Position numbers and translations under genes: made by a program. 64,000 bases of DNA from Pseudomonadales bacterium. GTDB lineage: Bacteria; Pseudomonadota; Gammaproteobacteria; Pseudomonadales; Pseudohongiellaceae. Below, one piece after another: positions 1 to 64,000 of this stretch (positions are counted from its first letter, which is position 1; every line of letters starts with the position of its first letter). The notes below the pieces were generated by a model. The model had not been told where the DNA came from, did not search any database, and worked only from the letters and a program-made list of their open reading frames with translations. The stretch covers positions 1-64,000 of the forward strand of contig JALQUB010000026.1 of NCBI GenBank assembly GCA_023268635.1, in the 5' to 3' direction.

Positions 1-516
1 CCTGTATAGCCATGATCCCATGGCGAGAACAAAAATACGTAGCGCCCATTCGCGGTGTTTTACAAAATTGCGAGCGCTCGCATAGCGCACGGTCTGAATG
101 CTGCAAATGAATACGCAGCCGCCGTAGAGTGCGAAAGCAAAGTCCATCACCGGACCGCCGATCGTCCGGTTTATTACGATGAAACCTAAACCTGCGATGG
201 CGGTGATGAGTGCCGCTGAGAAAAAGATATAGCCGGTCCATCGATGGAGCATTGGGTAGCGTTTACGAAGCGGGGTGATTAATTGCAATGGGGCCAGCAA
301 GGTAATCACAGCGCCGGTAAGCATATGCGAAAAAATGGCAGCGTTTGGCGTGATCGAACCAGAAGTATACAGGTGAGTTTCTTCGCTGATGTCTAGGGTA
401 AACCCGCGTATTCCGAATTGAGTCGCGTAGTAAACAAAGAGCGTGGCGAGAAAGCCCATGGTAATGACTAGAGCGAGGTTGAGTTTGCTGTCGATTGAAT
501 TAGGCATCTGCAACAT
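1..516 (-). CDS. DUF2306-like membrane protein, 3' end off the window
   Basis: Only the first 172 codons are present; the reading frame stays open to base 1. The start is the ATG at 516, preceded by CGGAGAT about 7 bases upstream; a second ATG at 507 is possible. Hydrophobic segments lie near residues 13-30, 65-80, 95-112 and 125-145. The 'LHRWTGYIF' stretch and, further on, 'FVKHREWALRIF' resemble the conserved HRWxG and RxHREWMxR elements of DUF2306 membrane proteins. No catalytic role is known for that family. It is read in the same direction as pal but lies beyond a terminator, so it is probably a separate unit. The family call comes from motif recall, not a search. Confidence 0.7.
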   Translation of the reverse strand, partial: MLQMPNSIDSKLNLALVITMGFLATLFVYYATQFGIRGFTLDISEETHLYTSGSITPNAAIFSHMLTGAVITLLAPLQLITPLRKRYPMLHRWTGYIFFSAALITAIAGLGFIVINRTIGGPVMDFAFALYGGCVFICSIQTVRYASARNFVKHREWALRIFVLAMGSWLYR

Positions 517-587
517 CGGATATCTCCGCGGCTGTTTTTATTGATTTAACGCCCCCGTGAGGAACTGCCGTGCCAGATATTCAAACA

Positions 588-637
588 GCAAAAAGCCGGT
601 AAGGGAACCCTTGTTTAAGGGACACATTACCGGCTTT
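588..637 (-). terminator. Intrinsic terminator downstream of pal
   Basis: Inverted repeat AAAGCCGGTAA (592-602) and TTACCGGCTTT (627-637). A smaller nested hairpin (CCCTT...AAGGG) sits in the loop. On the minus strand the stem is followed by a short T run, as expected for a factor-independent terminator of pal. Confidence 0.8.
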
Positions 638-678
638 CGATCGCTCCAATAGCGTCCTCGAGAGGGCGCTAGCGGCGA

Positions 679-1218
679 TTAGATACCAACGATTTCTACG
701 CGACGATTCTGCTGATAAGCAGCTTCGGTCTGACCGCGCGATGCAGGGCGCTCTTCACCGTAGCTAACCACTTCGATCTGATTGCGTGCTGCACCATTGA
801 CGATTAGGAAGTTGAGTACGCCATTCGCACGACGCTCACCCAATGCCAAGTTGTATTCGCGAGTACCGCGCTCATCGGCATGGCCTTCGAGACGGATACG
901 CTTGCGAGGATTCGCTGCGAGATCTTTTGCGTGGTAGGTCAATACGTCACGATCGGCTTGACGGAACTCGGCCACGTCGAAGTCGAAGTAAAAAACAGTT
1001 GTGCTGAGTGCATTGCGCATCATGCGCTCTTCGGCTGCGGCAGCCCGGGCGCGAGCCTCTTCTTCCTGTTCTGCGGCGCGGCGTGCAGCGGCGTCAGCAG
1101 CGCTCTCAGTCTCGACGACTTCAGGCGCTTGAGCCTCTTCGCCGGTCGAGCTACAGGCCGCGAGGCCAGATAGCGAGAGAATCAGAATAGCCATTTTCGC
1201 CAGATGTGAGATCTTCAT
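679..1218 (-). CDS. pal: Peptidoglycan-associated lipoprotein Pal (OmpA-like)
   Basis: Outer-membrane lipoprotein of 179 aa that would bind peptidoglycan through its OmpA-like domain and partner with TolB. The start chosen is the ATG at 1218, which follows AGGAGC; an upstream in-frame ATG at 1254 would put 12 extra residues before the signal peptide. Residues 1-21 are a lipoprotein signal ending LSGLAAC, with Cys22 as the lipidated residue. A charged, Ala/Glu-rich linker follows, then an OmpA/MotB domain from about residue 80 with 'GHADERG', 'LGERRA' and 'QNRRVEI' elements. Pal is normally last but one in a tolQRAB-pal-cpoB cluster; here no tol gene or cpoB is adjacent. It could therefore be a second Pal-like lipoprotein. 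Confidence 0.85.
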   Translation of the reverse strand: MKISHLAKMAILILSLSGLAACSSTGEEAQAPEVVETESAADAAARRAAEQEEEARARAAAAEERMMRNALSTTVFYFDFDVAEFRQADRDVLTYHAKDLAANPRKRIRLEGHADERGTREYNLALGERRANGVLNFLIVNGAARNQIEVVSYGEERPASRGQTEAAYQQNRRVEIVGI

Positions 1219-1608
1219 TTTAGCTCCTGCTAGTATTAAATTTGACGTGGGCATTGATCCAAGCTTGTATCAATTTTTACAAGGACAAAAGCATATAGCA
1301 TTCATCTTGCGATTACTACCTGAGTCTAGCATATTTTAAATCATCCAAAATCGGCCACAGGGCACGTCATTGCTGAGGTTTATCCCTGTCGCAGCCTACG
1401 AAGTACGGCGGTAATGAGGCAGAAGCCAAAAATCGAGCAAGCGTTCGATTTTTGCTTATCAAGGCTCACCAATAGTGCTAGTCTTGAGGCCTAATTAGGG
1501 TCAAGCTAGGCACTAATCACTCAATCGAACATTGGTCACCGCTTGGTTCATGGTTTTGCCTCGCGGGGCATCAGTTAGACTGCAGATTATCGACATAGGA
1601 GACACACC
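1219..1608. other. Intergenic region between pal and an acyl-CoA dehydrogenase
   Basis: About 390 bases between divergent genes, so it should hold promoters for both. I see no convincing ORF. It contains the hairpin at 1427-1454 and an AGGAGA ribosome binding site at about 1597-1602 for the rightward gene. I could not pick out a confident -35/-10 pair. Confidence 0.5.
1427..1454. repeat. AT-rich inverted repeat (hairpin)
   Basis: CAAAAATCGA (1427-1436) and TCGATTTTTG (1445-1454) are perfect 10-base complementary arms around an 8-base spacer. A-run then T-run symmetry could make it a weak bidirectional terminator or a protein binding site. No family of regulator is suggested by the sequence alone. 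Confidence 0.5.
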
Positions 1609-2808
1609 GTGAATGCAGATTTCACAGCGGAAGAGCTAGCCTTTCAGGCGGAAGTACGCGAATTCCTCACTAACGAATTTCCAGCAGAATTGAAGGCGAA
1701 GGTTGATAACCGCATCCGCCTAAGCAAAGAAGAAATCGTTCGCTGGCAGAAAATCCTCTATAAAAAGGGTTGGATGGCGCCTAACTGGCCGAAGGAATAT
1801 GGTGGCACGGGGTGGACTCCTACCCAGAAATATATTTTCAGTACCGAAATGGGACTTGTTGGCGCTCCCGAAGCGACGCCGTTCGGTGTGACCATGGTCG
1901 CGCCGGTCATCATGGCGTATGGCACGGAAGAACAGAAGCAGCGCTTCCTGCCAGATATTCTCGAAAGCAATGTCTGGTGGTGCCAGGGCTATTCGGAGCC
2001 GAATGCCGGTTCTGACCTGGCATCTCTCAAGACGATGGCAGTGCGTGATGGTGACCACTATGTCGTTAACGGTAATAAGACATGGAATACCTACGGGCAG
2101 TATGCCGACTGGATTTTCTGTCTCGTACGCACGGATAACAGCGTGAAGAAGCAGGAAGGCATCAGCTTCCTGCTTATCGATATGAAATCGCCAGGCGTTT
2201 CGCTGAAGCCTATTGTGCTCTTGGATGGCCATGCCGAAGTGAATGAGGTCTTCTTCGACGACGTCCGCGTCCCTGCGGAAAACTTGATCGGTGAAGAGAA
2301 CAAAGGCTGGACGTACGCGAAAGTCTTGCTGACTCACGAGCGAACCAATATCGCGGGCGTGCCACGTTCCAAGCGTCGTCTCGCCTCGCTCATGCGCACA
2401 GCAGCCCAGACTGACGACGGATTCGGTGGGACTATGGCCGAAAACGCAGGCTTTAAGGCGCAATTGGCTGAAGTGGAAATCGAATTACAGGCTCTGGAAA
2501 CTGCAGAGCTGCGTACACTGGCAGCACTTAGTGTTGGCAAGGCTCCCGGGCCAGAATCATCAATCTTAAAAATTGTTGGCTCAGAGTTAGCTCAAAAGAT
2601 GGATGAGCTGGCGGTGGAACTTGCAGGCTATAACTGTCTGCCATTTGTGCCGGAACAATTCGAAGACGGCTTCGAAGGCGAACCGATGGGGCCTGGAACA
2701 TCTGCCGGAGCCGCACTCACCTATTTCAATAACCGCAAGCTTTCAATATTCGGCGGTTCTAATGAGGTTCAGCGCAACATCATCAGCAAGGCGGTGCTGG
2801 GGCTGTAA
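1609..2808 (+). CDS. Acyl-CoA dehydrogenase, large-type subunit of a paired enzyme
   Basis: FAD-dependent alpha,beta-dehydrogenation of an acyl-CoA (399 aa). GTG start at 1609 after AGGAGA. The 'WCQGYSEPNAGSDLASL' block (about 124-140) is the FAD/substrate-binding signature of the larger partner in heteromeric acyl-CoA dehydrogenases. Glu244 in 'THERTNIAG' sits where isovaleryl-CoA dehydrogenase carries its helix-G catalytic base. The C-terminal 'FGGSNEVQRNI' lacks the Glu used by medium-chain enzymes. The next gene is a smaller, divergent acyl-CoA dehydrogenase, as in the alpha2beta2 enzymes described for actinobacterial steroid side-chain degradation. The substrate is unknown; branched, aromatic or steroid-derived acyl-CoAs are possible. 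Confidence 0.88.
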   Translation: MNADFTAEELAFQAEVREFLTNEFPAELKAKVDNRIRLSKEEIVRWQKILYKKGWMAPNWPKEYGGTGWTPTQKYIFSTEMGLVGAPEATPFGVTMVAPVIMAYGTEEQKQRFLPDILESNVWWCQGYSEPNAGSDLASLKTMAVRDGDHYVVNGNKTWNTYGQYADWIFCLVRTDNSVKKQEGISFLLIDMKSPGVSLKPIVLLDGHAEVNEVFFDDVRVPAENLIGEENKGWTYAKVLLTHERTNIAGVPRSKRRLASLMRTAAQTDDGFGGTMAENAGFKAQLAEVEIELQALETAELRTLAALSVGKAPGPESSILKIVGSELAQKMDELAVELAGYNCLPFVPEQFEDGFEGEPMGPGTSAGAALTYFNNRKLSIFGGSNEVQRNIISKAVLGL

Positions 2809-2862
2809 AGCTCCCCGACTAGCTTCATGCATGTTCATCACTAATTCGAAAGAGGTTTGACA

Positions 2863-3996
2863 GTGGATTTTTCATATTCAGAAGAGCAGCAGATGCTGCA
2901 AGAAAGTGTTCAGAAGTTTGTCCTTCAAAAATACGACTTCGGCACACGCGATGAAATAATTAAAACGGATGCCGGTTATAGTTCTGATAACTGGTCGCTC
3001 TTCGCAGAGCTCGGATGGTTAACCGTGCCCTTCAAAGAGGAAGACGGTGGCTTCGGTGGTCATGCGGTCGACCTGATGGTCATGATGGAAGAGTTTGGCA
3101 AAGGCATGTTGGTCGAGCCCTATTTGTCGGCAGCCGTCATGGGCGGCACTCTGATCGCTGATTTGGGTAGCGATGAACAGAAGTCGGCCTTGATTCCACA
3201 GATTATGGAGGGGGGATTGATCACTGCAGTGGCATATGCTGAACAGGGGAGTCGTTTCAATCCTTTCAATGTGACTACAAGCGCGAAAGCCGATGGCGAT
3301 GATGTGGTCCTCAATGGCGTCAAGACTGCTGTGCTCGGTGCGCCGAATGCAAAAATTCTTATAGTGACTGCGCGCGAGTCGGGCGCGGACACTGATGCTG
3401 AAGGAATCGCTGTCTACTTAGTAGATGCAGCAGCCGAAGGCGTTGCTATTAAGCCCTTCACTACGATAGATGGAAGGAAGTCAGGTGACGTCAGCCTCGA
3501 TAATGTCCGCGTGCCTTCGACCGCACGTCTGGGCGCAGCGGGAGCTGCGAGTTCTGCACTGGCTGCCATGATTGACCGTGCTGCTCTCGCAGTCGCTGCG
3601 GAAGCAGTGGGAGCGATGGACTCATTGCTTGCTAAGACTGTGGAATACAGTAAGACGCGCAAGCAATTTGGCACCGCGATAGGCACGTTCCAAGCGCTTC
3701 AGCATCGCATGGCGGATATGTTTATTCAGTGCCAGTTGGCTCGTTCTATTGTTGTTCGCGCGGCGATGGTTTTGGATAGCGACGACGATGCTTCGATTAA
3801 AACCAAGGCAGTCTCATCGGCCAAGGCGCGAGTTGGCAAAGCTATTCGCTTGGTAGGCCAGGAAGCAGTTCAAATTCACGGCGGCATCGGTGTGACGGAT
3901 GAGCTCGACGTGGGTCATTTATTCAAGCGTGTCACAGCATTGGATCTCATGTTTGGCAACGCGGAGTATCATCTCCAGCGCTTTGCTTCACTCTAA
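2863..3996 (+). CDS. Acyl-CoA dehydrogenase, small-type partner subunit
   Basis: 377 aa, read 54 bases after the larger subunit. I place the start at the GTG at 2863, because AGAGG (2851-2855) is 7 bases upstream; an in-frame TTG at 2857 is too close to that site. The protein keeps late FAD-contact motifs, 'TRKQFGTAIGTFQALQH' (about 265-281) and 'QIHGGIGVTDE' (about 347-357). It lacks the E-P-x-A-G-S-D block and both usual catalytic Glu positions. That pattern fits the non-catalytic partner of a heterotetrameric acyl-CoA dehydrogenase that helps complete the flavin sites. Expected to act with the product of the gene at 1609. Confidence 0.85.
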   Translation: MDFSYSEEQQMLQESVQKFVLQKYDFGTRDEIIKTDAGYSSDNWSLFAELGWLTVPFKEEDGGFGGHAVDLMVMMEEFGKGMLVEPYLSAAVMGGTLIADLGSDEQKSALIPQIMEGGLITAVAYAEQGSRFNPFNVTTSAKADGDDVVLNGVKTAVLGAPNAKILIVTARESGADTDAEGIAVYLVDAAAEGVAIKPFTTIDGRKSGDVSLDNVRVPSTARLGAAGAASSALAAMIDRAALAVAAEAVGAMDSLLAKTVEYSKTRKQFGTAIGTFQALQHRMADMFIQCQLARSIVVRAAMVLDSDDDASIKTKAVSSAKARVGKAIRLVGQEAVQIHGGIGVTDELDVGHLFKRVTALDLMFGNAEYHLQRFASL

Positions 3997-4014
3997 AAGT
4001 CCGATAAGACGCGT

Positions 4015-4725
4015 ATGAGTGAACTCATTCTTGTCCGCCACGGACAGGCGTCCTTTGGTGCTGAGTCTTATGACAAGCTCAGCCCGAAGGGTGTTGAACA
4101 AGCGAGAATCCTTGCCCAGCACTGGGAAGCGCTGGGTGAGCGTTTCGATCATATCTACAGTGGTAATCTGTTAAGACAAAGAGAAACTGCTCAAGAACTC
4201 CTCTCCCTCGTAAATGGTAAGCCAGAAGCCTCCGAACAGCTCGCTGGATTTAACGAATACAATGGCGACCCTCTGATACAGACTCATTTACGCGATGAGC
4301 GTGAGGCGGGTAATGGTTCGGAACAATTGACTTGGCCAATCCGTGACGAGCGGCAGTTCCAGAAGGTGTTCGAAGTTGCCACCGCACGTTGGATTCGAGG
4401 AGATTTGGACCCTCGAGATGACATCGAGGGTTTCGAGCATTGGGCCGACTTCAAATTTCGCGTTTACTCAGCGATGGACGAAGTGATGGCGCGTCATGCA
4501 AATGGGAGCCGCGTCATTATTTCTACTTCGGGCGGTGTCATAGCCATGGCCCTGCAGAGGGTGCTAAATTTCCCAGACGAACACGTAATTGCAACGAATT
4601 GGATGGTGCGCAATAGTTCGGTAACTCGAATCATCTATGGCAATGGCAAATTGTCCTTAACTCAGTTTAATAATCTGGCGCATCTCGAAAGCCCGGAAAA
4701 TAAGCATAAGATCACCTACCGCTGA
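4015..4725 (+). CDS. Histidine phosphatase-fold protein lacking the second catalytic His
   Basis: 236 aa, branch-1 histidine phosphatase (phosphoglycerate mutase-like) fold. The phosphate-accepting RHG motif is at residues 8-10 in 'LVRHGQASF'. The usual second catalytic His, in an S-H-G-G turn, is replaced: the sequence here reads 'ISTSGGVIAM'. Some members of the superfamily share this Thr-Ser-Gly-Gly version. It starts 18 bases after the second acyl-CoA dehydrogenase and is followed by a phosphotransferase-fold gene. This suggests a co-transcribed catabolic unit. Its substrate cannot be told from sequence; given the missing His it may be slow, or bind a ligand rather than turn it over. Confidence 0.8.
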   Translation: MSELILVRHGQASFGAESYDKLSPKGVEQARILAQHWEALGERFDHIYSGNLLRQRETAQELLSLVNGKPEASEQLAGFNEYNGDPLIQTHLRDEREAGNGSEQLTWPIRDERQFQKVFEVATARWIRGDLDPRDDIEGFEHWADFKFRVYSAMDEVMARHANGSRVIISTSGGVIAMALQRVLNFPDEHVIATNWMVRNSSVTRIIYGNGKLSLTQFNNLAHLESPENKHKITYR

Positions 4726-4751
4726 GCGAGGCCTCGCCGCGGTATTAGAGG

Positions 4752-5873
4752 GTGACAAGAACAAGCAGAGGAAATGCTTTGACGACCAGTAGCCCAGCAA
4801 AAAAAGACTTAGTGGACCAGGCGGGAAACATTCGAGAGGGCGAAGAGCTCGACCTCGATGTGCTGCGACAATATTTGGAACCTATCTTGGGATCCAAAGC
4901 ATCCAATTTACAGCTTAAACAGTTCCCCGGTGGGTTTTCTAATTTAACCTATTTATTGAGTAGCGGCGATGAGCGCTGGGTGCTGAGGAGACCCCCGTTC
5001 GGCAGCAAGGTGAAATCGGCTCATGATATGTCGCGAGAATTTAAGATTCTATCGGCGTTGGAGGGAGTGTTCCCATACGGGCCGAAGCCGGTACATTTTT
5101 GCGATGATCAATCGGTGCTCGGCTGCGATTTTTATTTAATGAGTTATATCGAGGGGTTAGTTATTCGTAGAGAGTATCCTGCGGCCCTGAATTTTTCCGC
5201 TGAACAGGTGCGCGAGCAGCTGTTTAATTTCTTCGATGTGCTGTCTGAGTTGCATTCTGTAGATTTGGTTGAGGCGGGTCTGGACACGTTCGGACGACCA
5301 CAAGGTTATGTTCAACGACAAGTGGACGGTTGGTGTAAGCGCTGGATGGATGCGGTCACGCCTGATACGGTGAATTGCGATTCGACGATGCAGTGGTTGC
5401 AAGACAATATGCCTACCGAGAGCGGTAAGGCGAGTGTGATCCACAACGATTACAAGACGGACAATGTCATTTTTTCACTAGAAAACCCGATGCAGGTCAT
5501 TGGCATTCTAGATTGGGAAATGGCCACGGTGGGCGACCCACTCATGGACCTTGGTTGCACCCTGGGATATTGGGTGCAGATGGATGACCCTGATTTCTTT
5601 CGTCAATATCGAACGATGCCGAGTGATGTCCCGGGCGCGCCTACACGTGCTGAGATCGTGAGTCGCTTTCAAGAAAAGACAGGACTGTCCGTTGATAATT
5701 TCGCATTCTATTTCGTGTTCGGTTTGTTCCGTTTAGGAGTGATTGGGCAGCAGATTTATTATCGTTACTATCACGGCCTGACTAAGGATGAGCGCTTCGC
5801 GATGATGGTAAACAAGACCGACGTGCTACAACGGATGAGTGAAATGATTATGCGCGGTGAAATCACTTCATAA
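4752..5873 (+). CDS. APH/choline-kinase-fold phosphotransferase, ACAD11 N-domain-like
   Basis: 373 aa kinase-fold protein. 'GGFSNLTYLL' near residue 58 fits the nucleotide-binding loop. 'HNDYKTDN' is the catalytic H-x-D-x4-N loop, and 'LDWEMATVGDP' supplies the metal-binding Asp. Animal ACAD10/ACAD11 fuse such a domain to an acyl-CoA dehydrogenase and process 4-hydroxyacyl-CoAs by phosphorylation. Here the kinase-like and dehydrogenase genes are separate but in one run, which makes a similar role possible (inference). The start is uncertain: GTG at 4752 has a weak upstream site, while TTG at 4779 follows AGAGGA at good spacing and would remove nine residues. Confidence 0.82.
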   Translation: MTRTSRGNALTTSSPAKKDLVDQAGNIREGEELDLDVLRQYLEPILGSKASNLQLKQFPGGFSNLTYLLSSGDERWVLRRPPFGSKVKSAHDMSREFKILSALEGVFPYGPKPVHFCDDQSVLGCDFYLMSYIEGLVIRREYPAALNFSAEQVREQLFNFFDVLSELHSVDLVEAGLDTFGRPQGYVQRQVDGWCKRWMDAVTPDTVNCDSTMQWLQDNMPTESGKASVIHNDYKTDNVIFSLENPMQVIGILDWEMATVGDPLMDLGCTLGYWVQMDDPDFFRQYRTMPSDVPGAPTRAEIVSRFQEKTGLSVDNFAFYFVFGLFRLGVIGQQIYYRYYHGLTKDERFAMMVNKTDVLQRMSEMIMRGEITS

Positions 5874-5929
5874 TTACCTTCGAGCTATGAAATTTATTAA
5901 CTAAAAGTAACTCCCGAGAGGCATGAAAC

Positions 5930-6721
5930 ATGAACTTAGCATTGAATGATCTGTTCTCAGTGGCCGGCAAGGTTGCCGTCGTCACTGGTGGATCTCGGGG
6001 TATTGGCAAGATGATCGCTACTGGTTTTGTCGCCAATGGTGTGAAGACCTATATCACCGCTCGCAAGGCCGAGGCTTGTCTCGAGACCGCAGAAGAGCTT
6101 TCAGCGCTAGGTGAGTGCATCGCATTGCCGGCCGATTTATCGACGAAAGAGGGGCGAGAGGTATTCGTCAATGAAATCAAAGCCCGTGAGAATAAGATCG
6201 ATATCCTAGTGAATAATGCGGGCGCGGCATGGGGGGCGCCATTCGAGGAGTATCCCGACGAGGGCTACGATAAGGTGATGGATATTAACGTGAAGGCGAT
6301 ATTCACACTCACACGCGACCTCATGCCCTTGTTGACTCAAGGCGCGAGTCAACAAAATCCAAGCCGTGTGATCAATATTGGTTCGATCGATGGTCTCCGA
6401 GTCTCGACGATGGATAACTTCGCTTACGGTGCGAGCAAGGCTGCGGTGCATTTTTTGACAAAGAATCTCGCATTGCGTCTTGGGCCGAAGGGCGTCACCG
6501 TGAATGCAATCGCTCCTGGTGCTTTCCAGAGTCATATGATGAATGCGACTCTCGAAAAATTTAAGGACAAGATCGAAGACGAAAATCCATTGGGTAGGAT
6601 CGGCTCGCCAGAAGATATGGCGGGATTGGCGCTCTACCTCGCCTCTAATGCCTCGAGGTATATGACGGGACAAGTTATCGCGTTAGATGGTGGTCGCCAT
6701 ATAGGTGCACGCCAAGATTAA
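5930..6721 (+). CDS. Short-chain dehydrogenase/reductase
   Basis: 263 aa classical SDR. The N-terminal Rossmann motif is 'TGGSRGIG'. 'NNAGAAWG' is the conserved NNAG element, Ser is in 'INIGSIDG' and the Tyr-Lys pair is in 'YGASKAAV'. 'APGAFQSHM' is the PG element after the active site. Likely reduces or oxidises a 3-oxo or 3-hydroxy group with NAD(P)(H). It lies 56 bases after the phosphotransferase gene and is probably part of the same acyl-CoA catabolic run. It resembles FabG-type or 3-hydroxyacyl dehydrogenases but the substrate is not determined by sequence. Confidence 0.88.
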   Translation: MNLALNDLFSVAGKVAVVTGGSRGIGKMIATGFVANGVKTYITARKAEACLETAEELSALGECIALPADLSTKEGREVFVNEIKARENKIDILVNNAGAAWGAPFEEYPDEGYDKVMDINVKAIFTLTRDLMPLLTQGASQQNPSRVINIGSIDGLRVSTMDNFAYGASKAAVHFLTKNLALRLGPKGVTVNAIAPGAFQSHMMNATLEKFKDKIEDENPLGRIGSPEDMAGLALYLASNASRYMTGQVIALDGGRHIGARQD

Positions 6722-6745
6722 GAGCGAAGAGTAAGGAGCCAGTCG

Positions 6746-7384
6746 GTGTCGCAGTCTTCTCAATCAATTCCGGGTTTTTTGGTAGTCACTGCCGCTTTTG
6801 TTAGCGGCTTCTGCATTATGACAGTTGAGATGCTCGGTGCGCGCATCATGGCGCCTTATTTCGGCGGCAGTCTCTCCGTATGGGGCAGCATCTTAACGGT
6901 GTTCATGTTGGCTCTGGCTTGCGGCTATCTTATCGGTGGCAGGCTCTCGGCGCGGCATCCCAGTCTAGTGAGCTATTCGCTATTCTTCCTCGGGGCAGCC
7001 GGCATGTGCCTGCCTATAATTTTCTTTGCCGATGAAATCATGCGACCCATCTTCCTCGCTTTTGAAGATCCCCGCTATGGATCCTTGTTGGCATCTATGT
7101 TTCTTTACTTCATACCGACGACGATTCTCGGCATGATTTCGCCTTACTCCATTCGACTCCTTGTTGAGAATAGTCATCACAGCGGTCAAAAAGCGGGTCT
7201 GCTCTTCTTCGTCTCGACGATAGGGAGCGCCGCGGGGACTTTAGGCACTTCTTTTTATTTAGTACTCTGGTTCGAGGTTAATGAAATAGTTCTCGGTACT
7301 GCCGGCGCTCTAACGCTTATGGGCGCTTTGTTGCTCATGGTAGGGATCACAGGGAAAGAGAAGGCTCATGCGAAGAACGCGTAG
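6746..7384 (+). CDS. Membrane half of a split MFS/spermidine-synthase-like pair
   Basis: 212 aa integral membrane protein starting at a GTG behind AAGGAG. Hydrophobic helices lie near residues 10-32, 46-65, 72-92, 105-125, 145-165 and 175-200. Many bacteria carry a single 'fused MFS/spermidine synthase' protein; here the membrane portion is its own gene. The next gene begins 17 bases before this one ends, in another frame, and supplies the methyltransferase-fold portion. The tight overlap suggests translational coupling and a physical complex. Transport activity is not demonstrated for this family. Confidence 0.75.
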   Translation: MSQSSQSIPGFLVVTAAFVSGFCIMTVEMLGARIMAPYFGGSLSVWGSILTVFMLALACGYLIGGRLSARHPSLVSYSLFFLGAAGMCLPIIFFADEIMRPIFLAFEDPRYGSLLASMFLYFIPTTILGMISPYSIRLLVENSHHSGQKAGLLFFVSTIGSAAGTLGTSFYLVLWFEVNEIVLGTAGALTLMGALLLMVGITGKEKAHAKNA

Positions 7385-8273
7385 TCCAGTATCTATTGTT
7401 TTTATTTTCACATTTGGCTTGTTGCTCGGCTGGCAAGCGGCAGGTGCGGAAGTGCTACACGAAGAGCGCTCCTTATACCGTGACATTACGGTGACGCAGG
7501 AAGGGAATCGACGCTGCTTGGTTTTTAATGTGCACCGAGGCGACCGTAATCAAACCTGTATGAATACAGCGAATCCAGAACGCTTGGTTTTCGAATATGC
7601 AAAAATGACCTTTGCTGGATTACTACTCATGCCCGAACCCAAGCGCATCTTAATCGCCGGCTTAGGGGGAGGCTCGCTGCCAATGACGCTTACCAAACTC
7701 TATCCGGAGACGAGGATAGATGTCATCGAGATTGATCAAGCTGTTGTGAATGTGGCGAAGGAGTACTTCGATTTTGAGGAGACTGAAAACGTAAAGGTTA
7801 TCGTCAACGATGCGCGGGTTTATGTGAAAAGGGCTGGGCTATTGGATCAGCGCTATGATTTTGTCATCCTAGATGCATTCACCGGCGATTATATCCCTGA
7901 ACATCTTCTGACGAAGGAGTTCCTCGAAGAGGTCAGGGCGGTGATGACTCCAGATGGCATTCTTGTCGCCAACACATTTTCGACGAGTCGCTTTTATGAC
8001 CACGAGTCAGCAACGTATCAAAGAGTGTTCGGTGAGTTCTTTAATTTTAAACTACCCAGTTCGGGCAACAGAATCATTATCGCTAGGGAAGAGACTCTGC
8101 CTGCTCGGGGAGCGTTAATGGAAGTAGCCCGAGAACTAGCGCCGAGGGTTGAGCGCTTTGGTGTGCCCCTTTTGGAGTACCCTAATCGGCTATCTACACG
8201 AATAGATTGGGATATGAGTAGGCGGGTTCTGACCGATCAGTATTCCCCGTCCAACTTGCTGCGAGATAACTAA
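7368..8273 (+). CDS. Spermidine synthase-like (aminopropyltransferase-fold) protein
   Basis: 301 aa. An N-terminal hydrophobic segment (about residues 8-25) is followed by a Rossmann-like fold typical of spermidine synthase relatives: 'ILIAGLGGGSLPMTL' binds the nucleotide part of decarboxylated SAM, 'VIEIDQAVV' has the acidic residue at the end of beta-2, and 'ILDAFTGDYIPEHL' fits the catalytic Asp loop. The export or anchor segment and the neighbouring membrane gene set it apart from cytosolic SpeE. Polyamine synthesis is therefore doubtful. Best described as a membrane-associated spermidine-synthase-like enzyme of unknown substrate. Last gene of the run; a terminator follows at 8279. Confidence 0.78.
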   Translation: MRRTRSPVSIVFIFTFGLLLGWQAAGAEVLHEERSLYRDITVTQEGNRRCLVFNVHRGDRNQTCMNTANPERLVFEYAKMTFAGLLLMPEPKRILIAGLGGGSLPMTLTKLYPETRIDVIEIDQAVVNVAKEYFDFEETENVKVIVNDARVYVKRAGLLDQRYDFVILDAFTGDYIPEHLLTKEFLEEVRAVMTPDGILVANTFSTSRFYDHESATYQRVFGEFFNFKLPSSGNRIIIAREETLPARGALMEVARELAPRVERFGVPLLEYPNRLSTRIDWDMSRRVLTDQYSPSNLLRDN

Positions 8274-8278
8274 GCTCT

Positions 8279-8304
8279 TTCCAACGCTATCGAGTTGGAA
8301 TTTT
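8279..8304. terminator. Terminator between convergent genes
   Basis: TTCCAAC (8279-8285) and GTTGGAA (8294-8300), a 7-base stem with an 8-base loop followed by TTTT on the plus strand. It ends the rightward run and touches the stop codon of the leftward fnr gene. Confidence 0.65.
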
Positions 8305-9103
8305 AGATATCATCGGCGCCAACGATTTCTCGAAGAGCCGCCAAATTCAGAAGCGAAATCTCTCGATTGTCTACTTCGATATATTCTTTCTTTTGCAGCG
8401 CTGTGAGCAATCGACTTACTGTTTCCACAGTCAGGCCTAAGTATTCACCTATATCGCCACGAGTCATGGGTAGGTGGAAGCGTGAGGGCGACAAGCCGAC
8501 ACGAGCATAGCGGCTGGAGATGCCCAAGAGGAATGACACGATGCGCTGTTCAGCGCTGTAGCTGCTCAAAATCGTGTGCACTTTCTGAACCTTGGTGATT
8601 TCCGCACCCATGATCGAGAAAAAATTGTGCTGCAGTATAGGCAGCTTCAGGCTGAGTGATTCGAGCTGGTTGAATGGGATTTCACAAATAGAGGAGTGTT
8701 CCATTGCGATGGCGGAATTAGCGTGGATACGATCTGCTATGCCATCCATGCCGATGATTTCCCCAGGCAGGTAGAAACCGGTTACACGGCCTGCACCGGA
8801 ACTGCTCAGTACATAGGATTTAAAGCTGCCAGAACGGACGGCATAAATAGATTTGAAGCGGTCATGTTGACGGTAGAGATGCTCGCCCTTCTTGTAGGGA
8901 CGATTCCTCTCCACGATGTCGTCGAGCTGCTGCATCTCGCCCTCATTGAGGGCAATGGGTAGGCAGAGGTCATTGAGTCTGCAGTTACTGCAGGAGATGC
9001 CAGTGTTGTGTGGACAGAGTTTGACTACCGGCGCAGTAGCACGGCGCTCTTCTACGTTTTCCGTGACATCTATCCCATTACCTGAACTTTCCACTGGGCG
9101 CAT
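8303..9103 (-). CDS. fnr: Fnr/Anr-type oxygen-sensing transcription regulator
   Basis: 266 aa Crp/Fnr-family regulator that switches gene expression when oxygen falls. The N-terminal cluster ligands are Cys38, Cys41 and Cys47 (C-x2-C-x5-C), and the fourth ligand is Cys140 in 'SICEIPFNQL'; this is the complete [4Fe-4S] set of Fnr. Cys30 is an additional cysteine. A cyclic-nucleotide-binding-like domain follows, then a helix-turn-helix with 'TRGDIGEYLGLTVETVSR'. Its E-x2-S-R recognition residues match those of Fnr, so it should bind TTGAT-N4-ATCAA. ATG start at 9103 behind AGAGGA. A near-consensus Fnr box lies 24 bases upstream, suggesting autoregulation. In pseudomonads the ortholog is called anr. 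Confidence 0.93.
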   Translation of the reverse strand: MRPVESSGNGIDVTENVEERRATAPVVKLCPHNTGISCSNCRLNDLCLPIALNEGEMQQLDDIVERNRPYKKGEHLYRQHDRFKSIYAVRSGSFKSYVLSSSGAGRVTGFYLPGEIIGMDGIADRIHANSAIAMEHSSICEIPFNQLESLSLKLPILQHNFFSIMGAEITKVQKVHTILSSYSAEQRIVSFLLGISSRYARVGLSPSRFHLPMTRGDIGEYLGLTVETVSRLLTALQKKEYIEVDNREISLLNLAALREIVGADDI

Positions 9104-9126
9104 TCCTCTGACTCTCCCCTGAATCT

Positions 9127-9140
9127 TTGAGCTATATCAA
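9127..9140. promoter_or_regulatory. Fnr/Anr box upstream of fnr
   Basis: TTGAGCTATATCAA matches the TTGAT-N4-ATCAA consensus at nine of ten defined positions. It lies just upstream of the fnr ribosome binding site. That position fits negative autoregulation, as known for E. coli fnr, but the transcription start is not known here. Confidence 0.65.
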
Positions 9141-9277
9141 AATAACGGGGCGATTTTGCCATTGTTTGGCTATTACGACAAATATTGTCGTGCGCTATGG
9201 GTGACAAACTGTGACCTAGTCTTAGATTCATTGCCCAGCCCTAGACGCTTTAATTGCCAGATTCGGCCGTTTACCCG

Positions 9278-9706
9278 CTAGCCAACATAGACAGTTAGGA
9301 CGTCGCAATGTGCGCCATGAAGGACGCTGTTAGCCGTCGAACCGAGCAAGATTTTCCAGCCGGAGTGGCCGTGGCTTCCTATGACGATGGCATCTACGTC
9401 TAATTCTTCCGCTAGTGCGCGTATTTCCGTCGCAGGCGAGCCGAGCAGCGAATGGGTAGACCCAGTCTCGAGATTCCATTCAGTACCAAGCGCTGTGAGA
9501 CGCTCTTCGGCAAATTTAATGGCCTCGGTTTGCAGCTCACTAACATTAGCAACATAGATGTCCATGCTGTATGCCGCAGAAATAGGCTCAACGACGTGGA
9601 CGAAATGCAATCTGGATGCATCGTTCTGAGCCATCCCTAATGCAGATTTGATGACTTTGTCGGTATCCTTGGAAAGGTCTATGGCAACGAGTATTTTTTT
9701 ATACAT
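9278..9706 (-). CDS. Universal stress protein, UspA family
   Basis: 142 aa single-domain Usp. It begins 'MYKKILVAIDLSKDTD', with the Asp of the first strand, and carries 'GSHGHSGWKILLGSTANSVL' near residues 111-130, the family's phosphate-binding-like loop. The G-x2-G-x8-G-S spacing is like E. coli UspA, which does not bind ATP firmly. It is oriented with fnr and separated from it by about 170 bases. In Pseudomonas several usp genes are induced under low oxygen by Anr, which makes the pairing with fnr meaningful. A palindrome at 9821-9834 may be its control site. Confidence 0.88.
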   Translation of the reverse strand: MYKKILVAIDLSKDTDKVIKSALGMAQNDASRLHFVHVVEPISAAYSMDIYVANVSELQTEAIKFAEERLTALGTEWNLETGSTHSLLGSPATEIRALAEELDVDAIVIGSHGHSGWKILLGSTANSVLHGAHCDVLTVYVG

Positions 9707-9820
9707 GGTGTTGTCCTACTTTTCTGCTTATTGTCTTCCACCGAAGCGGAGTTGTGGGCGTGCTGGCGAGAGTCGCTCAGCTCAATATCAGCTCCATAAG
9801 AGTCTTATGACTAAGATACC

Positions 9821-9834
9821 CTGACTTAAGTCAC
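9821..9834. promoter_or_regulatory. Fnr/Dnr-like palindrome upstream of the usp gene
   Basis: CTGACTTAAGTCAC contains the perfect 12-base palindrome TGACTTAAGTCA. It matches TTGAC-N4-GTCAA, the FixK/Dnr-type variant of the Fnr box, except at the two outermost bases. It lies about 120 bases upstream of the usp start codon. The match is suggestive only. Confidence 0.4.
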
Positions 9835-9909
9835 TTTCCAATTATATTTCACTCCGACGCTGCGCGTCGCGAGCGATATCAAATCGCCCAAAATGCTGCT
9901 CATCGATTT

Positions 9910-11310
9910 TTAGAGGAAGGGTGAAAATAGCCAAGAGATAGCGTCCCGTAACACCATCCATTTAGGTCGTTTATCCAGCGCCAGGGGGTCTACTCTTTCG
10001 GCTTGGGTAAGTAGCTGCTCGAAATATTCTTCTAGCCATGCGGAGCATTCTACTGAGAAGAGTTCGATGCCGAGTTCGAAATTTAGACGAAGACTGCGGG
10101 GATCAATGTTGGCGGAGCCCAAGAGCGAGTAGTCATCATCGATGATAATTGCCTTGGTGTGTATGAATGGTGCCGGTATGAGATAGATGGGCAGACCGTC
10201 ACGAACCAGCCGGCGGACGGTATGCTGTGCCGCCCAGTGAGCGAGATGGATATTACCTCGCTCGGGCAATAAAACGCGGACATCCACGCCTCGCAGACGC
10301 GCGGCGGTCAATGCGCCGATGATGTCTGAGTCGGGTAAGAAATAGGGAGTAATTAGCCAGAGTTTTTGTTTCGCACTCGAGAAGACCCCGAGCAAAACGT
10401 CATTGAGTTTATCTAAATCTTCATCGGGTCCATCTAGAATGAGTCGCGCCTCGCCGAGGGCGCTTTGACTAGGTGGCAGAGTTGGGGGGGCATCCGATAA
10501 TGCTAACTCTTCGCCGGTGCAGCGTCTCCAGTCGTCATGGAATGCCAGTTCGAAATTCTCGGCAATTGCACCTGTGAGGCGCAAGTGCAGGTCGCGCGCT
10601 GGTTTCTTTATCGCAGGATCTTCGACCAAGTGTCGAGCGCTAATATTATGGCCGCCGGTATATACAATGCGCCGATCGATGATAAGTGTTTTGCGGTGAT
10701 TACGAAGATTGATGTGCAGCGAGGGCGGAATAAGCCGGATGGGATCGAATAGCGCGATACGCAATCCGGCACGGCGCAAGGCTTTGGCAACTCTCGGAGG
10801 GTAAGCGAGTTCGCCTAGGCCATCGATGATAATTCTAACTTCGACTCCCCGCGCTTGAGCGGCCTTAAGGCTGCTAATGAATTGTCTACCCACTTGGTCG
10901 TGTTGAAAGAGATAGGTACATAGGTGAACCTGCTGCTTCGCGTTGGCTATGTCTTCTAGCATGGCGGGAAAAAGCTGTTCGCCATTTTCTAAGAAGTCGA
11001 GTGAGTCATAGCGGCTAAGCCCGCGGCCGCTCGCTCGTTGTCCGATTAATGCGCGCTCGTGGCCTCTGTATGAGTACTGAAGCTCCAATTCTGGAGGGCT
11101 TGGCTGGTTGCTGTGATAGAGGCGTTGAGCGGCGCTTCGTGTTCGGTTAATGCCGAATAATACATAGGCTATGGGGCCCACCAGAGGCATGAGCAAGCAA
11201 AAGCTGACCCAGGCGAGAGCAGATCTTGAGTCATCTTTAGTCAGCAGCGCATGCGTGGCGGCTCCTATTGAGAGGAGTACGAGCGTTATACTCGCCGCGA
11301 CATTAAACAT
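9910..11310 (-). CDS. cls: Cardiolipin synthase (phospholipase D family)
   Basis: 466 aa membrane enzyme that joins two phosphatidylglycerols to form cardiolipin and glycerol. Two N-terminal hydrophobic helices (about 5-20 and 32-52) are followed by two PLD domains. The catalytic HKD motifs are 'HRKTLIIDRRIVYTGGHN' and 'HTKAIIIDDDYSLLGSAN', each H-x-K-x4-D. This is the layout and length of ClsA-type enzymes. The gene starts 8 bases inside the end of the preceding EEP-family gene, so the two are translationally coupled. E. coli clsB is similarly linked to the EEP-family gene ybhP, which supports a membrane-lipid role for the pair. Confidence 0.9.
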   Translation of the reverse strand: MFNVAASITLVLLSIGAATHALLTKDDSRSALAWVSFCLLMPLVGPIAYVLFGINRTRSAAQRLYHSNQPSPPELELQYSYRGHERALIGQRASGRGLSRYDSLDFLENGEQLFPAMLEDIANAKQQVHLCTYLFQHDQVGRQFISSLKAAQARGVEVRIIIDGLGELAYPPRVAKALRRAGLRIALFDPIRLIPPSLHINLRNHRKTLIIDRRIVYTGGHNISARHLVEDPAIKKPARDLHLRLTGAIAENFELAFHDDWRRCTGEELALSDAPPTLPPSQSALGEARLILDGPDEDLDKLNDVLLGVFSSAKQKLWLITPYFLPDSDIIGALTAARLRGVDVRVLLPERGNIHLAHWAAQHTVRRLVRDGLPIYLIPAPFIHTKAIIIDDDYSLLGSANIDPRSLRLNFELGIELFSVECSAWLEEYFEQLLTQAERVDPLALDKRPKWMVLRDAISWLFSPFL

Positions 11311-12049
11311 CTTCTAGACTCGACAGTCTGGCGCTCAATGCGCAGTGATCAGAAAGTTGGCGCCAGAGGGAGCTTGTCACTAGCGAGGCCTCTTTTATTT
11401 GCAAATTCCGGCAATAGATGCGGTCTACAGCGATCAATGGGAATAGCGCGGGGAAAGTCTTCGCGAGAAACCCCTGCGAAGCCAGATGCGCCTCAGATAA
11501 GCCTAGTTCATTGCAGAGTCTGCTGTGGGCGAGGGTGCGCCAATCATTAAAATCACCGGCTAATATCAGCGGTGCCTCCGGAGGAATTTCACTGCGGATA
11601 TAGTCGATCAGCTGGTCTAGCTGCCGCTGCCGTTCGCGCTCAAAAAGCCCTAAGTGAATACTCAACAGCTCGATGCCATTCTCGAGTGTGGCGTGTAATA
11701 CACCTCGCTGAGATATTTTATACAGGCTGAGGTCTTTGTTGTGAGTGCAGCGAATCGGAATTTCGCTCATGATTGCATTACCATGATGACCATCGCTGGT
11801 AAGCGCATTTTTTCCGTAAGCAAAATGGGGCCAGATACTGTCGGCTAAATATTCGAGTTGATTGGTGTTCGGCCAACCGTTAATCCGTTTGAGGTAACGC
11901 TTACTTTCACCGCTAATTTCTTGTAGAAAAACCAAATTGCAGTTGCTTTTCCTGAGCACCACTCGCAATGCTTCGAGGGTGTGACGCAGATTGCTCGCTG
12001 AGAAGCCTTTGTGAATATTTAATGTGAGTACCTTAATCTCATCCGACAT
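11303..12049 (-). CDS. Endonuclease/exonuclease/phosphatase (EEP) family protein
   Basis: 248 aa. I start it at the ATG at 12049, preceded by GGGAGA; an in-frame TTG two codons upstream is less likely. EEP-fold metal and catalytic elements are visible: 'LTLNIHKGF' (first strand Asn), 'FLQEISGE' (metal-binding Glu), 'LAGDFNDWR' (Asp-x-Asn) and 'SDHCALSARL' (terminal Asp-His). Members cleave DNA, RNA or phospholipid head groups. Overlap with cls and similarity of arrangement to ybhP-clsB in enterobacteria point to lipid metabolism. No signal peptide. Confidence 0.85.
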   Translation of the reverse strand: MSDEIKVLTLNIHKGFSASNLRHTLEALRVVLRKSNCNLVFLQEISGESKRYLKRINGWPNTNQLEYLADSIWPHFAYGKNALTSDGHHGNAIMSEIPIRCTHNKDLSLYKISQRGVLHATLENGIELLSIHLGLFERERQRQLDQLIDYIRSEIPPEAPLILAGDFNDWRTLAHSRLCNELGLSEAHLASQGFLAKTFPALFPLIAVDRIYCRNLQIKEASLVTSSLWRQLSDHCALSARLSSLEDV

Positions 12050-12075
12050 TAACAAGGTCTCCCGGTTCAGCTGGT

Positions 12076-12957
12076 TTAGCTTTGGCTAATTGGGGTGCCA
12101 CAGTGTTTGCAGTATTTCGCATCGTGGTCGTGACCGCCAGCTCCGCAATTAGAACACTTGTCGGGAAGGCGGGACTGATGTGCGTTCAATTGCACCTGCT
12201 GCATAAGCTCTGCGCCGATGATCCCGGTAGGGACTGCGATAACAGCATAACCACAGATCATTGCTATGGCCGCTATGAATTGACCAGTTGCAGTTTGGGG
12301 AGCTATGTCACCGTAGCCTACCGTGGTGATGGTGACGATCGCCCAATAGACTGATTTCGGGATGCTGGTAAATCCATGCTCTGGTCCTTCGATAAGAAAT
12401 ATGAGGGCGCCAAAAACAACTATGAGAACAACGACTGAAAAAAGAAAGACCAATATTTTATAGCGTGCCTGCATCAACGCCGTATAGAGGATATTTGCCT
12501 CGCCCATATAACGGAAAAGCTTCAGGATTCTAAATATTCGCAATACTCGCATGATGCGAATGACGAGTAGATATGCGGCTGAGGGGAATATGAAGGTAAC
12601 GAAGGTAGGCAGTATCGAAAACAAATCGATAATGCCGTAGAAGCTGAATATATAGTCCTTTTTCCGTGGAGTAGAGTAGATGCGGAGCAAATATTCGGCC
12701 GTGAATAGCAAGGTGTATACCCATTCTAGTCGATAGAGTGTGGCTCCGTATTCTTGGTGGATGCTGGCCACAGAATCCGCGAACACAGCCGCCACGCTGG
12801 AAAGAATGAGTATTATCAGAACGAGGTCAAACCATCGACCCGCTTTCGATTCATAGCCGAAAATAACTTCGTAGACAGCTTTCTGAAATTTAGTTTGCTG
12901 TTCAGCGCCGACATTGAGCTGAGATGGACTTGACTGTTCTGATTGCGGCTCGGTCAT
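12076..12957 (-). CDS. Voltage-gated potassium channel with C-terminal zinc ribbon
   Basis: 293 aa. Six hydrophobic segments span about residues 40-240. The S4-like voltage sensor is 'RIMRVLRIFRILKLFR', with Arg/Lys at every third position. The pore helix carries 'TTVGYGD', the K+ selectivity filter. The cytoplasmic tail ends with a four-cysteine module, C-x2-C then C-x2-C, in 'CSNCGAGG' and 'YCKHCG', a rubredoxin-like zinc ribbon. Bacterial Kv channels of this size occur widely in proteobacteria. The zinc ribbon may sense metal or redox state or help tetramer assembly; that is inference. Confidence 0.88.
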   Translation of the reverse strand: MTEPQSEQSSPSQLNVGAEQQTKFQKAVYEVIFGYESKAGRWFDLVLIILILSSVAAVFADSVASIHQEYGATLYRLEWVYTLLFTAEYLLRIYSTPRKKDYIFSFYGIIDLFSILPTFVTFIFPSAAYLLVIRIMRVLRIFRILKLFRYMGEANILYTALMQARYKILVFLFSVVVLIVVFGALIFLIEGPEHGFTSIPKSVYWAIVTITTVGYGDIAPQTATGQFIAAIAMICGYAVIAVPTGIIGAELMQQVQLNAHQSRLPDKCSNCGAGGHDHDAKYCKHCGTPISQS

Positions 12958-12998
12958 CTCGTAAATTCTCGTGAATATTTTCTGTCGTGAGTGTGGGT

Positions 12999-14147
12999 CT
13001 AGCTAGCCGCGCGAATCATATTGCGTGCAATAATAAGTTGCTGTATCTGGCTAGTGCCCTCATAAAGCCTAAATAAACGCACGTCTCTATAGAATCGCTC
13101 GACCGCATATTCAGACATATAGCCGGCTCCGCCATGGATTTGTACAGCTCGATCGGCCACGCGACCTACCATCTCTGTTGCGAATAGCTTGCAAGCCGAG
13201 GACTCGGTGCTGATATTCTCTCCGCGGTCTCTGCGGCGTGCTGTTTCAAGTGTCATGCACTCAGCGGCGTAGGTTTCAGTTTGTGAATCAGCGAGCATTG
13301 CTTGAATGAGCTGTTGCTCTGCGATGGGCTGGCCGAATTGTTTTCGCTGCATGGCATAGTCTAAAGCGTCGGCGATGAGTCGTTTGGCTACGCCGATCGA
13401 TACGCCTGAAATGTGAAGACGACCGCGGTCAAGTACCTTCATCGCGGTGATGAACCCTTCGCCTTCTTCGCCGATGATGTTTTCCGCGGGCACTCGTACA
13501 TCTTCGAAGATGACGTCGCAGGTCATCGATCCCGATTGACCCATCTTCTTGTCGATGGGGCCCAGCGTGATTCCCGGTGTGTCGCGTTCAACGATGAATG
13601 ACGAAATTCCGCGGGCGCCTTTTATGTCGGGGTTTGTCCGAGCCATCACATTAAAAGTGTGAGCCACGGGCGCGTTGGTGATGAAGCGCTTGGTTCCATT
13701 GATAATATAGTGATCACCGTCGCGGCGGGCTGTTGTGCGTAGCGATGCAGCATCGGAGCCCGCTTCGGGTTCGGTGAGACAGAAGCAGCTAATCCATTCT
13801 CCGCTGGCATATTTCGGCAAGTATTTTTGTTTTTGCTCGTCGGTGCCATTGAAAACGATGGCGGCCGATCCGATACCGTTATTGGTGCCCATGATGGAGC
13901 GAAAAGCGGGAGACGTGCGACCCAGAGCCATCGAGACTAAAATTTCCTCTTCCATGGTGAGGCCAAGCCCCCCGTATTCTTCCGGAATCGTTAAGCCGAA
14001 AAGTCCAAGTTCGCGCATTTCCTGCAGTAATTCCTCAGGCAACTTACCTTCCGTGGCCATCTGTTCTTCGGCGGGAATAAGACGTTCCCGAACAAAGCGT
14101 TCGATAATATCGACGAGTTGATTGATGGTCTCTTGGTCTCGAATCAT
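12999..14147 (-). CDS. Acyl-CoA dehydrogenase (homotetrameric type)
   Basis: 382 aa, the standard short/medium-chain acyl-CoA dehydrogenase length. 'FCLTEPEAGSDAASL' is the flavin-binding block, 'RKQFGQPIAEQQLIQ' the Arg-x-x-Phe-Gly element, and 'QIHGGAGYMSEY' the late FAD contact. Glu363 in 'YEGTSQIQQL' is the catalytic base at the medium-chain position. It therefore should work alone, unlike the paired genes at 1609/2863 and 19080/20346. It is divergent from the thiolase/FadB operon at 14467, with a shared control region of about 320 bases, and probably feeds the same beta-oxidation spiral. Confidence 0.9.
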   Translation of the reverse strand: MIRDQETINQLVDIIERFVRERLIPAEEQMATEGKLPEELLQEMRELGLFGLTIPEEYGGLGLTMEEEILVSMALGRTSPAFRSIMGTNNGIGSAAIVFNGTDEQKQKYLPKYASGEWISCFCLTEPEAGSDAASLRTTARRDGDHYIINGTKRFITNAPVAHTFNVMARTNPDIKGARGISSFIVERDTPGITLGPIDKKMGQSGSMTCDVIFEDVRVPAENIIGEEGEGFITAMKVLDRGRLHISGVSIGVAKRLIADALDYAMQRKQFGQPIAEQQLIQAMLADSQTETYAAECMTLETARRRDRGENISTESSACKLFATEMVGRVADRAVQIHGGAGYMSEYAVERFYRDVRLFRLYEGTSQIQQLIIARNMIRAAS

Positions 14148-14466
14148 GGGTTTACCTGCTGTCTGGATTTAATGTGTTCTTCAGTTAAAAAGCTACGACC
14201 TGCACGGGCTATGATGCCGAATTATCGGCTCGATGCATGGGTCGCAAGCCGTCATAGATCAAGGAATCTACGGTCCCTGAGGTGCTTTGGATTAGTCGAG
14301 GAAATTAGCATAGAAGCGATGGCTATGCGACCAATGAAGGAGCATGCCAAGGGCTCCGGCCCTATGCTATTATCACCAGATTCTGCCCTTACCGTGGTTG
14401 GTGGCGAATTCGCTGCTTTGTCTGAGGGTCTCAGCTAAAAAAGCCTAATCTAAGAGAGTCCCGATT
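14148..14466. other. Divergent control region, dehydrogenase / thiolase operon
   Basis: About 320 bases between divergent beta-oxidation genes. Two hairpins lie here: GCATAG (14308-14313) with CTATGC (14323-14328), and the nested structure at 14341-14368. No clear sigma-70 hexamers were found. I rejected an open frame across this region because its composition is unlike the neighbouring genes. Confidence 0.45.
14341..14368. repeat. Nested hairpin upstream of the thiolase operon
   Basis: AGCAT (14341-14345) pairs with ATGCT (14364-14368), and inside it AGGGC (14350-14354) pairs with GCCCT (14359-14363) around a TCCG tetraloop. It lies about 100 bases before the thiolase ATG and could sit in the mRNA leader or act as an operator. 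Confidence 0.4.
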
Positions 14467-15687
14467 ATGTCTAATAAATCACTCAACGATGCATTCATTT
14501 ACTCAGGCGGCCGCTCGGCATTTGGTCGCCACGGTGGAGCATTGTCGTCTATACGCCCCGATGATTTGCTCGCCCATATTATCAAGTCTGTGGTGGAGAC
14601 GAGCGGATTCACGCCTGAAGCCTTCGAGGATGTAGTCATGGGTAATACCAACGGTGCGGGTGAAGATTGCCGCAACGTTGCTCGGTTTGCATCGCTTCGT
14701 GCGGGCATGCCAACTGCGTTGGCGGGTATAACGGTTAATCGACTCTGTGGATCCGGTCTCGCCGCCACACTCGATGCCGCACGAGGCGTGAAAGTAGGTG
14801 AGGGTGATTTATTTTTGGCAGGCGGCGTTGAGTCTATGAGCCGCGCGCCCCTAGTCTTGTCGAAGGCGACTAGTGCATTCGATCGAGGGCAGCAGATCGC
14901 CGACAGTACTTTGGGAGCGCGTTTTACCAATCCTGAATACGCCAAAGTCTTTGGTAACGACACCATGCCTCAGACGGCCGACAATATCGCCGCCGACCTC
15001 GGTATATCACGGGAAGACAGTGATATTTTTGCGGCCGCGTCGCAGGCCAAGTATGAGGCTGCACGAGCAGAAGGTTTTTTTAAAGACGAAATTATTCCGA
15101 TTGAAGTTGACCAGGGCCGTAAGAAACCTGCGCTTACCGTTGATGCAGATGAACATCCTCGACCTTCCTCCGATCTCGACGCGTTGAGCAATCTCAGGTC
15201 GCTCTTCGACGGCGGTGTGGTGACAGCCGGTAACGCCTCAGGCATCAATGATGGGGCGGCGGCTTTGGTGATTGGCAATCGTGCAATAGGTGAAAAGTTT
15301 GGCGTGAAGCCTCGCGTGCGGATTGTCGCTGGCGCGGTAGCCGGAGTGGAGCCTAGGGTGATGGGGCTTGGGCCAGTCTTCGCTATCCGTAAAGCACTTA
15401 CGCGCGCCAATCTGACTCTGAATGATATGGACGTTATCGAAATAAATGAGGCCTTCGCGACTCAAGTGCTCGGCTGTCTCAAAATGCTCGAAGTTGATTT
15501 CAATGATCCTCGTGTGAATCCAAATGGTGGCGCGATCGCTGTCGGTCATCCGCTTGGCGCGTCGGGAGCACGGATTGCATTGACGACGATGCGTCAGCTT
15601 GAGCGAACAGGTGGGCGCTACGCGGCAATAAGTCTTTGTATCGGTATTGGTCAAGGTGTGGCGGCGATCATTGAACGACTCGATTAA
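14467..15687 (+). CDS. Acetyl-CoA acyltransferase (thiolase)
   Basis: 406 aa degradative thiolase, cleaving 3-oxoacyl-CoA with CoA. The nucleophile Cys is in 'NRLCGSG' near residue 92. 'NEAFA' and 'GGAIAVGHPLGASGAR' provide the active-site Asn and His, and 'CIGIGQG' holds the second catalytic Cys. It is followed 98 bases later by a FadB-like multifunctional protein, giving a self-contained beta-oxidation pair. It resembles PcaF/FadA-type enzymes. Several gene names would be defensible, so none is given. Confidence 0.9.
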   Translation: MSNKSLNDAFIYSGGRSAFGRHGGALSSIRPDDLLAHIIKSVVETSGFTPEAFEDVVMGNTNGAGEDCRNVARFASLRAGMPTALAGITVNRLCGSGLAATLDAARGVKVGEGDLFLAGGVESMSRAPLVLSKATSAFDRGQQIADSTLGARFTNPEYAKVFGNDTMPQTADNIAADLGISREDSDIFAAASQAKYEAARAEGFFKDEIIPIEVDQGRKKPALTVDADEHPRPSSDLDALSNLRSLFDGGVVTAGNASGINDGAAALVIGNRAIGEKFGVKPRVRIVAGAVAGVEPRVMGLGPVFAIRKALTRANLTLNDMDVIEINEAFATQVLGCLKMLEVDFNDPRVNPNGGAIAVGHPLGASGARIALTTMRQLERTGGRYAAISLCIGIGQGVAAIIERLD

Positions 15688-15785
15688 GAGAGCGTCAATT
15701 GGGGCTCGCTGCAAAGGTGTGGCGAACCATTCTTTGATGCCATGAATTTTTGAAATAGCGAATAGAGAAAAGGGGAAGAAACAAT

Positions 15786-17891
15786 ATGTCAAACGTAGTT
15801 AGCTACCAGATTGTCGATAATGTCGGCGTAATCAGCGTCAATAACCCGCCCGTCAATGCGTTGGCGCAAGTTGTGCGAGCGGGAATTTTGGAAGCCGTCA
15901 CTGCCGCACAGAACGATGCGAGTGAGGCTCTGGTGTTGCGTTGCGAAGGTCGTACCTTTATCGCGGGTGCAGATATCACTGAATTCGGTAAGCCACCACA
16001 AGAACCGGGTCTTCCAGAAGTGTTAGGTGCGATTGAGAATTCAAGTAAGCAGGTTATCGCAGCTATTCACGGCACGGCTTTGGGCGGTGGTTTCGAGGTG
16101 GCGCTGGCGTGTCACTATCGCTGCGCTATCGCCTCTGCGAAAGTAGGCCTACCCGAAGTGAAACTCGGCTTATTGCCAGGCGCAGGCGGTACCCAGCGTG
16201 TGCCTCGTATCGCGGGCGTGGAAGCAGCTCTCGAAATGATTACTTCAGGTAATCCTATTGCCGCTGCTAAGGCGAAGGGTATGGGTCTTATAGACGAGGT
16301 GGTCGAAGGCGATGATGTTCAGTCTGGTGCGATCGCTTATGCGAAAGAAATAGTCGCCTCTGGAGCGCCTTTGAAGCGTATTCGTGATATTACGATTGAT
16401 CCTGCAACCGTGGCTCCTGGTTTCTTCGATGCGGCCCGCAAAAAGCTGGCGGCTCGAGCGCGTGGTCAGATAGCTCCTGATCGAATCGTTTCATGCATCG
16501 AAGCTGCGGTCGGGCGTCCAATGGATGAAGGTCTTGCTCGAGAGCGTGAGTTGTTCATGGAGTTAGTGACCTCGCCAGAATCGGCTGCGATGCGGCATAT
16601 TTTCTTCGCAGAACGTCAAGCGGCCAAAATCAAGGACCTGCCTAAGGACACTCCCCTCCGCGAAATCAAAAAGGTTGCTGTCATCGGTGGTGGCACCATG
16701 GGCGGAGGTATTGCGATGTGCTTCGCGAATGTTGGCATCCCTGTCGTCATGGTCGAAATTAATGACGAAGCGTTAGCGCGAGGTCTCGGAATTATTGAGA
16801 AAAATTATGCCATCACGATGAAGAAGGGCAAGCTTACTGAGGCACAAGTCCAGCAATGCATGGGTGCAATCAGTGGCACGACAGACTATGCCGATCTTGC
16901 TGATGTCGATCTCGTCATCGAGGCGGTCTTTGAAAATCTCGAGCTCAAGAAAGAAATTTTCGGCAAGTTGGATGCGGTGTGTAAGCCAGGCGCCATCCTC
17001 GCTAGCAATACTTCCTATCAAGATATCGATGCGATCGCAGCGGCGACAGCTCGTCCTCAAGATGTTCTAGGCATGCATTTCTTCAGTCCGGCCAATGTGA
17101 TGAAGCTGCTCGAGGTCGTACGTGGTGAGAAAACTGCCAACGATGCGTTAGCGACGGCTATGGCTGTTGGCAAGAAGATTGGCAAGGTGTGCGCGCTCTC
17201 ACGCGTTTGCTACGGTTTTATCGGTAATCGCATGCTTGGCGGTTATGGCCGAGAGGCTCAGATGTTGTTGTTGGACGGTTGCACACCGGCGCAGGTCGAC
17301 TCTGCACTTGAGAATTTCGGCATGGCGATGGGTCCTCTGGCGATGGGTGATCTGGCCGGACTCGATGTTGGCTACAAAGCGCGTCAAGGGCGTACTGATC
17401 TTCCAGACGATCCTAAACTCTACCGCATGGGAACAGTCTTAGTGGAAATGGATCGCTTCGGACAAAAGACAGGGTCGGGATTCTATAAATATGATCCAGC
17501 GACACGTGCACGTATGAATGACCCTGAAATCGAGGCGCTCATCAAGTCAGAAGCAGCGGCTCTCGGTGTCGAGCAGCGCGATGTGACAGACCAAGAAATT
17601 ATTGAACGATGCATTTACCCGCTGATTAACGAGGGTGCGCTTATCCTTGAAGAAGGTATTGCGCAACGTCCTAGTGATATCGATGTGGTGTATGTCTTCG
17701 GCTATGCTTTCCCTGCACCGAAAGGCGGACCAATGCATTACGCGGATCATGTTGGTCTGAAAAATGTCTACGACAAGATTTGTGAATTCCGTGATCGCTA
17801 TGGGGAGCAGTACTGGAAGCCGGCGCCGTTGCTTGAAAAGCTGGCGGCAGAAGGAAAAACCTTCGCGCAGTGGGGCGCGGAGCAGGAATAA
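15786..17891 (+). CDS. Multifunctional enoyl-CoA hydratase / 3-hydroxyacyl-CoA dehydrogenase
   Basis: 701 aa, close in length and order to peroxisomal MFE-1 rather than E. coli FadB. Residues 1-190 form the crotonase domain, with oxyanion-hole 'IHGTALGGGFEVAL' and catalytic 'GLPEVKLGLLPGAGGT'. Residues about 295-480 form the NAD-binding domain, beginning 'VAVIGGGTMGGGIA' and containing 'GMHFFSPANVMKLLEV' with the catalytic His. Two C-terminal 3HCDH domains follow. ATG start behind AAAAGGGGAAG. It hydrates enoyl-CoA and oxidises the 3-hydroxyacyl product for the thiolase encoded upstream. A strong terminator follows. Confidence 0.92.
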   Translation: MSNVVSYQIVDNVGVISVNNPPVNALAQVVRAGILEAVTAAQNDASEALVLRCEGRTFIAGADITEFGKPPQEPGLPEVLGAIENSSKQVIAAIHGTALGGGFEVALACHYRCAIASAKVGLPEVKLGLLPGAGGTQRVPRIAGVEAALEMITSGNPIAAAKAKGMGLIDEVVEGDDVQSGAIAYAKEIVASGAPLKRIRDITIDPATVAPGFFDAARKKLAARARGQIAPDRIVSCIEAAVGRPMDEGLARERELFMELVTSPESAAMRHIFFAERQAAKIKDLPKDTPLREIKKVAVIGGGTMGGGIAMCFANVGIPVVMVEINDEALARGLGIIEKNYAITMKKGKLTEAQVQQCMGAISGTTDYADLADVDLVIEAVFENLELKKEIFGKLDAVCKPGAILASNTSYQDIDAIAAATARPQDVLGMHFFSPANVMKLLEVVRGEKTANDALATAMAVGKKIGKVCALSRVCYGFIGNRMLGGYGREAQMLLLDGCTPAQVDSALENFGMAMGPLAMGDLAGLDVGYKARQGRTDLPDDPKLYRMGTVLVEMDRFGQKTGSGFYKYDPATRARMNDPEIEALIKSEAAALGVEQRDVTDQEIIERCIYPLINEGALILEEGIAQRPSDIDVVYVFGYAFPAPKGGPMHYADHVGLKNVYDKICEFRDRYGEQYWKPAPLLEKLAAEGKTFAQWGAEQE

Positions 17892-17901
17892 GTTTCCTAA
17901 T

Positions 17902-17931
17902 TACGGCGTCTTCGGGCGCCGTATTAATTTT
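17902..17931 (+). terminator. Intrinsic terminator after the FadB-like gene
   Basis: TACGGCGTC and GGCGCCGTA form a stem closed by a C(TTCG)G tetraloop, an especially stable loop, and are followed by TTAATTTT. It separates the thiolase/FadB-like pair from the alcohol dehydrogenase run. Confidence 0.82.
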
Positions 17932-17990
17932 CAGTCGCCGTTTCTCAACTTAAGGGCGCTTCTTAGCCGTTTAACAATAGGATTCTCAGT

Positions 17991-19028
17991 ATGCTTTCTT
18001 TCCAAACTACAACTCCGGGCGGTCCTCTAGCTGCGGTTGAATCCGAACTCCCGCAGCCGCAGGGTAGTGAGGTTCTCGTCAAAATGCTCGCTTGTGGCGT
18101 ATGTCATTCCGACATCCATTTACACGATGGTGTGTTCGAGCTCGGTCATGGCAAGCAACTCGAAGTCGGTCGCCAAGGGCTGGTGTTAGGGCATGAAATT
18201 TTCGGTGAGGTTGTTGCCGTAGGACCTGACGTCGTAGGCGTACAGCTTGGCGATCGTCGAGTTGTTTATCCCTGGATAGGCTGCGGAGAGTGTGCTTCAT
18301 GCCAACGTGGTGACGAGCACCTCTGCACACCCGGGCGTGCACTCGGTATTGTGGCGAGCGGCGGATTCGCTGAGTACGTGTTGGTTCCCCATGGTCGCTA
18401 CTTATTCGATAAGGGCGAAGTGAGCGACTCCCTTGCGGCGACCTACGCGTGTTCTGGGCTGACGGCGTATAGCGCACTGAAAAAAGTCGGCGATCTGGGT
18501 TCCGGCGATGAGGTCGTTATTATCGGCGCGGGTGGCGTGGGCATGATGGCGATACAAATCGCATTAGGAAAAGGACTGGATCCGATCGTCGTCGATATCG
18601 ATGAAGCGAAGCTTGCAGCGGTTCGAGATCTCGGTGTAACACGAATATTTAATTCAGGAGATCCGCAGTCAGTGAAGGAAGTTCGTAAGCTGACAGGAGG
18701 CGCCTATGCTGTGCTGGATTTCGTTGGTGCGGAGGCTACGGTGAATTATGGTCTAGGCTGTCTGCGCAAGGGTGGGATGATTATTATTGTTGGCTTGTAT
18801 GGTGGCTCGCTGAATATTCCGCTGCCTTTCCTGCCAATGAATGCGCGCATCATCCAAGGTAGTTACGTCGGCACTCTGAAGGATATGGGTGAGCTTATGG
18901 AGCTTGTTCGAGCGGGCAAGATTGCGCCTATTGATATTCAGGAGCGCCCCTTAGCCGAGGCTGAAGCGGCGTTATCCGATCTTAAGGCGGGCAAAGTGCG
19001 TGGCCGTCAGGTGCTCGTAAACAGTTAA
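17991..19028 (+). CDS. Zinc-dependent alcohol dehydrogenase
   Basis: 345 aa medium-chain dehydrogenase. Catalytic zinc ligands are in 'CGVCHSDIHLHDG' and 'GHEIFGEV'. The structural zinc site has four cysteines, C-x2-C-x2-C-x7-C, in 'CGECASCQRGDEHLC'. The NAD(P)-binding loop is 'IGAGGVGMMA' with an acidic residue after the next strand ('VVDIDEAKL'), which suggests NAD preference. Likely oxidises a primary or secondary alcohol feeding into the acyl-CoA route. It is followed 51 bases later by an acyl-CoA dehydrogenase gene. Confidence 0.9.
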   Translation: MLSFQTTTPGGPLAAVESELPQPQGSEVLVKMLACGVCHSDIHLHDGVFELGHGKQLEVGRQGLVLGHEIFGEVVAVGPDVVGVQLGDRRVVYPWIGCGECASCQRGDEHLCTPGRALGIVASGGFAEYVLVPHGRYLFDKGEVSDSLAATYACSGLTAYSALKKVGDLGSGDEVVIIGAGGVGMMAIQIALGKGLDPIVVDIDEAKLAAVRDLGVTRIFNSGDPQSVKEVRKLTGGAYAVLDFVGAEATVNYGLGCLRKGGMIIIVGLYGGSLNIPLPFLPMNARIIQGSYVGTLKDMGELMELVRAGKIAPIDIQERPLAEAEAALSDLKAGKVRGRQVLVNS

Positions 19029-19079
19029 CTTATCGGATATCTATTTAGGTATCGATAGCAAGAGCAGAAGGAGTAGCAA

Positions 19080-20318
19080 GTGCAGGCAATTGCCCAACTA
19101 GAAGACTTTAGAGAATCAACTCGAGCATGGTTAGAAGAAAACTGTCCCCCCTCTATGCGCACGCCCATGGTCGACGCAGAGGTGGTGTGGGGAGGTCGTA
19201 ATGCGACTTACGCAAATCCCGAGAGCAAGGTTTGGCTAGATCGTATGGCGGCGAAAGGTTGGACTACACCGACCTGGCCTGTCGAATATGGGGGAGGCGG
19301 ATTGAGTAAAGAGGAATCGATTATCCTCTCGCAGGAAATGGCACGGATAAATGCGCGCACCCCACTCAATAGCTTTGGTATTAGTATGCTCGGTCCAGTA
19401 CTTTTGGAGTACGGCACGCATGAGCAGAAAATGGAGCATATCCCTAAAATCGTTCGCGGTGAGATTAGGTGGTGTCAAGGATACTCGGAACCGGGTTCCG
19501 GTTCAGATTTGGCGAGCCTGAGCACGAAGGCAGTACCGGACGGTGACGATTACGTCATCAATGGTTCAAAGGTATGGACTTCTTATGCTGACAAGGCTGA
19601 CTGGATATTTTGCTTAGTTCGCACCGATAGTGAGGTGCCAAAACATGCAGGTATTAGTTTTATTTTGTTCGATATGCTGACTCCGGGCGTTTCGACCAAG
19701 CCGATCCAGTTAATTAGCGGCCAATCCCCTTTCTGTGAAACGTTTTTTGATGATGTGCGCGCGAAATCATCAAATCTCGTTGGCGGCCTGAACAACGGCT
19801 GGACAATCGCTAAACGCTTGTTGCAGCACGAACGAACGATGATCTCTGGATTTGGACTCGCTGGCAGCCAGGGCGACAAGGGTGGCACAACATCTACGAT
19901 GGATAGTGTTGAAGGGGCGGCGATGCATTATCGCGGCGATGTCGATCGACTCTCGGACCCGGCTTTGAGAGACCAGATTGCGCAATTCAAGATTGACAGT
20001 GCGGCGTTTGCGATGACGTCTCAGCGTTCTATACAGGAATCCAAGCAAGGCCAAGGACCGAATGCGACCTCTTCGATGCTTAAAAACTACGGTTGTGAGC
20101 TCAATAAGCGCCGCTATGAATTACTTCTGAGTGCGTTAGGCAGTCAGGCGTTGGGCTGGGAGGGTGAAGGCTTTGAAGCGGACGAGTTGGCGGTCACTCG
20201 TGAGTGGTTGCGCTCGAAAGCAAATTCAATCGAAGGCGGTACCTCTGAAGTACAGCTCAATGTCATCGCCAAGCGCGTGCTGGGATTGCCCGACATACTG
20301 AGTTTGGTACAGAAATAG
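19080..20318 (+). CDS. Acyl-CoA dehydrogenase, large-type subunit (second pair)
   Basis: 412 aa with a GTG start at 19080 after AGAAGGAG. 'WCQGYSEPGSGSDLASL' is almost the same flavin block as in the 1609 gene. 'LQHERTMISG' places a Glu at the helix-G position. 'IEGGTSEVQLNV' near the C-terminus also retains a Glu, which the 1609 protein does not. The following gene is the small partner. Two separate paired enzymes in one window suggest distinct substrates or successive steps of one side-chain degradation. Confidence 0.88.
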   Translation: MQAIAQLEDFRESTRAWLEENCPPSMRTPMVDAEVVWGGRNATYANPESKVWLDRMAAKGWTTPTWPVEYGGGGLSKEESIILSQEMARINARTPLNSFGISMLGPVLLEYGTHEQKMEHIPKIVRGEIRWCQGYSEPGSGSDLASLSTKAVPDGDDYVINGSKVWTSYADKADWIFCLVRTDSEVPKHAGISFILFDMLTPGVSTKPIQLISGQSPFCETFFDDVRAKSSNLVGGLNNGWTIAKRLLQHERTMISGFGLAGSQGDKGGTTSTMDSVEGAAMHYRGDVDRLSDPALRDQIAQFKIDSAAFAMTSQRSIQESKQGQGPNATSSMLKNYGCELNKRRYELLLSALGSQALGWEGEGFEADELAVTREWLRSKANSIEGGTSEVQLNVIAKRVLGLPDILSLVQK

Positions 20319-20345
20319 CCTGGTGCAATAAGAGAGAGAACGTAA

Positions 20346-21494
20346 ATGAGTTTTGTATTAAATGAAGATCAACAACTATTGAAAGATTCGGCAAAGTCAT
20401 TTGTCGATCAGAATGCACCGGTATCGGTTCTGCGTGGGCTGCGCGACAGCAAAGATGGACGTGGCTACGATCAAGCTCTTTGGCAACAAATGTTGGAACT
20501 CGGGTGGGCAGGTATGGCGATACCTGAAGCCTACGGTGGATTCGATTTTGGTTACCAAGGCCTGGGCGTGGTCTTAGAGGAGACTGGTCGCACGCTGCTA
20601 AGTTCGCCATTGATTGCTTCGGTGTTGTTGGGTGGTTCTGCCATAACTGTGCTTGGGTCTGAGGCGCAAAAGTCCTCGTTGTTGCCTCAGATTGTTGCTG
20701 GCGAACTTTTGCTCGCGCTTGCCGTCGACGAAAAGGTTAATCACTGTCCAAATCGCATCAGTACGACTGCTGAGAAAAAGGGTGATGGCTACGTAATCAA
20801 TGGCAGCAAAACATTTGTGCTTGATGGGCACATCGCGAATAAGTTGTTAGTTGTTGCCCGCACTTCTGGCGCGACTGATGACAACGATGGGCTGAGTGTT
20901 TTTCTTGTAGATGCAGATGTTGAAGGTGTATCGATCGCGCGCAGCTGGATGGTCGATAGTCGAAACTCTGCCAAAATTACTTTTAATAATGTCAGCGTGG
21001 ATGCGGATTCCCTGTTAGGGGAAGAAGGAAATGCATTTGCCGGACTCAACCGAGTGCTCGATATTGGTCGTATAGGAGTTGCCGCAGAGATGCTAGGGAG
21101 TATGCAGCAAGCCTTCGATATGACCTTGGACTATTTAAAGCAGCGTGAACAGTTCGGTGTGCTGATCGGTTCGTTCCAGGGGTTGCAGCACCGTGCCGCC
21201 GAAATGTATTCGGAAATAGAGCTGTGTAAGTCTGCAGTGCGAGGAGCGCTGTCCGCTCTCGATGACGGAGATAAAACTGACGAAGAGGTCGCGATTCTCG
21301 CCAGTATTGCGAAAGCCAAACTAAGCGAAGTAGCAACTCTCGTGAGTAACGAGGCGGTTCAAATGCACGGCGGTATTGGTATGACTGACGAGTATGATAT
21401 CGGTTTCTATATGAAACGCGCGCGCGTGGCTTCCGCTTTCTTAGGTGATGCATTATTCCACCGGGATCGTTATGCGACTCTGAGCGGGTTTTAA
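20346..21494 (+). CDS. Acyl-CoA dehydrogenase, small-type partner subunit (second pair)
   Basis: 382 aa, starting 27 bases after the large-type gene. It has 'KQREQFGVLIGSFQGLQHR' and 'QMHGGIGMTDEYDIG', flavin contacts typical of this branch. It lacks the E-P-x-A-G-S-D block ('LAVDEKVNHCPNRIST' stands there instead) and the C-terminal catalytic Glu. Expected to form a heteromer with the product of 19080. Similar in design to the protein at 2863 but clearly diverged, so the two pairs are not a recent duplication. Confidence 0.86.
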   Translation: MSFVLNEDQQLLKDSAKSFVDQNAPVSVLRGLRDSKDGRGYDQALWQQMLELGWAGMAIPEAYGGFDFGYQGLGVVLEETGRTLLSSPLIASVLLGGSAITVLGSEAQKSSLLPQIVAGELLLALAVDEKVNHCPNRISTTAEKKGDGYVINGSKTFVLDGHIANKLLVVARTSGATDDNDGLSVFLVDADVEGVSIARSWMVDSRNSAKITFNNVSVDADSLLGEEGNAFAGLNRVLDIGRIGVAAEMLGSMQQAFDMTLDYLKQREQFGVLIGSFQGLQHRAAEMYSEIELCKSAVRGALSALDDGDKTDEEVAILASIAKAKLSEVATLVSNEAVQMHGGIGMTDEYDIGFYMKRARVASAFLGDALFHRDRYATLSGF

Positions 21495-21564
21495 AGAACA
21501 CCCTGATCTTTGTCTGCGTTTCCAATATCGCGGCAACCGAAGTCTTCTGGATGGAGAAGAGACT

Positions 21565-24072
21565 ATGATTAATCGACTTTTTACGTGTGTCGTAAAGACA
21601 TCAATAAGCCTAGGTTTGTTGATCACCGTAGTCACGGTCAACGCACAAGTCCCTATCGTCCAGCCGGGGGCGCCTGGCCAGCCTAGTAGGCAGATTACTG
21701 TTGAGGAGGCATCGAATCTAGCGAGCTTGAGCTATACGGATGCCGATGTGAAATTCATGCAGGGCATGATTATGCATCACACTCAGGCACTGCAAATGAC
21801 AGCAATGGTCGAGTCTCGTAGCTCGCGCGAAGCTATCCAATTAATGGCGCTGCGTATGGCTTTGTCGCAAGAAGATGAAATTGCGATGATGGCTGACTGG
21901 CTCGAGGAAAGAGGGCATCCTCGTACTATGACTGCAATGCCGGAAGCCATGCCTGGCATACTCACCGATGAAGAGTTAACAGAGCTAGCCAGTCTCAGCG
22001 CATCAGAATTCGATGCGCGATTCCTGCAACTTATGATTAAGCATCATGAGGGGGCAATCACGATGGTTGAGCGTCTTCTCAAGCAGCAGGGTACGGCACA
22101 GGATTCTGTTCTGTATGCGTTCACTACCGATGTCACCTCCGATCAGACGAGTGAGATTGAGCGCATGAGCGCCATGCTCGCTGGTTTCTCGCCCGACCCT
22201 CGCGTGAATCTGAAAGCAGGCTACGCTGATGCGGGGCAAGCGACACTCAATATGCGTTTGTTGGCCGCGTTACCGAAACCGGACGGATTTTTCGATCCTG
22301 ATAATCCTCAAGGGTTACCAATGAGTCGCGTGCGCCCGCAGGCAATTGAGGCAAACTCGAAGACGGATTCAGGTATTAGTGCAAAAGACGAAGATAGCGA
22401 TGAGGATGCATCGCTTGTCGAAACTCTGACTAATGCCGCGGACGAGGGTGTGGTGCCAGCAGACACCGAAGATGAAACGGCGGAACCCCGACCGAGTCTA
22501 ATGAATTTTGCCAACACGGATCTGGTTTTTGCCGGCGATGTAATTGTAGCGGGTAATTATCACGGCTTTAATGCCTACGACATATCGCGCCCGCGGGAGC
22601 CGAAACTTTTGAGCTCGGTTGTCTGCCCCGGTGGACAGGGCGATGTATCCATAGTTGGTAATTTATTAATCATGTCCGTTGAACAAACGCGTGGTCGTGT
22701 GGATTGCGGGCTTCAGGGAGTGGCAGAACCAGAGAGCGCGGAACGATTCCGCGGTATTCGGATATTCAATATCAGCGATTTCCGCATGCCCATCCAAGTC
22801 GGCGCAGTGCAGACCTGTCGAGGTTCACACACGCATACAGTTGTTACTGATCCTGATGATGCGGGCAATATCTATATTTATGGTTCCGGCACGGGCTCAG
22901 TCCGTCCTGGTGAGGAACTCGATGGTTGTTCAAATGAATCACCGTTCGAGAATCCAGAGTCAGCATTATTTCGGATCGACGTCATTCAAATCCCTGTCAA
23001 TGACCCCGCCTCCGCGCGCGTGGTCAGCCGTCCAACGATCTTCTCTGATCCAGCGTCGGGAGTGATTGCCGGACTCTGGGAAGGGGGAGACCACGGCCCC
23101 GGCACACAATCGACGAGCGAGACTAATCAGTGCCACGACATTACCGCGTTCCCCGAGTTTGGAATTGCGGCGGGAGCCTGTTCTGGCAACGGTATCCTGT
23201 TAGACATCTCTGATCCTGTTAATCCTTCGCGAATAGCAGAAGTCATCGACCCTGGGTTCGCCTATTGGCATTCCGCAACCTTTAGCAATGACGGACGCAA
23301 GGTTGTGTTTACGGATGAGTGGGGTGGAGGTTCGCGTCCACGTTGTCGCCCATCCGATCCGCTCACTTGGGGGGCGGATGCAATTTATGACATTGTTGAC
23401 AATCAACTACAGTTCCGTGGTTATTTCAAAATGCCAGCACCGCAAACTGATCAGGAAAACTGTGTGGCGCATAATGGCTCGTTAGTGCCAGTGCCAGGGC
23501 GCGATATCATGGTTCAGGCGTGGTACCAGGGGGGTATTTCGGTCTTCGACTTCACGGATTCTTCAAACCCTCGCGAAATCGCATTTTTTGATCGCGGCCC
23601 TGTAGATTCAGAGGAGTTGGTGCTAGGCGGCTACTGGTCGGCCTATTGGTTCGAAGGATTGATTTATGGCACTGAAATAGCGCGCGGGTTTGATGTATTA
23701 GAGTTATTGCCGAGCGACTACCTGAGCGAGAATGAAATCGCGGCAGCATCATTGCGGAGTTCTGGCGGTACATTCAATGCACAGCGCCAAGAGCGGCACA
23801 GATGGCCTGCCGAGCCAGTGGTGGCATTGGCTTATCGTGATCAACTCGTTCGCAGCGGTGCGTTGTCTCAGGAACAAGCTGAAGATCTAAGCGTGGCGAT
23901 AGCCGATGCGGAAGATCGATTGATAAACGCAGAGCGCGATGCGCGTGTGGCGGGTAAATTGCGTTCACTAGCGGTTATCTACGACATGGAATCGGAAGAG
24001 TCGCGAGAGCGGACTCGTGATCGATATATTGCACTAAGCGACACGCTTGAGGCGATTGCAGATCGACTCTAA
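21565..24072 (+). CDS. Exported protein with two DUF305 units and LVIVD-type repeats
   Basis: 835 aa with a signal peptide (about 1-27, ending VNAQ). Two DUF305 units follow: 'FMQGMIMHHTQALQM' with His71-His72 and 'FLQLMIKHHEGAITM' with His160-His161; the Met/His-rich M-x2-H-H pattern suggests copper or another soft metal. Residues about 225-310 are an acidic linker. From about 315 to 720 repeats such as 'NYHGFNAYDISRPREPKL' and 'GISVFDFTDSSNPREIAFF' are the LVIVD type, predicted to form a beta-propeller. The last 110 residues are charged and helical. It ends the paired dehydrogenase run after a 70-base gap. Function unknown; an exported metal-binding protein is likely. Confidence 0.82.
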   Translation: MINRLFTCVVKTSISLGLLITVVTVNAQVPIVQPGAPGQPSRQITVEEASNLASLSYTDADVKFMQGMIMHHTQALQMTAMVESRSSREAIQLMALRMALSQEDEIAMMADWLEERGHPRTMTAMPEAMPGILTDEELTELASLSASEFDARFLQLMIKHHEGAITMVERLLKQQGTAQDSVLYAFTTDVTSDQTSEIERMSAMLAGFSPDPRVNLKAGYADAGQATLNMRLLAALPKPDGFFDPDNPQGLPMSRVRPQAIEANSKTDSGISAKDEDSDEDASLVETLTNAADEGVVPADTEDETAEPRPSLMNFANTDLVFAGDVIVAGNYHGFNAYDISRPREPKLLSSVVCPGGQGDVSIVGNLLIMSVEQTRGRVDCGLQGVAEPESAERFRGIRIFNISDFRMPIQVGAVQTCRGSHTHTVVTDPDDAGNIYIYGSGTGSVRPGEELDGCSNESPFENPESALFRIDVIQIPVNDPASARVVSRPTIFSDPASGVIAGLWEGGDHGPGTQSTSETNQCHDITAFPEFGIAAGACSGNGILLDISDPVNPSRIAEVIDPGFAYWHSATFSNDGRKVVFTDEWGGGSRPRCRPSDPLTWGADAIYDIVDNQLQFRGYFKMPAPQTDQENCVAHNGSLVPVPGRDIMVQAWYQGGISVFDFTDSSNPREIAFFDRGPVDSEELVLGGYWSAYWFEGLIYGTEIARGFDVLELLPSDYLSENEIAAASLRSSGGTFNAQRQERHRWPAEPVVALAYRDQLVRSGALSQEQAEDLSVAIADAEDRLINAERDARVAGKLRSLAVIYDMESEESRERTRDRYIALSDTLEAIADRL

Positions 24073-24113
24073 TGAGCTAACTTAGTGCTCAATATAAAGA
24101 AAGGGATCCGTTT

Positions 24114-24770
24114 GTGTTTGCCTACGATTGGCTTCATTGGAGTACATTTTTTGTCGCGACATTTGTGTTGAATGTAGCTCCAGGGCCTGATGTTGGCTAC
24201 ATCTTCGCGCAAACCCTCAAGAATGGCAGGGAAGGCGGCATCGCCGCGATGTTGGGGATTTGGACAGGAGCCTTGGGTCACGTATTCATGGCGGCGGTTG
24301 GACTCTCAGCCGTAATAGCCGCTTCCGCGACGCTGTTCACCGGAATAAAGTGGCTAGGTGCTGCCTATCTTATTTGGATCGGCGTTGATGCATTTCTCTC
24401 AGCGTCCCATGCCGGAGACGAGGTCAGTGAGGTGGAGGCGAACATACTTGCTCAATCGCGTAGTTCCCGAGCCGCGATATTTAAGCAGGGGGCTTTGATC
24501 GCATTGCTCAATCCTAAAACCGCGATTTTCTTCCTCGCCTTTTTGCCCCAATTTGTGGTCGAGGGTGCAGGCACGAACAGTGAGCAACTGTTTCTGCATG
24601 GAATTCTCGTCATTGTGGTCGCGGCAATGGTCGATCCTTGGGTAGTATTCTTAGGCGGAAAATTGCAGGCAGTACTACACAGCAATACAGGATTTTCGCT
24701 CTGGTCTAATAAGTTTTTGGGTGGCGTTTTCGTAACCTTAGGTCTGCGACTCGCATTTTTGGAACGATAA
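24114..24770 (+). CDS. LysE/RhtB-family exporter
   Basis: 218 aa inner-membrane protein with a GTG start at 24114. The N-terminal 'LNVAPGPDVGYIFAQTL' is the LysE-family hallmark (N-x-x-P-G-P). 'GIWTGALGHVFMA' and 'LLNPKTAIFFLAFLPQFV' are also family features. Six helices are likely. Members export amino acids, homoserine lactones or related small metabolites. The substrate cannot be told. It lies 41 bases after the DUF305 gene and 21 before a VOC gene. Confidence 0.88.
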   Translation: MFAYDWLHWSTFFVATFVLNVAPGPDVGYIFAQTLKNGREGGIAAMLGIWTGALGHVFMAAVGLSAVIAASATLFTGIKWLGAAYLIWIGVDAFLSASHAGDEVSEVEANILAQSRSSRAAIFKQGALIALLNPKTAIFFLAFLPQFVVEGAGTNSEQLFLHGILVIVVAAMVDPWVVFLGGKLQAVLHSNTGFSLWSNKFLGGVFVTLGLRLAFLER

Positions 24771-24791
24771 AAATTTAAAGAGAATGAAACG

Positions 24792-25226
24792 ATGGCGTTA
24801 ACTCCCTTTCATATAGCTGTGCAAGTCAGAGATATCGAGGAGGCTCGAGCTTTTTATGGTGGGAAGCTTGGCTTTACGGAAGGGCGCAGCACAGCTGATT
24901 GGATCGATTTCAATATGTTCGGCCACCAGTTCGTAGTGCATCTGAATCGGGAGTTAGGTCCAGAAGGTTCGGTTAGTAGTATTGCTAACGCGGTCGATGG
25001 GCACGGTGTTCCAGTTCCTCACTGCGGGGTCGTTCTGACCTTCGAGGATTGGGAAGTGTTCGCTGAGAAAGCGCGCGGTTTTATTGATGAGTTTGTCATC
25101 GAGCCCTATATCCGGTTCGCTGGGGAAGTCGGAGAGCAGGGCACGATGTTTTTCACCGACCCAAGTGGTAATGCTTTAGAATTTAAAGGGTTCAGGGATA
25201 TCGAGTCTGAGCTCTTTGCGAAATGA
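24792..25226 (+). CDS. VOC (glyoxalase/bleomycin-resistance) superfamily protein
   Basis: 144 aa single VOC unit pair. It begins '[24 protein letters not shown]', with a metal-ligand His at residue 6 in the first strand, and ends with '[15 protein letters not shown]', where the Glu is the usual final metal ligand. A second His is in '[11 protein letters not shown]'. Such proteins are metal-dependent lyases, dioxygenases or binding proteins. The exact reaction is unknown. The stop overlaps the possible upstream start of the next gene. Confidence 0.85.
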
Positions 25227-25254
25227 GCTTGAAGCCATTCCGGGATTAACAGTG

Positions 25255-25830
25255 ATGATTTTTGAAATCTTCTTCTTAACTATCCAATTAGGACTCCCAT
25301 TAGTGCTGTTGAGTTGGTTGTTATTCATGCGACTGTTTTTGAGTGGTGAAGTGGCTCGCGGAGCCGGTCGAAAGGAGATAGATAAGAGCATCAAAGCTCT
25401 GAAAGAAAAATTCACGATCGAACAAAAACAAGACAAACGCTCATTCATGCCAAAGTCAAAGACAGATTTTGTATTTGGAAAGTGGATGTATTTCGGTGGT
25501 GGGTTTTATGGTTTGGCTACATGTTGGACCTTTTTAGTCATCGAGGCCTCGGAACTCGGTAGCTTCATCGTTAACTTCTCAGGAGTTCCGGCTCAATTTC
25601 AAGATGGGATTATTCCTGTGCTAGTCGGACTTTTGTTAGGTCAACTCGGTAATTTATTGAGTGCATTTTTTTGGTTCGGTTACTGGGGTGAGTCTGTGGT
25701 GTTGAGCGTACTGGTGGCTTATTTGGGTTACTGGATTGGCATCGAAGCCGCTAGACGAAATTTAGATATTTCCATGGATGCATTCCTTGCTCAGATTCGG
25801 CGGAAACGGAAAGGAAGTACCAACGGCTAA
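25255..25830 (+). CDS. Hypothetical membrane protein
   Basis: 191 aa from the ATG at 25255. An in-frame TTG at 25216 would add 13 residues and overlap the VOC gene, but neither has a strong ribosome binding site. There is an N-terminal helix (about 1-25), a charged, Lys-rich soluble stretch (about 35-68), then two or three further helices between about 80 and 165 and a basic C-terminus. I do not recognise the family. Its position at the end of the plus-strand run suggests a membrane accessory role only by proximity. Confidence 0.65.
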   Translation: MIFEIFFLTIQLGLPLVLLSWLLFMRLFLSGEVARGAGRKEIDKSIKALKEKFTIEQKQDKRSFMPKSKTDFVFGKWMYFGGGFYGLATCWTFLVIEASELGSFIVNFSGVPAQFQDGIIPVLVGLLLGQLGNLLSAFFWFGYWGESVVLSVLVAYLGYWIGIEAARRNLDISMDAFLAQIRRKRKGSTNG

Positions 25831-25838
25831 TTACTTGC

Positions 25839-26843
25839 TTAGCGAAGCTCACACTCGCGAGCGATCAGTTCATAAGAACGTAAGCGCGCTTTGGGGTCAT
25901 GCGTTATCGTCACGAGCATAATCTCATCTGCACCGAATTCCTCTGCCAGTGTTTCTATTTTTTCTCGCACTTGAATTGCCGTACCCACCGCACGCTTCGA
26001 TCTATTGCTTCGAATCAATTCTAATTCACTGTCGGCGAATGGATAATCACGGGCTTCCTCGGGCGAGGGGAAGGGGCCTGGATTGCCGCGTAAGAGGCGG
26101 ATGTACCAAAGGTCGCGACTGGTCGCGAGACGCTGTGCTTCCTCCTCGGTCTCGGCGCACACCGCAAATAAGGTAAGACAGGTGTGAGCTTTGCTTAAAT
26201 TCGGGCCTGGTTTAAACCGGGCGCGATAGATGTCGAAAATGTCCGTTGTGATATTGGGGTTAATGAAGTAAGCGAAGTTATAGGGTAGGCCGGCGAGTCC
26301 TGCCAGCATAGCACTGTCTTCGCTCGAGCCTAGCATCCACATCTCAGGTGGAATTTCGGTTTTAGGGAAAGCGCGCGCATTTTCCATACCGGGCGTGGAA
26401 GGGTCGGTGTCGTTGAGCAGAGCTTGTAGATCGGCAACCATATTCGGAAAGTGCTCGGGGCCTACTTGGGAGCCGTAGCGGATTGCCGCTGCAGTAAATG
26501 GATCGGTGCCCGGTGCGCGGCCTACTCCTAAATCGATTCGATTGGGGTAGAGAGTTTGTAATAGTTTAAAATTTTCAGCGACTTTATAGGGGCTGTAGTG
26601 AGGCAGCATTACTCCTCCGGACCCTAAGCGGATGCGTACCGTCTCAGCGCTAAGCCTGCCAAGCAAGACTTCGGGAGAACAGCCCGCTAATGCGTCAGAT
26701 GCATGATGCTCCGCGACCCAATAGCGGCTGTAGCCTAATTCATCGCACAACCTTGCCAGCTCAATGGTTTCTTGTAGCGCTTCGCGGGGTGTGCTGCCGG
26801 CGCGGACAGGCGATTGGTCTAATACTGAGAGGGTAAGTGCCAT
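25839..26843 (-). CDS. LLM-class flavin-dependent oxidoreductase
   Basis: 334 aa luciferase-like monooxygenase fold. 'LSVLDQSPVRAG' at the N-terminus, 'YWVAEHHASDALAG', 'RIRLGSGGVMLPHYSPYKVAENF' (split here by a Gly-rich turn) and 'RIDLGVGRAPGTD' are characteristic of the MsnO8/YhbW-like subgroup. It would use reduced FMN or F420; the surroundings favour FMN. The start codon shares one base with the stop of the preceding serine hydrolase gene, so the two are co-translated. Substrate unknown. Confidence 0.85.
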   Translation of the reverse strand: MALTLSVLDQSPVRAGSTPREALQETIELARLCDELGYSRYWVAEHHASDALAGCSPEVLLGRLSAETVRIRLGSGGVMLPHYSPYKVAENFKLLQTLYPNRIDLGVGRAPGTDPFTAAAIRYGSQVGPEHFPNMVADLQALLNDTDPSTPGMENARAFPKTEIPPEMWMLGSSEDSAMLAGLAGLPYNFAYFINPNITTDIFDIYRARFKPGPNLSKAHTCLTLFAVCAETEEEAQRLATSRDLWYIRLLRGNPGPFPSPEEARDYPFADSELELIRSNRSKRAVGTAIQVREKIETLAEEFGADEIMLVTITHDPKARLRSYELIARECELR

Positions 26844-28117
26844 TAGTCGATGATCGCTTGATAGATGCCATTGCGCAGGGTGATGTGATCATCTAAACCG
26901 GTGGCGGGAATAATTTGTGTGAGATAAACCACGAGTAGATCTTCTTTGGGGTCTACCCAATAAATTGAATGATAGGCGCCGGCCCACGCGTATTCTCCTA
27001 CTGACCCTAGTGTGCCTCGGAGTCCAAGGTCTGTGGCAATCGAGAAGCCGAGCCCAAAGCCCTGTCCTGGCCTAAATGGGATGTCGCCCAAGTGATTAGT
27101 CGTCATCAGTTCGATAGTTTTGCGCGAAACCAATCGCACGCCATCCAGTTCGCCGCCATTGAGAGTCATCTGTAAGAAGCGTGCGTAGTCCCTTGCGGTG
27201 GAGAGCAGTCCAGCGCCGCCAGAGAAACTCTGTCGCGGACCTTTGTCATAGAGACCTTGGCTCTGCATGCCATTGCTCTCGGGAATCGCCTCTATGCGAC
27301 CGTCTGGGCTAGGGCGGTAGACGGTGGCAAGCCGTCCACGTTTCTCTTTCGGGAGATAAAAATGCGTGTCGTGCATCCCGAGTGGTGTCAGTATTTCTTC
27401 GCTAAAAAAAGTCGCGAGATCTTCTCCGCTCACTACTTCTATGACGGCTCCGAGTATGTCGGTGTTATAGCCGTAAATCCATTTTTCACCTGGATGAGCG
27501 TCGAGCGGTAATTCAGCCATGCGCGCGATTGTGTCGCGTACAGGCTCTTTGCGATCGGCAAAATACCAACCCTGCATATCCGCGTCTTCCCAAGCCTTCG
27601 CAGCGACGCCTGTTCCGTAACTCATGCCGCCAGTATGGGTGAGGAGGTTGCGCAGCGTGATGGGGCGACGTGCAGGCTCTAAACGATAACCGCCGTTATT
27701 ATCAGCAACGGCGACACTCATTTCCTTCCATTCAGGCAAATAACGCGAAAGTGGCGCATTAATATCGAGCTGGCCACGCTCTTGTAGCATCATGATGCCA
27801 AGACTAGTAATCGCCTTCGTTTGTGATGCGATGCGAAACATCGAATCGGTAGTCATCTCGATCTTGTTATCGACATCCAAAAAGCCATTCGCTTCGTGAG
27901 CGACTACCTCACCATGCCGCATGATTAAATACACTTGTCCTGCAAGCTTCTCGCTCTCAATATAAGCCTCGAGATTATCATCCAGTCGCTCTAATCGTTC
28001 TGTCGACATGCCGACGCGTTCAGCGACAATGCTTTCGTCGGCTAAAAGACTTGGCGCAAGAAACGTGAGGGCACTGACAAGTAATCCTGTCTTTATTAGC
28101 TCAAAGTTTTTATCCAT
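26843..28117 (-). CDS. Exported serine hydrolase, class C beta-lactamase fold
   Basis: 424 aa with a signal peptide (about 1-27, 'FLAPSLLADE'). The catalytic S-x-x-K is Ser98-Lys101 in 'RIASQTKAIT'. 'WIYGYNTDILG' contains the Tyr-x-Asn motif. 'ILTPLGMHDTHFYLP' is a common landmark of the family, whose members act as esterases, peptidases or transesterases rather than true beta-lactamases. Overlaps the LLM oxidoreductase gene by one base (TAATG). Acts in the periplasm or outside the cell. Resistance to beta-lactams should not be inferred. Confidence 0.87.
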   Translation of the reverse strand: MDKNFELIKTGLLVSALTFLAPSLLADESIVAERVGMSTERLERLDDNLEAYIESEKLAGQVYLIMRHGEVVAHEANGFLDVDNKIEMTTDSMFRIASQTKAITSLGIMMLQERGQLDINAPLSRYLPEWKEMSVAVADNNGGYRLEPARRPITLRNLLTHTGGMSYGTGVAAKAWEDADMQGWYFADRKEPVRDTIARMAELPLDAHPGEKWIYGYNTDILGAVIEVVSGEDLATFFSEEILTPLGMHDTHFYLPKEKRGRLATVYRPSPDGRIEAIPESNGMQSQGLYDKGPRQSFSGGAGLLSTARDYARFLQMTLNGGELDGVRLVSRKTIELMTTNHLGDIPFRPGQGFGLGFSIATDLGLRGTLGSVGEYAWAGAYHSIYWVDPKEDLLVVYLTQIIPATGLDDHITLRNGIYQAIID

Positions 28118-28523
28118 AGCTGTTCTCCAACGAAATTAGGCACGGGGCGTCAATGAAGGCGCATTGTGAGGATTATTGTCTCCAAGCCATCCTAATGCAA
28201 ATCGAGACTGGCTAAATTAGATGGCATGCTTGACAGTAATTTGTGGATCGCGCAAACTCGCGCCCATGAATTTCTCATCGTATATCACATCACGCGCCAC
28301 GACGCTGTTCAGCCTAGTTCAAGGTTGGCGAAGCTCATTAGGCAGTCAGATTTACGGCGCGATCACGCGCTGAGTCTCTGGCCGCCTTGGATTGTGGCGG
28401 CCATCCTTAACTTTCCATGCCAAGATCGCGAGTCATTGTTGACTGCGTATCGTTATAGCTACAAGCCAAGTCGGTCGAATTCGATCATCTAAGCGCCCTA
28501 TGCGCTGACAAAGGTTAATTGCT
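28118..28523. other. Divergent intergenic region upstream of trpE(G)
   Basis: About 400 bases between the leftward serine hydrolase and rightward trpE(G). It contains the strong inverted repeat at 28379-28403. One long open frame crosses it, but it has no ribosome binding site and an unconvincing composition. A TTGACA at 28230-28235 has only a poor -10 partner (CAAACT). I see no recognisable tRNA or riboswitch. Confidence 0.5.
28379..28403. repeat. GC-rich hairpin in the trpE(G) leader region
   Basis: TGGCCGCC (28379-28386) and GGCGGCCA (28396-28403) form a perfect 8-base stem with a 9-base loop. There is no T run after it on either strand, so it is not an ordinary terminator. It lies 120 bases before the trpE(G) start and could be a leader structure or an operator. 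Confidence 0.55.
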
Positions 28524-30806
28524 ATGACACTGAATAATTCGCACACGCTGACCGATCTTGGCCGCGGTGAGCAGTACATTCGCTATCGCTGTGAAAGCGG
28601 CGTCGCGGTGACTCGTTATGCCACGCCTGTTGAATATCCGAATGCGATAGCCAATCTTGCGATTCGCTTGGACTCTTCTCCCGGAGTGTTACTCGCATCG
28701 AGCTACGAATATCCGGGTCGTTATCGGCGCTGGGATATCGGCTTTGTAAATCCGCCTCTCATGTTTGAAGGACGTGGTCGCTCCCTGAGTATTAAGGCGC
28801 TGAATCGACGAGGGCTAATACTCTTGCCCGAAGTCGAACGAGCACTGTCAGCTTGCGACGACATTCTCAGTATTGAGCGTAGGGAAACTACTGACGAAAC
28901 TAGTCATGTCGCCGCTCTCGTTGTTGATATCCGGCATTGCGATGGAAATTTTGGAATTAATGGTGATTTTAGATCAGAGGAGATGCGCTCGCGTCGGCCA
29001 ACTGTATTCAGTGCGTTGCGAGCGATTATCGCCCACTTCAAGAGCGAAGATGATTCCTTTCTTGGCTTGTTTGGTGCTTTCGGCTATGACTTAACTTTTC
29101 AGTTTGAGGAAGTGAACATTTATCAGACGAGAAGCTTGGAGGATCGAGACCTCGTTCTCTATTTCCCCGATGAGATTGTGGTTGCGGACCACCGTATCGA
29201 GACTGCGAACAGTTATCGCTATGAGTTTACTTGCCGCGCAGCAGGGAGCGAGCTATTCCGTGAGACTACAGGGGGGTTCGCTCGCAGTGGTCCAGTAGAA
29301 GCTTACCGTCCAGATCGTCATGTTAAGCCACATAGTGACCATGCCGCCGGTGAGTTTGCTATGAAGGTGGAATTAGCAAAAGAATATTTTCAGCGCGGTG
29401 ATCTTTTCGAAGTTGTGCCCGGACAGGTATTCCGCGAAGGCTGTGTCGATACGCCGTCGCAGGTATTTCAGCGATTGCAGGCGAGTAATCCTGCACCTTA
29501 TGGGGCCTTAATGAATCTTCGCCAACGGGAATATCTCGTTGCAGCGTCCCCGGAAATGTTCGTCCGCGTGCGTGGCAGTCGCGTAGAGACCTGTCCAATA
29601 TCTGGCACAATCAGGCGCGGCAATAATGCGATAGAGGACGCCCAACAAATAAAGACATTGCTGAACTCCACCAAAGACGAAGCTGAGCTGTCCATGTGTA
29701 CGGACGTAGATCGCAATGATAAATCTAGGGTGTGCGAGCCCGGGACTGTCGAGGTCATCGGACGTCGGCAGATTGAGATGTACTCACGGTTGATTCATAC
29801 AGTTGACCATGTTTGCGGCACCTTGCGTGAGGACATGGATGCACTCGATGCGTTTCTCGCGCACACCTGGGCGGTCACTGTCACCGGCGCGCCCAAGCTC
29901 GCAGCTATGCAATTTATCGAAAATCATGAGAAGTCACAGCGCCATTGGTATGGTGGCGCGATGGGGCAATTAGGCTTCGATGGCAATATCAATACCGGAC
30001 TCACGTTGCGCACATTGCGAGTGAAGGATGGTGTGGGGGAGGTGCGCGCAGGTGCAACTTTACTATCCGATTCCATTCCGGAAGAAGAGGAAGCGGAGAC
30101 GCGATTGAAAGCATCAGCCTTATTATCCGCATTGCGTGGAGAAAGTTTTGTGAGCGATAAGGTCGTGAAGAATGGAGGAGTGAATGCCGAATCAACTGCT
30201 CGTCATCCAGTTCGGAAGTGTCGAGCCTTGATGGTTGATCACAGGGATTCGTTCGTCCACAACCTTGGGAGTTATTTCCGGGAATGTGGTTTGGAATTGA
30301 TGACGCTGAGGCCGGAAGATGCGCGCAGCATGCTTCGTAAACCGGAAGGGATAAAACCAGACCTGATTATTCTCTCTCCAGGCCCCGGCTCCCCGTCACA
30401 ATTTGCGGTGGCAGAGACAGTAGCGATTGCGGTAGAGCTAGGCATACCCGTATTTGGGGTCTGTCTGGGTTTGCAGGGCATTGTCGAATATTTTGGAGGG
30501 AAACTGACCCAGCTTAGCTCGCCTATGCATGGGAAGGATTCACTAATTAATCACTCGGGCAGTGCTCTATTCGCGGAGATGGCGAATCCTTTCAAAGCGG
30601 GTCGTTATCATTCGCTGATAGCAGAATCAGTGCCCGCGTGTTTACGAGTGACGGCGAGAAGTGTGGATGATGGTGCCGTGATGGCTGTCGAGCATGAATC
30701 ACTGCCCGTGTCGGCCGTACAATTTCACCCTGAATCCATCTTGTCGCTCGAAGGGGAGGCTGGCCGACGTTTGATTAAAAATGCATTAGCGACGCTGTTA
30801 AGTTAG
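28524..30806 (+). CDS. trpE(G): Fused anthranilate synthase TrpE-TrpG
   Basis: 760 aa. It converts chorismate and glutamine to anthranilate, the first step of tryptophan synthesis. Residues 1 to about 530 are the TrpE part, with 'VETCPISGTIRRG' and 'VTGAPKLAAMQFIE' from the chorismate-binding domain. Residues about 565-760 are the glutamine amidotransferase, with the nucleophile in 'FGVCLGLQG' and the His-x-Glu of 'VQFHPESIL'. The single-chain form is known from rhizobia, Azospirillum and a few others; most gammaproteobacteria keep trpE and trpG separate. Phenazine PhzE shares the architecture but no phz genes are near. Monocistronic here; the rest of the trp genes are elsewhere. Confidence 0.9.
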   Translation: MTLNNSHTLTDLGRGEQYIRYRCESGVAVTRYATPVEYPNAIANLAIRLDSSPGVLLASSYEYPGRYRRWDIGFVNPPLMFEGRGRSLSIKALNRRGLILLPEVERALSACDDILSIERRETTDETSHVAALVVDIRHCDGNFGINGDFRSEEMRSRRPTVFSALRAIIAHFKSEDDSFLGLFGAFGYDLTFQFEEVNIYQTRSLEDRDLVLYFPDEIVVADHRIETANSYRYEFTCRAAGSELFRETTGGFARSGPVEAYRPDRHVKPHSDHAAGEFAMKVELAKEYFQRGDLFEVVPGQVFREGCVDTPSQVFQRLQASNPAPYGALMNLRQREYLVAASPEMFVRVRGSRVETCPISGTIRRGNNAIEDAQQIKTLLNSTKDEAELSMCTDVDRNDKSRVCEPGTVEVIGRRQIEMYSRLIHTVDHVCGTLREDMDALDAFLAHTWAVTVTGAPKLAAMQFIENHEKSQRHWYGGAMGQLGFDGNINTGLTLRTLRVKDGVGEVRAGATLLSDSIPEEEEAETRLKASALLSALRGESFVSDKVVKNGGVNAESTARHPVRKCRALMVDHRDSFVHNLGSYFRECGLELMTLRPEDARSMLRKPEGIKPDLIILSPGPGSPSQFAVAETVAIAVELGIPVFGVCLGLQGIVEYFGGKLTQLSSPMHGKDSLINHSGSALFAEMANPFKAGRYHSLIAESVPACLRVTARSVDDGAVMAVEHESLPVSAVQFHPESILSLEGEAGRRLIKNALATLLS

Positions 30807-30822
30807 TGAATTTTGCGCGAGT

Positions 30823-31827
30823 TTATTTCGGCAGTTCGTTCTGGAACCAGATGGCGAGACGGAGGCCGGCAAGGCCGAGGCGTTCGCTCGCTATCGACAC
30901 CATGTCACTGACATAATTTTTTGAGAGTTCCTGAGTTGCTAGCTGCATTTCGCCGCGCGAGTCTGCGAGGCGGATTGCGTCGAGTATTGTGTCGTTATAA
31001 ACGGAAGGGATTAAATAGTCACGGCTTTCCGCTAGCCACTCTGTCCAATCGGATTCGCGACCAGAGAAATCTTCATACGCGGCTTCGTAGAGTAGTCGGC
31101 GAGTTTGCTCGTCAGCTCCATCCATTGCCTGATCCCATGTCGCGTGCAAATTTTTCTCGCCGACACTGATGGCGTTGCCGCCACGATCTCCAGTCCGAAA
31201 CAAGGATGCGCTGTAGAGCGAGCCAGAATGCAGAGGCTGGTGGATGTCGCCAATCAGATGCAACACCCAGCAGAGCGCCACTGCGCGTTCAGCGGGATTG
31301 GTTTGGGCATTGGTGAGTAGGTGCGTATTGTAGTCGAGCGCGGTCACAACATTGTCCGCTTGCTGCTCAGTCTTAATCGAGTTGCCAGCCGCGCCAATTA
31401 TGTCGGGCGCGCTCGGTCGATTGATGTATATATTACCTTGTACTGAAGCGGCGCCACGCAGCCAGGCACCGTCGATATAGTGCCAACTTGGCCGGTTGTA
31501 TCGGGTGCGCACCTGTTCTGGTAAGCCACGAGCCATGTCGGGCCAGTAGGCTGCTTGCCCCAATAGCCAACCGAGTTGCCGCTCCGGTGGGGCGCCGACT
31601 AAATCCTGTGGCATCTCATCGATGAAGTCCTGTTGATAACGAGGATGCTGCTTCAATATTTTGAGTAATGAATTTTGGGTTTCGAAGTCTAAATAGTGCA
31701 GCGCGATGTTTGCAGAGAGGCGGTGGCCAGTAGAATCCCATGCTGAGGCGAGCGAGCTCAAGGCGCTGAGCGCGCAGAGTAGGGTTATTTTCAATAAAGT
31801 GGTGGTGATTAACGGGGTACGTTTCAT
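30823..31827 (-). CDS. Exported S1/P1-type nuclease
   Basis: 334 aa with a signal peptide ending 'SLASA'. The mature protein begins with Trp, as required because the N-terminal Trp amine binds zinc in S1/P1 nucleases. The other trinuclear zinc ligands are in view: His in 'WDSTGHRL', Asp in 'YWPDMA', His in 'SWHYID', His/Asp/His in 'HLIGDIHQPLH' and His/Asp in 'HATWDQ'. It should cleave single-stranded DNA and RNA and 3'-nucleotides in the periplasm or outside the cell, which would fit phosphate or nucleoside scavenging. Convergent with trpE(G), 16 bases apart. Confidence 0.9.
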   Translation of the reverse strand: MKRTPLITTTLLKITLLCALSALSSLASAWDSTGHRLSANIALHYLDFETQNSLLKILKQHPRYQQDFIDEMPQDLVGAPPERQLGWLLGQAAYWPDMARGLPEQVRTRYNRPSWHYIDGAWLRGAASVQGNIYINRPSAPDIIGAAGNSIKTEQQADNVVTALDYNTHLLTNAQTNPAERAVALCWVLHLIGDIHQPLHSGSLYSASLFRTGDRGGNAISVGEKNLHATWDQAMDGADEQTRRLLYEAAYEDFSGRESDWTEWLAESRDYLIPSVYNDTILDAIRLADSRGEMQLATQELSKNYVSDMVSIASERLGLAGLRLAIWFQNELPK

Positions 31828-31890
31828 GTGTGTCTCTTAAACTGTGAACTGAAACTCATGCTTGTGAATCTGGAGTATCGCCGATGTCGA

Positions 31891-32592
31891 TTAGACTTCT
31901 AGCCACTCTGCTCGCACATCGTGGGCTTCAAGCAGACTTGACGGTGTGCCTTCATAAACGACTTTGCCATGTCCCATAACGTATAGGCGTTGGGAAATTT
32001 TTAGCGCTATCGAAAGTTTTTGTTCAACCAATAGGATCGATACTCCTCTACTGGCGATTTCTTGTAACAACACAGCGATTTGTTCGACAACTTTAGGGGC
32101 GAGGCCCTCGGTCGGCTCATCAATCATAATGAGTTCTGGGTCCCCCATCAGCGTTCGGCACATACAGAGCATCTGTTGTTCACCGCCGCTTAGGACTCCT
32201 CCCGGGACGTCGGCCCGTGTGGCGAGGTTAGGAAACATGCTGAACATGTCATCTATCGTCCAACGCCCGTTTTCTTCTTTCCCTTTAAGTCCGAGGATTA
32301 GATTCTGGCGAACGGTGAGAGTGGGGAAAATGTCCCTGTTTTCGGGTACGTAACCTAAGCCGCGATGGGCGATCTGGAATGGTTTTAGCCCCGCGATTTC
32401 TTCGCCTTTAAATTCGATCGAGCCTTTTGGTTCGACTTCACCCATTATGGTTTTGACAGTGGTGGATCGACCGACACCGTTGCGCCCTAAGAGGCTGACA
32501 ATTTCCCCCGCATTCACATGGAAGTTAACACCTTGCAAGATGTGGCTTTTGTCGTAAAAAGCATGGAGGTTGCTGACTTTAAGCATTGTCAT
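31891..32592 (-). CDS. livF: Branched-chain amino acid-type ABC transporter ATPase, LivF-like
   Basis: 233 aa. The Walker A reads 'GRNGVGRSTT': the catalytic Lys is replaced by Arg. The rest is intact, with signature 'LSGGEQQ', Walker B 'LIMIDEPTEGL' and switch His replaced by Gln in 'LLVEQKL', as is usual for LivF. It overlaps livG by 14 bases and is last in the five-gene operon. AGGTG lies 8 bases before the ATG at 32592. I believe the Arg variant occurs in other LivF-like proteins. The companion LivG has a normal Walker A, so ATP hydrolysis may be asymmetric. Confidence 0.88.
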   Translation of the reverse strand: MTMLKVSNLHAFYDKSHILQGVNFHVNAGEIVSLLGRNGVGRSTTVKTIMGEVEPKGSIEFKGEEIAGLKPFQIAHRGLGYVPENRDIFPTLTVRQNLILGLKGKEENGRWTIDDMFSMFPNLATRADVPGGVLSGGEQQMLCMCRTLMGDPELIMIDEPTEGLAPKVVEQIAVLLQEIASRGVSILLVEQKLSIALKISQRLYVMGHGKVVYEGTPSSLLEAHDVRAEWLEV

Positions 32593-33337
32593 CTGTGATC
32601 ACCTCCCCTAGGTAGGCTTCCTGCACTTGCTTATTGCCGCGGATATTTTCCGGCTTATCGCTCGCGATAATTTCACCGTATACGAGGACGCTAATTCGAT
32701 CGGCGATATCGAATACTATATTCATGTCGTGTTCAACCATCACTAGAGTCTTGCCTGCGGTAATGCGACGAATAAGTGCGACGGCATTTTCTGCTTCGCT
32801 GTGACTCATACCCGCAACTGGCTCATCTAGCATAATGAGTTCGGCGCCACTGGCGACAGCGACGCCGAGTTCGAGTGCGCGTTGTTGGGCGTAGGCCAAC
32901 TCGCCGCTGGGTAAGTCTGCTTTGTCCGCTAGACCGATCTGTTCCAACATGTCGCGTGCCTTGGCATTGAGGCTTTGTTGTTTTCCGAGTAGCTTCCAGA
33001 ATGAATAGCGATAGCCTTCAGACCACAGCAGTGCGCAGCGAATATTTTCGAAAACCGAAAGGCGAGGAAATATGTTGGTGACTTGGAAACTGCGCGCGAG
33101 ACCTCGGCGTGCTATTTCGTAAGGCGCCAAATTGTGGATGGGTTCGCCTTTAAAATTGATGCTTCCTGAGGATAGTGTGTACCTCCCCGAGATCAAGTGA
33201 AAGAGCGTCGATTTTCCTGCTCCGTTAGGGCCGATGATCGCGTGATTTTCGCCGGCTTCGATTTCAAGCGAGACTCCGCGGATGATTTCGGTTGCGCCGA
33301 AGCGCTTGCTGACACCATCAAGTGTGAGAATACTCAT
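32579..33337 (-). CDS. livG: Branched-chain amino acid-type ABC transporter ATPase, LivG-like
   Basis: 252 aa with complete nucleotide-binding motifs: Walker A 'GPNGAGKSTLFHL', Walker B 'ELIMLDEPVAGM' and switch 'LVMVEHDMNIVF'. 'SGELAYAQQRALEL' stands at the signature position, as in the LivG branch, which departs from LSGGQ. The start codon shares one base with the livM stop. Pairs with LivF to energise transport through LivH and LivM. Confidence 0.9.
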   Translation of the reverse strand: MSILTLDGVSKRFGATEIIRGVSLEIEAGENHAIIGPNGAGKSTLFHLISGRYTLSSGSINFKGEPIHNLAPYEIARRGLARSFQVTNIFPRLSVFENIRCALLWSEGYRYSFWKLLGKQQSLNAKARDMLEQIGLADKADLPSGELAYAQQRALELGVAVASGAELIMLDEPVAGMSHSEAENAVALIRRITAGKTLVMVEHDMNIVFDIADRISVLVYGEIIASDKPENIRGNKQVQEAYLGEVITDDNA

Positions 33338-34551
33338 TAGTTAGATGCCCCATTCGCTGCTTGCCAGGCTGTGGCTAAGCGCGCTCGTGTGAGCTTGACG
33401 CCAAATGCACTGGCTGCCGCTAACGCGAAAAGCAGTAACCAGCTAACAATGGAGTTGCTTGACAAAGCTATGCCAAAAAAATGTAAGCCTTCGTCGCCTG
33501 CGTGGCTGAGTTCAATAAGCCCGACGAGTGCCGTAACGAAAGCCGCAGCTGGTATTGCGGTAAGACAATAAGGAAGTGCGAGTAATTTCAGGCGGCCATT
33601 CTGCCAAGCTAGCCGGTGCATCATAATAAAACCAGCGAACCCTCGCGGTAAGAATATGACTGTGAATAGGAACATGATGCCTAAATACAACATCCACAAT
33701 TCCGTGTAATTGCTGAGTAATGAATTCATCAGAGTGAGGATGATGGCGCCGATAATTGGACCGATAAAAAACCCGAGGCCTCCAATATAGGCCATCAACA
33801 ATACGCGACCGGACGTGAGAGCGTTGAGATTTTCTTCAGTGATAAATTCATAGTTTATTGCGAACAGACCTCCGGCCACGCCGGCAAAAAGTCCCGCTGC
33901 GCAGAAGGAGATGAAGCGGACTCGGCGAGTGCTATAGCCGATGAACTCTGCACGTTCGGGATTGTCGCGTACGGCGTTAGCCATCCGACCCGCAGGAGTT
34001 TGAGTAAACAGGTACATAAGCAAGGTCGCGACGAATAGCCAGAAAGCGCCTAAGTAATAAACCTCTGAGTCTTGCAGGAATTCCACGCCGAAGAATGGAG
34101 GGCCATAGGTTCGATCTCCGCTCACGCCTGCTTCTCCACCGAAGAAATCAACGAATATGAGAGAGGAGGCGACAATTAATTCACCGATGCCTAGTGAGAT
34201 CATCGCAAACACGGTACCTGCCTTGCGAGTAGAAAAGCTGCCTATAAATATCGCTGCAAGGAGTCCGACCGCACCGCCAATTAAAGGTATAAGTGTGATG
34301 GAAAAGACGAATATCTCATCGGCGATAAGATTGAGCGCGTGTACGCTCATAAACCCACCCAAGCCGAAATAGACGGCATGTCCAAACGATAGCATCCCGC
34401 CTTGTCCCAACAACATGTTGTAGCTAAGGGCGAAGATAATCCAAATGGTCATCTGATTGAGTATGGATATGCCGAGTACCGAGTCGAATATCGATGGCAA
34501 GATGATTAGTGTGGCGGCAAACGCAGCCCACAGTAATAAATGTTTCTTCAT
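33337..34551 (-). CDS. livM: Branched-chain amino acid-type ABC transporter permease, LivM-like
   Basis: 404 aa with about ten hydrophobic segments. 'LLGQGGMLSFGHAVYFGLGG' is the LivM landmark, and 'AVRDNPERAEFIGYSTRRVRF' is the cytoplasmic coupling loop. The C-terminus continues about 80 residues past the usual core, with two extra hydrophobic segments. One-base overlaps with both livH and livG show tight coupling. Confidence 0.9.
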   Translation of the reverse strand: MKKHLLLWAAFAATLIILPSIFDSVLGISILNQMTIWIIFALSYNMLLGQGGMLSFGHAVYFGLGGFMSVHALNLIADEIFVFSITLIPLIGGAVGLLAAIFIGSFSTRKAGTVFAMISLGIGELIVASSLIFVDFFGGEAGVSGDRTYGPPFFGVEFLQDSEVYYLGAFWLFVATLLMYLFTQTPAGRMANAVRDNPERAEFIGYSTRRVRFISFCAAGLFAGVAGGLFAINYEFITEENLNALTSGRVLLMAYIGGLGFFIGPIIGAIILTLMNSLLSNYTELWMLYLGIMFLFTVIFLPRGFAGFIMMHRLAWQNGRLKLLALPYCLTAIPAAAFVTALVGLIELSHAGDEGLHFFGIALSSNSIVSWLLLFALAAASAFGVKLTRARLATAWQAANGASN

Positions 34552-35501
34552 TATTCTTCTCGATTTCCCATAAGTCCCGTCGGCTTAAAAATCAATACGA
34601 GGACGAGTAATAAATAGGGAAGTACTGGAGCTATCTGCGGCAAGTTGAGCGTCCAGAGGTCGTTCAATGGATGATTGCGGTCAAAGCTGATGCCTAGGAG
34701 AGTGAGTAGCTCTGGCATGCCGACATCCGAGGCTATCGCATAGGATTGAAGCAGCCCCACTAACAAGGATGCGATGAGCGCGCCAGGGAGACTGCCCAGT
34801 CCGCCGATGACAACGATAATAAAAACGATGCTGCCGAGAACTGTCGCCATACCAGGGAAAGTGGTCAATACCGGTCCAGCGATAACGCCTGCGATCCCTG
34901 CTAACGCAGTACCTGTTCCGAAAACACACATGAAAATAAAGGGGACATTATGGCCAAGATTGGCCACGGTATTTGGGTGGCTTATCGCGGCTTGAATAAT
35001 GATGCCGACGCGACTACGCGTGAGCACCACATACAATCCCGCAAAAATCGCGATGGCAATAAAAATCATAAAGCCGCGATAGGCGGAGAACTCCTGTCCG
35101 AACAGTGAGAACAATGCGAAATCAAATATTTCTGGAGATTGATAGTTTTTGGTATCTCTGCCCCAAAAAAATTGTACGAGTTCTTCGATTAAGAATGCGA
35201 GCCCAAAGGTAAATACGAGTTCCGCAACATGGCCCGAGGCATGTACTCGACGCAATCCGTAACGCTCGACTATGGCGCCGATCGCGCCGACGATTAAAGG
35301 AGCGAAAAGTAGTCCGCCCCAGAAGCCGATGACGCCGCTGATGGTATAGGCAAAATACGCACCCAGCATGTAGAAGCTGGCGTGGGCAAAATTAAGTACG
35401 CCCATCATGCTGAATATAAGAGTCAGTCCACTCGCGAGCATGAATAGCAGCAAGCCAGTGACGAGGCCATTTAGGGTGGCGAAGATAAAAACTTCTGACA
35501 T
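34551..35501 (-). CDS. livH: Branched-chain amino acid-type ABC transporter permease, LivH-like
   Basis: 316 aa with about eight hydrophobic segments. 'GLTLIFSMMGVLNFAHASFYMLGAY' begins the family core and 'GGLGSLPGALIASLLVGLLQS' ends it. Two bases separate it from the binding-protein gene upstream. The permease partners LivM. Substrates of this class include branched-chain amino acids, urea and short amides. Confidence 0.9.
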   Translation of the reverse strand: MSEVFIFATLNGLVTGLLLFMLASGLTLIFSMMGVLNFAHASFYMLGAYFAYTISGVIGFWGGLLFAPLIVGAIGAIVERYGLRRVHASGHVAELVFTFGLAFLIEELVQFFWGRDTKNYQSPEIFDFALFSLFGQEFSAYRGFMIFIAIAIFAGLYVVLTRSRVGIIIQAAISHPNTVANLGHNVPFIFMCVFGTGTALAGIAGVIAGPVLTTFPGMATVLGSIVFIIVVIGGLGSLPGALIASLLVGLLQSYAIASDVGMPELLTLLGISFDRNHPLNDLWTLNLPQIAPVLPYLLLVLVLIFKPTGLMGNREE

Positions 35502-35503
35502 GG

Positions 35504-36745
35504 TTAGCGTCGCGGTCTTCGCATGCGACAGCTGGTTTCAAGCGCGGTATCGGCGCCGCTAACCGCATACTCGGTGAAGAGTCCGAAGCCAGAATTGTCG
35601 GCGTCAAATTCAATTCCTTCATCGGTATGTTTGGAAATGAACAATGGCTGTATGAGCTGATGGTCTTCACCTCGCATCCATAGTTCCTCGCCACCCAAGT
35701 TGGTAAAGCGCATGTCTTCGAGTTGCAGTGCGACTTCATAGGGGTCGTCGCTCTGAGCTTGCTCCATGGCCTGCACTAACATCATAAGCGCGTTAACGAG
35801 GCGAGATTGGGTGACATCAAAATTCGGGTGAGCAGCTTTGTAGGCGCGATTGAATTCGCTACGCGCTTCGCTGAGGACAGGGTTCGCTCGATCAGTGTGG
35901 ATTAGACGAATACGGTCTTTGCCATCGGCGCCTAGAGTGGCGGTGATGCCGTCGTAAGCAGCGTAGAAAGTGTAGATGGGTATGTCCAGACCTGAGTCGA
36001 TAATAGATCGCGCGAGGGATACCATGTCCGCACCAAAGTTGCCGGTGATCACGGCGCCGGCGCCTGAAGACGCAATCTTGGTGACATAAGGCGTGAAGTC
36101 TTTCACCTGGCCAATAGGGTGGAACTCGTTGCCGACGATTTCGATGTCCGGACGCTTTTCTCCTAGCAGCCGGATGGTGTTATCGGCGACAACCTGGCCG
36201 AAGGAATAATCCTGACCGATGATGTAAACGCTTTCTAGTTCTTCGTTCATCGCGATGAAATCGGTGAGAATTTCGAGTTTCATTATCGCATGGGCATCGA
36301 AGCGGAAGTGCCAGAAGCTGCATTCTTCGTTGGTTAGAATGGGATCCACCGCAGCGTAGTTTATCTGTAGAATTTCCTGCCCTTCATTGCGTCGATTGTG
36401 GCGCGTGATTGTTTGGTTTAGGGTGTTCGCGACGGCTGAACTATTTCCTTGGATAATGAAGCGAAGTTCTTCGCTCACTGCTCGGCGGAATTGCAGTTGA
36501 GTTTCAGTTGGGCTCTGTTTGTTGTCGAGTGGAACGATTTCAATCATCCGGCCACCCAAAATTCCGCCTTTGGAATTGTAAAAATAGTCTACGGCGAACT
36601 GGAGCAATGTGTAGCCGCTAGTCCCAACTGAGGCGAAGGTCCCCGAGAGGGGGTCCATGAATCCGAGGCGGACGGGCTCCTGTGCTTGAGTACTAGGAGA
36701 GAGTAGTGCGAGTGCGGTAACGCCTGCGGCAATCAGAGTTTTCAC
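35504..36745 (-). CDS. ABC transporter periplasmic binding protein, LivK/AmiC-like
   Basis: 413 aa from the GTG at 36745, which follows CAGGA and begins the signal peptide 'VKTLIAAGVTALALLS', cleaved near TQA-QE. A longer reading frame to 36796 has no signal of its own. 'VRLGFMDPLSGTFASVG' and 'KGGILGGRMIEIVPLDNK' are typical of type-I periplasmic binding proteins in Liv/amide systems. 'VYIIGQDYSFGQVV' is the second-lobe landmark. First gene of the transporter operon. Ligand not determined; the branch is closer to urea/amide and uncharacterised receptors than to E. coli LivJ. Confidence 0.86.
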   Translation of the reverse strand: MKTLIAAGVTALALLSPSTQAQEPVRLGFMDPLSGTFASVGTSGYTLLQFAVDYFYNSKGGILGGRMIEIVPLDNKQSPTETQLQFRRAVSEELRFIIQGNSSAVANTLNQTITRHNRRNEGQEILQINYAAVDPILTNEECSFWHFRFDAHAIMKLEILTDFIAMNEELESVYIIGQDYSFGQVVADNTIRLLGEKRPDIEIVGNEFHPIGQVKDFTPYVTKIASSGAGAVITGNFGADMVSLARSIIDSGLDIPIYTFYAAYDGITATLGADGKDRIRLIHTDRANPVLSEARSEFNRAYKAAHPNFDVTQSRLVNALMMLVQAMEQAQSDDPYEVALQLEDMRFTNLGGEELWMRGEDHQLIQPLFISKHTDEGIEFDADNSGFGLFTEYAVSGADTALETSCRMRRPRR

Positions 36746-36890
36746 TGTTGAATCCTGTGCTGTGTAATCGGTGATCTCGCGTTGGCGAGCAGTCAATCGA
36801 CCTTATCGTACCCCGAAACGCTGTGCAACAAAGGATGTGTCAGCTAGTCTTCTCAAGAGTGGAGCATAGCGGCACGAGAGGGAGCATTTT

Positions 36891-37292
36891 ATGAAAAAAA
36901 TAGGGGAGACTGAAGTTGAGTTTTCCGCCATCCGCGCGAGTGGCCCCGGGGGGCAGAATGTGAATAAGGTCTCCACAGCGGTGCAATTGAGATTCGACTT
37001 CGAGCGTGCGCGCATAGCTGTGTCCGATAAGGCTCGAATCCGTGCGACGCGCGATGCGAGAATCATTTCCTCGGGTGAGATAGTCATCAAGGCTCAGCGT
37101 TATCGTAGTCAAGAAAAGAATAAGCAGGATGCGCTGGATAGGCTTAATCTGTTGTTAGCGAAGGCGACCGAGGTGAAGGCGGCTCGCATCCCTACTAAGC
37201 CCACGCGGGGAGCCAAGGAGAAACGTTTAGAGAGCAAGCGTAATATCTCTGATAAGAAGTCGACACGGCGAGTGGTGCGCGATTATGAATAG
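36891..37292 (+). CDS. arfB: Peptidyl-tRNA hydrolase ArfB (stalled-ribosome rescue)
   Basis: 133 aa. The RF-1-like catalytic domain carries the Gly-Gly-Gln at residues 20-22 in 'SGPGGQNVNKV'. There is no codon-recognition domain, and a basic C-terminal tail (about 100-133) would enter the empty mRNA channel. It releases nascent chains on non-stop ribosomes. The length and N-terminal start of the GGQ domain match ArfB (YaeJ) rather than RF1/RF2 or PrfH. Divergent from the transporter operon; the next gene overlaps by 8 bases. Confidence 0.92.
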   Translation: MKKIGETEVEFSAIRASGPGGQNVNKVSTAVQLRFDFERARIAVSDKARIRATRDARIISSGEIVIKAQRYRSQEKNKQDALDRLNLLLAKATEVKAARIPTKPTRGAKEKRLESKRNISDKKSTRRVVRDYE

Positions 37293-37647
37293 AGTATGTT
37301 TGGCCCTGCTTATGATGGCCGCTATAAGCACTACGCGTGCAGCAGAGATGACTACGAATGCTATCTATGGCTACGTTTTTGCAGCATTGGAGGCGTTTGA
37401 ATCGACGGGTCGACTTGTGCCGAATCCGGGCTTAGACGGGGCGGATATCGAGGCATTTATCGCGTTGTTGGAAAATGCGCGTTTGCGATATCTTTCACTC
37501 GTTAATGAGTCAAGCTGCACGGAGCAAGCTCCAGTTATCGCGCAGGCGGCGCGACAGTTTTTAATCGACCTCGAGACGGAATTTGGTGCACGCGTCGTCG
37601 ATGCGATCCAAGAGCAATCAGCATCGCAACCGACGCCTTGTCCTTAG
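37285..37647 (+). CDS. Small exported hypothetical protein
   Basis: 120 aa with a signal peptide (about 1-19, ending TTRAA). The mature part is about 100 residues, mostly helical by composition, with two cysteines (one in 'NESSCTEQAP', one near the C-terminal 'PTPCP') that could form a disulphide. It overlaps the end of arfB by 8 bases and is probably co-transcribed. I do not recognise the family. Confidence 0.65.
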   Translation: MNRVCLALLMMAAISTTRAAEMTTNAIYGYVFAALEAFESTGRLVPNPGLDGADIEAFIALLENARLRYLSLVNESSCTEQAPVIAQAARQFLIDLETEFGARVVDAIQEQSASQPTPCP

Positions 37648-37660
37648 GAGTGCTGAGTGC

Positions 37661-37700
37661 AAAAAAAAAAGCAGAGAAGGCTCAGCCTGTCTCTGCTTTC
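37661..37700 (-). terminator. Intrinsic terminator of the selenoprotein/thiolase operon
   Basis: AAGCAGAGA and TCTCTGCTT pair, with a smaller AGGCT/AGCCT stem inside. On the minus strand the hairpin runs straight into a T run of about ten. It also has a short T tail on the plus strand and may serve the convergent arfB pair. Confidence 0.88.
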
Positions 37701-37725
37701 AGTTCCTGCATAGAGGGGAAGGTGT

Positions 37726-38910
37726 TTAGTAGACTTCGAAGAGACCTGCTGCCCCCATGCCTCCGCCGACACACATCGTGCAGACAACGTATTTAGCACC
37801 GCGACGCTTACCCTCGATGAGTGCGTGGCCTACCATGCGAGCACCGCTCATGCCGTAAGGGTGTCCGATAGAAATAGCACCTCCATTCACATTGAGCAAT
37901 TCGTCAGGGATGCCGAGTTTGTCGCGGCAGTAAAGTACCTGCACGGCAAAAGCTTCGTTCAATTCCCACAAGCCAATGTCTTCCATCTTGAGCCCATTGG
38001 CGGCGAGCAGCTTAGGTATCGCAAACACGGGACCGATACCCATTTCATCAGGTTCGAGGCCTGCGACAGCGATACCACGATAAGCGCCGAGAGGATTCAG
38101 TCCGCGCTGTTCCGCGAGCTTGCTGTCCATTAGGACAGAGGCAGAGGCACCGTCGGATAGTTGGCTAGCATTGCCAGCGGTGATGACGCCACCCTCAATG
38201 ACTGGCTTCAGGCCGACTAGGCCTTCGAGGGTAGTTGTGGGGCGATTGCCCTCATCTTTCTCGAGCATGACGTCATGGACGCTCTGTTGCTTAGTCTCTT
38301 TGTCCATGAACAACATCTTAGATGCCATGGGGACGATTTCGTCATCAAACTTACCCGCTGCCTGAGCTGCCGCTGTGCGTTGCTGGCTTTGCAAAGAGTA
38401 TTCGTCCATCGCGTCGCGTGAGATGCCGTAGCGTGCCGCGACGATTTCGGCAGTCTGCAGCATAGGCATATAGGCATGCTCTGAACGTGCTACCACGTTG
38501 GGGTCGATGGCTCGATAGCCATTGCGATGCTCGTTCTGAACGAGGCTGATTGACTCTAGGCCACCACCCACGACGATTGGCATGCCGTCGACTATGATTT
38601 GTTTAGCCGCTGTTGCGATGGCCATCATGCCGGAGGCGCATTGTCGATCCATGCTCATGCCAGAAACGCTGGAAGGCAATCCTGCAGCAACACCCGCGGT
38701 GCGGCCAATGTTTTGTCCCGAAGAACCTTGCTGCATCGCACAGCCCAAGATGACGTCTTGGATTTCAGCGGGGTCGACGCCCGAGCGCTGTACCGCCGCT
38801 GCGATGGCATGACCGCCTAATGTTGGGGCGTCGGTGTCATTGAATGCGCCGCGATAGGCCTTGCCGATAGGCGTTCTTGCTGTGGATACGATTACTGCTT
38901 CTCTAGTCAT
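37726..38910 (-). CDS. Acetyl-CoA acyltransferase (thiolase)
   Basis: 394 aa degradative thiolase. The nucleophile is in 'DRQCASGMM' near residue 90. 'NEAFAVQ', '[16 protein letters not shown]' and '[10 protein letters not shown]' complete the active site. It is last in an operon with the UGSC selenoprotein (49 bases upstream) and the thioredoxin-fold protein. Whether it works with them or is simply co-transcribed is unknown. It is distinct from the thiolase at 14467. Confidence 0.9.
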
Positions 38911-38959
38911 GCTGGTCTTACTCCCTCTTCAAATGAAATCTTAAAAATGCTTTTTCTGT

Positions 38960-39493
38960 TTAAAGCTCGTGCGCGGCTGGGCTGCAGACGAGTCTAGTGA
39001 TTTGTTCGATGGCATCACGCGCCAACTGGGCCATTTCCTCGTCATTTCGATCCTGGATAGGATGTGGGACGAATAAGCTAGCCGGTGTAATCCCTAATGA
39101 GCGACCTTGTGCCGCCGCTGCTTCAACGAACTCAGTCGAAGCGATGAAAGCGGAGGGTAGGCCGCGGCTTTCTAAGTTCATGATGTCATGCAAACTGCAC
39201 GAGGTACATGATCCTCAGTCCGCGAGTCCTTCTATGACTGCATCGCATTCTGAGCTGATTCTTTGTGTAAGCTCTAAGGGTGCGGTACGTGCGAACGTCG
39301 GTTTAGCATAACGACGGACTCTAGCGCCCAGAGCCTTCAGCTGGCGCTCGACTTCGTCGAGGAATTCCTTGCCGCGGGGCTTGGAAATATCTAATAGGCC
39401 GATTGTCGCACCCGTCAGTGTCGTCAGCCTAGGCAAAATTTGCCTTTCGACGGGGCGTAGCTCAGCGGTAGGGTCTAGAAGGATGGTGTGCAT
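38960..39493 (-). CDS. UGSC-family selenoprotein, read through an in-frame UGA (Sec93)
   Basis: 177 residues when the UGA at 39217-39215 is read as selenocysteine. Read conventionally it splits into a 92-residue ORF and a later fragment. ATG at 39493 behind AAGGAG. The first half has an alternating strand/helix pattern ('GATIGLLDISKPRGKEFL', 'CDAVIEGLAD'). The UGA gives D92-U93-G-S-C96-T-S-C99-S-L-H-D, the hallmark from which the UGSC family takes its name. U93-x2-C96 is a redox-type motif. The frame continues unbroken for 84 residues after the UGA, ending 'ITRLVCSPAAHEL'. A SECIS-like hairpin follows the UGA and selC is in the same window. No biochemical function is established for the family, as far as I know. 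It lies between a thioredoxin-fold gene (37 bases) and a thiolase gene. A nonsense mutation is the alternative, and is much less likely. Confidence 0.92.
39180..39217 (-). promoter_or_regulatory. Bacterial SECIS-like hairpin at the UGA-Sec codon
   Basis: Directly after the UGA (39217-39215), UCGUGC (39202-39197) pairs with GCAUGA (39191-39186), six pairs including one G-U, around the loop AGUUU. AUG (39209-39207) and CAU (39182-39180) can extend it across an internal loop. Eighteen bases separate UGA from the loop and the second loop base is G. Both agree with the usual bacterial SECIS rules (16-37 bases, a G in the first two loop positions), which guide SelB to the codon. Confidence 0.75.
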
Positions 39494-39530
39494 AGCTCAC
39501 TCCTTGGTTTTTTGTATAGCGAACAAAGTG

Positions 39531-40979
39531 TTACGAGAATGGCTGTGAGGCAAGTTGGCTGCCCCGTTCTCCGGAGGCTACCCAACCGCCGATAATGGCT
39601 GAAAACATGCCTGCTGTCCCTCCTAGGGAGACAATGTGCAGGCCGTCGTCTCTGAATTTATTGAGTATCTTGTCTTTAAATTTTTCCGGCATGCCTTCTG
39701 CGATACCGTCGGCGCCGCGAACAACAGCTTCTCCGGGCGTCATGAGAGCATTGTAGAGGGCGGTGCGCAGATCTTCCTTGGACCAACCCGCTTGCTTAAA
39801 TACTCTGCGGTGCTCGGGCGAGACTATCAGAATCGCGTCAGCCAAACCAAATAACTTGTTATGTGCCACGCTTCTCAGGCTCGCAGCAAAACTGAGCGAG
39901 AGTGATTCTGGGGTGCGTGACTGTTGGTCAACAATGCCCTGTAGCCCCTCTCCAGCGAAGACGCTGACTACAGATTCGTTGCGTGAATAGCCCCGGTCCT
40001 GCGCGAGTGTCGGCCAGTCTGGATCGGATTCGTCTTCGGCAAAACAATAGCTGTATTTTCCTGGGTTGCCCAGAGTTGCGCGGTCTATGCCTCCCGGGAC
40101 GCCGCCGCCGACATTGCGAATTAATAATTGCAACGCTCGGCCAATGGTCGCATTCGCCCGATTGCCCTGACCCAAAGCATTAATGCCCGAGTTCATGCCA
40201 ATTCGCTTAGCGACTGGGCCATTCACGATGATCACCGGGGAGGAGAAATAGGTGGTGCAGAGAAGACCGTGCATACAGAATTTATCCTGCAGCGCTGCTT
40301 CCACTGATGCCAGCACAATGGGGAAGTATTCTGGCTGGCAGCCGGCTAACACGGCATTGATCGCGACCTTCTCGATGGTGCACGACATATTATCGGGTGG
40401 AATGAGCCCAATGACTTCATCCGCCGCTCGGTCGGTTCCGTGAAGCATCCGTAGGACGCGGAGCGGGGTTGGTGGAACCACTGGCAAGCCGTCGCTCCAG
40501 CCGCGGTCAAAACAGGCCTCGATGTCATCTTCCGATGCCGCGAGCTCAACCTCTCGCGACACCATCTTGCGCTCTCCGTACTTGAGTTCCAGGACTTCGC
40601 TCATGCCTGGGTCTTGGCTTTTGGAGCCGCAGCCAGGTTTAAATTCGATGAGTTCGGAGGCGAGCTCCGCTATCGAGCTCAATTCTCGCCATAACTGCCT
40701 ATCCCAACCTTGGGTTCGGGCATCTTGCTCGGCGGTCGCGCCATGTCGAATTAGTGTTGGGACGACTTCGATGTTAGCTCGATAGGAGTGCTCTAATTCG
40801 CTGTCGTCAATCGCGATACCCCCTTCCGGGAAGCTCGGGTCATCCTGCGAGTAGATCGTCAATGCGACATTGGGAGCAGCGCGTAGTTCATCGATCACAG
40901 GAAGGATGAGTTGGCAGGTGGGGCAATCACGCTTTAGGAAGAGTGAATAACGTGTGTTGACGGACTCGGGGCTGGTCAC
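39531..40979 (-). CDS. Thioredoxin-fold protein with a large uncharacterised C-terminal domain
   Basis: 482 aa, GTG start at 40979. Residues about 10-110 are thioredoxin-like: 'LFLKRDCPTCQLI' supplies a C-x2-C pair (Cys19, Cys22) and 'EVVPTLIRHG' the cis-Pro (Pro74). From about residue 140 a second domain begins, with 'RGWSDGLPVVPPTPLRV' as its clearest feature and several cysteines (Cys200, 214, 235, 241). 'NVGGGVPGGIDRATLGNPGK' and 'SLGGTAGMFSAIIGGWVASG' are glycine-rich segments. I recall similar domains near UGSC proteins in uncharacterised bacteria but know no assigned function. No signal peptide, so cytoplasmic. It precedes the UGSC selenoprotein gene by 37 bases, so a thioredoxin/selenoprotein electron-transfer pair is a reasonable hypothesis. 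Confidence 0.8.
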   Translation of the reverse strand: MTSPESVNTRYSLFLKRDCPTCQLILPVIDELRAAPNVALTIYSQDDPSFPEGGIAIDDSELEHSYRANIEVVPTLIRHGATAEQDARTQGWDRQLWRELSSIAELASELIEFKPGCGSKSQDPGMSEVLELKYGERKMVSREVELAASEDDIEACFDRGWSDGLPVVPPTPLRVLRMLHGTDRAADEVIGLIPPDNMSCTIEKVAINAVLAGCQPEYFPIVLASVEAALQDKFCMHGLLCTTYFSSPVIIVNGPVAKRIGMNSGINALGQGNRANATIGRALQLLIRNVGGGVPGGIDRATLGNPGKYSYCFAEDESDPDWPTLAQDRGYSRNESVVSVFAGEGLQGIVDQQSRTPESLSLSFAASLRSVAHNKLFGLADAILIVSPEHRRVFKQAGWSKEDLRTALYNALMTPGEAVVRGADGIAEGMPEKFKDKILNKFRDDGLHIVSLGGTAGMFSAIIGGWVASGERGSQLASQPFS

Positions 40980-41095
40980 TGGCTCGTCTCACTATAATGA
41001 GTGTCTGTTCCTCGTTGAGCCTTGATTGTGCCCCGTTTATCGCCTTCTTGCACGTCTCAGCGCGAGCCGTGTCGAGGTATGGCTTGCGGATAGGA

Positions 41096-41422
41096 TTAGT
41101 AGACGAAGCCGAGGGTGGCGATACCAACCAAGATATTGGTGATCATGAAGACGGAGGAAGTGCGAGACATTACTTTCCACATTTGTGGTCCCTTATAGCC
41201 GGCACGGATACCTACCACTAATAAGAATGTATAGAGCAGCTGTGCGCTTACAAAAAGTAGGAAATAGAACCATTTCTCCGTATCTACTGCCCAGCTGCCT
41301 GCAAAGAAAAACAAAGTTGCGCCGACAATATAAAGAAGCCAATAGACGACGGCGAGTTTTAAATCGCCGGCGACGAAAATTTTATCTTCATCATCTAATG
41401 GGGCGGAGTTTGTAGTGGTCAT
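41096..41422 (-). CDS. Small hypothetical membrane protein
   Basis: 108 aa with a short acidic N-terminus ('DDEDKIFVAGDLK') and three to four hydrophobic helices (about 24-45, 52-70 and 86-106). No motif I recognise. It lies about 120 bases upstream of the thioredoxin-fold gene in the same direction and is divergent from the TonB-dependent receptor. It could be co-transcribed with the selenoprotein operon, but the gap is large enough for a separate promoter. Confidence 0.7.
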   Translation of the reverse strand: MTTTNSAPLDDEDKIFVAGDLKLAVVYWLLYIVGATLFFFAGSWAVDTEKWFYFLLFVSAQLLYTFLLVVGIRAGYKGPQMWKVMSRTSSVFMITNILVGIATLGFVY

Positions 41423-41526
41423 GGTCGAAGTCTCAATTTTACTGTTGGGGACTATTGAGTCACTACTGTAATCGCGGAATGCGAATCGAGTCTAGCCCAG
41501 CCCTGAGAGGTCGACAATTTGTCACA

Positions 41527-41554
41527 ATGACAGTCTGTATGTGAGCACTATAAT
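41527..41554 (+). promoter_or_regulatory. Sigma-70-type promoter for the TonB-dependent receptor
   Basis: ATGACA (41527-41532) and TATAAT (41549-41554) are separated by 16 bases. The -10 is perfect and the -35 has five of six consensus bases. It lies about 75 bases before the receptor start codon at 41632. Confidence 0.7.
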
Positions 41555-41631
41555 CGCTTCGGACTCATTTTCGCCAGCGCCTAATAACTGAATAAATGCT
41601 GCGGTGGTGTATTGCACGGGAATCATAATTC

Positions 41632-43860
41632 ATGTTCAAACCCTTATTTGCGCCATCGCGCCTGATCAGTTTTGTTCGACCTGCCAAAAAGCCCCCCACA
41701 CGCACTTTCCGTCATGTATTCTCGCGCTCACTCATAGCGGTTGGCATTGCTATATCTTGCTCTAGCTATGGACAAGACAATGTAGGTGATGAATCGACGG
41801 TCGTGTACCGAGCTGATTATTTTGCGGAGTTCAATCCCATCAGCGCGCAAGATATGGTCGATCGAATCCCTGGGGTTGGTGGAGCCACCGGCCGAGGGGG
41901 TGGCTTCGGTGGCGGAGGCGCCGGTGGGGGCAACGGTGGACGTGGACTCGGTGGTGGCGGTGGAAGCGAAATCATTATCAACGGTAAGCGCGTTGCGGGT
42001 AAGAGCAACCAAGCCAGCGGCCAGTTAGATCGAATCACCGCCGACCAGGTCGACTACATTGAGCTGATCCGAGGAACCTCCGGCGATTTGGACGTGCGGG
42101 GCAGCGGCGTTGTAGTAAATGTGGTTTTACTCGAAGAATTATCGGCGACCGCGATTAACTATGAGGTCAATGTTGATAGTTATGCTGACCATCATGCCCA
42201 GGCAGGCGGGTCGCTCGCGCTTAGTGGGCAGAGCGGTAGTTTGAGTTATGTATTCAGCGCCGTTGCAGAGCCTCGTTACGACCATCGGGTATCAGAGGAA
42301 TACAGTGTATTGGGAGACTACACGGCGAATGATGAAATTCGAGAAGATCTGATTCGTGAACAGACCAGCTATGACTATAGCGCCAATCTCGATTATGAAA
42401 TTAGTTCTGTTTCCAGTGTGCGTTTGAATGCCTTGTATTCGGTGAATGACAATCCTAGTGAATTATTTCGCCGTACAGTAGACCTCAGAGTCTATCCGCG
42501 TGAGACCTCTCTGCAACGAGAGAAACTTCCAGGGGAGCGGGATAATTGGGAGATCGGTGCCGACTATGAATTGCGCACTGAATCCGGCGCGCGTTTCAAG
42601 GCGCTGGCAATCAGCAACCAATCGAATGTAGATAGTATCCGTCAGCGATACGATGTGAATGAGGATGGCAGCGAAGACTTAGGTTTATTTCTCGATACCG
42701 GGAGTGTCACTCAGGAGCGTATTGTTCGAGGGTCTTATACCTTCGACTTCCTATCGGATCAGGATGTTGAATTTGGAATTGAGGGTGCACAAACAATTCT
42801 GAAGTCTCGCTTGGCCCTCGGTCTTCCCGATGAGGATGGAATTCCTTCCTCGAGTCTCGGTGGCTTGGTCGCTCAGCCGGTCTCGAACGCGAACTCGACA
42901 GTTGAAGAAATGCGCTATGAACCATTTCTTATTCATAACTGGCGTTTCAATGGGCAGATGTCACTCGAGACATCGCTGCTCTATGAATCTAGTGAAATCA
43001 GTCAGTCTGGCGATATCAAACTGTCTCGTGATTTCGGTTTTTTCAAGCCCAAATTTGATTTCCGTTATGATTTGACGCCGCAACTACAGCTGCGGGGAAC
43101 GATTGAGAAGCGCGTGCAGCAGCTGCGATTTGGCGATTTCGTCGCTTCGAACGATGATCAGGATAACGATTCTAATGTACTGGGTGGCAACTCCCGATTG
43201 CGTCCGGAATGGTTCTGGGCCTATGACCTGAAATCAGAATATCGCTTACCTAATGATGTGGGGGTCGTCTCAGCAGGGATTTGGTATCACCAGCACTATG
43301 ATGTTATCGATCGAATCGATGCCACTGTTAACGAGAGCAGTCTGCAATCTATCGCGGGCAATATCGGCAATGGTCATATGTATGGGCTTAATGCGTCAGC
43401 AAGCATTCGCATGCGCATGATCAACTTACCTAATTTATTATTGACCGCTGATTTTAATGTGAAAGATTCGAGTGTGTTGGATCCCTTCGTCGGCATCGAT
43501 CGTCGCTGGTCATATTTTGATCGGGGTCGCTTGCGTCTCGGGATGCGCCACGATATCACTTCACTTGGCCTGACTTACGGCATGGAATGGAACAATCGGT
43601 TCGATGGCAATATGATCCGCTACGACATCGATGATCTTGATATGCGAGCGGGTGATCCTAATGTCACTGCATTCTTGCAGTTCGTAGATAAGCGTGGTCT
43701 CACTTATCGTCTTGATGCGCGTAATGCCACCGACAACCTCCAGTGTCGTGAACGCCAGCGTTTCGTGGGACGAACGTCCGCGGGAATCCTCGAAGAAATT
43801 GAAGAGATGTGCTCAGGGTCTGGACGAGTGCTATCGCTCAAGATCAGTGGTAATTTCTGA
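41632..43860 (+). CDS. TonB-dependent outer-membrane receptor with glycine-rich plug insertion
   Basis: 742 aa with a long basic N-terminus and signal segment (about 30-48, cleavage near YGQ). The plug domain starts around residue 60 with 'ISAQDMVDRIPGVGG'. Residues 81-111 (bases 41872-41964) are then mostly glycine, with repeated GGGG. Plug features resume with 'IIINGKRVAGK' and 'VDYIELIRGTSGDLDVRGSG'. The remaining 580 residues show alternating beta strands, ending in Phe ('LSLKISGNF') as outer-membrane barrels do. I see no neighbouring TonB or siderophore genes, so the ligand is unknown. Glycine runs of this sort occur in some marine TonB receptors. Confidence 0.85.
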   Translation: MFKPLFAPSRLISFVRPAKKPPTRTFRHVFSRSLIAVGIAISCSSYGQDNVGDESTVVYRADYFAEFNPISAQDMVDRIPGVGGATGRGGGFGGGGAGGGNGGRGLGGGGGSEIIINGKRVAGKSNQASGQLDRITADQVDYIELIRGTSGDLDVRGSGVVVNVVLLEELSATAINYEVNVDSYADHHAQAGGSLALSGQSGSLSYVFSAVAEPRYDHRVSEEYSVLGDYTANDEIREDLIREQTSYDYSANLDYEISSVSSVRLNALYSVNDNPSELFRRTVDLRVYPRETSLQREKLPGERDNWEIGADYELRTESGARFKALAISNQSNVDSIRQRYDVNEDGSEDLGLFLDTGSVTQERIVRGSYTFDFLSDQDVEFGIEGAQTILKSRLALGLPDEDGIPSSSLGGLVAQPVSNANSTVEEMRYEPFLIHNWRFNGQMSLETSLLYESSEISQSGDIKLSRDFGFFKPKFDFRYDLTPQLQLRGTIEKRVQQLRFGDFVASNDDQDNDSNVLGGNSRLRPEWFWAYDLKSEYRLPNDVGVVSAGIWYHQHYDVIDRIDATVNESSLQSIAGNIGNGHMYGLNASASIRMRMINLPNLLLTADFNVKDSSVLDPFVGIDRRWSYFDRGRLRLGMRHDITSLGLTYGMEWNNRFDGNMIRYDIDDLDMRAGDPNVTAFLQFVDKRGLTYRLDARNATDNLQCRERQRFVGRTSAGILEEIEEMCSGSGRVLSLKISGNF

Positions 43861-43959
43861 CAGGCGATAGCTAGCTGATGGATTGAGCTGCCGAAGTTCG
43901 TGATTGGTTTTTGTTACTTGAAAAGTTCGATCGACGGGTCGAGCAGGGGGAGCTAAGCA

Positions 43960-44400
43960 ATGACGGCTGAATCGATATTTTCAATTTGCGGAAACCTGGT
44001 ACTGCCGGGGTGGCTGTTACTCATTTTCCTACCCCGGTGGAAATGGACTTTAGGACTGATTTCGGCCGGCATCATTCCGTTCTTGCTGGCCTTAGTCTAT
44101 GCGTGGATCTTCGCATCTCGAGCGAGCATGATGCCTGAGGGGGGTGGTTTCGGTTCTCTCAATGAGGTGACACTCTTATTTGCCGATCCTTATATATTGA
44201 CGGCGGGTTGGATCCACTACTTGGCGTTTGATTTGTTCGTTGGCTGCTGGGAAGTCAATGATGCGCAGAAACAGGGAATCAGCCATTGGTTGGTGATCCC
44301 CTGCCTCATTCTGACGTTTATGCTCGGGCCCACGGGCCTCGCGGTTTACTTGCTAATCCGACTGGCGACTAAGCGAAAGCTTCTCGTTTACGGCGCTTAG
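43960..44400 (+). CDS. ABA4-like (DUF4281) membrane protein
   Basis: 146 aa with four hydrophobic helices (about 6-24, 31-52, 82-100 and 112-136). The conserved 'FADPYILTAGWIHYLAFDLFVG' region (quoted only in part: ADPYILTAGWIHYLAFD) is the hallmark of the ABA4-like family. Plant ABA4 is needed for neoxanthin formation. Bacterial members have no established role. About 100 bases after the TonB receptor; co-transcription is uncertain. Confidence 0.78.
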   Translation: MTAESIFSICGNLVLPGWLLLIFLPRWKWTLGLISAGIIPFLLALVYAWIFASRASMMPEGGGFGSLNEVTLLFADPYILTAGWIHYLAFDLFVGCWEVNDAQKQGISHWLVIPCLILTFMLGPTGLAVYLLIRLATKRKLLVYGA

Positions 44401-44413
44401 GAATGACAGAGTT

Positions 44414-45265
44414 CTAGCGCGATCCCATCATGCCCTTAAGGGCTGCGGGGATATCAGCTGGGAAGACGACGAACTTCGAGTTGTCTGAACTCGAGAGATT
44501 CTGTAGCGACGAAATATATTTTTCACCGAGTAAGTAGGCGACGGGAAGTTCCTTGTCGCCTACTGCGGCGCTCACGAGTTCGATCGCCTTCTGGCTCGCT
44601 TCTGCGAGGATCACCTGAGCCTCAGCTTCACGCCTCGATGCTTCTAACTTGCCTTCAGCTTGTAGAATTGCCGCCTGCTTGTCGCCGTCGGCACGAGTGA
44701 CAGTGGCCCGGCGAGCGCGTTCTGCTGCCGCCTGTTCTTCCATCGCTTTTTGCATGGTGCCTGATGGATTGATGTCCTGAATTTCTACCGTTTTTAAGGT
44801 GATGCCCCAGTCGGCAATATCGTCGCTGATAGCAGCTTTGAGCTTGGCCTTGATATGGTCCCGCGAAGAAAGCGCCGCATCCAAGGCCATCTCGCCGACA
44901 ATGGATCGTAGCGATGTCTGGACTAGGGTTTGGATGGCGATTTCGTAGTCTTCGACTCCATAGACGGCCTTCTCGGGTGAGACGATATTGATATAGGCCA
45001 CGGCGTTGGTCATGATCACCGCGTTATCCATCGTGATGACTTCCTGTGAGGGGATATCCAATACAATATCCTTGGTCGTCACTTTGTAGGCGATGCTATC
45101 GATGTAAGGAATGACGAAATTTAAACCTGGGTTGAGTGAGGTGTAATATTTGCCGAGCCGCTGTACGACCCATTTGTAGCCTTGGGGGACTTGTCGAACT
45201 CCCTTGGCGATGGTGACTAGAAGGAAGACGAGTACCGCGAGCGAGAGAATGAGGGCTGGTTCCAT
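44414..45265 (-). CDS. SPFH/band-7 membrane protein, QmcA-like
   Basis: 283 aa from the ATG at 45265, which follows AAGGAG; a frame extending to 45331 would overlap the upstream gene and lacks its own ribosome binding site. One N-terminal helix (about 3-20) is followed by the band-7 domain: 'GYKWVVQRLGKYYTSLNPGLN', 'DIPSQEVITMDNAVI' and 'LRSIVGEMALDAALSSRD'. A charged coiled-coil region (about 190-240) leads to oligomers. Such stomatin-like proteins form membrane microdomains. The NfeD-family gene just upstream is their usual partner. Confidence 0.88.
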   Translation of the reverse strand: MEPALILSLAVLVFLLVTIAKGVRQVPQGYKWVVQRLGKYYTSLNPGLNFVIPYIDSIAYKVTTKDIVLDIPSQEVITMDNAVIMTNAVAYINIVSPEKAVYGVEDYEIAIQTLVQTSLRSIVGEMALDAALSSRDHIKAKLKAAISDDIADWGITLKTVEIQDINPSGTMQKAMEEQAAAERARRATVTRADGDKQAAILQAEGKLEASRREAEAQVILAEASQKAIELVSAAVGDKELPVAYLLGEKYISSLQNLSSSDNSKFVVFPADIPAALKGMMGSR

Positions 45266-45293
45266 AGCAGGCTCCTTGGATTTGAAAAGTGCG

Positions 45294-45740
45294 CTAGACG
45301 CGCTCGACAATAAGGGAATTTCCAGACACATCCTTCACCCGCACCCTATCGCCGATATTGAGGGTGTCTTGAGACATGATGAGCCATTCGTCGGAGCCCA
45401 GTAGTGGTGCAGGGAAACGCACCATCCCTCGTTTGTCTCCATTGGGTGCAGACAATACTTGGCCAATTTCACCTAATAGTGTTTCGCGGGAGAGGCCAGC
45501 TTTGGTGACGTCCTTGGACAAGGGTTTAAGAAAGCGGAACCAAGCGACGGCAAAGCCGAAGGAAAGGACCGTCCAGATAATTAGCTGAGTGGAATCGCCG
45601 ATTCCCGGCGCGATGATGAGGCATAATCCGACTACAACGGCGGCCGCACCGAACCAGAAAATGAAGAAAGAACCGACAAAAATTTCCGCCAACATGAGTA
45701 AGATGCCGAGTACAATCCAATGCCAATAGACGAGTTCCAT
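45294..45740 (-). CDS. NfeD-family protein (short form)
   Basis: 148 aa with two to three N-terminal helices (about 5-75) and a C-terminal OB-like domain with 'LLGEIGQVLSAPNGDKRGMVRFPAPLLG' character (in part 'GQVLSAPNGDKRGMVRF') and 'IGDRVRVKDVSGNSLIVE'. This is the short NfeD form without the ClpP-like protease domain. It is 28 bases upstream of the SPFH gene, the conserved NfeD-stomatin pairing. Thought to act in membrane quality control. Confidence 0.86.
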   Translation of the reverse strand: MELVYWHWIVLGILLMLAEIFVGSFFIFWFGAAAVVVGLCLIIAPGIGDSTQLIIWTVLSFGFAVAWFRFLKPLSKDVTKAGLSRETLLGEIGQVLSAPNGDKRGMVRFPAPLLGSDEWLIMSQDTLNIGDRVRVKDVSGNSLIVERV

Positions 45741-45836
45741 AGGGGCTCCTTGCTAATCGAGCTAACGATTGTTTCTTAGTGTATAGCCTAAAATGGTCAA
45801 TTAATCGACCCTAGAATTTCGGAGACGGCAATAACA

Positions 45837-46688
45837 GTGCAACGACTAGATTTTAATTCTGAAATTCCCGTAGTGGATTTTGGGGGTAGTGGACCGATCC
45901 TCTTGTTTTCACATGCTAACGGCTATCCTCCTGGTGTTTATCGCGAATTGCTTACTGGCTTCTTGCCGCATTACCGCGTGCTGGCGATCGAGCATAGGCC
46001 GTTATGGCAAGATGATCCCAGTTCATTGAAATCGTGGGAAGAATTTGGCGACGATGTGACCGATCTTCTAGATGAAATCGGAGAGCCGGTGCATGGCCTC
46101 GGTCATTCGATGGGGGGCTCTACGTTGTTGTTAGCGAGTCGCCGCCGGCCTCACGCGTTTGCGAGTCTAGGATTGATGGAACCCGTATTATTACCAACGG
46201 CATGGCAATTTGGTCTCCGGCAGGTTTCTAAGTTTTTCCCGCACAGAGTGCCTCTAATACAGCGAGCTCTGAATCGTGTGGACAGGTGGCGAAGTAGGGA
46301 GCACGCCTTCGAGCATTATCGTCCAAAAGCGGTATTCAGGGGATTCACCGATACGGCGCTATGGGATTTGATTGACTACTCGACGATTGCGCATCCTGAT
46401 GGCGGAATCGCACTGCGGTTTACCAAGGAGTGGGAGGCGCGCTGTTACGCATTAGTGGAAAATGTGTGGCCTTGCTTGAAGAAATTAGAGGTGCCGCTTT
46501 TGGGTTTGCGGGGCGCCAATTCCAACACGCTGGCTCCGCGTGAGTGGGAGCGCTGGAAGTCGTTAAAACCCGGTGCGATTTTCCATGAAATCGAAAGCAC
46601 AGGTCATCTGCTGCCTTTGGAGGCGCCTGAGGCGATCGCCTCACTTTATCTTGATTGGCAAAAATCTTTAGCCGATGGAAGTCTCTAA
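45837..46688 (+). CDS. Alpha/beta hydrolase
   Basis: 283 aa, GTG start at 45837 with GGAGAC upstream. 'LLFSHANGYPPGVYRELL' holds the oxyanion-side His-Ala-Asn-Gly element. The nucleophile elbow is 'GLGHSMGGS' with Ser91. The catalytic His is probably in 'ESTGHLLPLEAPE' near the C-terminus. The acid residue is less clear. Esterase or lipase-like activity on a small ester is likely. Its 3' end overlaps the convergent desaturase gene by 21 bases. Confidence 0.87.
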   Translation: MQRLDFNSEIPVVDFGGSGPILLFSHANGYPPGVYRELLTGFLPHYRVLAIEHRPLWQDDPSSLKSWEEFGDDVTDLLDEIGEPVHGLGHSMGGSTLLLASRRRPHAFASLGLMEPVLLPTAWQFGLRQVSKFFPHRVPLIQRALNRVDRWRSREHAFEHYRPKAVFRGFTDTALWDLIDYSTIAHPDGGIALRFTKEWEARCYALVENVWPCLKKLEVPLLGLRGANSNTLAPREWERWKSLKPGAIFHEIESTGHLLPLEAPEAIASLYLDWQKSLADGSL

Positions 46689-47474
46689 ATCTTCCTCCTT
46701 TGTTTTAATCCATGTGTGGCGGATTAAATTCTCAGGAATTTTGTCAGCGATTTGTGCGTGCAATTTGGGTAATTTTGACCAATGTAGGCCGCCTCGATGG
46801 TGATGGGCGGTATGGTAACCAAGGTTGCCGGTGAAGAGGTTGTACCAGTAGTTAAGATTGTTGAATGAACCTTCGAACTCGTTCTCAAGGCTGAGACCTG
46901 AATGATGCTCGTAAGTCGCCCATGCGGTAATTATGAGGCCGACTATCATTGGCAGGACAAAAACGAGAAGTCCTGCGATTGGTTTGAGAATGACAAAGGT
47001 GGCAACAGCGGCGAAGGTGAGTACGGTGTAGGTGATGAAAGCCCTACGATCGTTTGGATAATCTTTGCCCACTTTAAATCCACGCCAATAGGCTGTGCTC
47101 GCGACTTCGATTGTGTACTCGAGCTCCCCCATCTTACTGCCGTCGGGACGCGCCCAGCGGCTCTCATCTTTGCTCTGGTCTAAGAAATGTAGGTGATGGC
47201 CATAGACATGGTGTAGTAACCACAAATTCGTAGTGACTCCAGTATGTAGAGCATAGAAAAACTCTAGAATTCTATTGAGCGCCTTGCTCCTAAACGTAGG
47301 TGTGTGCTGATGGTGATGATTCCACGCACAGATATGCGCTTTGGGTAGTATCATCAAGACAAAATAGCCGCTGAGCAACCAATTGCTATCAACGAAGGCG
47401 TAAACAGTGAAATCAAGAGCGCTGAGCGCGAGAATAACGAGGACCGGTATGCGGTCGGCAGCATGCTTAAACAA
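46668..47474 (-). CDS. Fatty acid desaturase-like membrane di-iron enzyme
   Basis: 268 aa. Three histidine boxes are visible: 'WNHHHQH' (about 52-58), 'HHVYGHHLHF' (about 88-97) and 'HTAHHHRGG' (about 219-227). Hydrophobic segments lie near 12-45 and 145-190. The HxxxH, HxxHH and HxxHH set is that of membrane-bound di-iron desaturases and hydroxylases. Shorter than typical delta-9 desaturases (about 300-380 aa). Substrate could be an acyl lipid or another hydrophobic molecule. The opposite end overlaps the hydrolase gene. Confidence 0.85.
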   Translation of the reverse strand: MFKHAADRIPVLVILALSALDFTVYAFVDSNWLLSGYFVLMILPKAHICAWNHHHQHTPTFRSKALNRILEFFYALHTGVTTNLWLLHHVYGHHLHFLDQSKDESRWARPDGSKMGELEYTIEVASTAYWRGFKVGKDYPNDRRAFITYTVLTFAAVATFVILKPIAGLLVFVLPMIVGLIITAWATYEHHSGLSLENEFEGSFNNLNYWYNLFTGNLGYHTAHHHRGGLHWSKLPKLHAQIADKIPENLIRHTWIKTKEEDLETSIG

Positions 47475-47540
47475 AACGACGGTACTTCTCTATGGCCTAT
47501 GGATTGCGCCGCGAAGACTAGCACAGCTGTCGTGATAGTC

Positions 47541-48767
47541 CTACTCGTAGCGCAGAGCGTCGATTGGGTCTAGATTGGCTGCCTTGGCCGCTGGCAATAT
47601 GCCGAACAGCACGCCGACGAAACCGGAGAACCCAAGCGCAAGAACAACTGACCAAAGAGGTATAGCCGCGGGAGGGAATCCGGGGATACTGCTCGCGATC
47701 AGGCTGCCCAGTCCGTAGCCGATGGCGAGGCCAATTAGCCCGCCGAGCAGGGACAGCAGCAGTGCCTCGATGAGGAATTGCATGAGGATGTGATGTCGCT
47801 TGGCGCCGATGGCTTTGCAGATGCCGATCTCTCGCGTTCGCTCAGTCACCGACACCAGCATGATATTCATGATACCAATGCCGCCGACGAGGAGTGAAAT
47901 GCTGACAATGCCGCCCACCACAATTGTCACCATGCTGATGATCGTGTCGAAAGTCTCCATCAGTTGTTCGGAAGTCTGAATCGTAAAATCATCATCTTCC
48001 TCATTATCAAGCCCATGAGCATTCCGTAAGATCGAAGTGAGTTGTTGGGAGACGGTTTCGATATTCGCTTGCTCAGTGAGGCTAAGCTGAATTTGAATGT
48101 CGGTGCGTGCTTGATTGCCCTGGATGCTCTGCATGGTGCTAAATGGCATGAGCACCATATCGTCTTGGCTGAAGCCCATGATTTCACCCTTGGGCTCGAG
48201 TAGGCCAACAATTTTCAGCCACTCGCCACCAATTTCAACAAACTCATTAACTGGATTCTCGGGCAGGCTGAGGTTCTCGCGGACTTTATCGCCGATTATG
48301 ACGATGCGTCGGCGAGTGTCGTTGTCACTCGCCGCGATGAATCGCCCGAATTTCATATAAGACTGCGAGACATCTTGGAAGGCGTGTGTGGTGCCGAAAA
48401 TCTGGCTGAACGCAGTCTGCGAACCATACCTCACCTGCGAGGCACGATTGGCGTAGAGAATTGGTGTTATGGATGCGATGCCGTCGATGCGACGTTCGAT
48501 GATGTCGAGATCATCAGGAGTCAGTCGGGCGCGTATGCCTTTCATCTGATCTTCTAAGGGTGTGTAGGATTCAATGGTTAGGCTGTTCGATCCTAAGCTC
48601 GAGAATGTGTCACCAATGAATACGCTCATGCCTTGAGTTATGGAGACGACTGCGATGACGCTAGCGACCCCGATGACAATGCCGAGCGTCGTGAGGAAGC
48701 TGCGAAGTCCATGTGCGAAGATAGACATGAAGGCGGCGCGAGAGCTTTCGAATAGCGCGAAAAACAT
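47541..48767 (-). CDS. MacB-type ABC transporter permease
   Basis: 408 aa with one N-terminal helix (about 18-45), a periplasmic domain (about 50-265) and three C-terminal helices. 'FLTTLGIVIGVASVIAVVSI' and 'GGIGIMNIMLVSVTERTREIGICKAIGAKR' (in part 'MLVSVTERTREIG') are diagnostic of the MacB/FtsX mechanotransmission family. It shares one base with the ATPase gene before it. Together with the adaptor at 49478 it forms a tripartite efflux or export system. MacB-type pumps handle macrolides, peptides or lipids. Confidence 0.9.
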   Translation of the reverse strand: MFFALFESSRAAFMSIFAHGLRSFLTTLGIVIGVASVIAVVSITQGMSVFIGDTFSSLGSNSLTIESYTPLEDQMKGIRARLTPDDLDIIERRIDGIASITPILYANRASQVRYGSQTAFSQIFGTTHAFQDVSQSYMKFGRFIAASDNDTRRRIVIIGDKVRENLSLPENPVNEFVEIGGEWLKIVGLLEPKGEIMGFSQDDMVLMPFSTMQSIQGNQARTDIQIQLSLTEQANIETVSQQLTSILRNAHGLDNEEDDDFTIQTSEQLMETFDTIISMVTIVVGGIVSISLLVGGIGIMNIMLVSVTERTREIGICKAIGAKRHHILMQFLIEALLLSLLGGLIGLAIGYGLGSLIASSIPGFPPAAIPLWSVVLALGFSGFVGVLFGILPAAKAANLDPIDALRYE

Positions 48768-49471
48768 TAGCGATTGACCTCGGTTGTCGATGCGCGTGCG
48801 CTATCGCTGGCAATACGGCCATCTTTCATTTCAACGACGCGGTGGCAATGTTGAGCGATCTCATCTTCGTGGGTGACGACGATCAAGGTTTGACCCTCTT
48901 TATGCAATGCATCGAACAGAGCCATGATCTCCACCGTCGTCTTAGAATCTAGATTACCAGTCGGTTCATCGGCTAACAGAATAGAGGGCTGGGTCACAAG
49001 TGCACGAGCAATGGCGACACGTTGGCGCTGACCTCCCGAAAGCTGATTCGGCAAATGGTCAGTGCGATCGCCTAGACCGACTCGCTCGAGCGCTTCTAAG
49101 GCGAGCTTCTTGCGCTGAGCGTAGGGAACATTCCGATAGATGAGTGGCTGCATTACGTTACTTAGCGCCGTTGATCTCGGCAATAAATTGAAACTCTGAA
49201 AAATGAAACCAATCTCGAGATTGCGTATTTCAGACAACTCGTTTTGATTAAGTGTCTCGACATTTTTCCCGTTGAGATGGTATTGCCCGGTCGTGGGTTT
49301 ATCTAAACAGCCCAAGATGTTGAGCATGGTTGATTTTCCGGAACCCGAGCTGCCGATGAAGGCGAGGTAGTCATTGCGTAGGACGGTAATATCGATACCG
49401 TCGAGCGCGCGTACGACCTGGTTGCCCATCTCATAGTATTTAGTGATTCCCTTGAGCTCGATTAGTGCCAT
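48767..49471 (-). CDS. MacB/LolD-type ABC transporter ATPase
   Basis: 234 aa. Walker A 'GSSGSGKSTMLNILGCLD', signature 'LSGGQRQRVAIARAL', Walker B 'ILLADEPTGNLDS' and switch His in 'LIVVTHEDEIA'. 'GFIFQSFNLLPRSTALSNV' is typical of the LolD/MacB ATPases. Six bases after the adaptor gene and overlapping the permease gene by one base. Confidence 0.93.
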   Translation of the reverse strand: MALIELKGITKYYEMGNQVVRALDGIDITVLRNDYLAFIGSSGSGKSTMLNILGCLDKPTTGQYHLNGKNVETLNQNELSEIRNLEIGFIFQSFNLLPRSTALSNVMQPLIYRNVPYAQRKKLALEALERVGLGDRTDHLPNQLSGGQRQRVAIARALVTQPSILLADEPTGNLDSKTTVEIMALFDALHKEGQTLIVVTHEDEIAQHCHRVVEMKDGRIASDSARASTTEVNR

Positions 49472-49477
49472 TGGAAG

Positions 49478-50656
49478 TTAAGGCTCCAATCTTGTCGCGT
49501 CGATGGCGTCACCTTCGAGCAAATGTCTTAGCTCATCATCTGGGCCGACCACGATTTCAACTTCACCTTCGATGCCGGTGATGAGCTCCTGGAACTCATC
49601 GTCGGATATTCCCACTTCTACGCGCGTTTTGCGGGCGATACCGTCATCATTCACAAACACGAAATAGTCGCTCTTCTGCTGTGCGCGATCTTCCTCGAAG
49701 AGAATCGCTTGAATAGGCACGGCAGATACCTGACGATCTTGGCGCGTAAATATTTCTGCTCTACACGACATGCCGGGCCTAAGCACAACGTCGCCCGCAT
49801 CGATAATATCTATCTTCACGGTGAAGCTGAGCCCCTGGCGACCGGGGGCGACTTTTGCGGTGTTGGCGATATAACGGACTTCTCCGAGCATAGGCTGGTC
49901 GGGATAGGCAATCGCAACAATCTCCACGCGTTGACCAATTTCGATATTGGCAACATCGGCTTCGTCGACCAGTACTTCGGTATAGATGCTTGCCGGATTC
50001 GCTATAGTCATCAGTGACGAGCCTGGAATATTGGTGGAGCTCGCAATCGCGGTTTCACCGACTTTGATATCCAGGCTAGTTACTAGACCGTCGATGGGTG
50101 AGACGATTTTGGTTTTGCGGAGCTGGTCTTCTATTTGTTCAAGTTGTGCCTGCGACTGCGTGAAGCGTTCCCGTGCAGACTTCAGGTCGACGCGGGCTAA
50201 GTCGAGCTGGTTGCGCATCATTTCGAATTCGTCGTCACCAATCACTCCGCGCTCATGTAATGTATTGGATCGCTCGAATTGGCTTTCGAGATTGGTGATG
50301 CGAATCTCTTGGCGTTCTATGTCTATGCGATTGATGCGTACCGCAGCCTCGGCTTGTTCTAGGCCAGCGATAAAATTCACATCATCGACTTGAAGCACGA
50401 TCTGTCCTTCGGTGACAGTATCTCCTTCGTCCACGTAGAGCTCGGCGACTTTACCGATAACCTCGGAGCTGAGCATGACTTCTTCTTCGTGGGCTAGGAA
50501 CCCCGATGCGAGGATGGATGGGCTGATGACTCGCTCAGTGATACCGGCCACATTGACTTCCTTGCGGGCGGTGCCGAACACAGCTCGGTTAATGAAGGGC
50601 AGGGCGATAACAGTGGCAAGGACTAGTGCGATGATCGAAATTTTCTTAATGCTCAT
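49478..50656 (-). CDS. Periplasmic adaptor (HlyD/MacA family)
   Basis: 392 aa with an N-terminal membrane anchor (about 5-22). A lipoyl-like half-motif 'VAELYVDEGDTVTEGQIVLQVDD' (in part 'YVDEGDTVTEGQ') is followed by a coiled-coil hairpin (about 80-170) and the second half 'TKIVSPIDGLVTSLDIKVGE' (in part 'IVSPIDGLVTSLD'). A beta-barrel domain completes it. It connects the inner-membrane MacB-like permease to an outer-membrane TolC-type channel, which is not encoded next to it. Confidence 0.9.
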   Translation of the reverse strand: MSIKKISIIALVLATVIALPFINRAVFGTARKEVNVAGITERVISPSILASGFLAHEEEVMLSSEVIGKVAELYVDEGDTVTEGQIVLQVDDVNFIAGLEQAEAAVRINRIDIERQEIRITNLESQFERSNTLHERGVIGDDEFEMMRNQLDLARVDLKSARERFTQSQAQLEQIEDQLRKTKIVSPIDGLVTSLDIKVGETAIASSTNIPGSSLMTIANPASIYTEVLVDEADVANIEIGQRVEIVAIAYPDQPMLGEVRYIANTAKVAPGRQGLSFTVKIDIIDAGDVVLRPGMSCRAEIFTRQDRQVSAVPIQAILFEEDRAQQKSDYFVFVNDDGIARKTRVEVGISDDEFQELITGIEGEVEIVVGPDDELRHLLEGDAIDATRLEP

Positions 50657-50699
50657 GGGGGTGCTCTGTAATCTTTCTTTGAGATGAATGGAGTGCGCG

Positions 50700-51407
50700 C
50701 TAGCTGAAGCTAATCACGATGCCTACCAACACAGCATACGGTGCGAGCATGATGAGCGCTGATCGGCCCAGGCTGATCTTCTGCCACTGGCCGAAACCAA
50801 TGACGATGAGTCCTAGGGACCAAAGCATCGGTAGGTTGATGCTGCGTAGTAGGGATTCATAGCCTTCTATGCTGAGCCCTAGGACGACTAAATTGGTTGG
50901 GTCTAGGGAGTAGGAGCCGAGTTGTCCATTGGGATGTAACGAGACATTGACCGCGATCGCGACGGAGCTTATGAGGTAGGGCGTAGCTGACCAGGCAGCG
51001 AGGGCGAACCAGTGCTTGAATCTGTAATCTGAACCCATGACCGCAGCCGTCAGGCTAATATAAATCGATTGGACTAGAATCATCAGCGCTGTGAAAAAGA
51101 CAGTGGCGACCCCGCCCATCGCGAACACCGCCCCTCGTCCCATAGAGCCCATCGTCTCGCGTGCGACTTCGAGTTCATCGCCGCTGAGTTTCGCTTGCTT
51201 GAGCGTGTCATCGATCCACCACGATAAGTCCAACACACTAAAGTAATACGCGGTCACCAGCAGACTGGTGCTAATAACGATGAGTAATGGGAACAGTCCG
51301 CGGGGCGAGACGGAAATGGAGTCGAAAGCCTCTCGAGGAGAGGTGAGTGTATCAAGGAGTGTCTGCCAGACGCTGGTGGCTAGTGGGTGTTGTAGCTCGG
51401 TATTCAC
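50700..51407 (-). CDS. Yip1-family membrane protein
   Basis: 235 aa from the GTG at 51407, which has GAGG at suitable spacing; an in-frame TTG at 51431 is less likely. 'LLDTLTSPREAFDSI' at the N-terminus is the usual Yip1-domain entry and is followed by five helices (about 38-60, 90-115, 130-155, 170-195 and 210-232). It lies 43 bases before the adaptor gene and is likely the first gene of the export operon. No enzymatic function known. Confidence 0.78.
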   Translation of the reverse strand: MNTELQHPLATSVWQTLLDTLTSPREAFDSISVSPRGLFPLLIVISTSLLVTAYYFSVLDLSWWIDDTLKQAKLSGDELEVARETMGSMGRGAVFAMGGVATVFFTALMILVQSIYISLTAAVMGSDYRFKHWFALAAWSATPYLISSVAIAVNVSLHPNGQLGSYSLDPTNLVVLGLSIEGYESLLRSINLPMLWSLGLIVIGFGQWQKISLGRSALIMLAPYAVLVGIVISFS

Positions 51408-51541
51408 GGTGGAACCTCGAAAGTGGTTCAATCATTTTTAAGACGTGGAAGATAAGCTAATGGTTACAGGCTTATCTCCTTTTATTGCTCACCAGTGTCG
51501 CATGTTAGAATCCTCCCCTTCAAGGTATCGGCAAGCGCATA

Positions 51542-52912
51542 ATGAACGAGCAGGACAACATGAGTGCTGAGAGTGAGCAGATCACACGGGCGAAGGAGGA
51601 AACGAGTTACGCCGCACTGATGCACAAGGCATGGCCGATCATAATGGCCAACGCCGCGGTCCCGATGCTGGGCCTGGTCGACACGGCGATAATTGGCAAT
51701 GTCGCGAGTACGGCGGATCTCGGTGCCATAGCTCTAGGCGCGCTTATATTTTCGTTTGTCTATTGGAGCTTCGGCTTCCTACGTATGAGCACCACGGGAT
51801 TTATCGCTGCCGCGGCGGGTGCGGAAGATGAAACGGAATTACGCGCGATTCTAGGCAGGTCACTCCTCTTATCTCTGACTCTAGGCATGGTTATTCTCCT
51901 GCTGCAGGAGACCATAGCTTGGGCTGCTCTAGAATTGTTTAGCGCCAGTGAACACGTCGAACATGTGACCCGCGGTTATTTCGATTTGCGAATCTGGGGA
52001 GCGCCCGCAACACTCAGTTTGTTTGTGTTGATGGGGGTGCTCATTGGACTCGGGCTAAGTAAACAACTTTTGTTGCTTCAGTTTCTCATGAACGGTCTCA
52101 ATGTCGGGCTCGATTTGTTGTTCGCGGGCGTTTATGAAATGGGCGCGCCGGGAGTCGCTCTTGGCACGGCGATAGCCGAATGGTTCACGCTCGCGGTAGG
52201 CCTATTCATTGTCGTTCGAGTAATCAACGCACGAAGCAAGCAGAGCTTTTTTGTCTGGTCTCGTATCCTGCAAGCCAATGCGATAGCGGCGATGTTGTCA
52301 TCGAATGTTGATGTCATGATCCGAACTTTGATGCTTATTTCTTCCTTCGCATTCTTCACCGATCAAAGTGCGCGCTATGGTGAGCTGGTGCTCGCCAGCA
52401 ACCATATACTCTTGCAGCTTGTGTCTTTCGCCGCTTTTTTCTTGGATGGCTATGCATTCGTCGTCGAAGCGCTGGTGGGTAAGGCGAAGGGGGCAAGGCG
52501 ACCATTGCTTTTTTCATTGGCAGTGAAACGATCGACTCGGCTCGCATTGGTGACAGCTATTCTGCTCGCGCTGCTCCTATTTATTGCAGGACCTTGGCTA
52601 ATCGCGTTACTGACGGACATCGATGAGGTGCGGACGACATCACAGTCAATGCTCGTCTGGGCGGCAATCTATGTGTCCGTGTCGTTTGCTGCTTTTCAGC
52701 TCGACGGGGTCTTTATCGGGATGGGTGCATCGAGGCAGATGCGCAACGCCGCGATTCAGGCGATAGCAGTTTATTTCGCAGCGTGGTGGCTGTTTGCCTC
52801 GAGCCTTGGGGTCCAAGGGCTGTGGTCGGCGTTGATTCTGTACGTGATCGCGCGGGGGCTGACACTCTGGCGATACTATCCAGTACTGCGAGCCTCGATA
52901 AGCCGAGCCTGA
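51542..52912 (+). CDS. MATE-family efflux transporter, DinF-like
   Basis: 456 aa with about twelve hydrophobic segments. 'AWPIIMANAAVPMLGLVDTAIIGN' (in part 'PMLGLVDTAIIG') and 'FGFLRMSTTGFIAAAAGAED' are family features of the DinF branch, where the leading Pro and Asp of helix 1 couple transport to Na+ or H+. Divergent from the Yip1/MacB-like operon across about 130 bases. Substrate range cannot be predicted. Confidence 0.9.
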   Translation: MNEQDNMSAESEQITRAKEETSYAALMHKAWPIIMANAAVPMLGLVDTAIIGNVASTADLGAIALGALIFSFVYWSFGFLRMSTTGFIAAAAGAEDETELRAILGRSLLLSLTLGMVILLLQETIAWAALELFSASEHVEHVTRGYFDLRIWGAPATLSLFVLMGVLIGLGLSKQLLLLQFLMNGLNVGLDLLFAGVYEMGAPGVALGTAIAEWFTLAVGLFIVVRVINARSKQSFFVWSRILQANAIAAMLSSNVDVMIRTLMLISSFAFFTDQSARYGELVLASNHILLQLVSFAAFFLDGYAFVVEALVGKAKGARRPLLFSLAVKRSTRLALVTAILLALLLFIAGPWLIALLTDIDEVRTTSQSMLVWAAIYVSVSFAAFQLDGVFIGMGASRQMRNAAIQAIAVYFAAWWLFASSLGVQGLWSALILYVIARGLTLWRYYPVLRASISRA

Positions 52913-52943
52913 TTTCGGGGGTCTTCTGTTTTGAGTGGCTTAA

Positions 52944-53285
52944 TTAATGGAAGTCGTCATCTTCCGACGAGGGTAGTATATGCGGCTCTACCTCTAATCT
53001 GTGTAGCCTAACGCCATAGAGTTCTATCCAGCCTCGATAGCGTATCTCACCCGTCGTCGCAAACTCGAAACGGTAACGTCTTCGTAAATGAAGGCCGCCG
53101 GATTCTCCTCGCACAGGCTTCACGCCAATCAGAACTAGTGACTGATCGAGTAGTTGTAGACCTTGCTCGCGGCAGTATTTGAGCGCGTGGGAATATGCGA
53201 AGCCGCGAACGCGATCACTCTGCCACCAAAAACTCAGCAGTGCGACGAGTGCGGTGGACCAAAAGAAGAAGGACAGGCTTAGCAT
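52944..53285 (-). CDS. DUF3301 protein
   Basis: 113 aa with one N-terminal helix (about 4-20). 'ALKYCREQGLQLLDQSLVLIG' (in part 'CREQGLQLLDQSLVL') and 'RRRYRFEFATTGEIRYRGWI' (in part 'RYRFEFATTGEIRYRG') follow the DUF3301 pattern found in many gammaproteobacteria. It probably sits on the inner membrane with the small beta-rich domain outside. Function unknown. Confidence 0.8.
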   Translation of the reverse strand: MLSLSFFFWSTALVALLSFWWQSDRVRGFAYSHALKYCREQGLQLLDQSLVLIGVKPVRGESGGLHLRRRYRFEFATTGEIRYRGWIELYGVRLHRLEVEPHILPSSEDDDFH

Positions 53286-53360
53286 GTGAGAGTCAGTTAA
53301 TCGGTGAAGCTCGATCTTAATAAATCGCTCAGCCGAGGTCTACGCTTCGAGCTAAGATAA

Positions 53361-53388
53361 AAAAGGCAGACTCTAGAGTCTGCCTTTT
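53361..53388. terminator. Bidirectional intrinsic terminator
   Basis: A perfect palindrome, AAAAGGCAGACTCT with AGAGTCTGCCTTTT (53361-53388), has an A run before and a T run after it, so it can work on both strands. It lies between the FAH-like gene and the DUF3301 gene, both leftward, and should end transcription of the former. Confidence 0.88.
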
Positions 53389-53453
53389 CGTGATTTAGGT
53401 TCTACCTAAATAGGCAATACCTAAATAAAGCGACGACAACGTCGTGCCGTTTG

Positions 53454-54626
53454 TTAGCGCGCATCTCGATAAGTGCTAACCGGAGGCAATTGGGCGCCAG
53501 AGAGATCGGATGGCACGCTAGTTTCGGCTCTGACAGTGTGAGTCAGTGTACCGATACCTTCGATTGTCGCCGTGATGGTTTCGCCATCGATCAGGTAGCC
53601 TGAACCGCTCGCGCGTTGAACGCGACCTGCTCCAGTGCCACCGGATGTGCCGCTCTGCAGCACGTCGCCAGGATAGATCGTAATTAGCGATGATGCATAT
53701 TCGATGAGCTCGGGAATGTTATGGATCATATCGCCCGCTTTCGCCTCTTGAACCGTCACGCCATCCACGACTGTGATCTGGTGTAGTCGCTCCATCGGAT
53801 CGCCATAAAATTCCTTTGGCACGATCCACGGTCCGTGTGGTGCAAAAGTGTCGTGACCCTTGCCGACGAACCAGTCTGAACGAACGCCGTAGCCACCGGG
53901 TGGACGGCCGCCGCGATCTGAGACGTCCATGGCTACCATGTAGCCGAAGACATGATCATATGCGCGTTCAGCTGACACGTATTTGCCTGTCTTACCAAAG
54001 ACGATCGCCATCTCCACTTCATACTCAATCTCGTCACGACCATAAGGCATGATGATGTCTTCTCCGTCGCCAATTACGGCGCCGCGAGTAGGCTTGAGGA
54101 ATAGATAGGGTACGCCACGATTTTCTTGGCGTTCGCGAGTTCGTCGCGCGAGTTCGTCGTCATTACATCCTTCACAAGCGTGAGTGTAAAAGTTAACGGC
54201 GGCGTTCATGATCTTGCTGGGATATTGCACCGGCGCCATGATGTCGACTGAATTAACTGAATGTACAAAATCGCGACGATTACTGCCGCTGAGTAGATTT
54301 TCTTCCACCATCCAATTAACGACTTCATAGACACGGTATTTGAGGCCGTACTCATATTGCTCGATCAGGCCGATCATGTCGCTTGGAATGTCGATGTTGC
54401 TGTACTGAGGTAACAGCTGCATCGCGCGATTAGCGGCCACGAGATCGATCACCAGTGAGTCGTCGCGCATAACGAGACCGACTGTGGGGACATCGTTGAT
54501 TGCGAATGTGCCAACCTTGAAAGGCTCGGCGGACTCCATGGCCTGAGCAAGTGCGGAGAGAGGGTTACAAAGCAATGCGAGCGTCGCTACGACTGCTAGG
54601 GTATAGCGGGACTTTATTCTTCTCAT
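53454..54626 (-). CDS. Exported fumarylacetoacetate hydrolase-family protein
   Basis: 390 aa with a clear signal peptide (about 1-28, 'LLCNPLSALAQA'). The FAH domain shows 'EIEYEVEMAIVFGKTGKYV' (in part 'YEVEMAIVFGKTG') with the metal-binding Glu pair, 'VAMDVSDRGGR' with the metal-binding Asp, and 'LQSGTSGGTGAGR' near the end. Members cleave C-C bonds or decarboxylate, normally in the cytoplasm. Export to the periplasm is unusual. A cluster 'ACEGCNDDEL' adds two cysteines, possible in an oxidising compartment. Substrate unknown. Confidence 0.84.
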   Translation of the reverse strand: MRRIKSRYTLAVVATLALLCNPLSALAQAMESAEPFKVGTFAINDVPTVGLVMRDDSLVIDLVAANRAMQLLPQYSNIDIPSDMIGLIEQYEYGLKYRVYEVVNWMVEENLLSGSNRRDFVHSVNSVDIMAPVQYPSKIMNAAVNFYTHACEGCNDDELARRTRERQENRGVPYLFLKPTRGAVIGDGEDIIMPYGRDEIEYEVEMAIVFGKTGKYVSAERAYDHVFGYMVAMDVSDRGGRPPGGYGVRSDWFVGKGHDTFAPHGPWIVPKEFYGDPMERLHQITVVDGVTVQEAKAGDMIHNIPELIEYASSLITIYPGDVLQSGTSGGTGAGRVQRASGSGYLIDGETITATIEGIGTLTHTVRAETSVPSDLSGAQLPPVSTYRDAR

Positions 54627-54775
54627 CTTTTTCTCCCGTAGAGGGTATTCAACAAGTTAGCTAACAAAGTGGAACCAGTAGAAGGTATAACCAAGTAGGC
54701 CGTTTGTCGAGTGGGGATAGATAAGAGAGGCGAACGAACTTTTGAGCTTGTGTTGGCCTAGTGTCGCCGGCGGCA

Positions 54776-54806
54776 GCTGGCATCTCTCGAATTCAGAGAT
54801 GCCGGC
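54776..54806. repeat. Strong inverted repeat downstream of the KAS III gene
   Basis: GCTGGCATCTCT (54776-54787) and AGAGATGCCGGC (54795-54806) form a 12-pair stem (one G-T) around a 7-base loop. It lies just past the stop codon of the leftward KAS III gene. No T run follows on that strand, so it may protect the mRNA end or act in Rho-dependent termination. Confidence 0.6.
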
Positions 54807-54830
54807 CAAGGGGTGGGCGAGCCAGTAGAG

Positions 54831-55916
54831 TTAGCTACGGGCTGCACGTGCCGCGTAGCGAGCGATATGCGGCTCGAGAAGCTCGAGTGCGGTCTTGTCT
54901 GTGGGAGGTAGATCGGCCTCGCTAGTGCTGAGTGCTGTGGTGCGCTCGCCCCACCGAATGATGCCGGCGCCCCAGGTCAATCCAGCTCCAAATGAGGCGG
55001 TCAGAAGGGCATCGCCTGCCTTTACGCGGCCTTCTTCGACAGCCTCGGCGAGGGCGACCGGGATAGTGCCTGCGGAAGTATTGCCGTATTTATGCACATT
55101 CACGAAGACGCGATCTTCATCGATGCCGACACGCTTGGCCAGGGCGTCGAGTATTCGCTTATTGGCCTGATGAGGGACGACAAGACTGATGTCGTCGATT
55201 GATATCCCAGTGTCTTTCAGGACATCTTCACAGCCTTGAGCCATTGCCTTGACGGCTCGTTTAAAGACCTCCTGGCCTTCGAAATTCCACGTATTTAAGA
55301 GGAATTCTTCCGAGAGTCGGCTCTCGCCGGAGCCAATATTTAAGATCTGAATTGCATACTTGGCATCTGACTCGCAGCCAATGCGGGCCGACAGTAAACC
55401 AACTTCCTGGTCTGTCGCTTCGATGACCACCGCTCCACAGGCGTCACCAAACAAGACGGCCACATCGCGATTGCTCCAGTCCATGTAGTGCGAGATAAAT
55501 TCTCCGCCTAACACTAATACCTTTTTATGGGCGCCTGTCTTGATGAGGTTCGTCCCAATGTGGAGGCCATAGAGGAAGCCTGTGCAGGCGGAATTCAGGT
55601 CAATAGCTGCCGCATTGCGTGCGCCGAGTTCATCGGCTATCAGCGAGGCAGTGTTAGGGCACATGGAATCCACGGTCAAGCTGCCTAGTAGGATGAGGTC
55701 GAGCTCCATCGGGTCCAAGTTCGCCGCCGCTAATGCGCGTCGAGCTGCCACCACCGCCATATCCGAGAAATTGCAATGCAAGATCCGACGCTCCTGGATG
55801 CCGGTGCGCGAAGTAATCCATTCGTCACTGGTGTCCAAAAAGGTAGCGAGGTCGTCATTGCTCAATACCGCTGGCGGCACGCATTTGCCCCAACCGGTAA
55901 TCTCGGCGTATTTCAT
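54831..55916 (-). CDS. 3-oxoacyl-ACP synthase III family enzyme (KAS III)
   Basis: 361 aa. The catalytic triad is Cys111 in 'NSACTGFLYG', His249 in 'VVPHQANKRI' and Asn279 in 'KYGNTSAGTIPVAL'. Such enzymes condense an acyl-CoA starter with malonyl-ACP. It is about 35 residues longer at the C-terminus than FabH ('EADLPPTDKTALELLEPHI'). It is not next to fab genes, so it may make a special lipid or starter unit rather than initiate bulk fatty acid synthesis. It is the last chromosomal gene before selC. Confidence 0.88.
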   Translation of the reverse strand: MKYAEITGWGKCVPPAVLSNDDLATFLDTSDEWITSRTGIQERRILHCNFSDMAVVAARRALAAANLDPMELDLILLGSLTVDSMCPNTASLIADELGARNAAAIDLNSACTGFLYGLHIGTNLIKTGAHKKVLVLGGEFISHYMDWSNRDVAVLFGDACGAVVIEATDQEVGLLSARIGCESDAKYAIQILNIGSGESRLSEEFLLNTWNFEGQEVFKRAVKAMAQGCEDVLKDTGISIDDISLVVPHQANKRILDALAKRVGIDEDRVFVNVHKYGNTSAGTIPVALAEAVEEGRVKAGDALLTASFGAGLTWGAGIIRWGERTTALSTSEADLPPTDKTALELLEPHIARYAARAARS

Positions 55917-56068
55917 TCGGTATCTCCGTGCCCTGAAGGTGTGATTCTTCTTATTTATATTGACCGCAGAGGGGAATTCTTAAGTCCTAGGCGTCATTGA
56001 ATGATTCGGCTCAGCTTGCCTGAGCGAGTAGGCATGAGGATACGACAATCGACGCGGCAAGGGTAGGG

Positions 56069-56098
56069 ATGACTGGCTCAAATTTTGCGTGCTAGACT
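56069..56098 (+). promoter_or_regulatory. Candidate selC promoter
   Basis: ATGACT (56069-56074) and TAGACT (56093-56098) are spaced 18 bases apart. The -10 element ends 7 bases before the first base of the tRNA, so transcription would start about at G1. Four of six bases in each hexamer match the sigma-70 consensus. Confidence 0.5.
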
Positions 56099-56105
56099 CA
56101 TCTGC

Positions 56106-56199
56106 GGAAGAGTATCTCCCCCGGTGGGGTGCCCGGACTTCAAACCCGGTGAGGTTTGTTAAACAGGCCTGGTGGGTTCGACTCCTGCCTCTTCCGCCA
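56106..56199 (+). tRNA. selC: tRNA-Sec (anticodon UCA)
   Basis: 94 bases including an encoded CCA. The anticodon loop is CTTCAAA, with UCA reading UGA. GGAAGAG pairs with CTCTTCC in the acceptor stem, the discriminator is G, and the T loop TTCGACT is the same as in E. coli selC. A long variable arm, AGGTTTG with CAGGCCT around TTAAA, is the mark of tRNA-Sec. I count only seven clear acceptor pairs where eight are usual, and an A-C mismatch next to the anticodon loop. It supports selenocysteine use and therefore the reading of the UGA at 39215-39217. An integrase gene begins 158 bases downstream. Confidence 0.93.
56177..56199 (+). other. Candidate attachment site (attL core) at the selC 3' end
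   Basis: The T loop and 3' acceptor of selC lie against an outward-reading P4-type integrase, the arrangement in which such integrases recombine into the tRNA 3' end. The core would be within these bases. The matching attR copy must lie beyond base 64000, as I did not notice a second copy in the window. Confidence 0.45.
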
Positions 56200-56292
56200 A
56201 CCGTATTTCCAGCCTTGTCTGATAAAGCCCATAACATGCAGATATTTAATAGAAAATATCAGTTTTAAGTCCAAAATGGTCTAATTTGGTTT

Positions 56293-56331
56293 TGTAACAT
56301 CCGGGTTTTTATGTAACATCCTATGTAACAC
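56293..56331. repeat. Three TGTAACA direct repeats upstream of the integrase
   Basis: TGTAACATCC occurs at 56293-56302 and 56312-56321, and TGTAACAC at 56324-56331. They lie between selC and the integrase start, where arm-type integrase sites or excisionase/operator sites are expected. Confidence 0.6.
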
Positions 56332-56356
56332 TATAGAGACATAGGAGTCGAACCGG

Positions 56357-57568
56357 GTGCCAAGACAAGTCCTTCCGCTCACCAATACTCAGGTCGCCAA
56401 CGCCAAGGCTAAAGCCAAGGAATATAACTTGGCCGATGGCAGTGGCTTGTACCTTAGGGTGAAGCCTAATGGTAGCAAGATTTGGGTGTTCAATTATCAG
56501 GCGCCATTCACGAAGAAACGTTCCAATATCAGCTTTGGGATGTATCCCGATGTGCCAATAGCTAACGCACGCAAAGAGCGCGGTATTTGTAGAGAGCTCT
56601 TGGCCAGGGATGTTGATCCCAAGCATGCAAGGGCTAAGCGAGAGGAAGCTCAGGCGAACGCGCATGCCAATACCCTGAGCGCCATTGCTGAGCGTTGGTT
56701 TAAGATCAAGGCAGCAGAGTTAACTGATGGGTATGCCAGCGACATCTGGAACTCTCTTGAGAACCATATTTTTCCGAGGTTGGGTGAGAGACCGATTCAC
56801 ACAATAGGATCCAGAGATGTGATTGAAATTCTGGAACCGCTTCAAGATAGTGGCAAATCAGAAATGGTGAAGCGTTTATGCCAACGATTGAACATGATCA
56901 TGGATTACGCTGTTGTTGCTGATGTGCTTGATGAAAACCGATTAACTCGCATTGGTAGAGCTTTTAAGAATCCGAAAAAGAAAAACCTGCCGTCGATAAA
57001 GCCGGATCAGCTACCTGAACTGATTCAGGCGATCGATACCGCATCTATTCGCGAAGTGACCAAGGCATTGATGTTATGGCAGCTTCATACCATGGCAAGG
57101 CCCTCCGAGGCTTCAGGGGCGAGGTGGGAAGAGATTGATCTTGAAAAGAAGCTATGGACGATTCCGGTTGAGCGAATGAAGCGAAGGAGAGAACACATCG
57201 TCCCGCTAACTGATAAAGCAATTGCAATCTTAAAGTCAGTAATACCGATTAGTGGTAATCGGGAATTCGTCTTTCCTTCTGATCGTAATCCTCGAAAGTC
57301 AGCTAATAGCGCTACTGTGAATATGGCGCTCAGGCGAATGGGGTTCAAAGGCAAATTGGTCTCTCACGGGCTACGATCGCTGGCGAGTACAACTCTGAAC
57401 GAGCAAGGATTCGACTCTGATTTAATTGAGACTGCCCTTGCCCATCAAGACAAAAATATGACGCGTGCGGCCTACAACAGGTCGGACTATCTGAGCCGTC
57501 GCAGGGAAATGATGGAGTGGTGGTCTGAGAAGTTAGTCGATTCTGCAAAGGTTACTCACAACCAGTAA
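56357..57568 (+). CDS. Tyrosine integrase, P4 type
   Basis: 403 aa, GTG start at 56357. Residues about 1-90 are the DUF4102-type arm-binding domain ('LADGSGLYLRVKPNGSK' and 'FGMYPDVPIANAR'). Residues about 105-195 are the SAM-like core-binding domain. The catalytic domain has Arg in 'TMARPSEASGARW', His-x2-Arg in 'SHGLRSLAST', His in 'ALAHQDKN' and the nucleophile Tyr in 'RAAYNRSD'. P4-type integrases often use tRNA 3' ends, and selC is a well-known target in enterobacteria. It reads away from selC. All catalytic residues are present, so it may be active. Confidence 0.92.
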   Translation: MPRQVLPLTNTQVANAKAKAKEYNLADGSGLYLRVKPNGSKIWVFNYQAPFTKKRSNISFGMYPDVPIANARKERGICRELLARDVDPKHARAKREEAQANAHANTLSAIAERWFKIKAAELTDGYASDIWNSLENHIFPRLGERPIHTIGSRDVIEILEPLQDSGKSEMVKRLCQRLNMIMDYAVVADVLDENRLTRIGRAFKNPKKKNLPSIKPDQLPELIQAIDTASIREVTKALMLWQLHTMARPSEASGARWEEIDLEKKLWTIPVERMKRRREHIVPLTDKAIAILKSVIPISGNREFVFPSDRNPRKSANSATVNMALRRMGFKGKLVSHGLRSLASTTLNEQGFDSDLIETALAHQDKNMTRAAYNRSDYLSRRREMMEWWSEKLVDSAKVTHNQ

Positions 57569-57620
57569 AGTTTCGACCCATCGAGTGGAAGGCATGCAAT
57601 AGTCGAAATTAGGATTCGAT

Positions 57621-58181
57621 ATGATATTTACTCTATTCATCCAGACTTCAATCTTGCTCAGCTGTGTCCTCGCTGCACTTGTATATTCGATATTCAGGCC
57701 CTCAAACCGTATATGGCCACCACCAGCCCAGCGAACCTGGCAATACTATTTTGTCTGGTTACTGACTCTTCTGTCTTTCTCCGGCCTTATTGTTGTTGGT
57801 CTGCTCGACTGGAATAGCCTTGGCTGGTCAGCAGCACTTCGACTGCCAACAGGGTGGTTACTGATTATTGGCAGCAACCTATTTGCGTGGGTCGGGGTCA
57901 GACAGATAAGTTTGAAGACAACTTCAGGTGGCAAGGGACCATTGGTAACTGATGGCCTGTATCGTTACAGCCGCAATCCACAGTACCTCGGTGACATGAC
58001 GATTATTGCTGGCTGGGCGGTTCTTTCCGCATCGTTATGGGCACTACCATTGTGCATTGGTGGTATTTTGGCTTTTGCAATTACTCCTATAGCTGAAGAA
58101 TCGTGGCTTGAGGACTTGCACGGTGAGAGCTATCGAGCCTATTGCAGGAAAGTCGGGCGCTTTTTCGGAAGTCCTTCTTAG
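57621..58181 (+). CDS. Isoprenylcysteine carboxyl methyltransferase-family membrane protein
   Basis: 186 aa with four to five hydrophobic helices (about 3-22, 38-60, 68-90, 130-155). 'GLYRYSRNPQYLGDMTIIAGW' (in part 'YSRNPQYLGDM') is the SAM-binding landmark of the ICMT/PEMT family, and 'EESWLEDLHGESYRAYCRKVGRF' (in part 'LEDLHGESYRAYC') the usual C-terminal element. Bacterial members are often found with metal-efflux genes. Their substrates are not known. Confidence 0.8.
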   Translation: MIFTLFIQTSILLSCVLAALVYSIFRPSNRIWPPPAQRTWQYYFVWLLTLLSFSGLIVVGLLDWNSLGWSAALRLPTGWLLIIGSNLFAWVGVRQISLKTTSGGKGPLVTDGLYRYSRNPQYLGDMTIIAGWAVLSASLWALPLCIGGILAFAITPIAEESWLEDLHGESYRAYCRKVGRFFGSPS

Positions 58182-58283
58182 GTGGGTGATGATGGTTTCA
58201 GGAATAGATTTTCTGTGTGTCGTAGGTCAAATGATGCAAATGTGTAAAACCGCATAGCCATTTTAGGGTCTAAGATGATCATG

Positions 58284-58352
58284 TTGATCAATTTGAAAGT
58301 GACATCTATATATTAAATATTGCAACCAATGAGTGCTAAGCAAATTGATCAA
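58284..58352. repeat. Distant 12-base inverted repeat between convergent genes
   Basis: TTGATCAATTTG (58284-58295) and CAAATTGATCAA (58341-58352) are perfect complements, and each half itself contains the palindrome TTGATCAA. The region is AT-rich and lies between the ends of two convergent genes. A long-range terminator stem or a pair of protein binding sites are both possible. Confidence 0.55.
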
Positions 58353-58372
58353 AATTTTGCACTTAAACCTTC

Positions 58373-58996
58373 TTAATCACCGCGCATATGCGTTGTTCCT
58401 TCCTCTTCATGCTTGTCCATATGCGCATCCTTGAGTATTTCTATTCCACCGTAGGCTGCAATACCTGCTACCGCGGCACCAACAACCAGGTCTGGCCAGT
58501 TATTCCCAGTGAGATAGATCAACACGCCTGCGATGATTATTCCGCCATTGGCAACGAAATCATTGAAACTGAATGTAATGGCGGCTCTTAGATTGACGTC
58601 TTTGTGGTAGAGACGCTTGAGCAAATAGAGTGACAATAGATTAATCGCTGCGGCAATGATGGCCATGGCAATCATAGTCCAACCAATAGGGTCTGAGCCA
58701 GACAAGAATCGCCTTGCTGCATCAATAACAACAAGTCCAGCGAAGAACAGAAGCATAGTTCCCGATACTTTCGCAGCCCCCCGTTTCCATGCGCGAGATC
58801 GGGTCAGTGCCAGTAAACTTAGAGCATAGACCGCTGCGTCGGAAGTGTTGTCGAGTCCATTAGCAAGAAGGGCATTTGAATCGGCAATAACACCACTAGA
58901 AAGAAAACCTGCTGCGAGCAGGGCATTTAGAATTAGAACAATCCAGTAAGTCTTTCGTTTATCGGGTGAATTTAAATCTATCTCTTCATGAGTCAT
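58373..58996 (-). CDS. Cation transporter, CDF-like short form
   Basis: 207 aa with six hydrophobic helices. The family metal-binding positions are recognisable but altered: 'ANGLDNTSDAAVYAL' in helix 2 and 'TFSFNDFVANGG' in helix 5, where CDF proteins have His/Asp pairs. There is no long cytoplasmic domain; a short acidic/His-bearing tail ('AHMDKHEEEG') replaces it. It lies downstream of czcA in the same direction and probably helps Zn2+, Co2+ or Cd2+ efflux. About 90 bases with a hairpin separate them. Confidence 0.8.
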   Translation of the reverse strand: MTHEEIDLNSPDKRKTYWIVLILNALLAAGFLSSGVIADSNALLANGLDNTSDAAVYALSLLALTRSRAWKRGAAKVSGTMLLFFAGLVVIDAARRFLSGSDPIGWTMIAMAIIAAAINLLSLYLLKRLYHKDVNLRAAITFSFNDFVANGGIIIAGVLIYLTGNNWPDLVVGAAVAGIAAYGGIEILKDAHMDKHEEEGTTHMRGD

Positions 58997-59041
58997 CTAA
59001 CTCGATCCGAAGTTTAAAAGTTTCATTCTGGGAAGAATCAA

Positions 59042-59066
59042 ATATTGGCCCAAATCGAGCCAATAT
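59042..59066. repeat. Hairpin between czcA and the cation transporter gene
   Basis: ATATTGGC (59042-59049) and GCCAATAT (59059-59066) form a perfect 8-base stem with a 9-base loop just past the czcA stop. There is no clear T run. It may weaken read-through from czcCBA or stabilise the mRNA. Confidence 0.5.
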
Positions 59067-59085
59067 CCAGAATTCTCTAGGCAGC

Positions 59086-62000
59086 CTAGCTTTCTGGCGG
59101 TGCCGTGGCGTCGATCTGCCTATTCTTGTTAAAAATTAAATACAATGCAGGAAGCACAACGAGAGTCAGAAGTGTCGAAGATATAATGCCGCCAATAACC
59201 ACAGTAGCCAATGGACGCTGAACCTCTGACCCGATGCCCGTGTTGAGTGCCATCGGCACAAAACCAAGGCTCGCCACTAATGCAGTCATTAAAACGGGGC
59301 GCAGGCGAGTCATCGCTCCCTCAGTAATGGCGGCCAGAAGATCACGCTTCTCGATCCATAGACTCTTAATAAAAGAGAGCATGACAAGGCCGTTGAGCAC
59401 AGCGATACCGGATAGCGCGATAAATCCGATCCCCGCAGTGATAGACAAGGGCATATCACGTAGCCAGAGGCTCAATATCCCGCCAGTAAGCGCCAGTGGT
59501 ACTCCCGTAAAGATAACTAGGGCATCTCTGAATGATCCAAAGGCGATAAGTAGCAGGCCGAAAATGAGTGCCAAAGTTGCCGGAACTACAAGGGTGAGGC
59601 GTTGGCTTGCAGATTCAAGTTGTTCGAAAGTGCCTCCGTATTCAACAAAGTAACCGGGGGGCATTTCTACTCGTTCGGCCACTGCTTGCTGCACCTCAGC
59701 AACAAATGATCCCAAATCTCGGTCACGGACATTGGCGCTGACTACTATTCTACGCTGGCCATTTTCCCTGCTGATACGGTTGGGAGAGAGAATAGTCTCG
59801 ATGTTAACGACTTCTTCGAGTGGTACATAGCCAGCATCGCTTACGTCAGTGTTCACTGGCACCGGTAAGCGTCGTAGTTGCCACTCATCCGTTCGCATGG
59901 ATTCGGGAAGACGCACAACCAGAGGGAAGCGCCGGTCGCCTTCATAGATAAGACCGGCAATTTCGCCGCCTATGGCTGTGGAAATCAGGTTCTGGACTTC
60001 CTGGATTGTCAAACCATAGCGCAACATAGTCTTCCGCTTCGGAGTAATGGTAAGCATTGGCAACCCTTCAGTCTGTTCAATGCGCGCATCGGCTGCCCCA
60101 GGAACCGTCTCCATCACTTCGAGTACTTCACGGGCAGTATTAGCCAAAGTATCGAGGTCTTCTCCGAACACCAAGATACCCAAATCTGATCGAACCCCCG
60201 AAATGAGTTCATTGAATCGCATCTGGATGGGTTGAGTTATCTCATATATCTGACCGGGCAATTGTGTGACTACTGTTTCCATTTCATCTACCAACTCGAC
60301 TTTTTCTTTTTCCGGATCTGGCCACTCTTCTCGGTCCTTAAGAATCACAAAGGTATCCGAGATGCTCGGCGGCATTGGATCTGAAGCAATTTCTGGCGTA
60401 CCAATTCTGGAAAAGACCTCAGCGACTTCCGGAAACTCCAGAAGGCGTCGCTCAAGAATATCCTGCATTTCAATCGATTGCTGCAGGCTCGTACCTGGTG
60501 TACGTAGAGCCTGAATGGTGACGTCCCCTTCGTCCAGTTGAGGGATAAATTCCGACCCCATGGAGCTGGCCAGCCAGGCTGAAGCGGATACACCCACTAT
60601 GGAAATTGTCACAACAACCCAGCGAAACCGCAGTGCAAGGGCCAGTACTGGCCGATAAACCTTTTCGGCACCACGCATGAAGATATTTTTCTTTTCCGAG
60701 ACTCTGCCTCTTACAAAAAGTGCAATCGCTGCGGGAACGAAGGTCAGTGACAAGATCATTGCCGCAAGCAATGCCATGACAACCGTACTTGCCATAGGAT
60801 GAAACATCTTGCCTTCGATACCAGTTAAAGAAAATATCGGTAAATAGACAAGAGTAATGATGGAGACTCCGAAGAGACTGGGGCGAATTACTTCGCTGGT
60901 AGCCTCGTACACGACGTGCAATCGCTCTTTCAATGGAAGCGAATCCTTACCCTGATAAGCCATACCTAATCGCCGAATGGAGTTTTCGACAATAATAACG
61001 GCACCATCTACAATGAGCCCAAAATCCAATGCACCCAAGCTCATCAGGTTGGCTGATACGCCAGTTTCCACCATGCCCGTTATAGTAGCCAACATGGTAA
61101 TCGGGATGACTAATGCGGTGATGAGGGCAGCCCTGAAATTACCAAGCAACAGAAAGAGCACGACAATTACCAATAAAGCACCTTCCAACAAATTGGTGCG
61201 TACAGTTTCAATCGTCTTGTCGACGAGGTCAGTGCGATCGTAAAGAGCTTGAGCAACTACACCATCTGGTAATGAAGTATTGATTTGTTCGAGTTCGTCG
61301 GATACGCGTCTTGCAACATTTCGGGAGTTCTCGCCAATCAGCATGAAGGCTGTACCCAATACAGCCTCTTCACCAGCGTAAGTCGATGCACCGGTTCTTA
61401 ATTCGCGACCAATGGACACGTCGGCAACGTCACGGATTCGAATTGGTATGCTATCGCGGTTTGCGATCATGACATTGCCAATCTCGTTCAGGTTCTGTAA
61501 TTGCGCTGGCGAACGAACCAGTAGCTGTTGTCCTATCCTTTCGATGTATCCGGCACCGGTATTAGAATTGTTACTCCAGAGAGCGCTAACGACATCATGC
61601 ATCGACAATTCCCAACGCAATAACTTTGCTGGGTCAGGGGTGACATGAAACTGCTTCTCATAACCACCACTGGTATTCACTTCTGTGACGCCGTCTACCA
61701 GAATCAGTTGTCGCTTGACGATCCAGTCCTGAATTTCACGGAGCGCGAAAAGGTCATAGGGTTCGCCATTAGGTTGACGAGCACCTTCTTCGGCTCGCAC
61801 CACATACATGAAAATTTCGCCCAACCCTGTCGAGATTGGGCCCATTTGTGGCTCAAGACCTGGCGGTAACTGGCTCTTGATCGGGCCTAAGCGTTCATTC
61901 ACGAGATTGCGAGCAAAATAAATATCCGTACCTTCCTCGAAAACGACAGTCACCTGAGAGAGGCCATAAGCGGAGAGTGAGCGGGTATAGGCCAGTTGCG

Positions 62001-62229
62001 GGAGCCCCGACAAAGCAGTCTCGATCGGGAATGTCACTCGTTGCTCGGACTCTAATGGTGAATAGCCGGGGGCCTCTGTATTGATTTGAACCTGCACATT
62101 GGTAATGTCTGGTACCGCGTCAATGGGTAGGTTCTGATAATTCCAGGCGCCGTAAGCACAAATAGCGAGTACTGCAATCAGCACGACCCAGCGATCCCGG
62201 ATCGCCCGATTAATAATCTTATCTAACAT
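59086..62229 (-). CDS. czcA: Heavy-metal RND efflux pump, CzcA-like
   Basis: 1047 aa inner-membrane pump with about twelve helices and two large periplasmic loops. The helix-4 proton-relay motif 'LDFGLIVDGAVIIVEN' is the DFG-x3-DGA form found in Zn/Co/Cd exporters (CzcA, CncA/NccA), not the CusA form for Cu/Ag. 'MASTVVMALLAAMILSLTFV' and 'GFIALSGIAVLNGLVML' mark the other RND repeats. It is 11 bases from czcB. With CzcB and CzcC it moves divalent metals from the periplasm or cytoplasm to the outside. Confidence 0.93.
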   Translation of the reverse strand: MLDKIINRAIRDRWVVLIAVLAICAYGAWNYQNLPIDAVPDITNVQVQINTEAPGYSPLESEQRVTFPIETALSGLPQLAYTRSLSAYGLSQVTVVFEEGTDIYFARNLVNERLGPIKSQLPPGLEPQMGPISTGLGEIFMYVVRAEEGARQPNGEPYDLFALREIQDWIVKRQLILVDGVTEVNTSGGYEKQFHVTPDPAKLLRWELSMHDVVSALWSNNSNTGAGYIERIGQQLLVRSPAQLQNLNEIGNVMIANRDSIPIRIRDVADVSIGRELRTGASTYAGEEAVLGTAFMLIGENSRNVARRVSDELEQINTSLPDGVVAQALYDRTDLVDKTIETVRTNLLEGALLVIVVLFLLLGNFRAALITALVIPITMLATITGMVETGVSANLMSLGALDFGLIVDGAVIIVENSIRRLGMAYQGKDSLPLKERLHVVYEATSEVIRPSLFGVSIITLVYLPIFSLTGIEGKMFHPMASTVVMALLAAMILSLTFVPAAIALFVRGRVSEKKNIFMRGAEKVYRPVLALALRFRWVVVTISIVGVSASAWLASSMGSEFIPQLDEGDVTIQALRTPGTSLQQSIEMQDILERRLLEFPEVAEVFSRIGTPEIASDPMPPSISDTFVILKDREEWPDPEKEKVELVDEMETVVTQLPGQIYEITQPIQMRFNELISGVRSDLGILVFGEDLDTLANTAREVLEVMETVPGAADARIEQTEGLPMLTITPKRKTMLRYGLTIQEVQNLISTAIGGEIAGLIYEGDRRFPLVVRLPESMRTDEWQLRRLPVPVNTDVSDAGYVPLEEVVNIETILSPNRISRENGQRRIVVSANVRDRDLGSFVAEVQQAVAERVEMPPGYFVEYGGTFEQLESASQRLTLVVPATLALIFGLLLIAFGSFRDALVIFTGVPLALTGGILSLWLRDMPLSITAGIGFIALSGIAVLNGLVMLSFIKSLWIEKRDLLAAITEGAMTRLRPVLMTALVASLGFVPMALNTGIGSEVQRPLATVVIGGIISSTLLTLVVLPALYLIFNKNRQIDATAPPES

Positions 62230-62240
62230 GATTTAATCTC

Positions 62241-63188
62241 CTAGTGGTCGTGTTCCACGCCTTCTTTTTCGAGATCGGCCTTTATCAGGTAGCTGTTTTC
62301 AACAACATAACTCTCGCCTGCCGACAGACCATCCAGCACTTCGGTAACTCTGCCATCGCTTCTTCCCAACACTAGCGGGCGTGGATAGTAGTGATCGTCT
62401 TCCTGAACGAAGACCACCCGGTTGCCTTCAAAAAGCTGAATGCCATCGTTATCCACCAACAGATCAGCATTGATTTGCTCGGTAACTACCTGGCCTTCAA
62501 CAAGCAAGCCCGGCGACCAGAGTCCCTGGGAATTGTCCAGGGGAACGCGTGCTATTAATGTAGGGGAATTGGCCTGGCTCGGATTCAAATAACTAATCCT
62601 GCCGTCTGCGGAAAGGTGATCCATATTTACATGGACGGTCAGGCCAGCTTGAACATGCTGTGTATCACCGGGGAAAACAGTAAAATCAACCCAGAGTCTT
62701 TCGTAGTTGGCAATCGTCATCAGAGTTTGATCCGCAGCTTGCTCGCCCGGATTGGCATGTTTGTCTACCACTGTGCCGCTGATTGGCGCCTGAATCTGAT
62801 AAGCCTGTAAACTGCTATTGGCCTCGATACTGGCAATAGTTTCGCCGGCTTCTACGCGATCGCCCAGAGCAGGGACAATGTCTCGTATCATTCCCGGATA
62901 GCGCGCTGTAACGTGGCTGACCAGCTGCGGGTCAGGCACCGTTCTGCCAAAAAGCTGCAGCGTCAGTTCGAGTTCACCACTGGTAGCAATAGCAGTAAGG
63001 ATGCCTTGTTCTGCAGCCATGGCAGCGGAAATTTCAGCGAACTCGGCGTGATCGCCTTCCTCATGTCCTTCTTCATCGTGTTGCTCTTCAGCAGCGAATG
63101 AGGAGAGTTGAAGCCCGATCAGAAAGAACGCAATAGCGAGCAATTTTGAAAATTTAAGCAAATTCTGTATGTGAATGATTGGATTCAT
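62241..63188 (-). CDS. czcB: Heavy-metal RND adaptor, CzcB-like
   Basis: 315 aa from the ATG at 63188, which follows CTGGAGA; an in-frame start at 63224 would overlap czcC. A signal segment (about 14-33, ending SSFAAE) is followed by a metal-binding-like His/Glu-rich stretch 'EEQHDEEGHEEGDHAEF'. The lipoyl-like domain, 'GDRVEAGETIASIE' and 'QIQAPISGTVVDKHANPGE', and a beta-barrel domain follow. The C-terminus 'GVEHDH' also has His. Thirteen bases after czcC and eleven before czcA, so one operon. Confidence 0.9.
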   Translation of the reverse strand: MNPIIHIQNLLKFSKLLAIAFFLIGLQLSSFAAEEQHDEEGHEEGDHAEFAEISAAMAAEQGILTAIATSGELELTLQLFGRTVPDPQLVSHVTARYPGMIRDIVPALGDRVEAGETIASIEANSSLQAYQIQAPISGTVVDKHANPGEQAADQTLMTIANYERLWVDFTVFPGDTQHVQAGLTVHVNMDHLSADGRISYLNPSQANSPTLIARVPLDNSQGLWSPGLLVEGQVVTEQINADLLVDNDGIQLFEGNRVVFVQEDDHYYPRPLVLGRSDGRVTEVLDGLSAGESYVVENSYLIKADLEKEGVEHDH

Positions 63189-63201
63189 AGTGATCTCCAG
63201 A

Positions 63202-64000
63202 TTAACGGGCAAGCAGCGGCTCACCGCTGAGCCGTTCTATTTCTGCTCTTAATTTGTGTGCTGCTGCGGCGCTATTGATCAGCGCCAGCTCCGCATCAAG
63301 GTATTCCTGCTGTGCAGAGATAAGTTCCAGATAGCTGTAAGTGCCATTTTCATACGCGATGCGTGACTGTTCCTGAACTCCTTCCAGTCTTGGCAGGACC
63401 TCATCTTGTAAAAGGCTGACCTCGGAAATGGTCTGATTGAGGCGTTGGTAGAGCGATGTGATTTCCCCCCTGAGTCGATTCAGAGTGACAGCACGTCGTG
63501 CCTCCACCTCCTGCAGATTGGCATGAGCCTCACGAATCTGTCCCTGAGCACGCGATCCAGCGAACAGTGGCATACTGACACCAACCGTAAATGCGGTATC
63601 GTTCAGTTCCCGAAGGTGACGAACTCCTGCAGACCATTCGATATTGCTCTTCTGCAGTGCATTGGCCTGCCGCAATTCTGCCTCGCGCAAGCGTTCTTCA
63701 CTGGCAAAAATTGCGATGTCCGGGTTGGAATCAAGATTCGCCAACAGAGCCTGAAGTGAGCCAGGGTCGCCGATGGCCAACAGATTGGCGTTCACGGTAT
63801 TGAACTGTGGTTCACTGACGGACCACATTGCTGACAACCTGATACGGGCGCTTTCCAGCATAGCGACGGCCATCGCTTCGGCGGCCTCGGCGCGTATTCT
63901 TGCGGCCTCAGCTCGGTCTTGTTCCAGTTGTGGGGAGCGACCTGCTGCAACAAGTGGTTCCAGCAATTCAATCGTCTGGTTCGCGATTTCGGTGGCTCGT
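63202..64000 (-). CDS. czcC: Outer-membrane efflux protein, CzcC/TolC family, 5' part missing
   Basis: The reading frame is open to the right edge, so the start and signal peptide lie beyond base 64000; about 265 residues are visible. It shows the repeated long helices of TolC-family channels: 'RIRAEAAEAMAVAMLESARIRL', 'SEERLREAELRQANALQ' (in part) and 'RLRGEITSLYQRLNQTISEV' (in part). The Leu/Ala/Gln heptad pattern fits coiled-coil helices. It completes the CzcCBA set in the usual order. Confidence 0.88.
   Translation of the reverse strand, partial: RATEIANQTIELLEPLVAAGRSPQLEQDRAEAARIRAEAAEAMAVAMLESARIRLSAMWSVSEPQFNTVNANLLAIGDPGSLQALLANLDSNPDIAIFASEERLREAELRQANALQKSNIEWSAGVRHLRELNDTAFTVGVSMPLFAGSRAQGQIREAHANLQEVEARRAVTLNRLRGEITSLYQRLNQTISEVSLLQDEVLPRLEGVQEQSRIAYENGTYSYLELISAQQEYLDAELALINSAAAAHKLRAEIERLSGEPLLAR

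Follow-up and report, generated by a model that had tools for sequence, protein, structure and literature searches.

The window (the whole 64,000-nucleotide stretch of DNA that we analyzed) almost certainly contains a gene for a UGSC-family selenoprotein, with its selenocysteine encoded by UGA. The gene is at 38960..39493 on the minus strand. Translating this frame with TGA as selenocysteine (U) gives 177 residues with a single U, at residue 93, and then a stop codon. The UGA itself is at 39215..39217 (minus strand), and the motif around it is D92-U93-G-S-C96-T-S-C99-S-L-H-D. An AAGGAG ribosome-binding site, read from the sequence, is found 6 nt 5' of the ATG start codon (39500..39505, minus strand). 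A preliminary description of this locus, which gave no strand, had proposed one frame running from an ATG with a good ribosome binding site, through an in-frame UGA within D-U-G-S-C-x2-C-S-L-H-D, and on for 84 more residues; the product would have 177 residues with U-x2-C and C-x2-C motifs. Our translation reproduces each of these features. The same description predicted that standard gene calling would split the gene, and mechanical ORF calling does yield two ORFs, of 92 and 77 amino acids. (Any gene caller that takes UGA as a stop will split the UGSC gene.)

The read-through protein exceeds the cut-offs of both models for this family: it scores 145.7 bits against NF041046 from NCBIfam (cut-off 125) and 146.5 bits against PF24696 from Pfam (cut-off 25). 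With the UGSC motif and its UGA-coded Sec in place as well, the original family assignment holds. Taken separately, the two halves reach 50.7 and 58.4 bits against the UGSC model, aligning to profile positions 2–68 and 77–145. Because each half falls below the cut-off and they match separate parts of the profile, this is the pattern expected of one split protein. Given the full-length match over both cut-offs and the Sec-bearing motif, nothing essential differs between this protein and the known UGSC family, and the gene is an ordinary member. Matches to PF24696 are found in 3 of 274 genomes across the class, with one TGA apiece. In Pfam searches at E up to 10, UGSC has no convincing relative outside its own family; the next-best match is 3HCDH_N, for 7 of 36 members, with a best E of 0.016. 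There was no Cys form of UGSC among the sequences that we fetched; a passage in an earlier survey counts 255 Sec forms and 21 Cys forms (PMC2398784). According to a passage in another study, UGSC accounts for 8.2% of the selenoprotein genes in an enlarged Global Ocean Sampling set (PMC9402790).

A scan of genome contigs gave 47 relatives, with 55–89% identity. The preliminary description had proposed checking whether homologs align across the UGA: all 47 do, and all 47 have TGA at the Sec position. Among 59 genomes from the taxonomic family, UGSC is present in 25, with 32 matches, and each of the 32 contains exactly one TGA. Furthermore, on either side of the UGA, most nucleotide changes are at third codon positions. 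Upstream of the UGA, the relatives differ from the window at codon positions 1, 2, and 3 in 1034, 746, and 2406 cases (3759 codon comparisons); downstream, the corresponding counts are 835, 474, and 2022 (3430 codon comparisons). (Our alignments of UGSC are A2, with 36 of the 48 sequences after near copies and L048 were dropped and the end of L037 was shortened, and A3, in which 28 of the 48 were kept.)

The UGA is followed by a SECIS-like hairpin, which is apparent from the predicted fold, the pairing, and fixed synonymous codons. The core of the hairpin (39186..39202, minus strand) begins 12 nt 3' of the UGA, and the fixed codons give it the stem UCGUGC/GCAUGA and a loop that contains a G. 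For instance, the codon for Ser98 is TCG in all 47 sequences that have serine (the remaining one has threonine), and the codon for Cys99 is TGC in 48 of 48. The codon for Cys96 varies (TGT in 34 sequences and TGC in 14). Overall, eight conserved codons among the first eleven after the UGA show less variation than 63 conserved codons elsewhere (P = 8e-5, Mann-Whitney test); one codon upstream of the UGA, that of Glu88, is nearly as fixed. When the hairpin stretch from the window was shuffled, only 2 of 200 shuffles folded as well or better. Across 28 sequences, the stem is paired in 99.4% of cells, versus 0–51% if the stem is slid. We found no compensatory changes in these 28 sequences (in no pair have both bases changed), and for covariation the stem scores no higher than shuffles (467 of 500 reach the same score). 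So the support for a putative SECIS hairpin directly after the UGA comes from pairing and from the constraint on codons.

The preliminary description had also proposed looking for selA, selB, and selD in the genome, and this was borne out in part. Both selA (511 bits, over the cut-off) and selD (284.3 bits, cut-off 125) are present. There is also a tRNA-Sec gene with anticodon TCA at 56106..56199 on the plus strand, which was identified by ARAGORN and scores 66 bits against Rfam RF01852 (gathering score 47). This gene shares the window with UGSC, about 17 kb apart. We did not find selB in the genome's assembly (95 contigs, 89.39% complete), where the best match to the selB model, at 107.1 bits, falls short of the cut-off (242.25). 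(We take the gene with this match to be a cysN-like gene; it adjoins a cysD-like gene.) However, selB is over the cut-off in all 12 of the other genomes that we sampled from the same genus. Across the 59 family genomes, selB is over the cut-off in 26: in 23 of the 25 with UGSC and in 3 of the 34 without it (P = 4.6e-11, Fisher's exact test). The two genomes with UGSC and no selB are the window's own and G280 (480 contigs, 90% complete). Because selB is so regular in the genus and in UGSC genomes, its absence here is likely an assembly gap. In another genome, at L067 (4620-6890, minus strand), selD is encoded as an ORF of 756 amino acids. TIGR00476 covers its C-terminal part, and its N-terminal part resembles an NADH-dehydrogenase domain. 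The ORF resembles the Ndh-SelD fusions that are named in a passage of PMC2398784.

If the UGA were a true stop, then the locus would hold two short genes or a pseudogene, as ordinary gene calling has it, and the failure to find selB in this assembly would fit. But termination at this codon is hard to square with a TGA in 47 of 47 relatives whose protein sequence is conserved on either side, with fixed codons and a hairpin 3' of it, or with changes downstream that are still concentrated at third positions. We consider it very improbable.

In 47 of 47 loci, another gene, which we will call the partner, lies upstream of UGSC. In the window, the partner (39531..40979, minus strand) encodes 482 amino acids and is 37 nt from UGSC. 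Among the 59 family genomes, the partner is found in some form near all 32 UGSC matches, and in all 25 UGSC genomes. The partner protein has an N-terminal thioredoxin domain with a CPTC motif (residues 5–103 match thioredoxins), followed by a large and very conserved domain that matched no family in Pfam or NCBIfam. A profile search of the N-terminal domain against solved structures found thioredoxins, along with weak rows for ATP-citrate synthase (E = 0.73–0.77); the list of structure matches for the partner is filled by the thioredoxin domain. For the alignment of partners (A1), 33 of 48 sequences were used, after dropping near copies, fragments at the ends of contigs, L011, L013, and L018. 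(The partner gene of L018, at 4789-5979, is interrupted by stops in the frame that we read; it is broken or misassembled, in a metagenome-assembled genome.) We also considered that UGSC and the partner might be homologous to each other, and rejected this (P = 0.31 in a profile comparison).

Other arrangements of these genes were also seen. In L070 (581-2575), a divergent UGSC domain, with the motif U-S-S-C, is naturally fused to the large domain of the partner; the fusion is directly behind a truncated thioredoxin-reductase gene. A fusion of UGSC with a conserved domain, Unknown_1, is described in a passage of PMC2398784. L070 is a fusion of this kind, and Unknown_1 is likely the large domain of the partner. 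In a second subfamily of UGSC (L077, L078, L079, and L081), the partner lacks the thioredoxin domain. A crotonase gene is nearby in three of these four loci (not in L079); the one at L081 is badI-like, is upstream, and scores 433.1 bits, against a cut-off of 467.6. In three genomes from one genus (L075, L076, and L080), the gene order is partner-UGSC-selA-selB, and in L037 (from Noviherbaspirillum suwonense DSM 26001, which is in culture), L039, and L048, selA or selB is also close to UGSC.

In the window's own clade, the neighbors of UGSC are a thiolase and an ABC transporter. The thiolase gene (37726..38910, minus strand) is 49 nt downstream of UGSC and belongs to the acetyl-CoA C-acyltransferase subfamily (410.9 bits against TIGR01930, cut-off 240.55). 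A thiolase is downstream of UGSC in all 34 near-clade loci (L002-L035), whereas none of the 13 distant loci has one in the DNA examined. (Beyond the thiolase is an ORF of 133 amino acids with a GPGGQ motif, at 36891-37292 on the plus strand, which resembles a ribosome-rescue hydrolase.)

Because the UGSC motif resembles that of GrdB, we compared UGSC to GrdF, GrdH, other GrdB-type sequences, and PrdB. The Sec forms were taken from plasmid records, and the Cys forms (GRDB) were 7 matches from a search of 398 genomes in the phylum. A 42-row UGSC profile matched seven Grd/Prd sequences with Sec (P = 9.3e-7, probability 91%). In this alignment, Sec is placed on Sec, both cysteines are in register, and an HPI segment is placed on a YPL/HPL segment. 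The UGSC profile also matched two PrdB sequences alone (P = 2.5e-4) and all 14 GrdB, PrdB, and Cys-form GRDB proteins together (P = 3.9e-6, score 48.6). As controls for the 14-protein comparison, 60 column-shuffled alignments had a maximum score of 16.3, and the reversed alignment scored 21.4. For the seven Cys-form GRDB proteins alone, we obtained P = 0.0063 at first and P = 0.0028 with a larger set of UGSC sequences. Single UGSC subfamilies match GrdB/PrdB as well (P = 7e-6; 7e-5 to 3e-4). When an HMM for UGSC was run over 2349 sequences, ranks 1–41 were pieces of UGSC and ranks 42–52 were solely GrdB, PrdB, or GRDB proteins; the best of these had E = 7e-6, 3e-4, and 8e-4, versus E = 0.3 for the best reversed decoy. 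Masking the Sec and Cys columns, or the whole motif, weakened the match to P = 0.0025–0.005, in the same register. From these profile comparisons, we regard homology between the C-terminal half of UGSC and the Sec domain of GrdB/PrdB as probable. We do not file UGSC as a member of the GrdB/PrdB family (PF07355), because none of 36 UGSC members match that model at E up to 10.

UGSC shares U-x2-C with GrdB, GrdF, and GrdH (of glycine, sarcosine, and betaine reductase) and with PrdB (of D-proline reductase). The third cysteine is also found in GrdB, whose motif is given as UxxCxxC in a passage that also describes its companion GrdA as thioredoxin-reduced (PMC13188914). However, UGSC is half as long as GrdB, and the bacterium with the UGSC gene studied here is related to Pseudohongiella and OM182 rather than being a clostridium that ferments amino acids. 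Its neighboring partner is also unrelated to the GrdG, GrdI, and PrdA sequences that we tested. (We had considered a pyruvoyl-type partner, as in GrdE/PrdA, and dropped this idea: comparing the partner to five GrdE/PrdA-type sequences gave P = 0.055.)

The predicted model of UGSC has alternating strands and helices, with structure matches that are flavodoxin- and receiver-like, and the fold looks like a flavodoxin-like alpha/beta domain. As for a thioredoxin fold of UGSC itself, the model and the best matches look flavodoxin-like instead, though such a list of matches does not exclude any fold. The UGSC profile found nothing better than E = 0.93 among solved structures. The top match in both structure searches was residues 67–213 of PDB 8s7v_H, which belongs to the activation complex of methyl-coenzyme M reductase; the matches ranked just below it are nearly as good, so the resemblance may be no more than that of a common fold.

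By analogy to GrdB, we propose that UGSC is most likely a GrdB-like reductase that would be recycled by thioredoxin. A specific mechanism in which UGSC and the neighboring partner act as a two-part enzyme, with reductive cleavage as in GrdB, comes a little short of an even bet. Sec93-x2-Cys96-x2-Cys99 would form a site where a helix of the flavodoxin-like domain begins. The large domain of the partner would hold or activate the substrate for attack by the UGSC selenolate, with reductive cleavage of a bond. A selenenylsulfide would then form with Cys96 or Cys99, freeing the product, and the CPTC thioredoxin domain of the partner would reduce this again and restore the selenol. Several results count against this mechanism: the weaker profile match after masking, the modest match to the Cys-form GRDB proteins, the lack of PF07355 matches, a partner that is unrelated to the pyruvoyl subunits, and the second UGSC subfamily, whose partner lacks the thioredoxin domain. 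The reaction and the roles of the parts are modeled on GrdB, with its UxxCxxC motif and its thioredoxin-reduced companion GrdA. The thiolase, crotonase, and ABC-transporter neighbors hint that the substrate might be an organic acid or a CoA thioester.

We also considered that UGSC might be a general thiol-disulfide or peroxide oxidoreductase, and that the thioredoxin of the partner just reduces it, with no GrdB-like chemistry. The U-x2-C redox motif and the CPTC domain of the partner would be expected, and the literature does group UGSC with thioredoxin-like selenoproteins. However, the predicted strand-helix model, which has flavodoxin- and receiver-like matches, speaks against this, as do the profile matches to GrdB/PrdB; furthermore, the extra large, very conserved domain of the partner would be superfluous for a simple disulfide reductase. 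So we view a general oxidoreductase as unlikely, if worth keeping in mind. A role in handling selenium or in regulating the Sec pathway would explain why UGSC is next to selA and selB in L075, L076, and L080 and close to one of them in L037, L039, and L048, and also why selB is so much more common in genomes with UGSC. But any Sec protein has to track selB, and selB also occurs in three genomes that lack UGSC. Within the clade of the window, UGSC has the thiolase and the ABC transporter as neighbors instead. A selenium-handling or regulatory factor is therefore quite improbable.

Beyond the preliminary description, our analysis adds the partner gene, the linkage to selA and selB, and the relationship to GrdB/PrdB. 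The passages on UGSC in the open-licence selenoprotein literature mention no partner gene, selA-selB linkage, or GrdB homology, apart from the Unknown_1 fusion (PMC2398784), and the passages that name the family give no function for it. Returning to the proposed GrdB-like reductase, it is possible, and we say so with hesitation, that UGSC provides the catalytic Sec domain in a new class of reductases, similar to GrdB/PrdB but found outside the anaerobes that ferment amino acids. The partner would contribute a new domain for binding the substrate and, in most of the lineages here, a thioredoxin of its own; in some lineages, this module would move with selA and selB. UGSC is among the orphan selenoprotein families that are most abundant in aquatic metagenomes, and its probable link to the glycine and proline reductases, together with its constant thioredoxin-bearing partner, gives a concrete and testable idea of its function.
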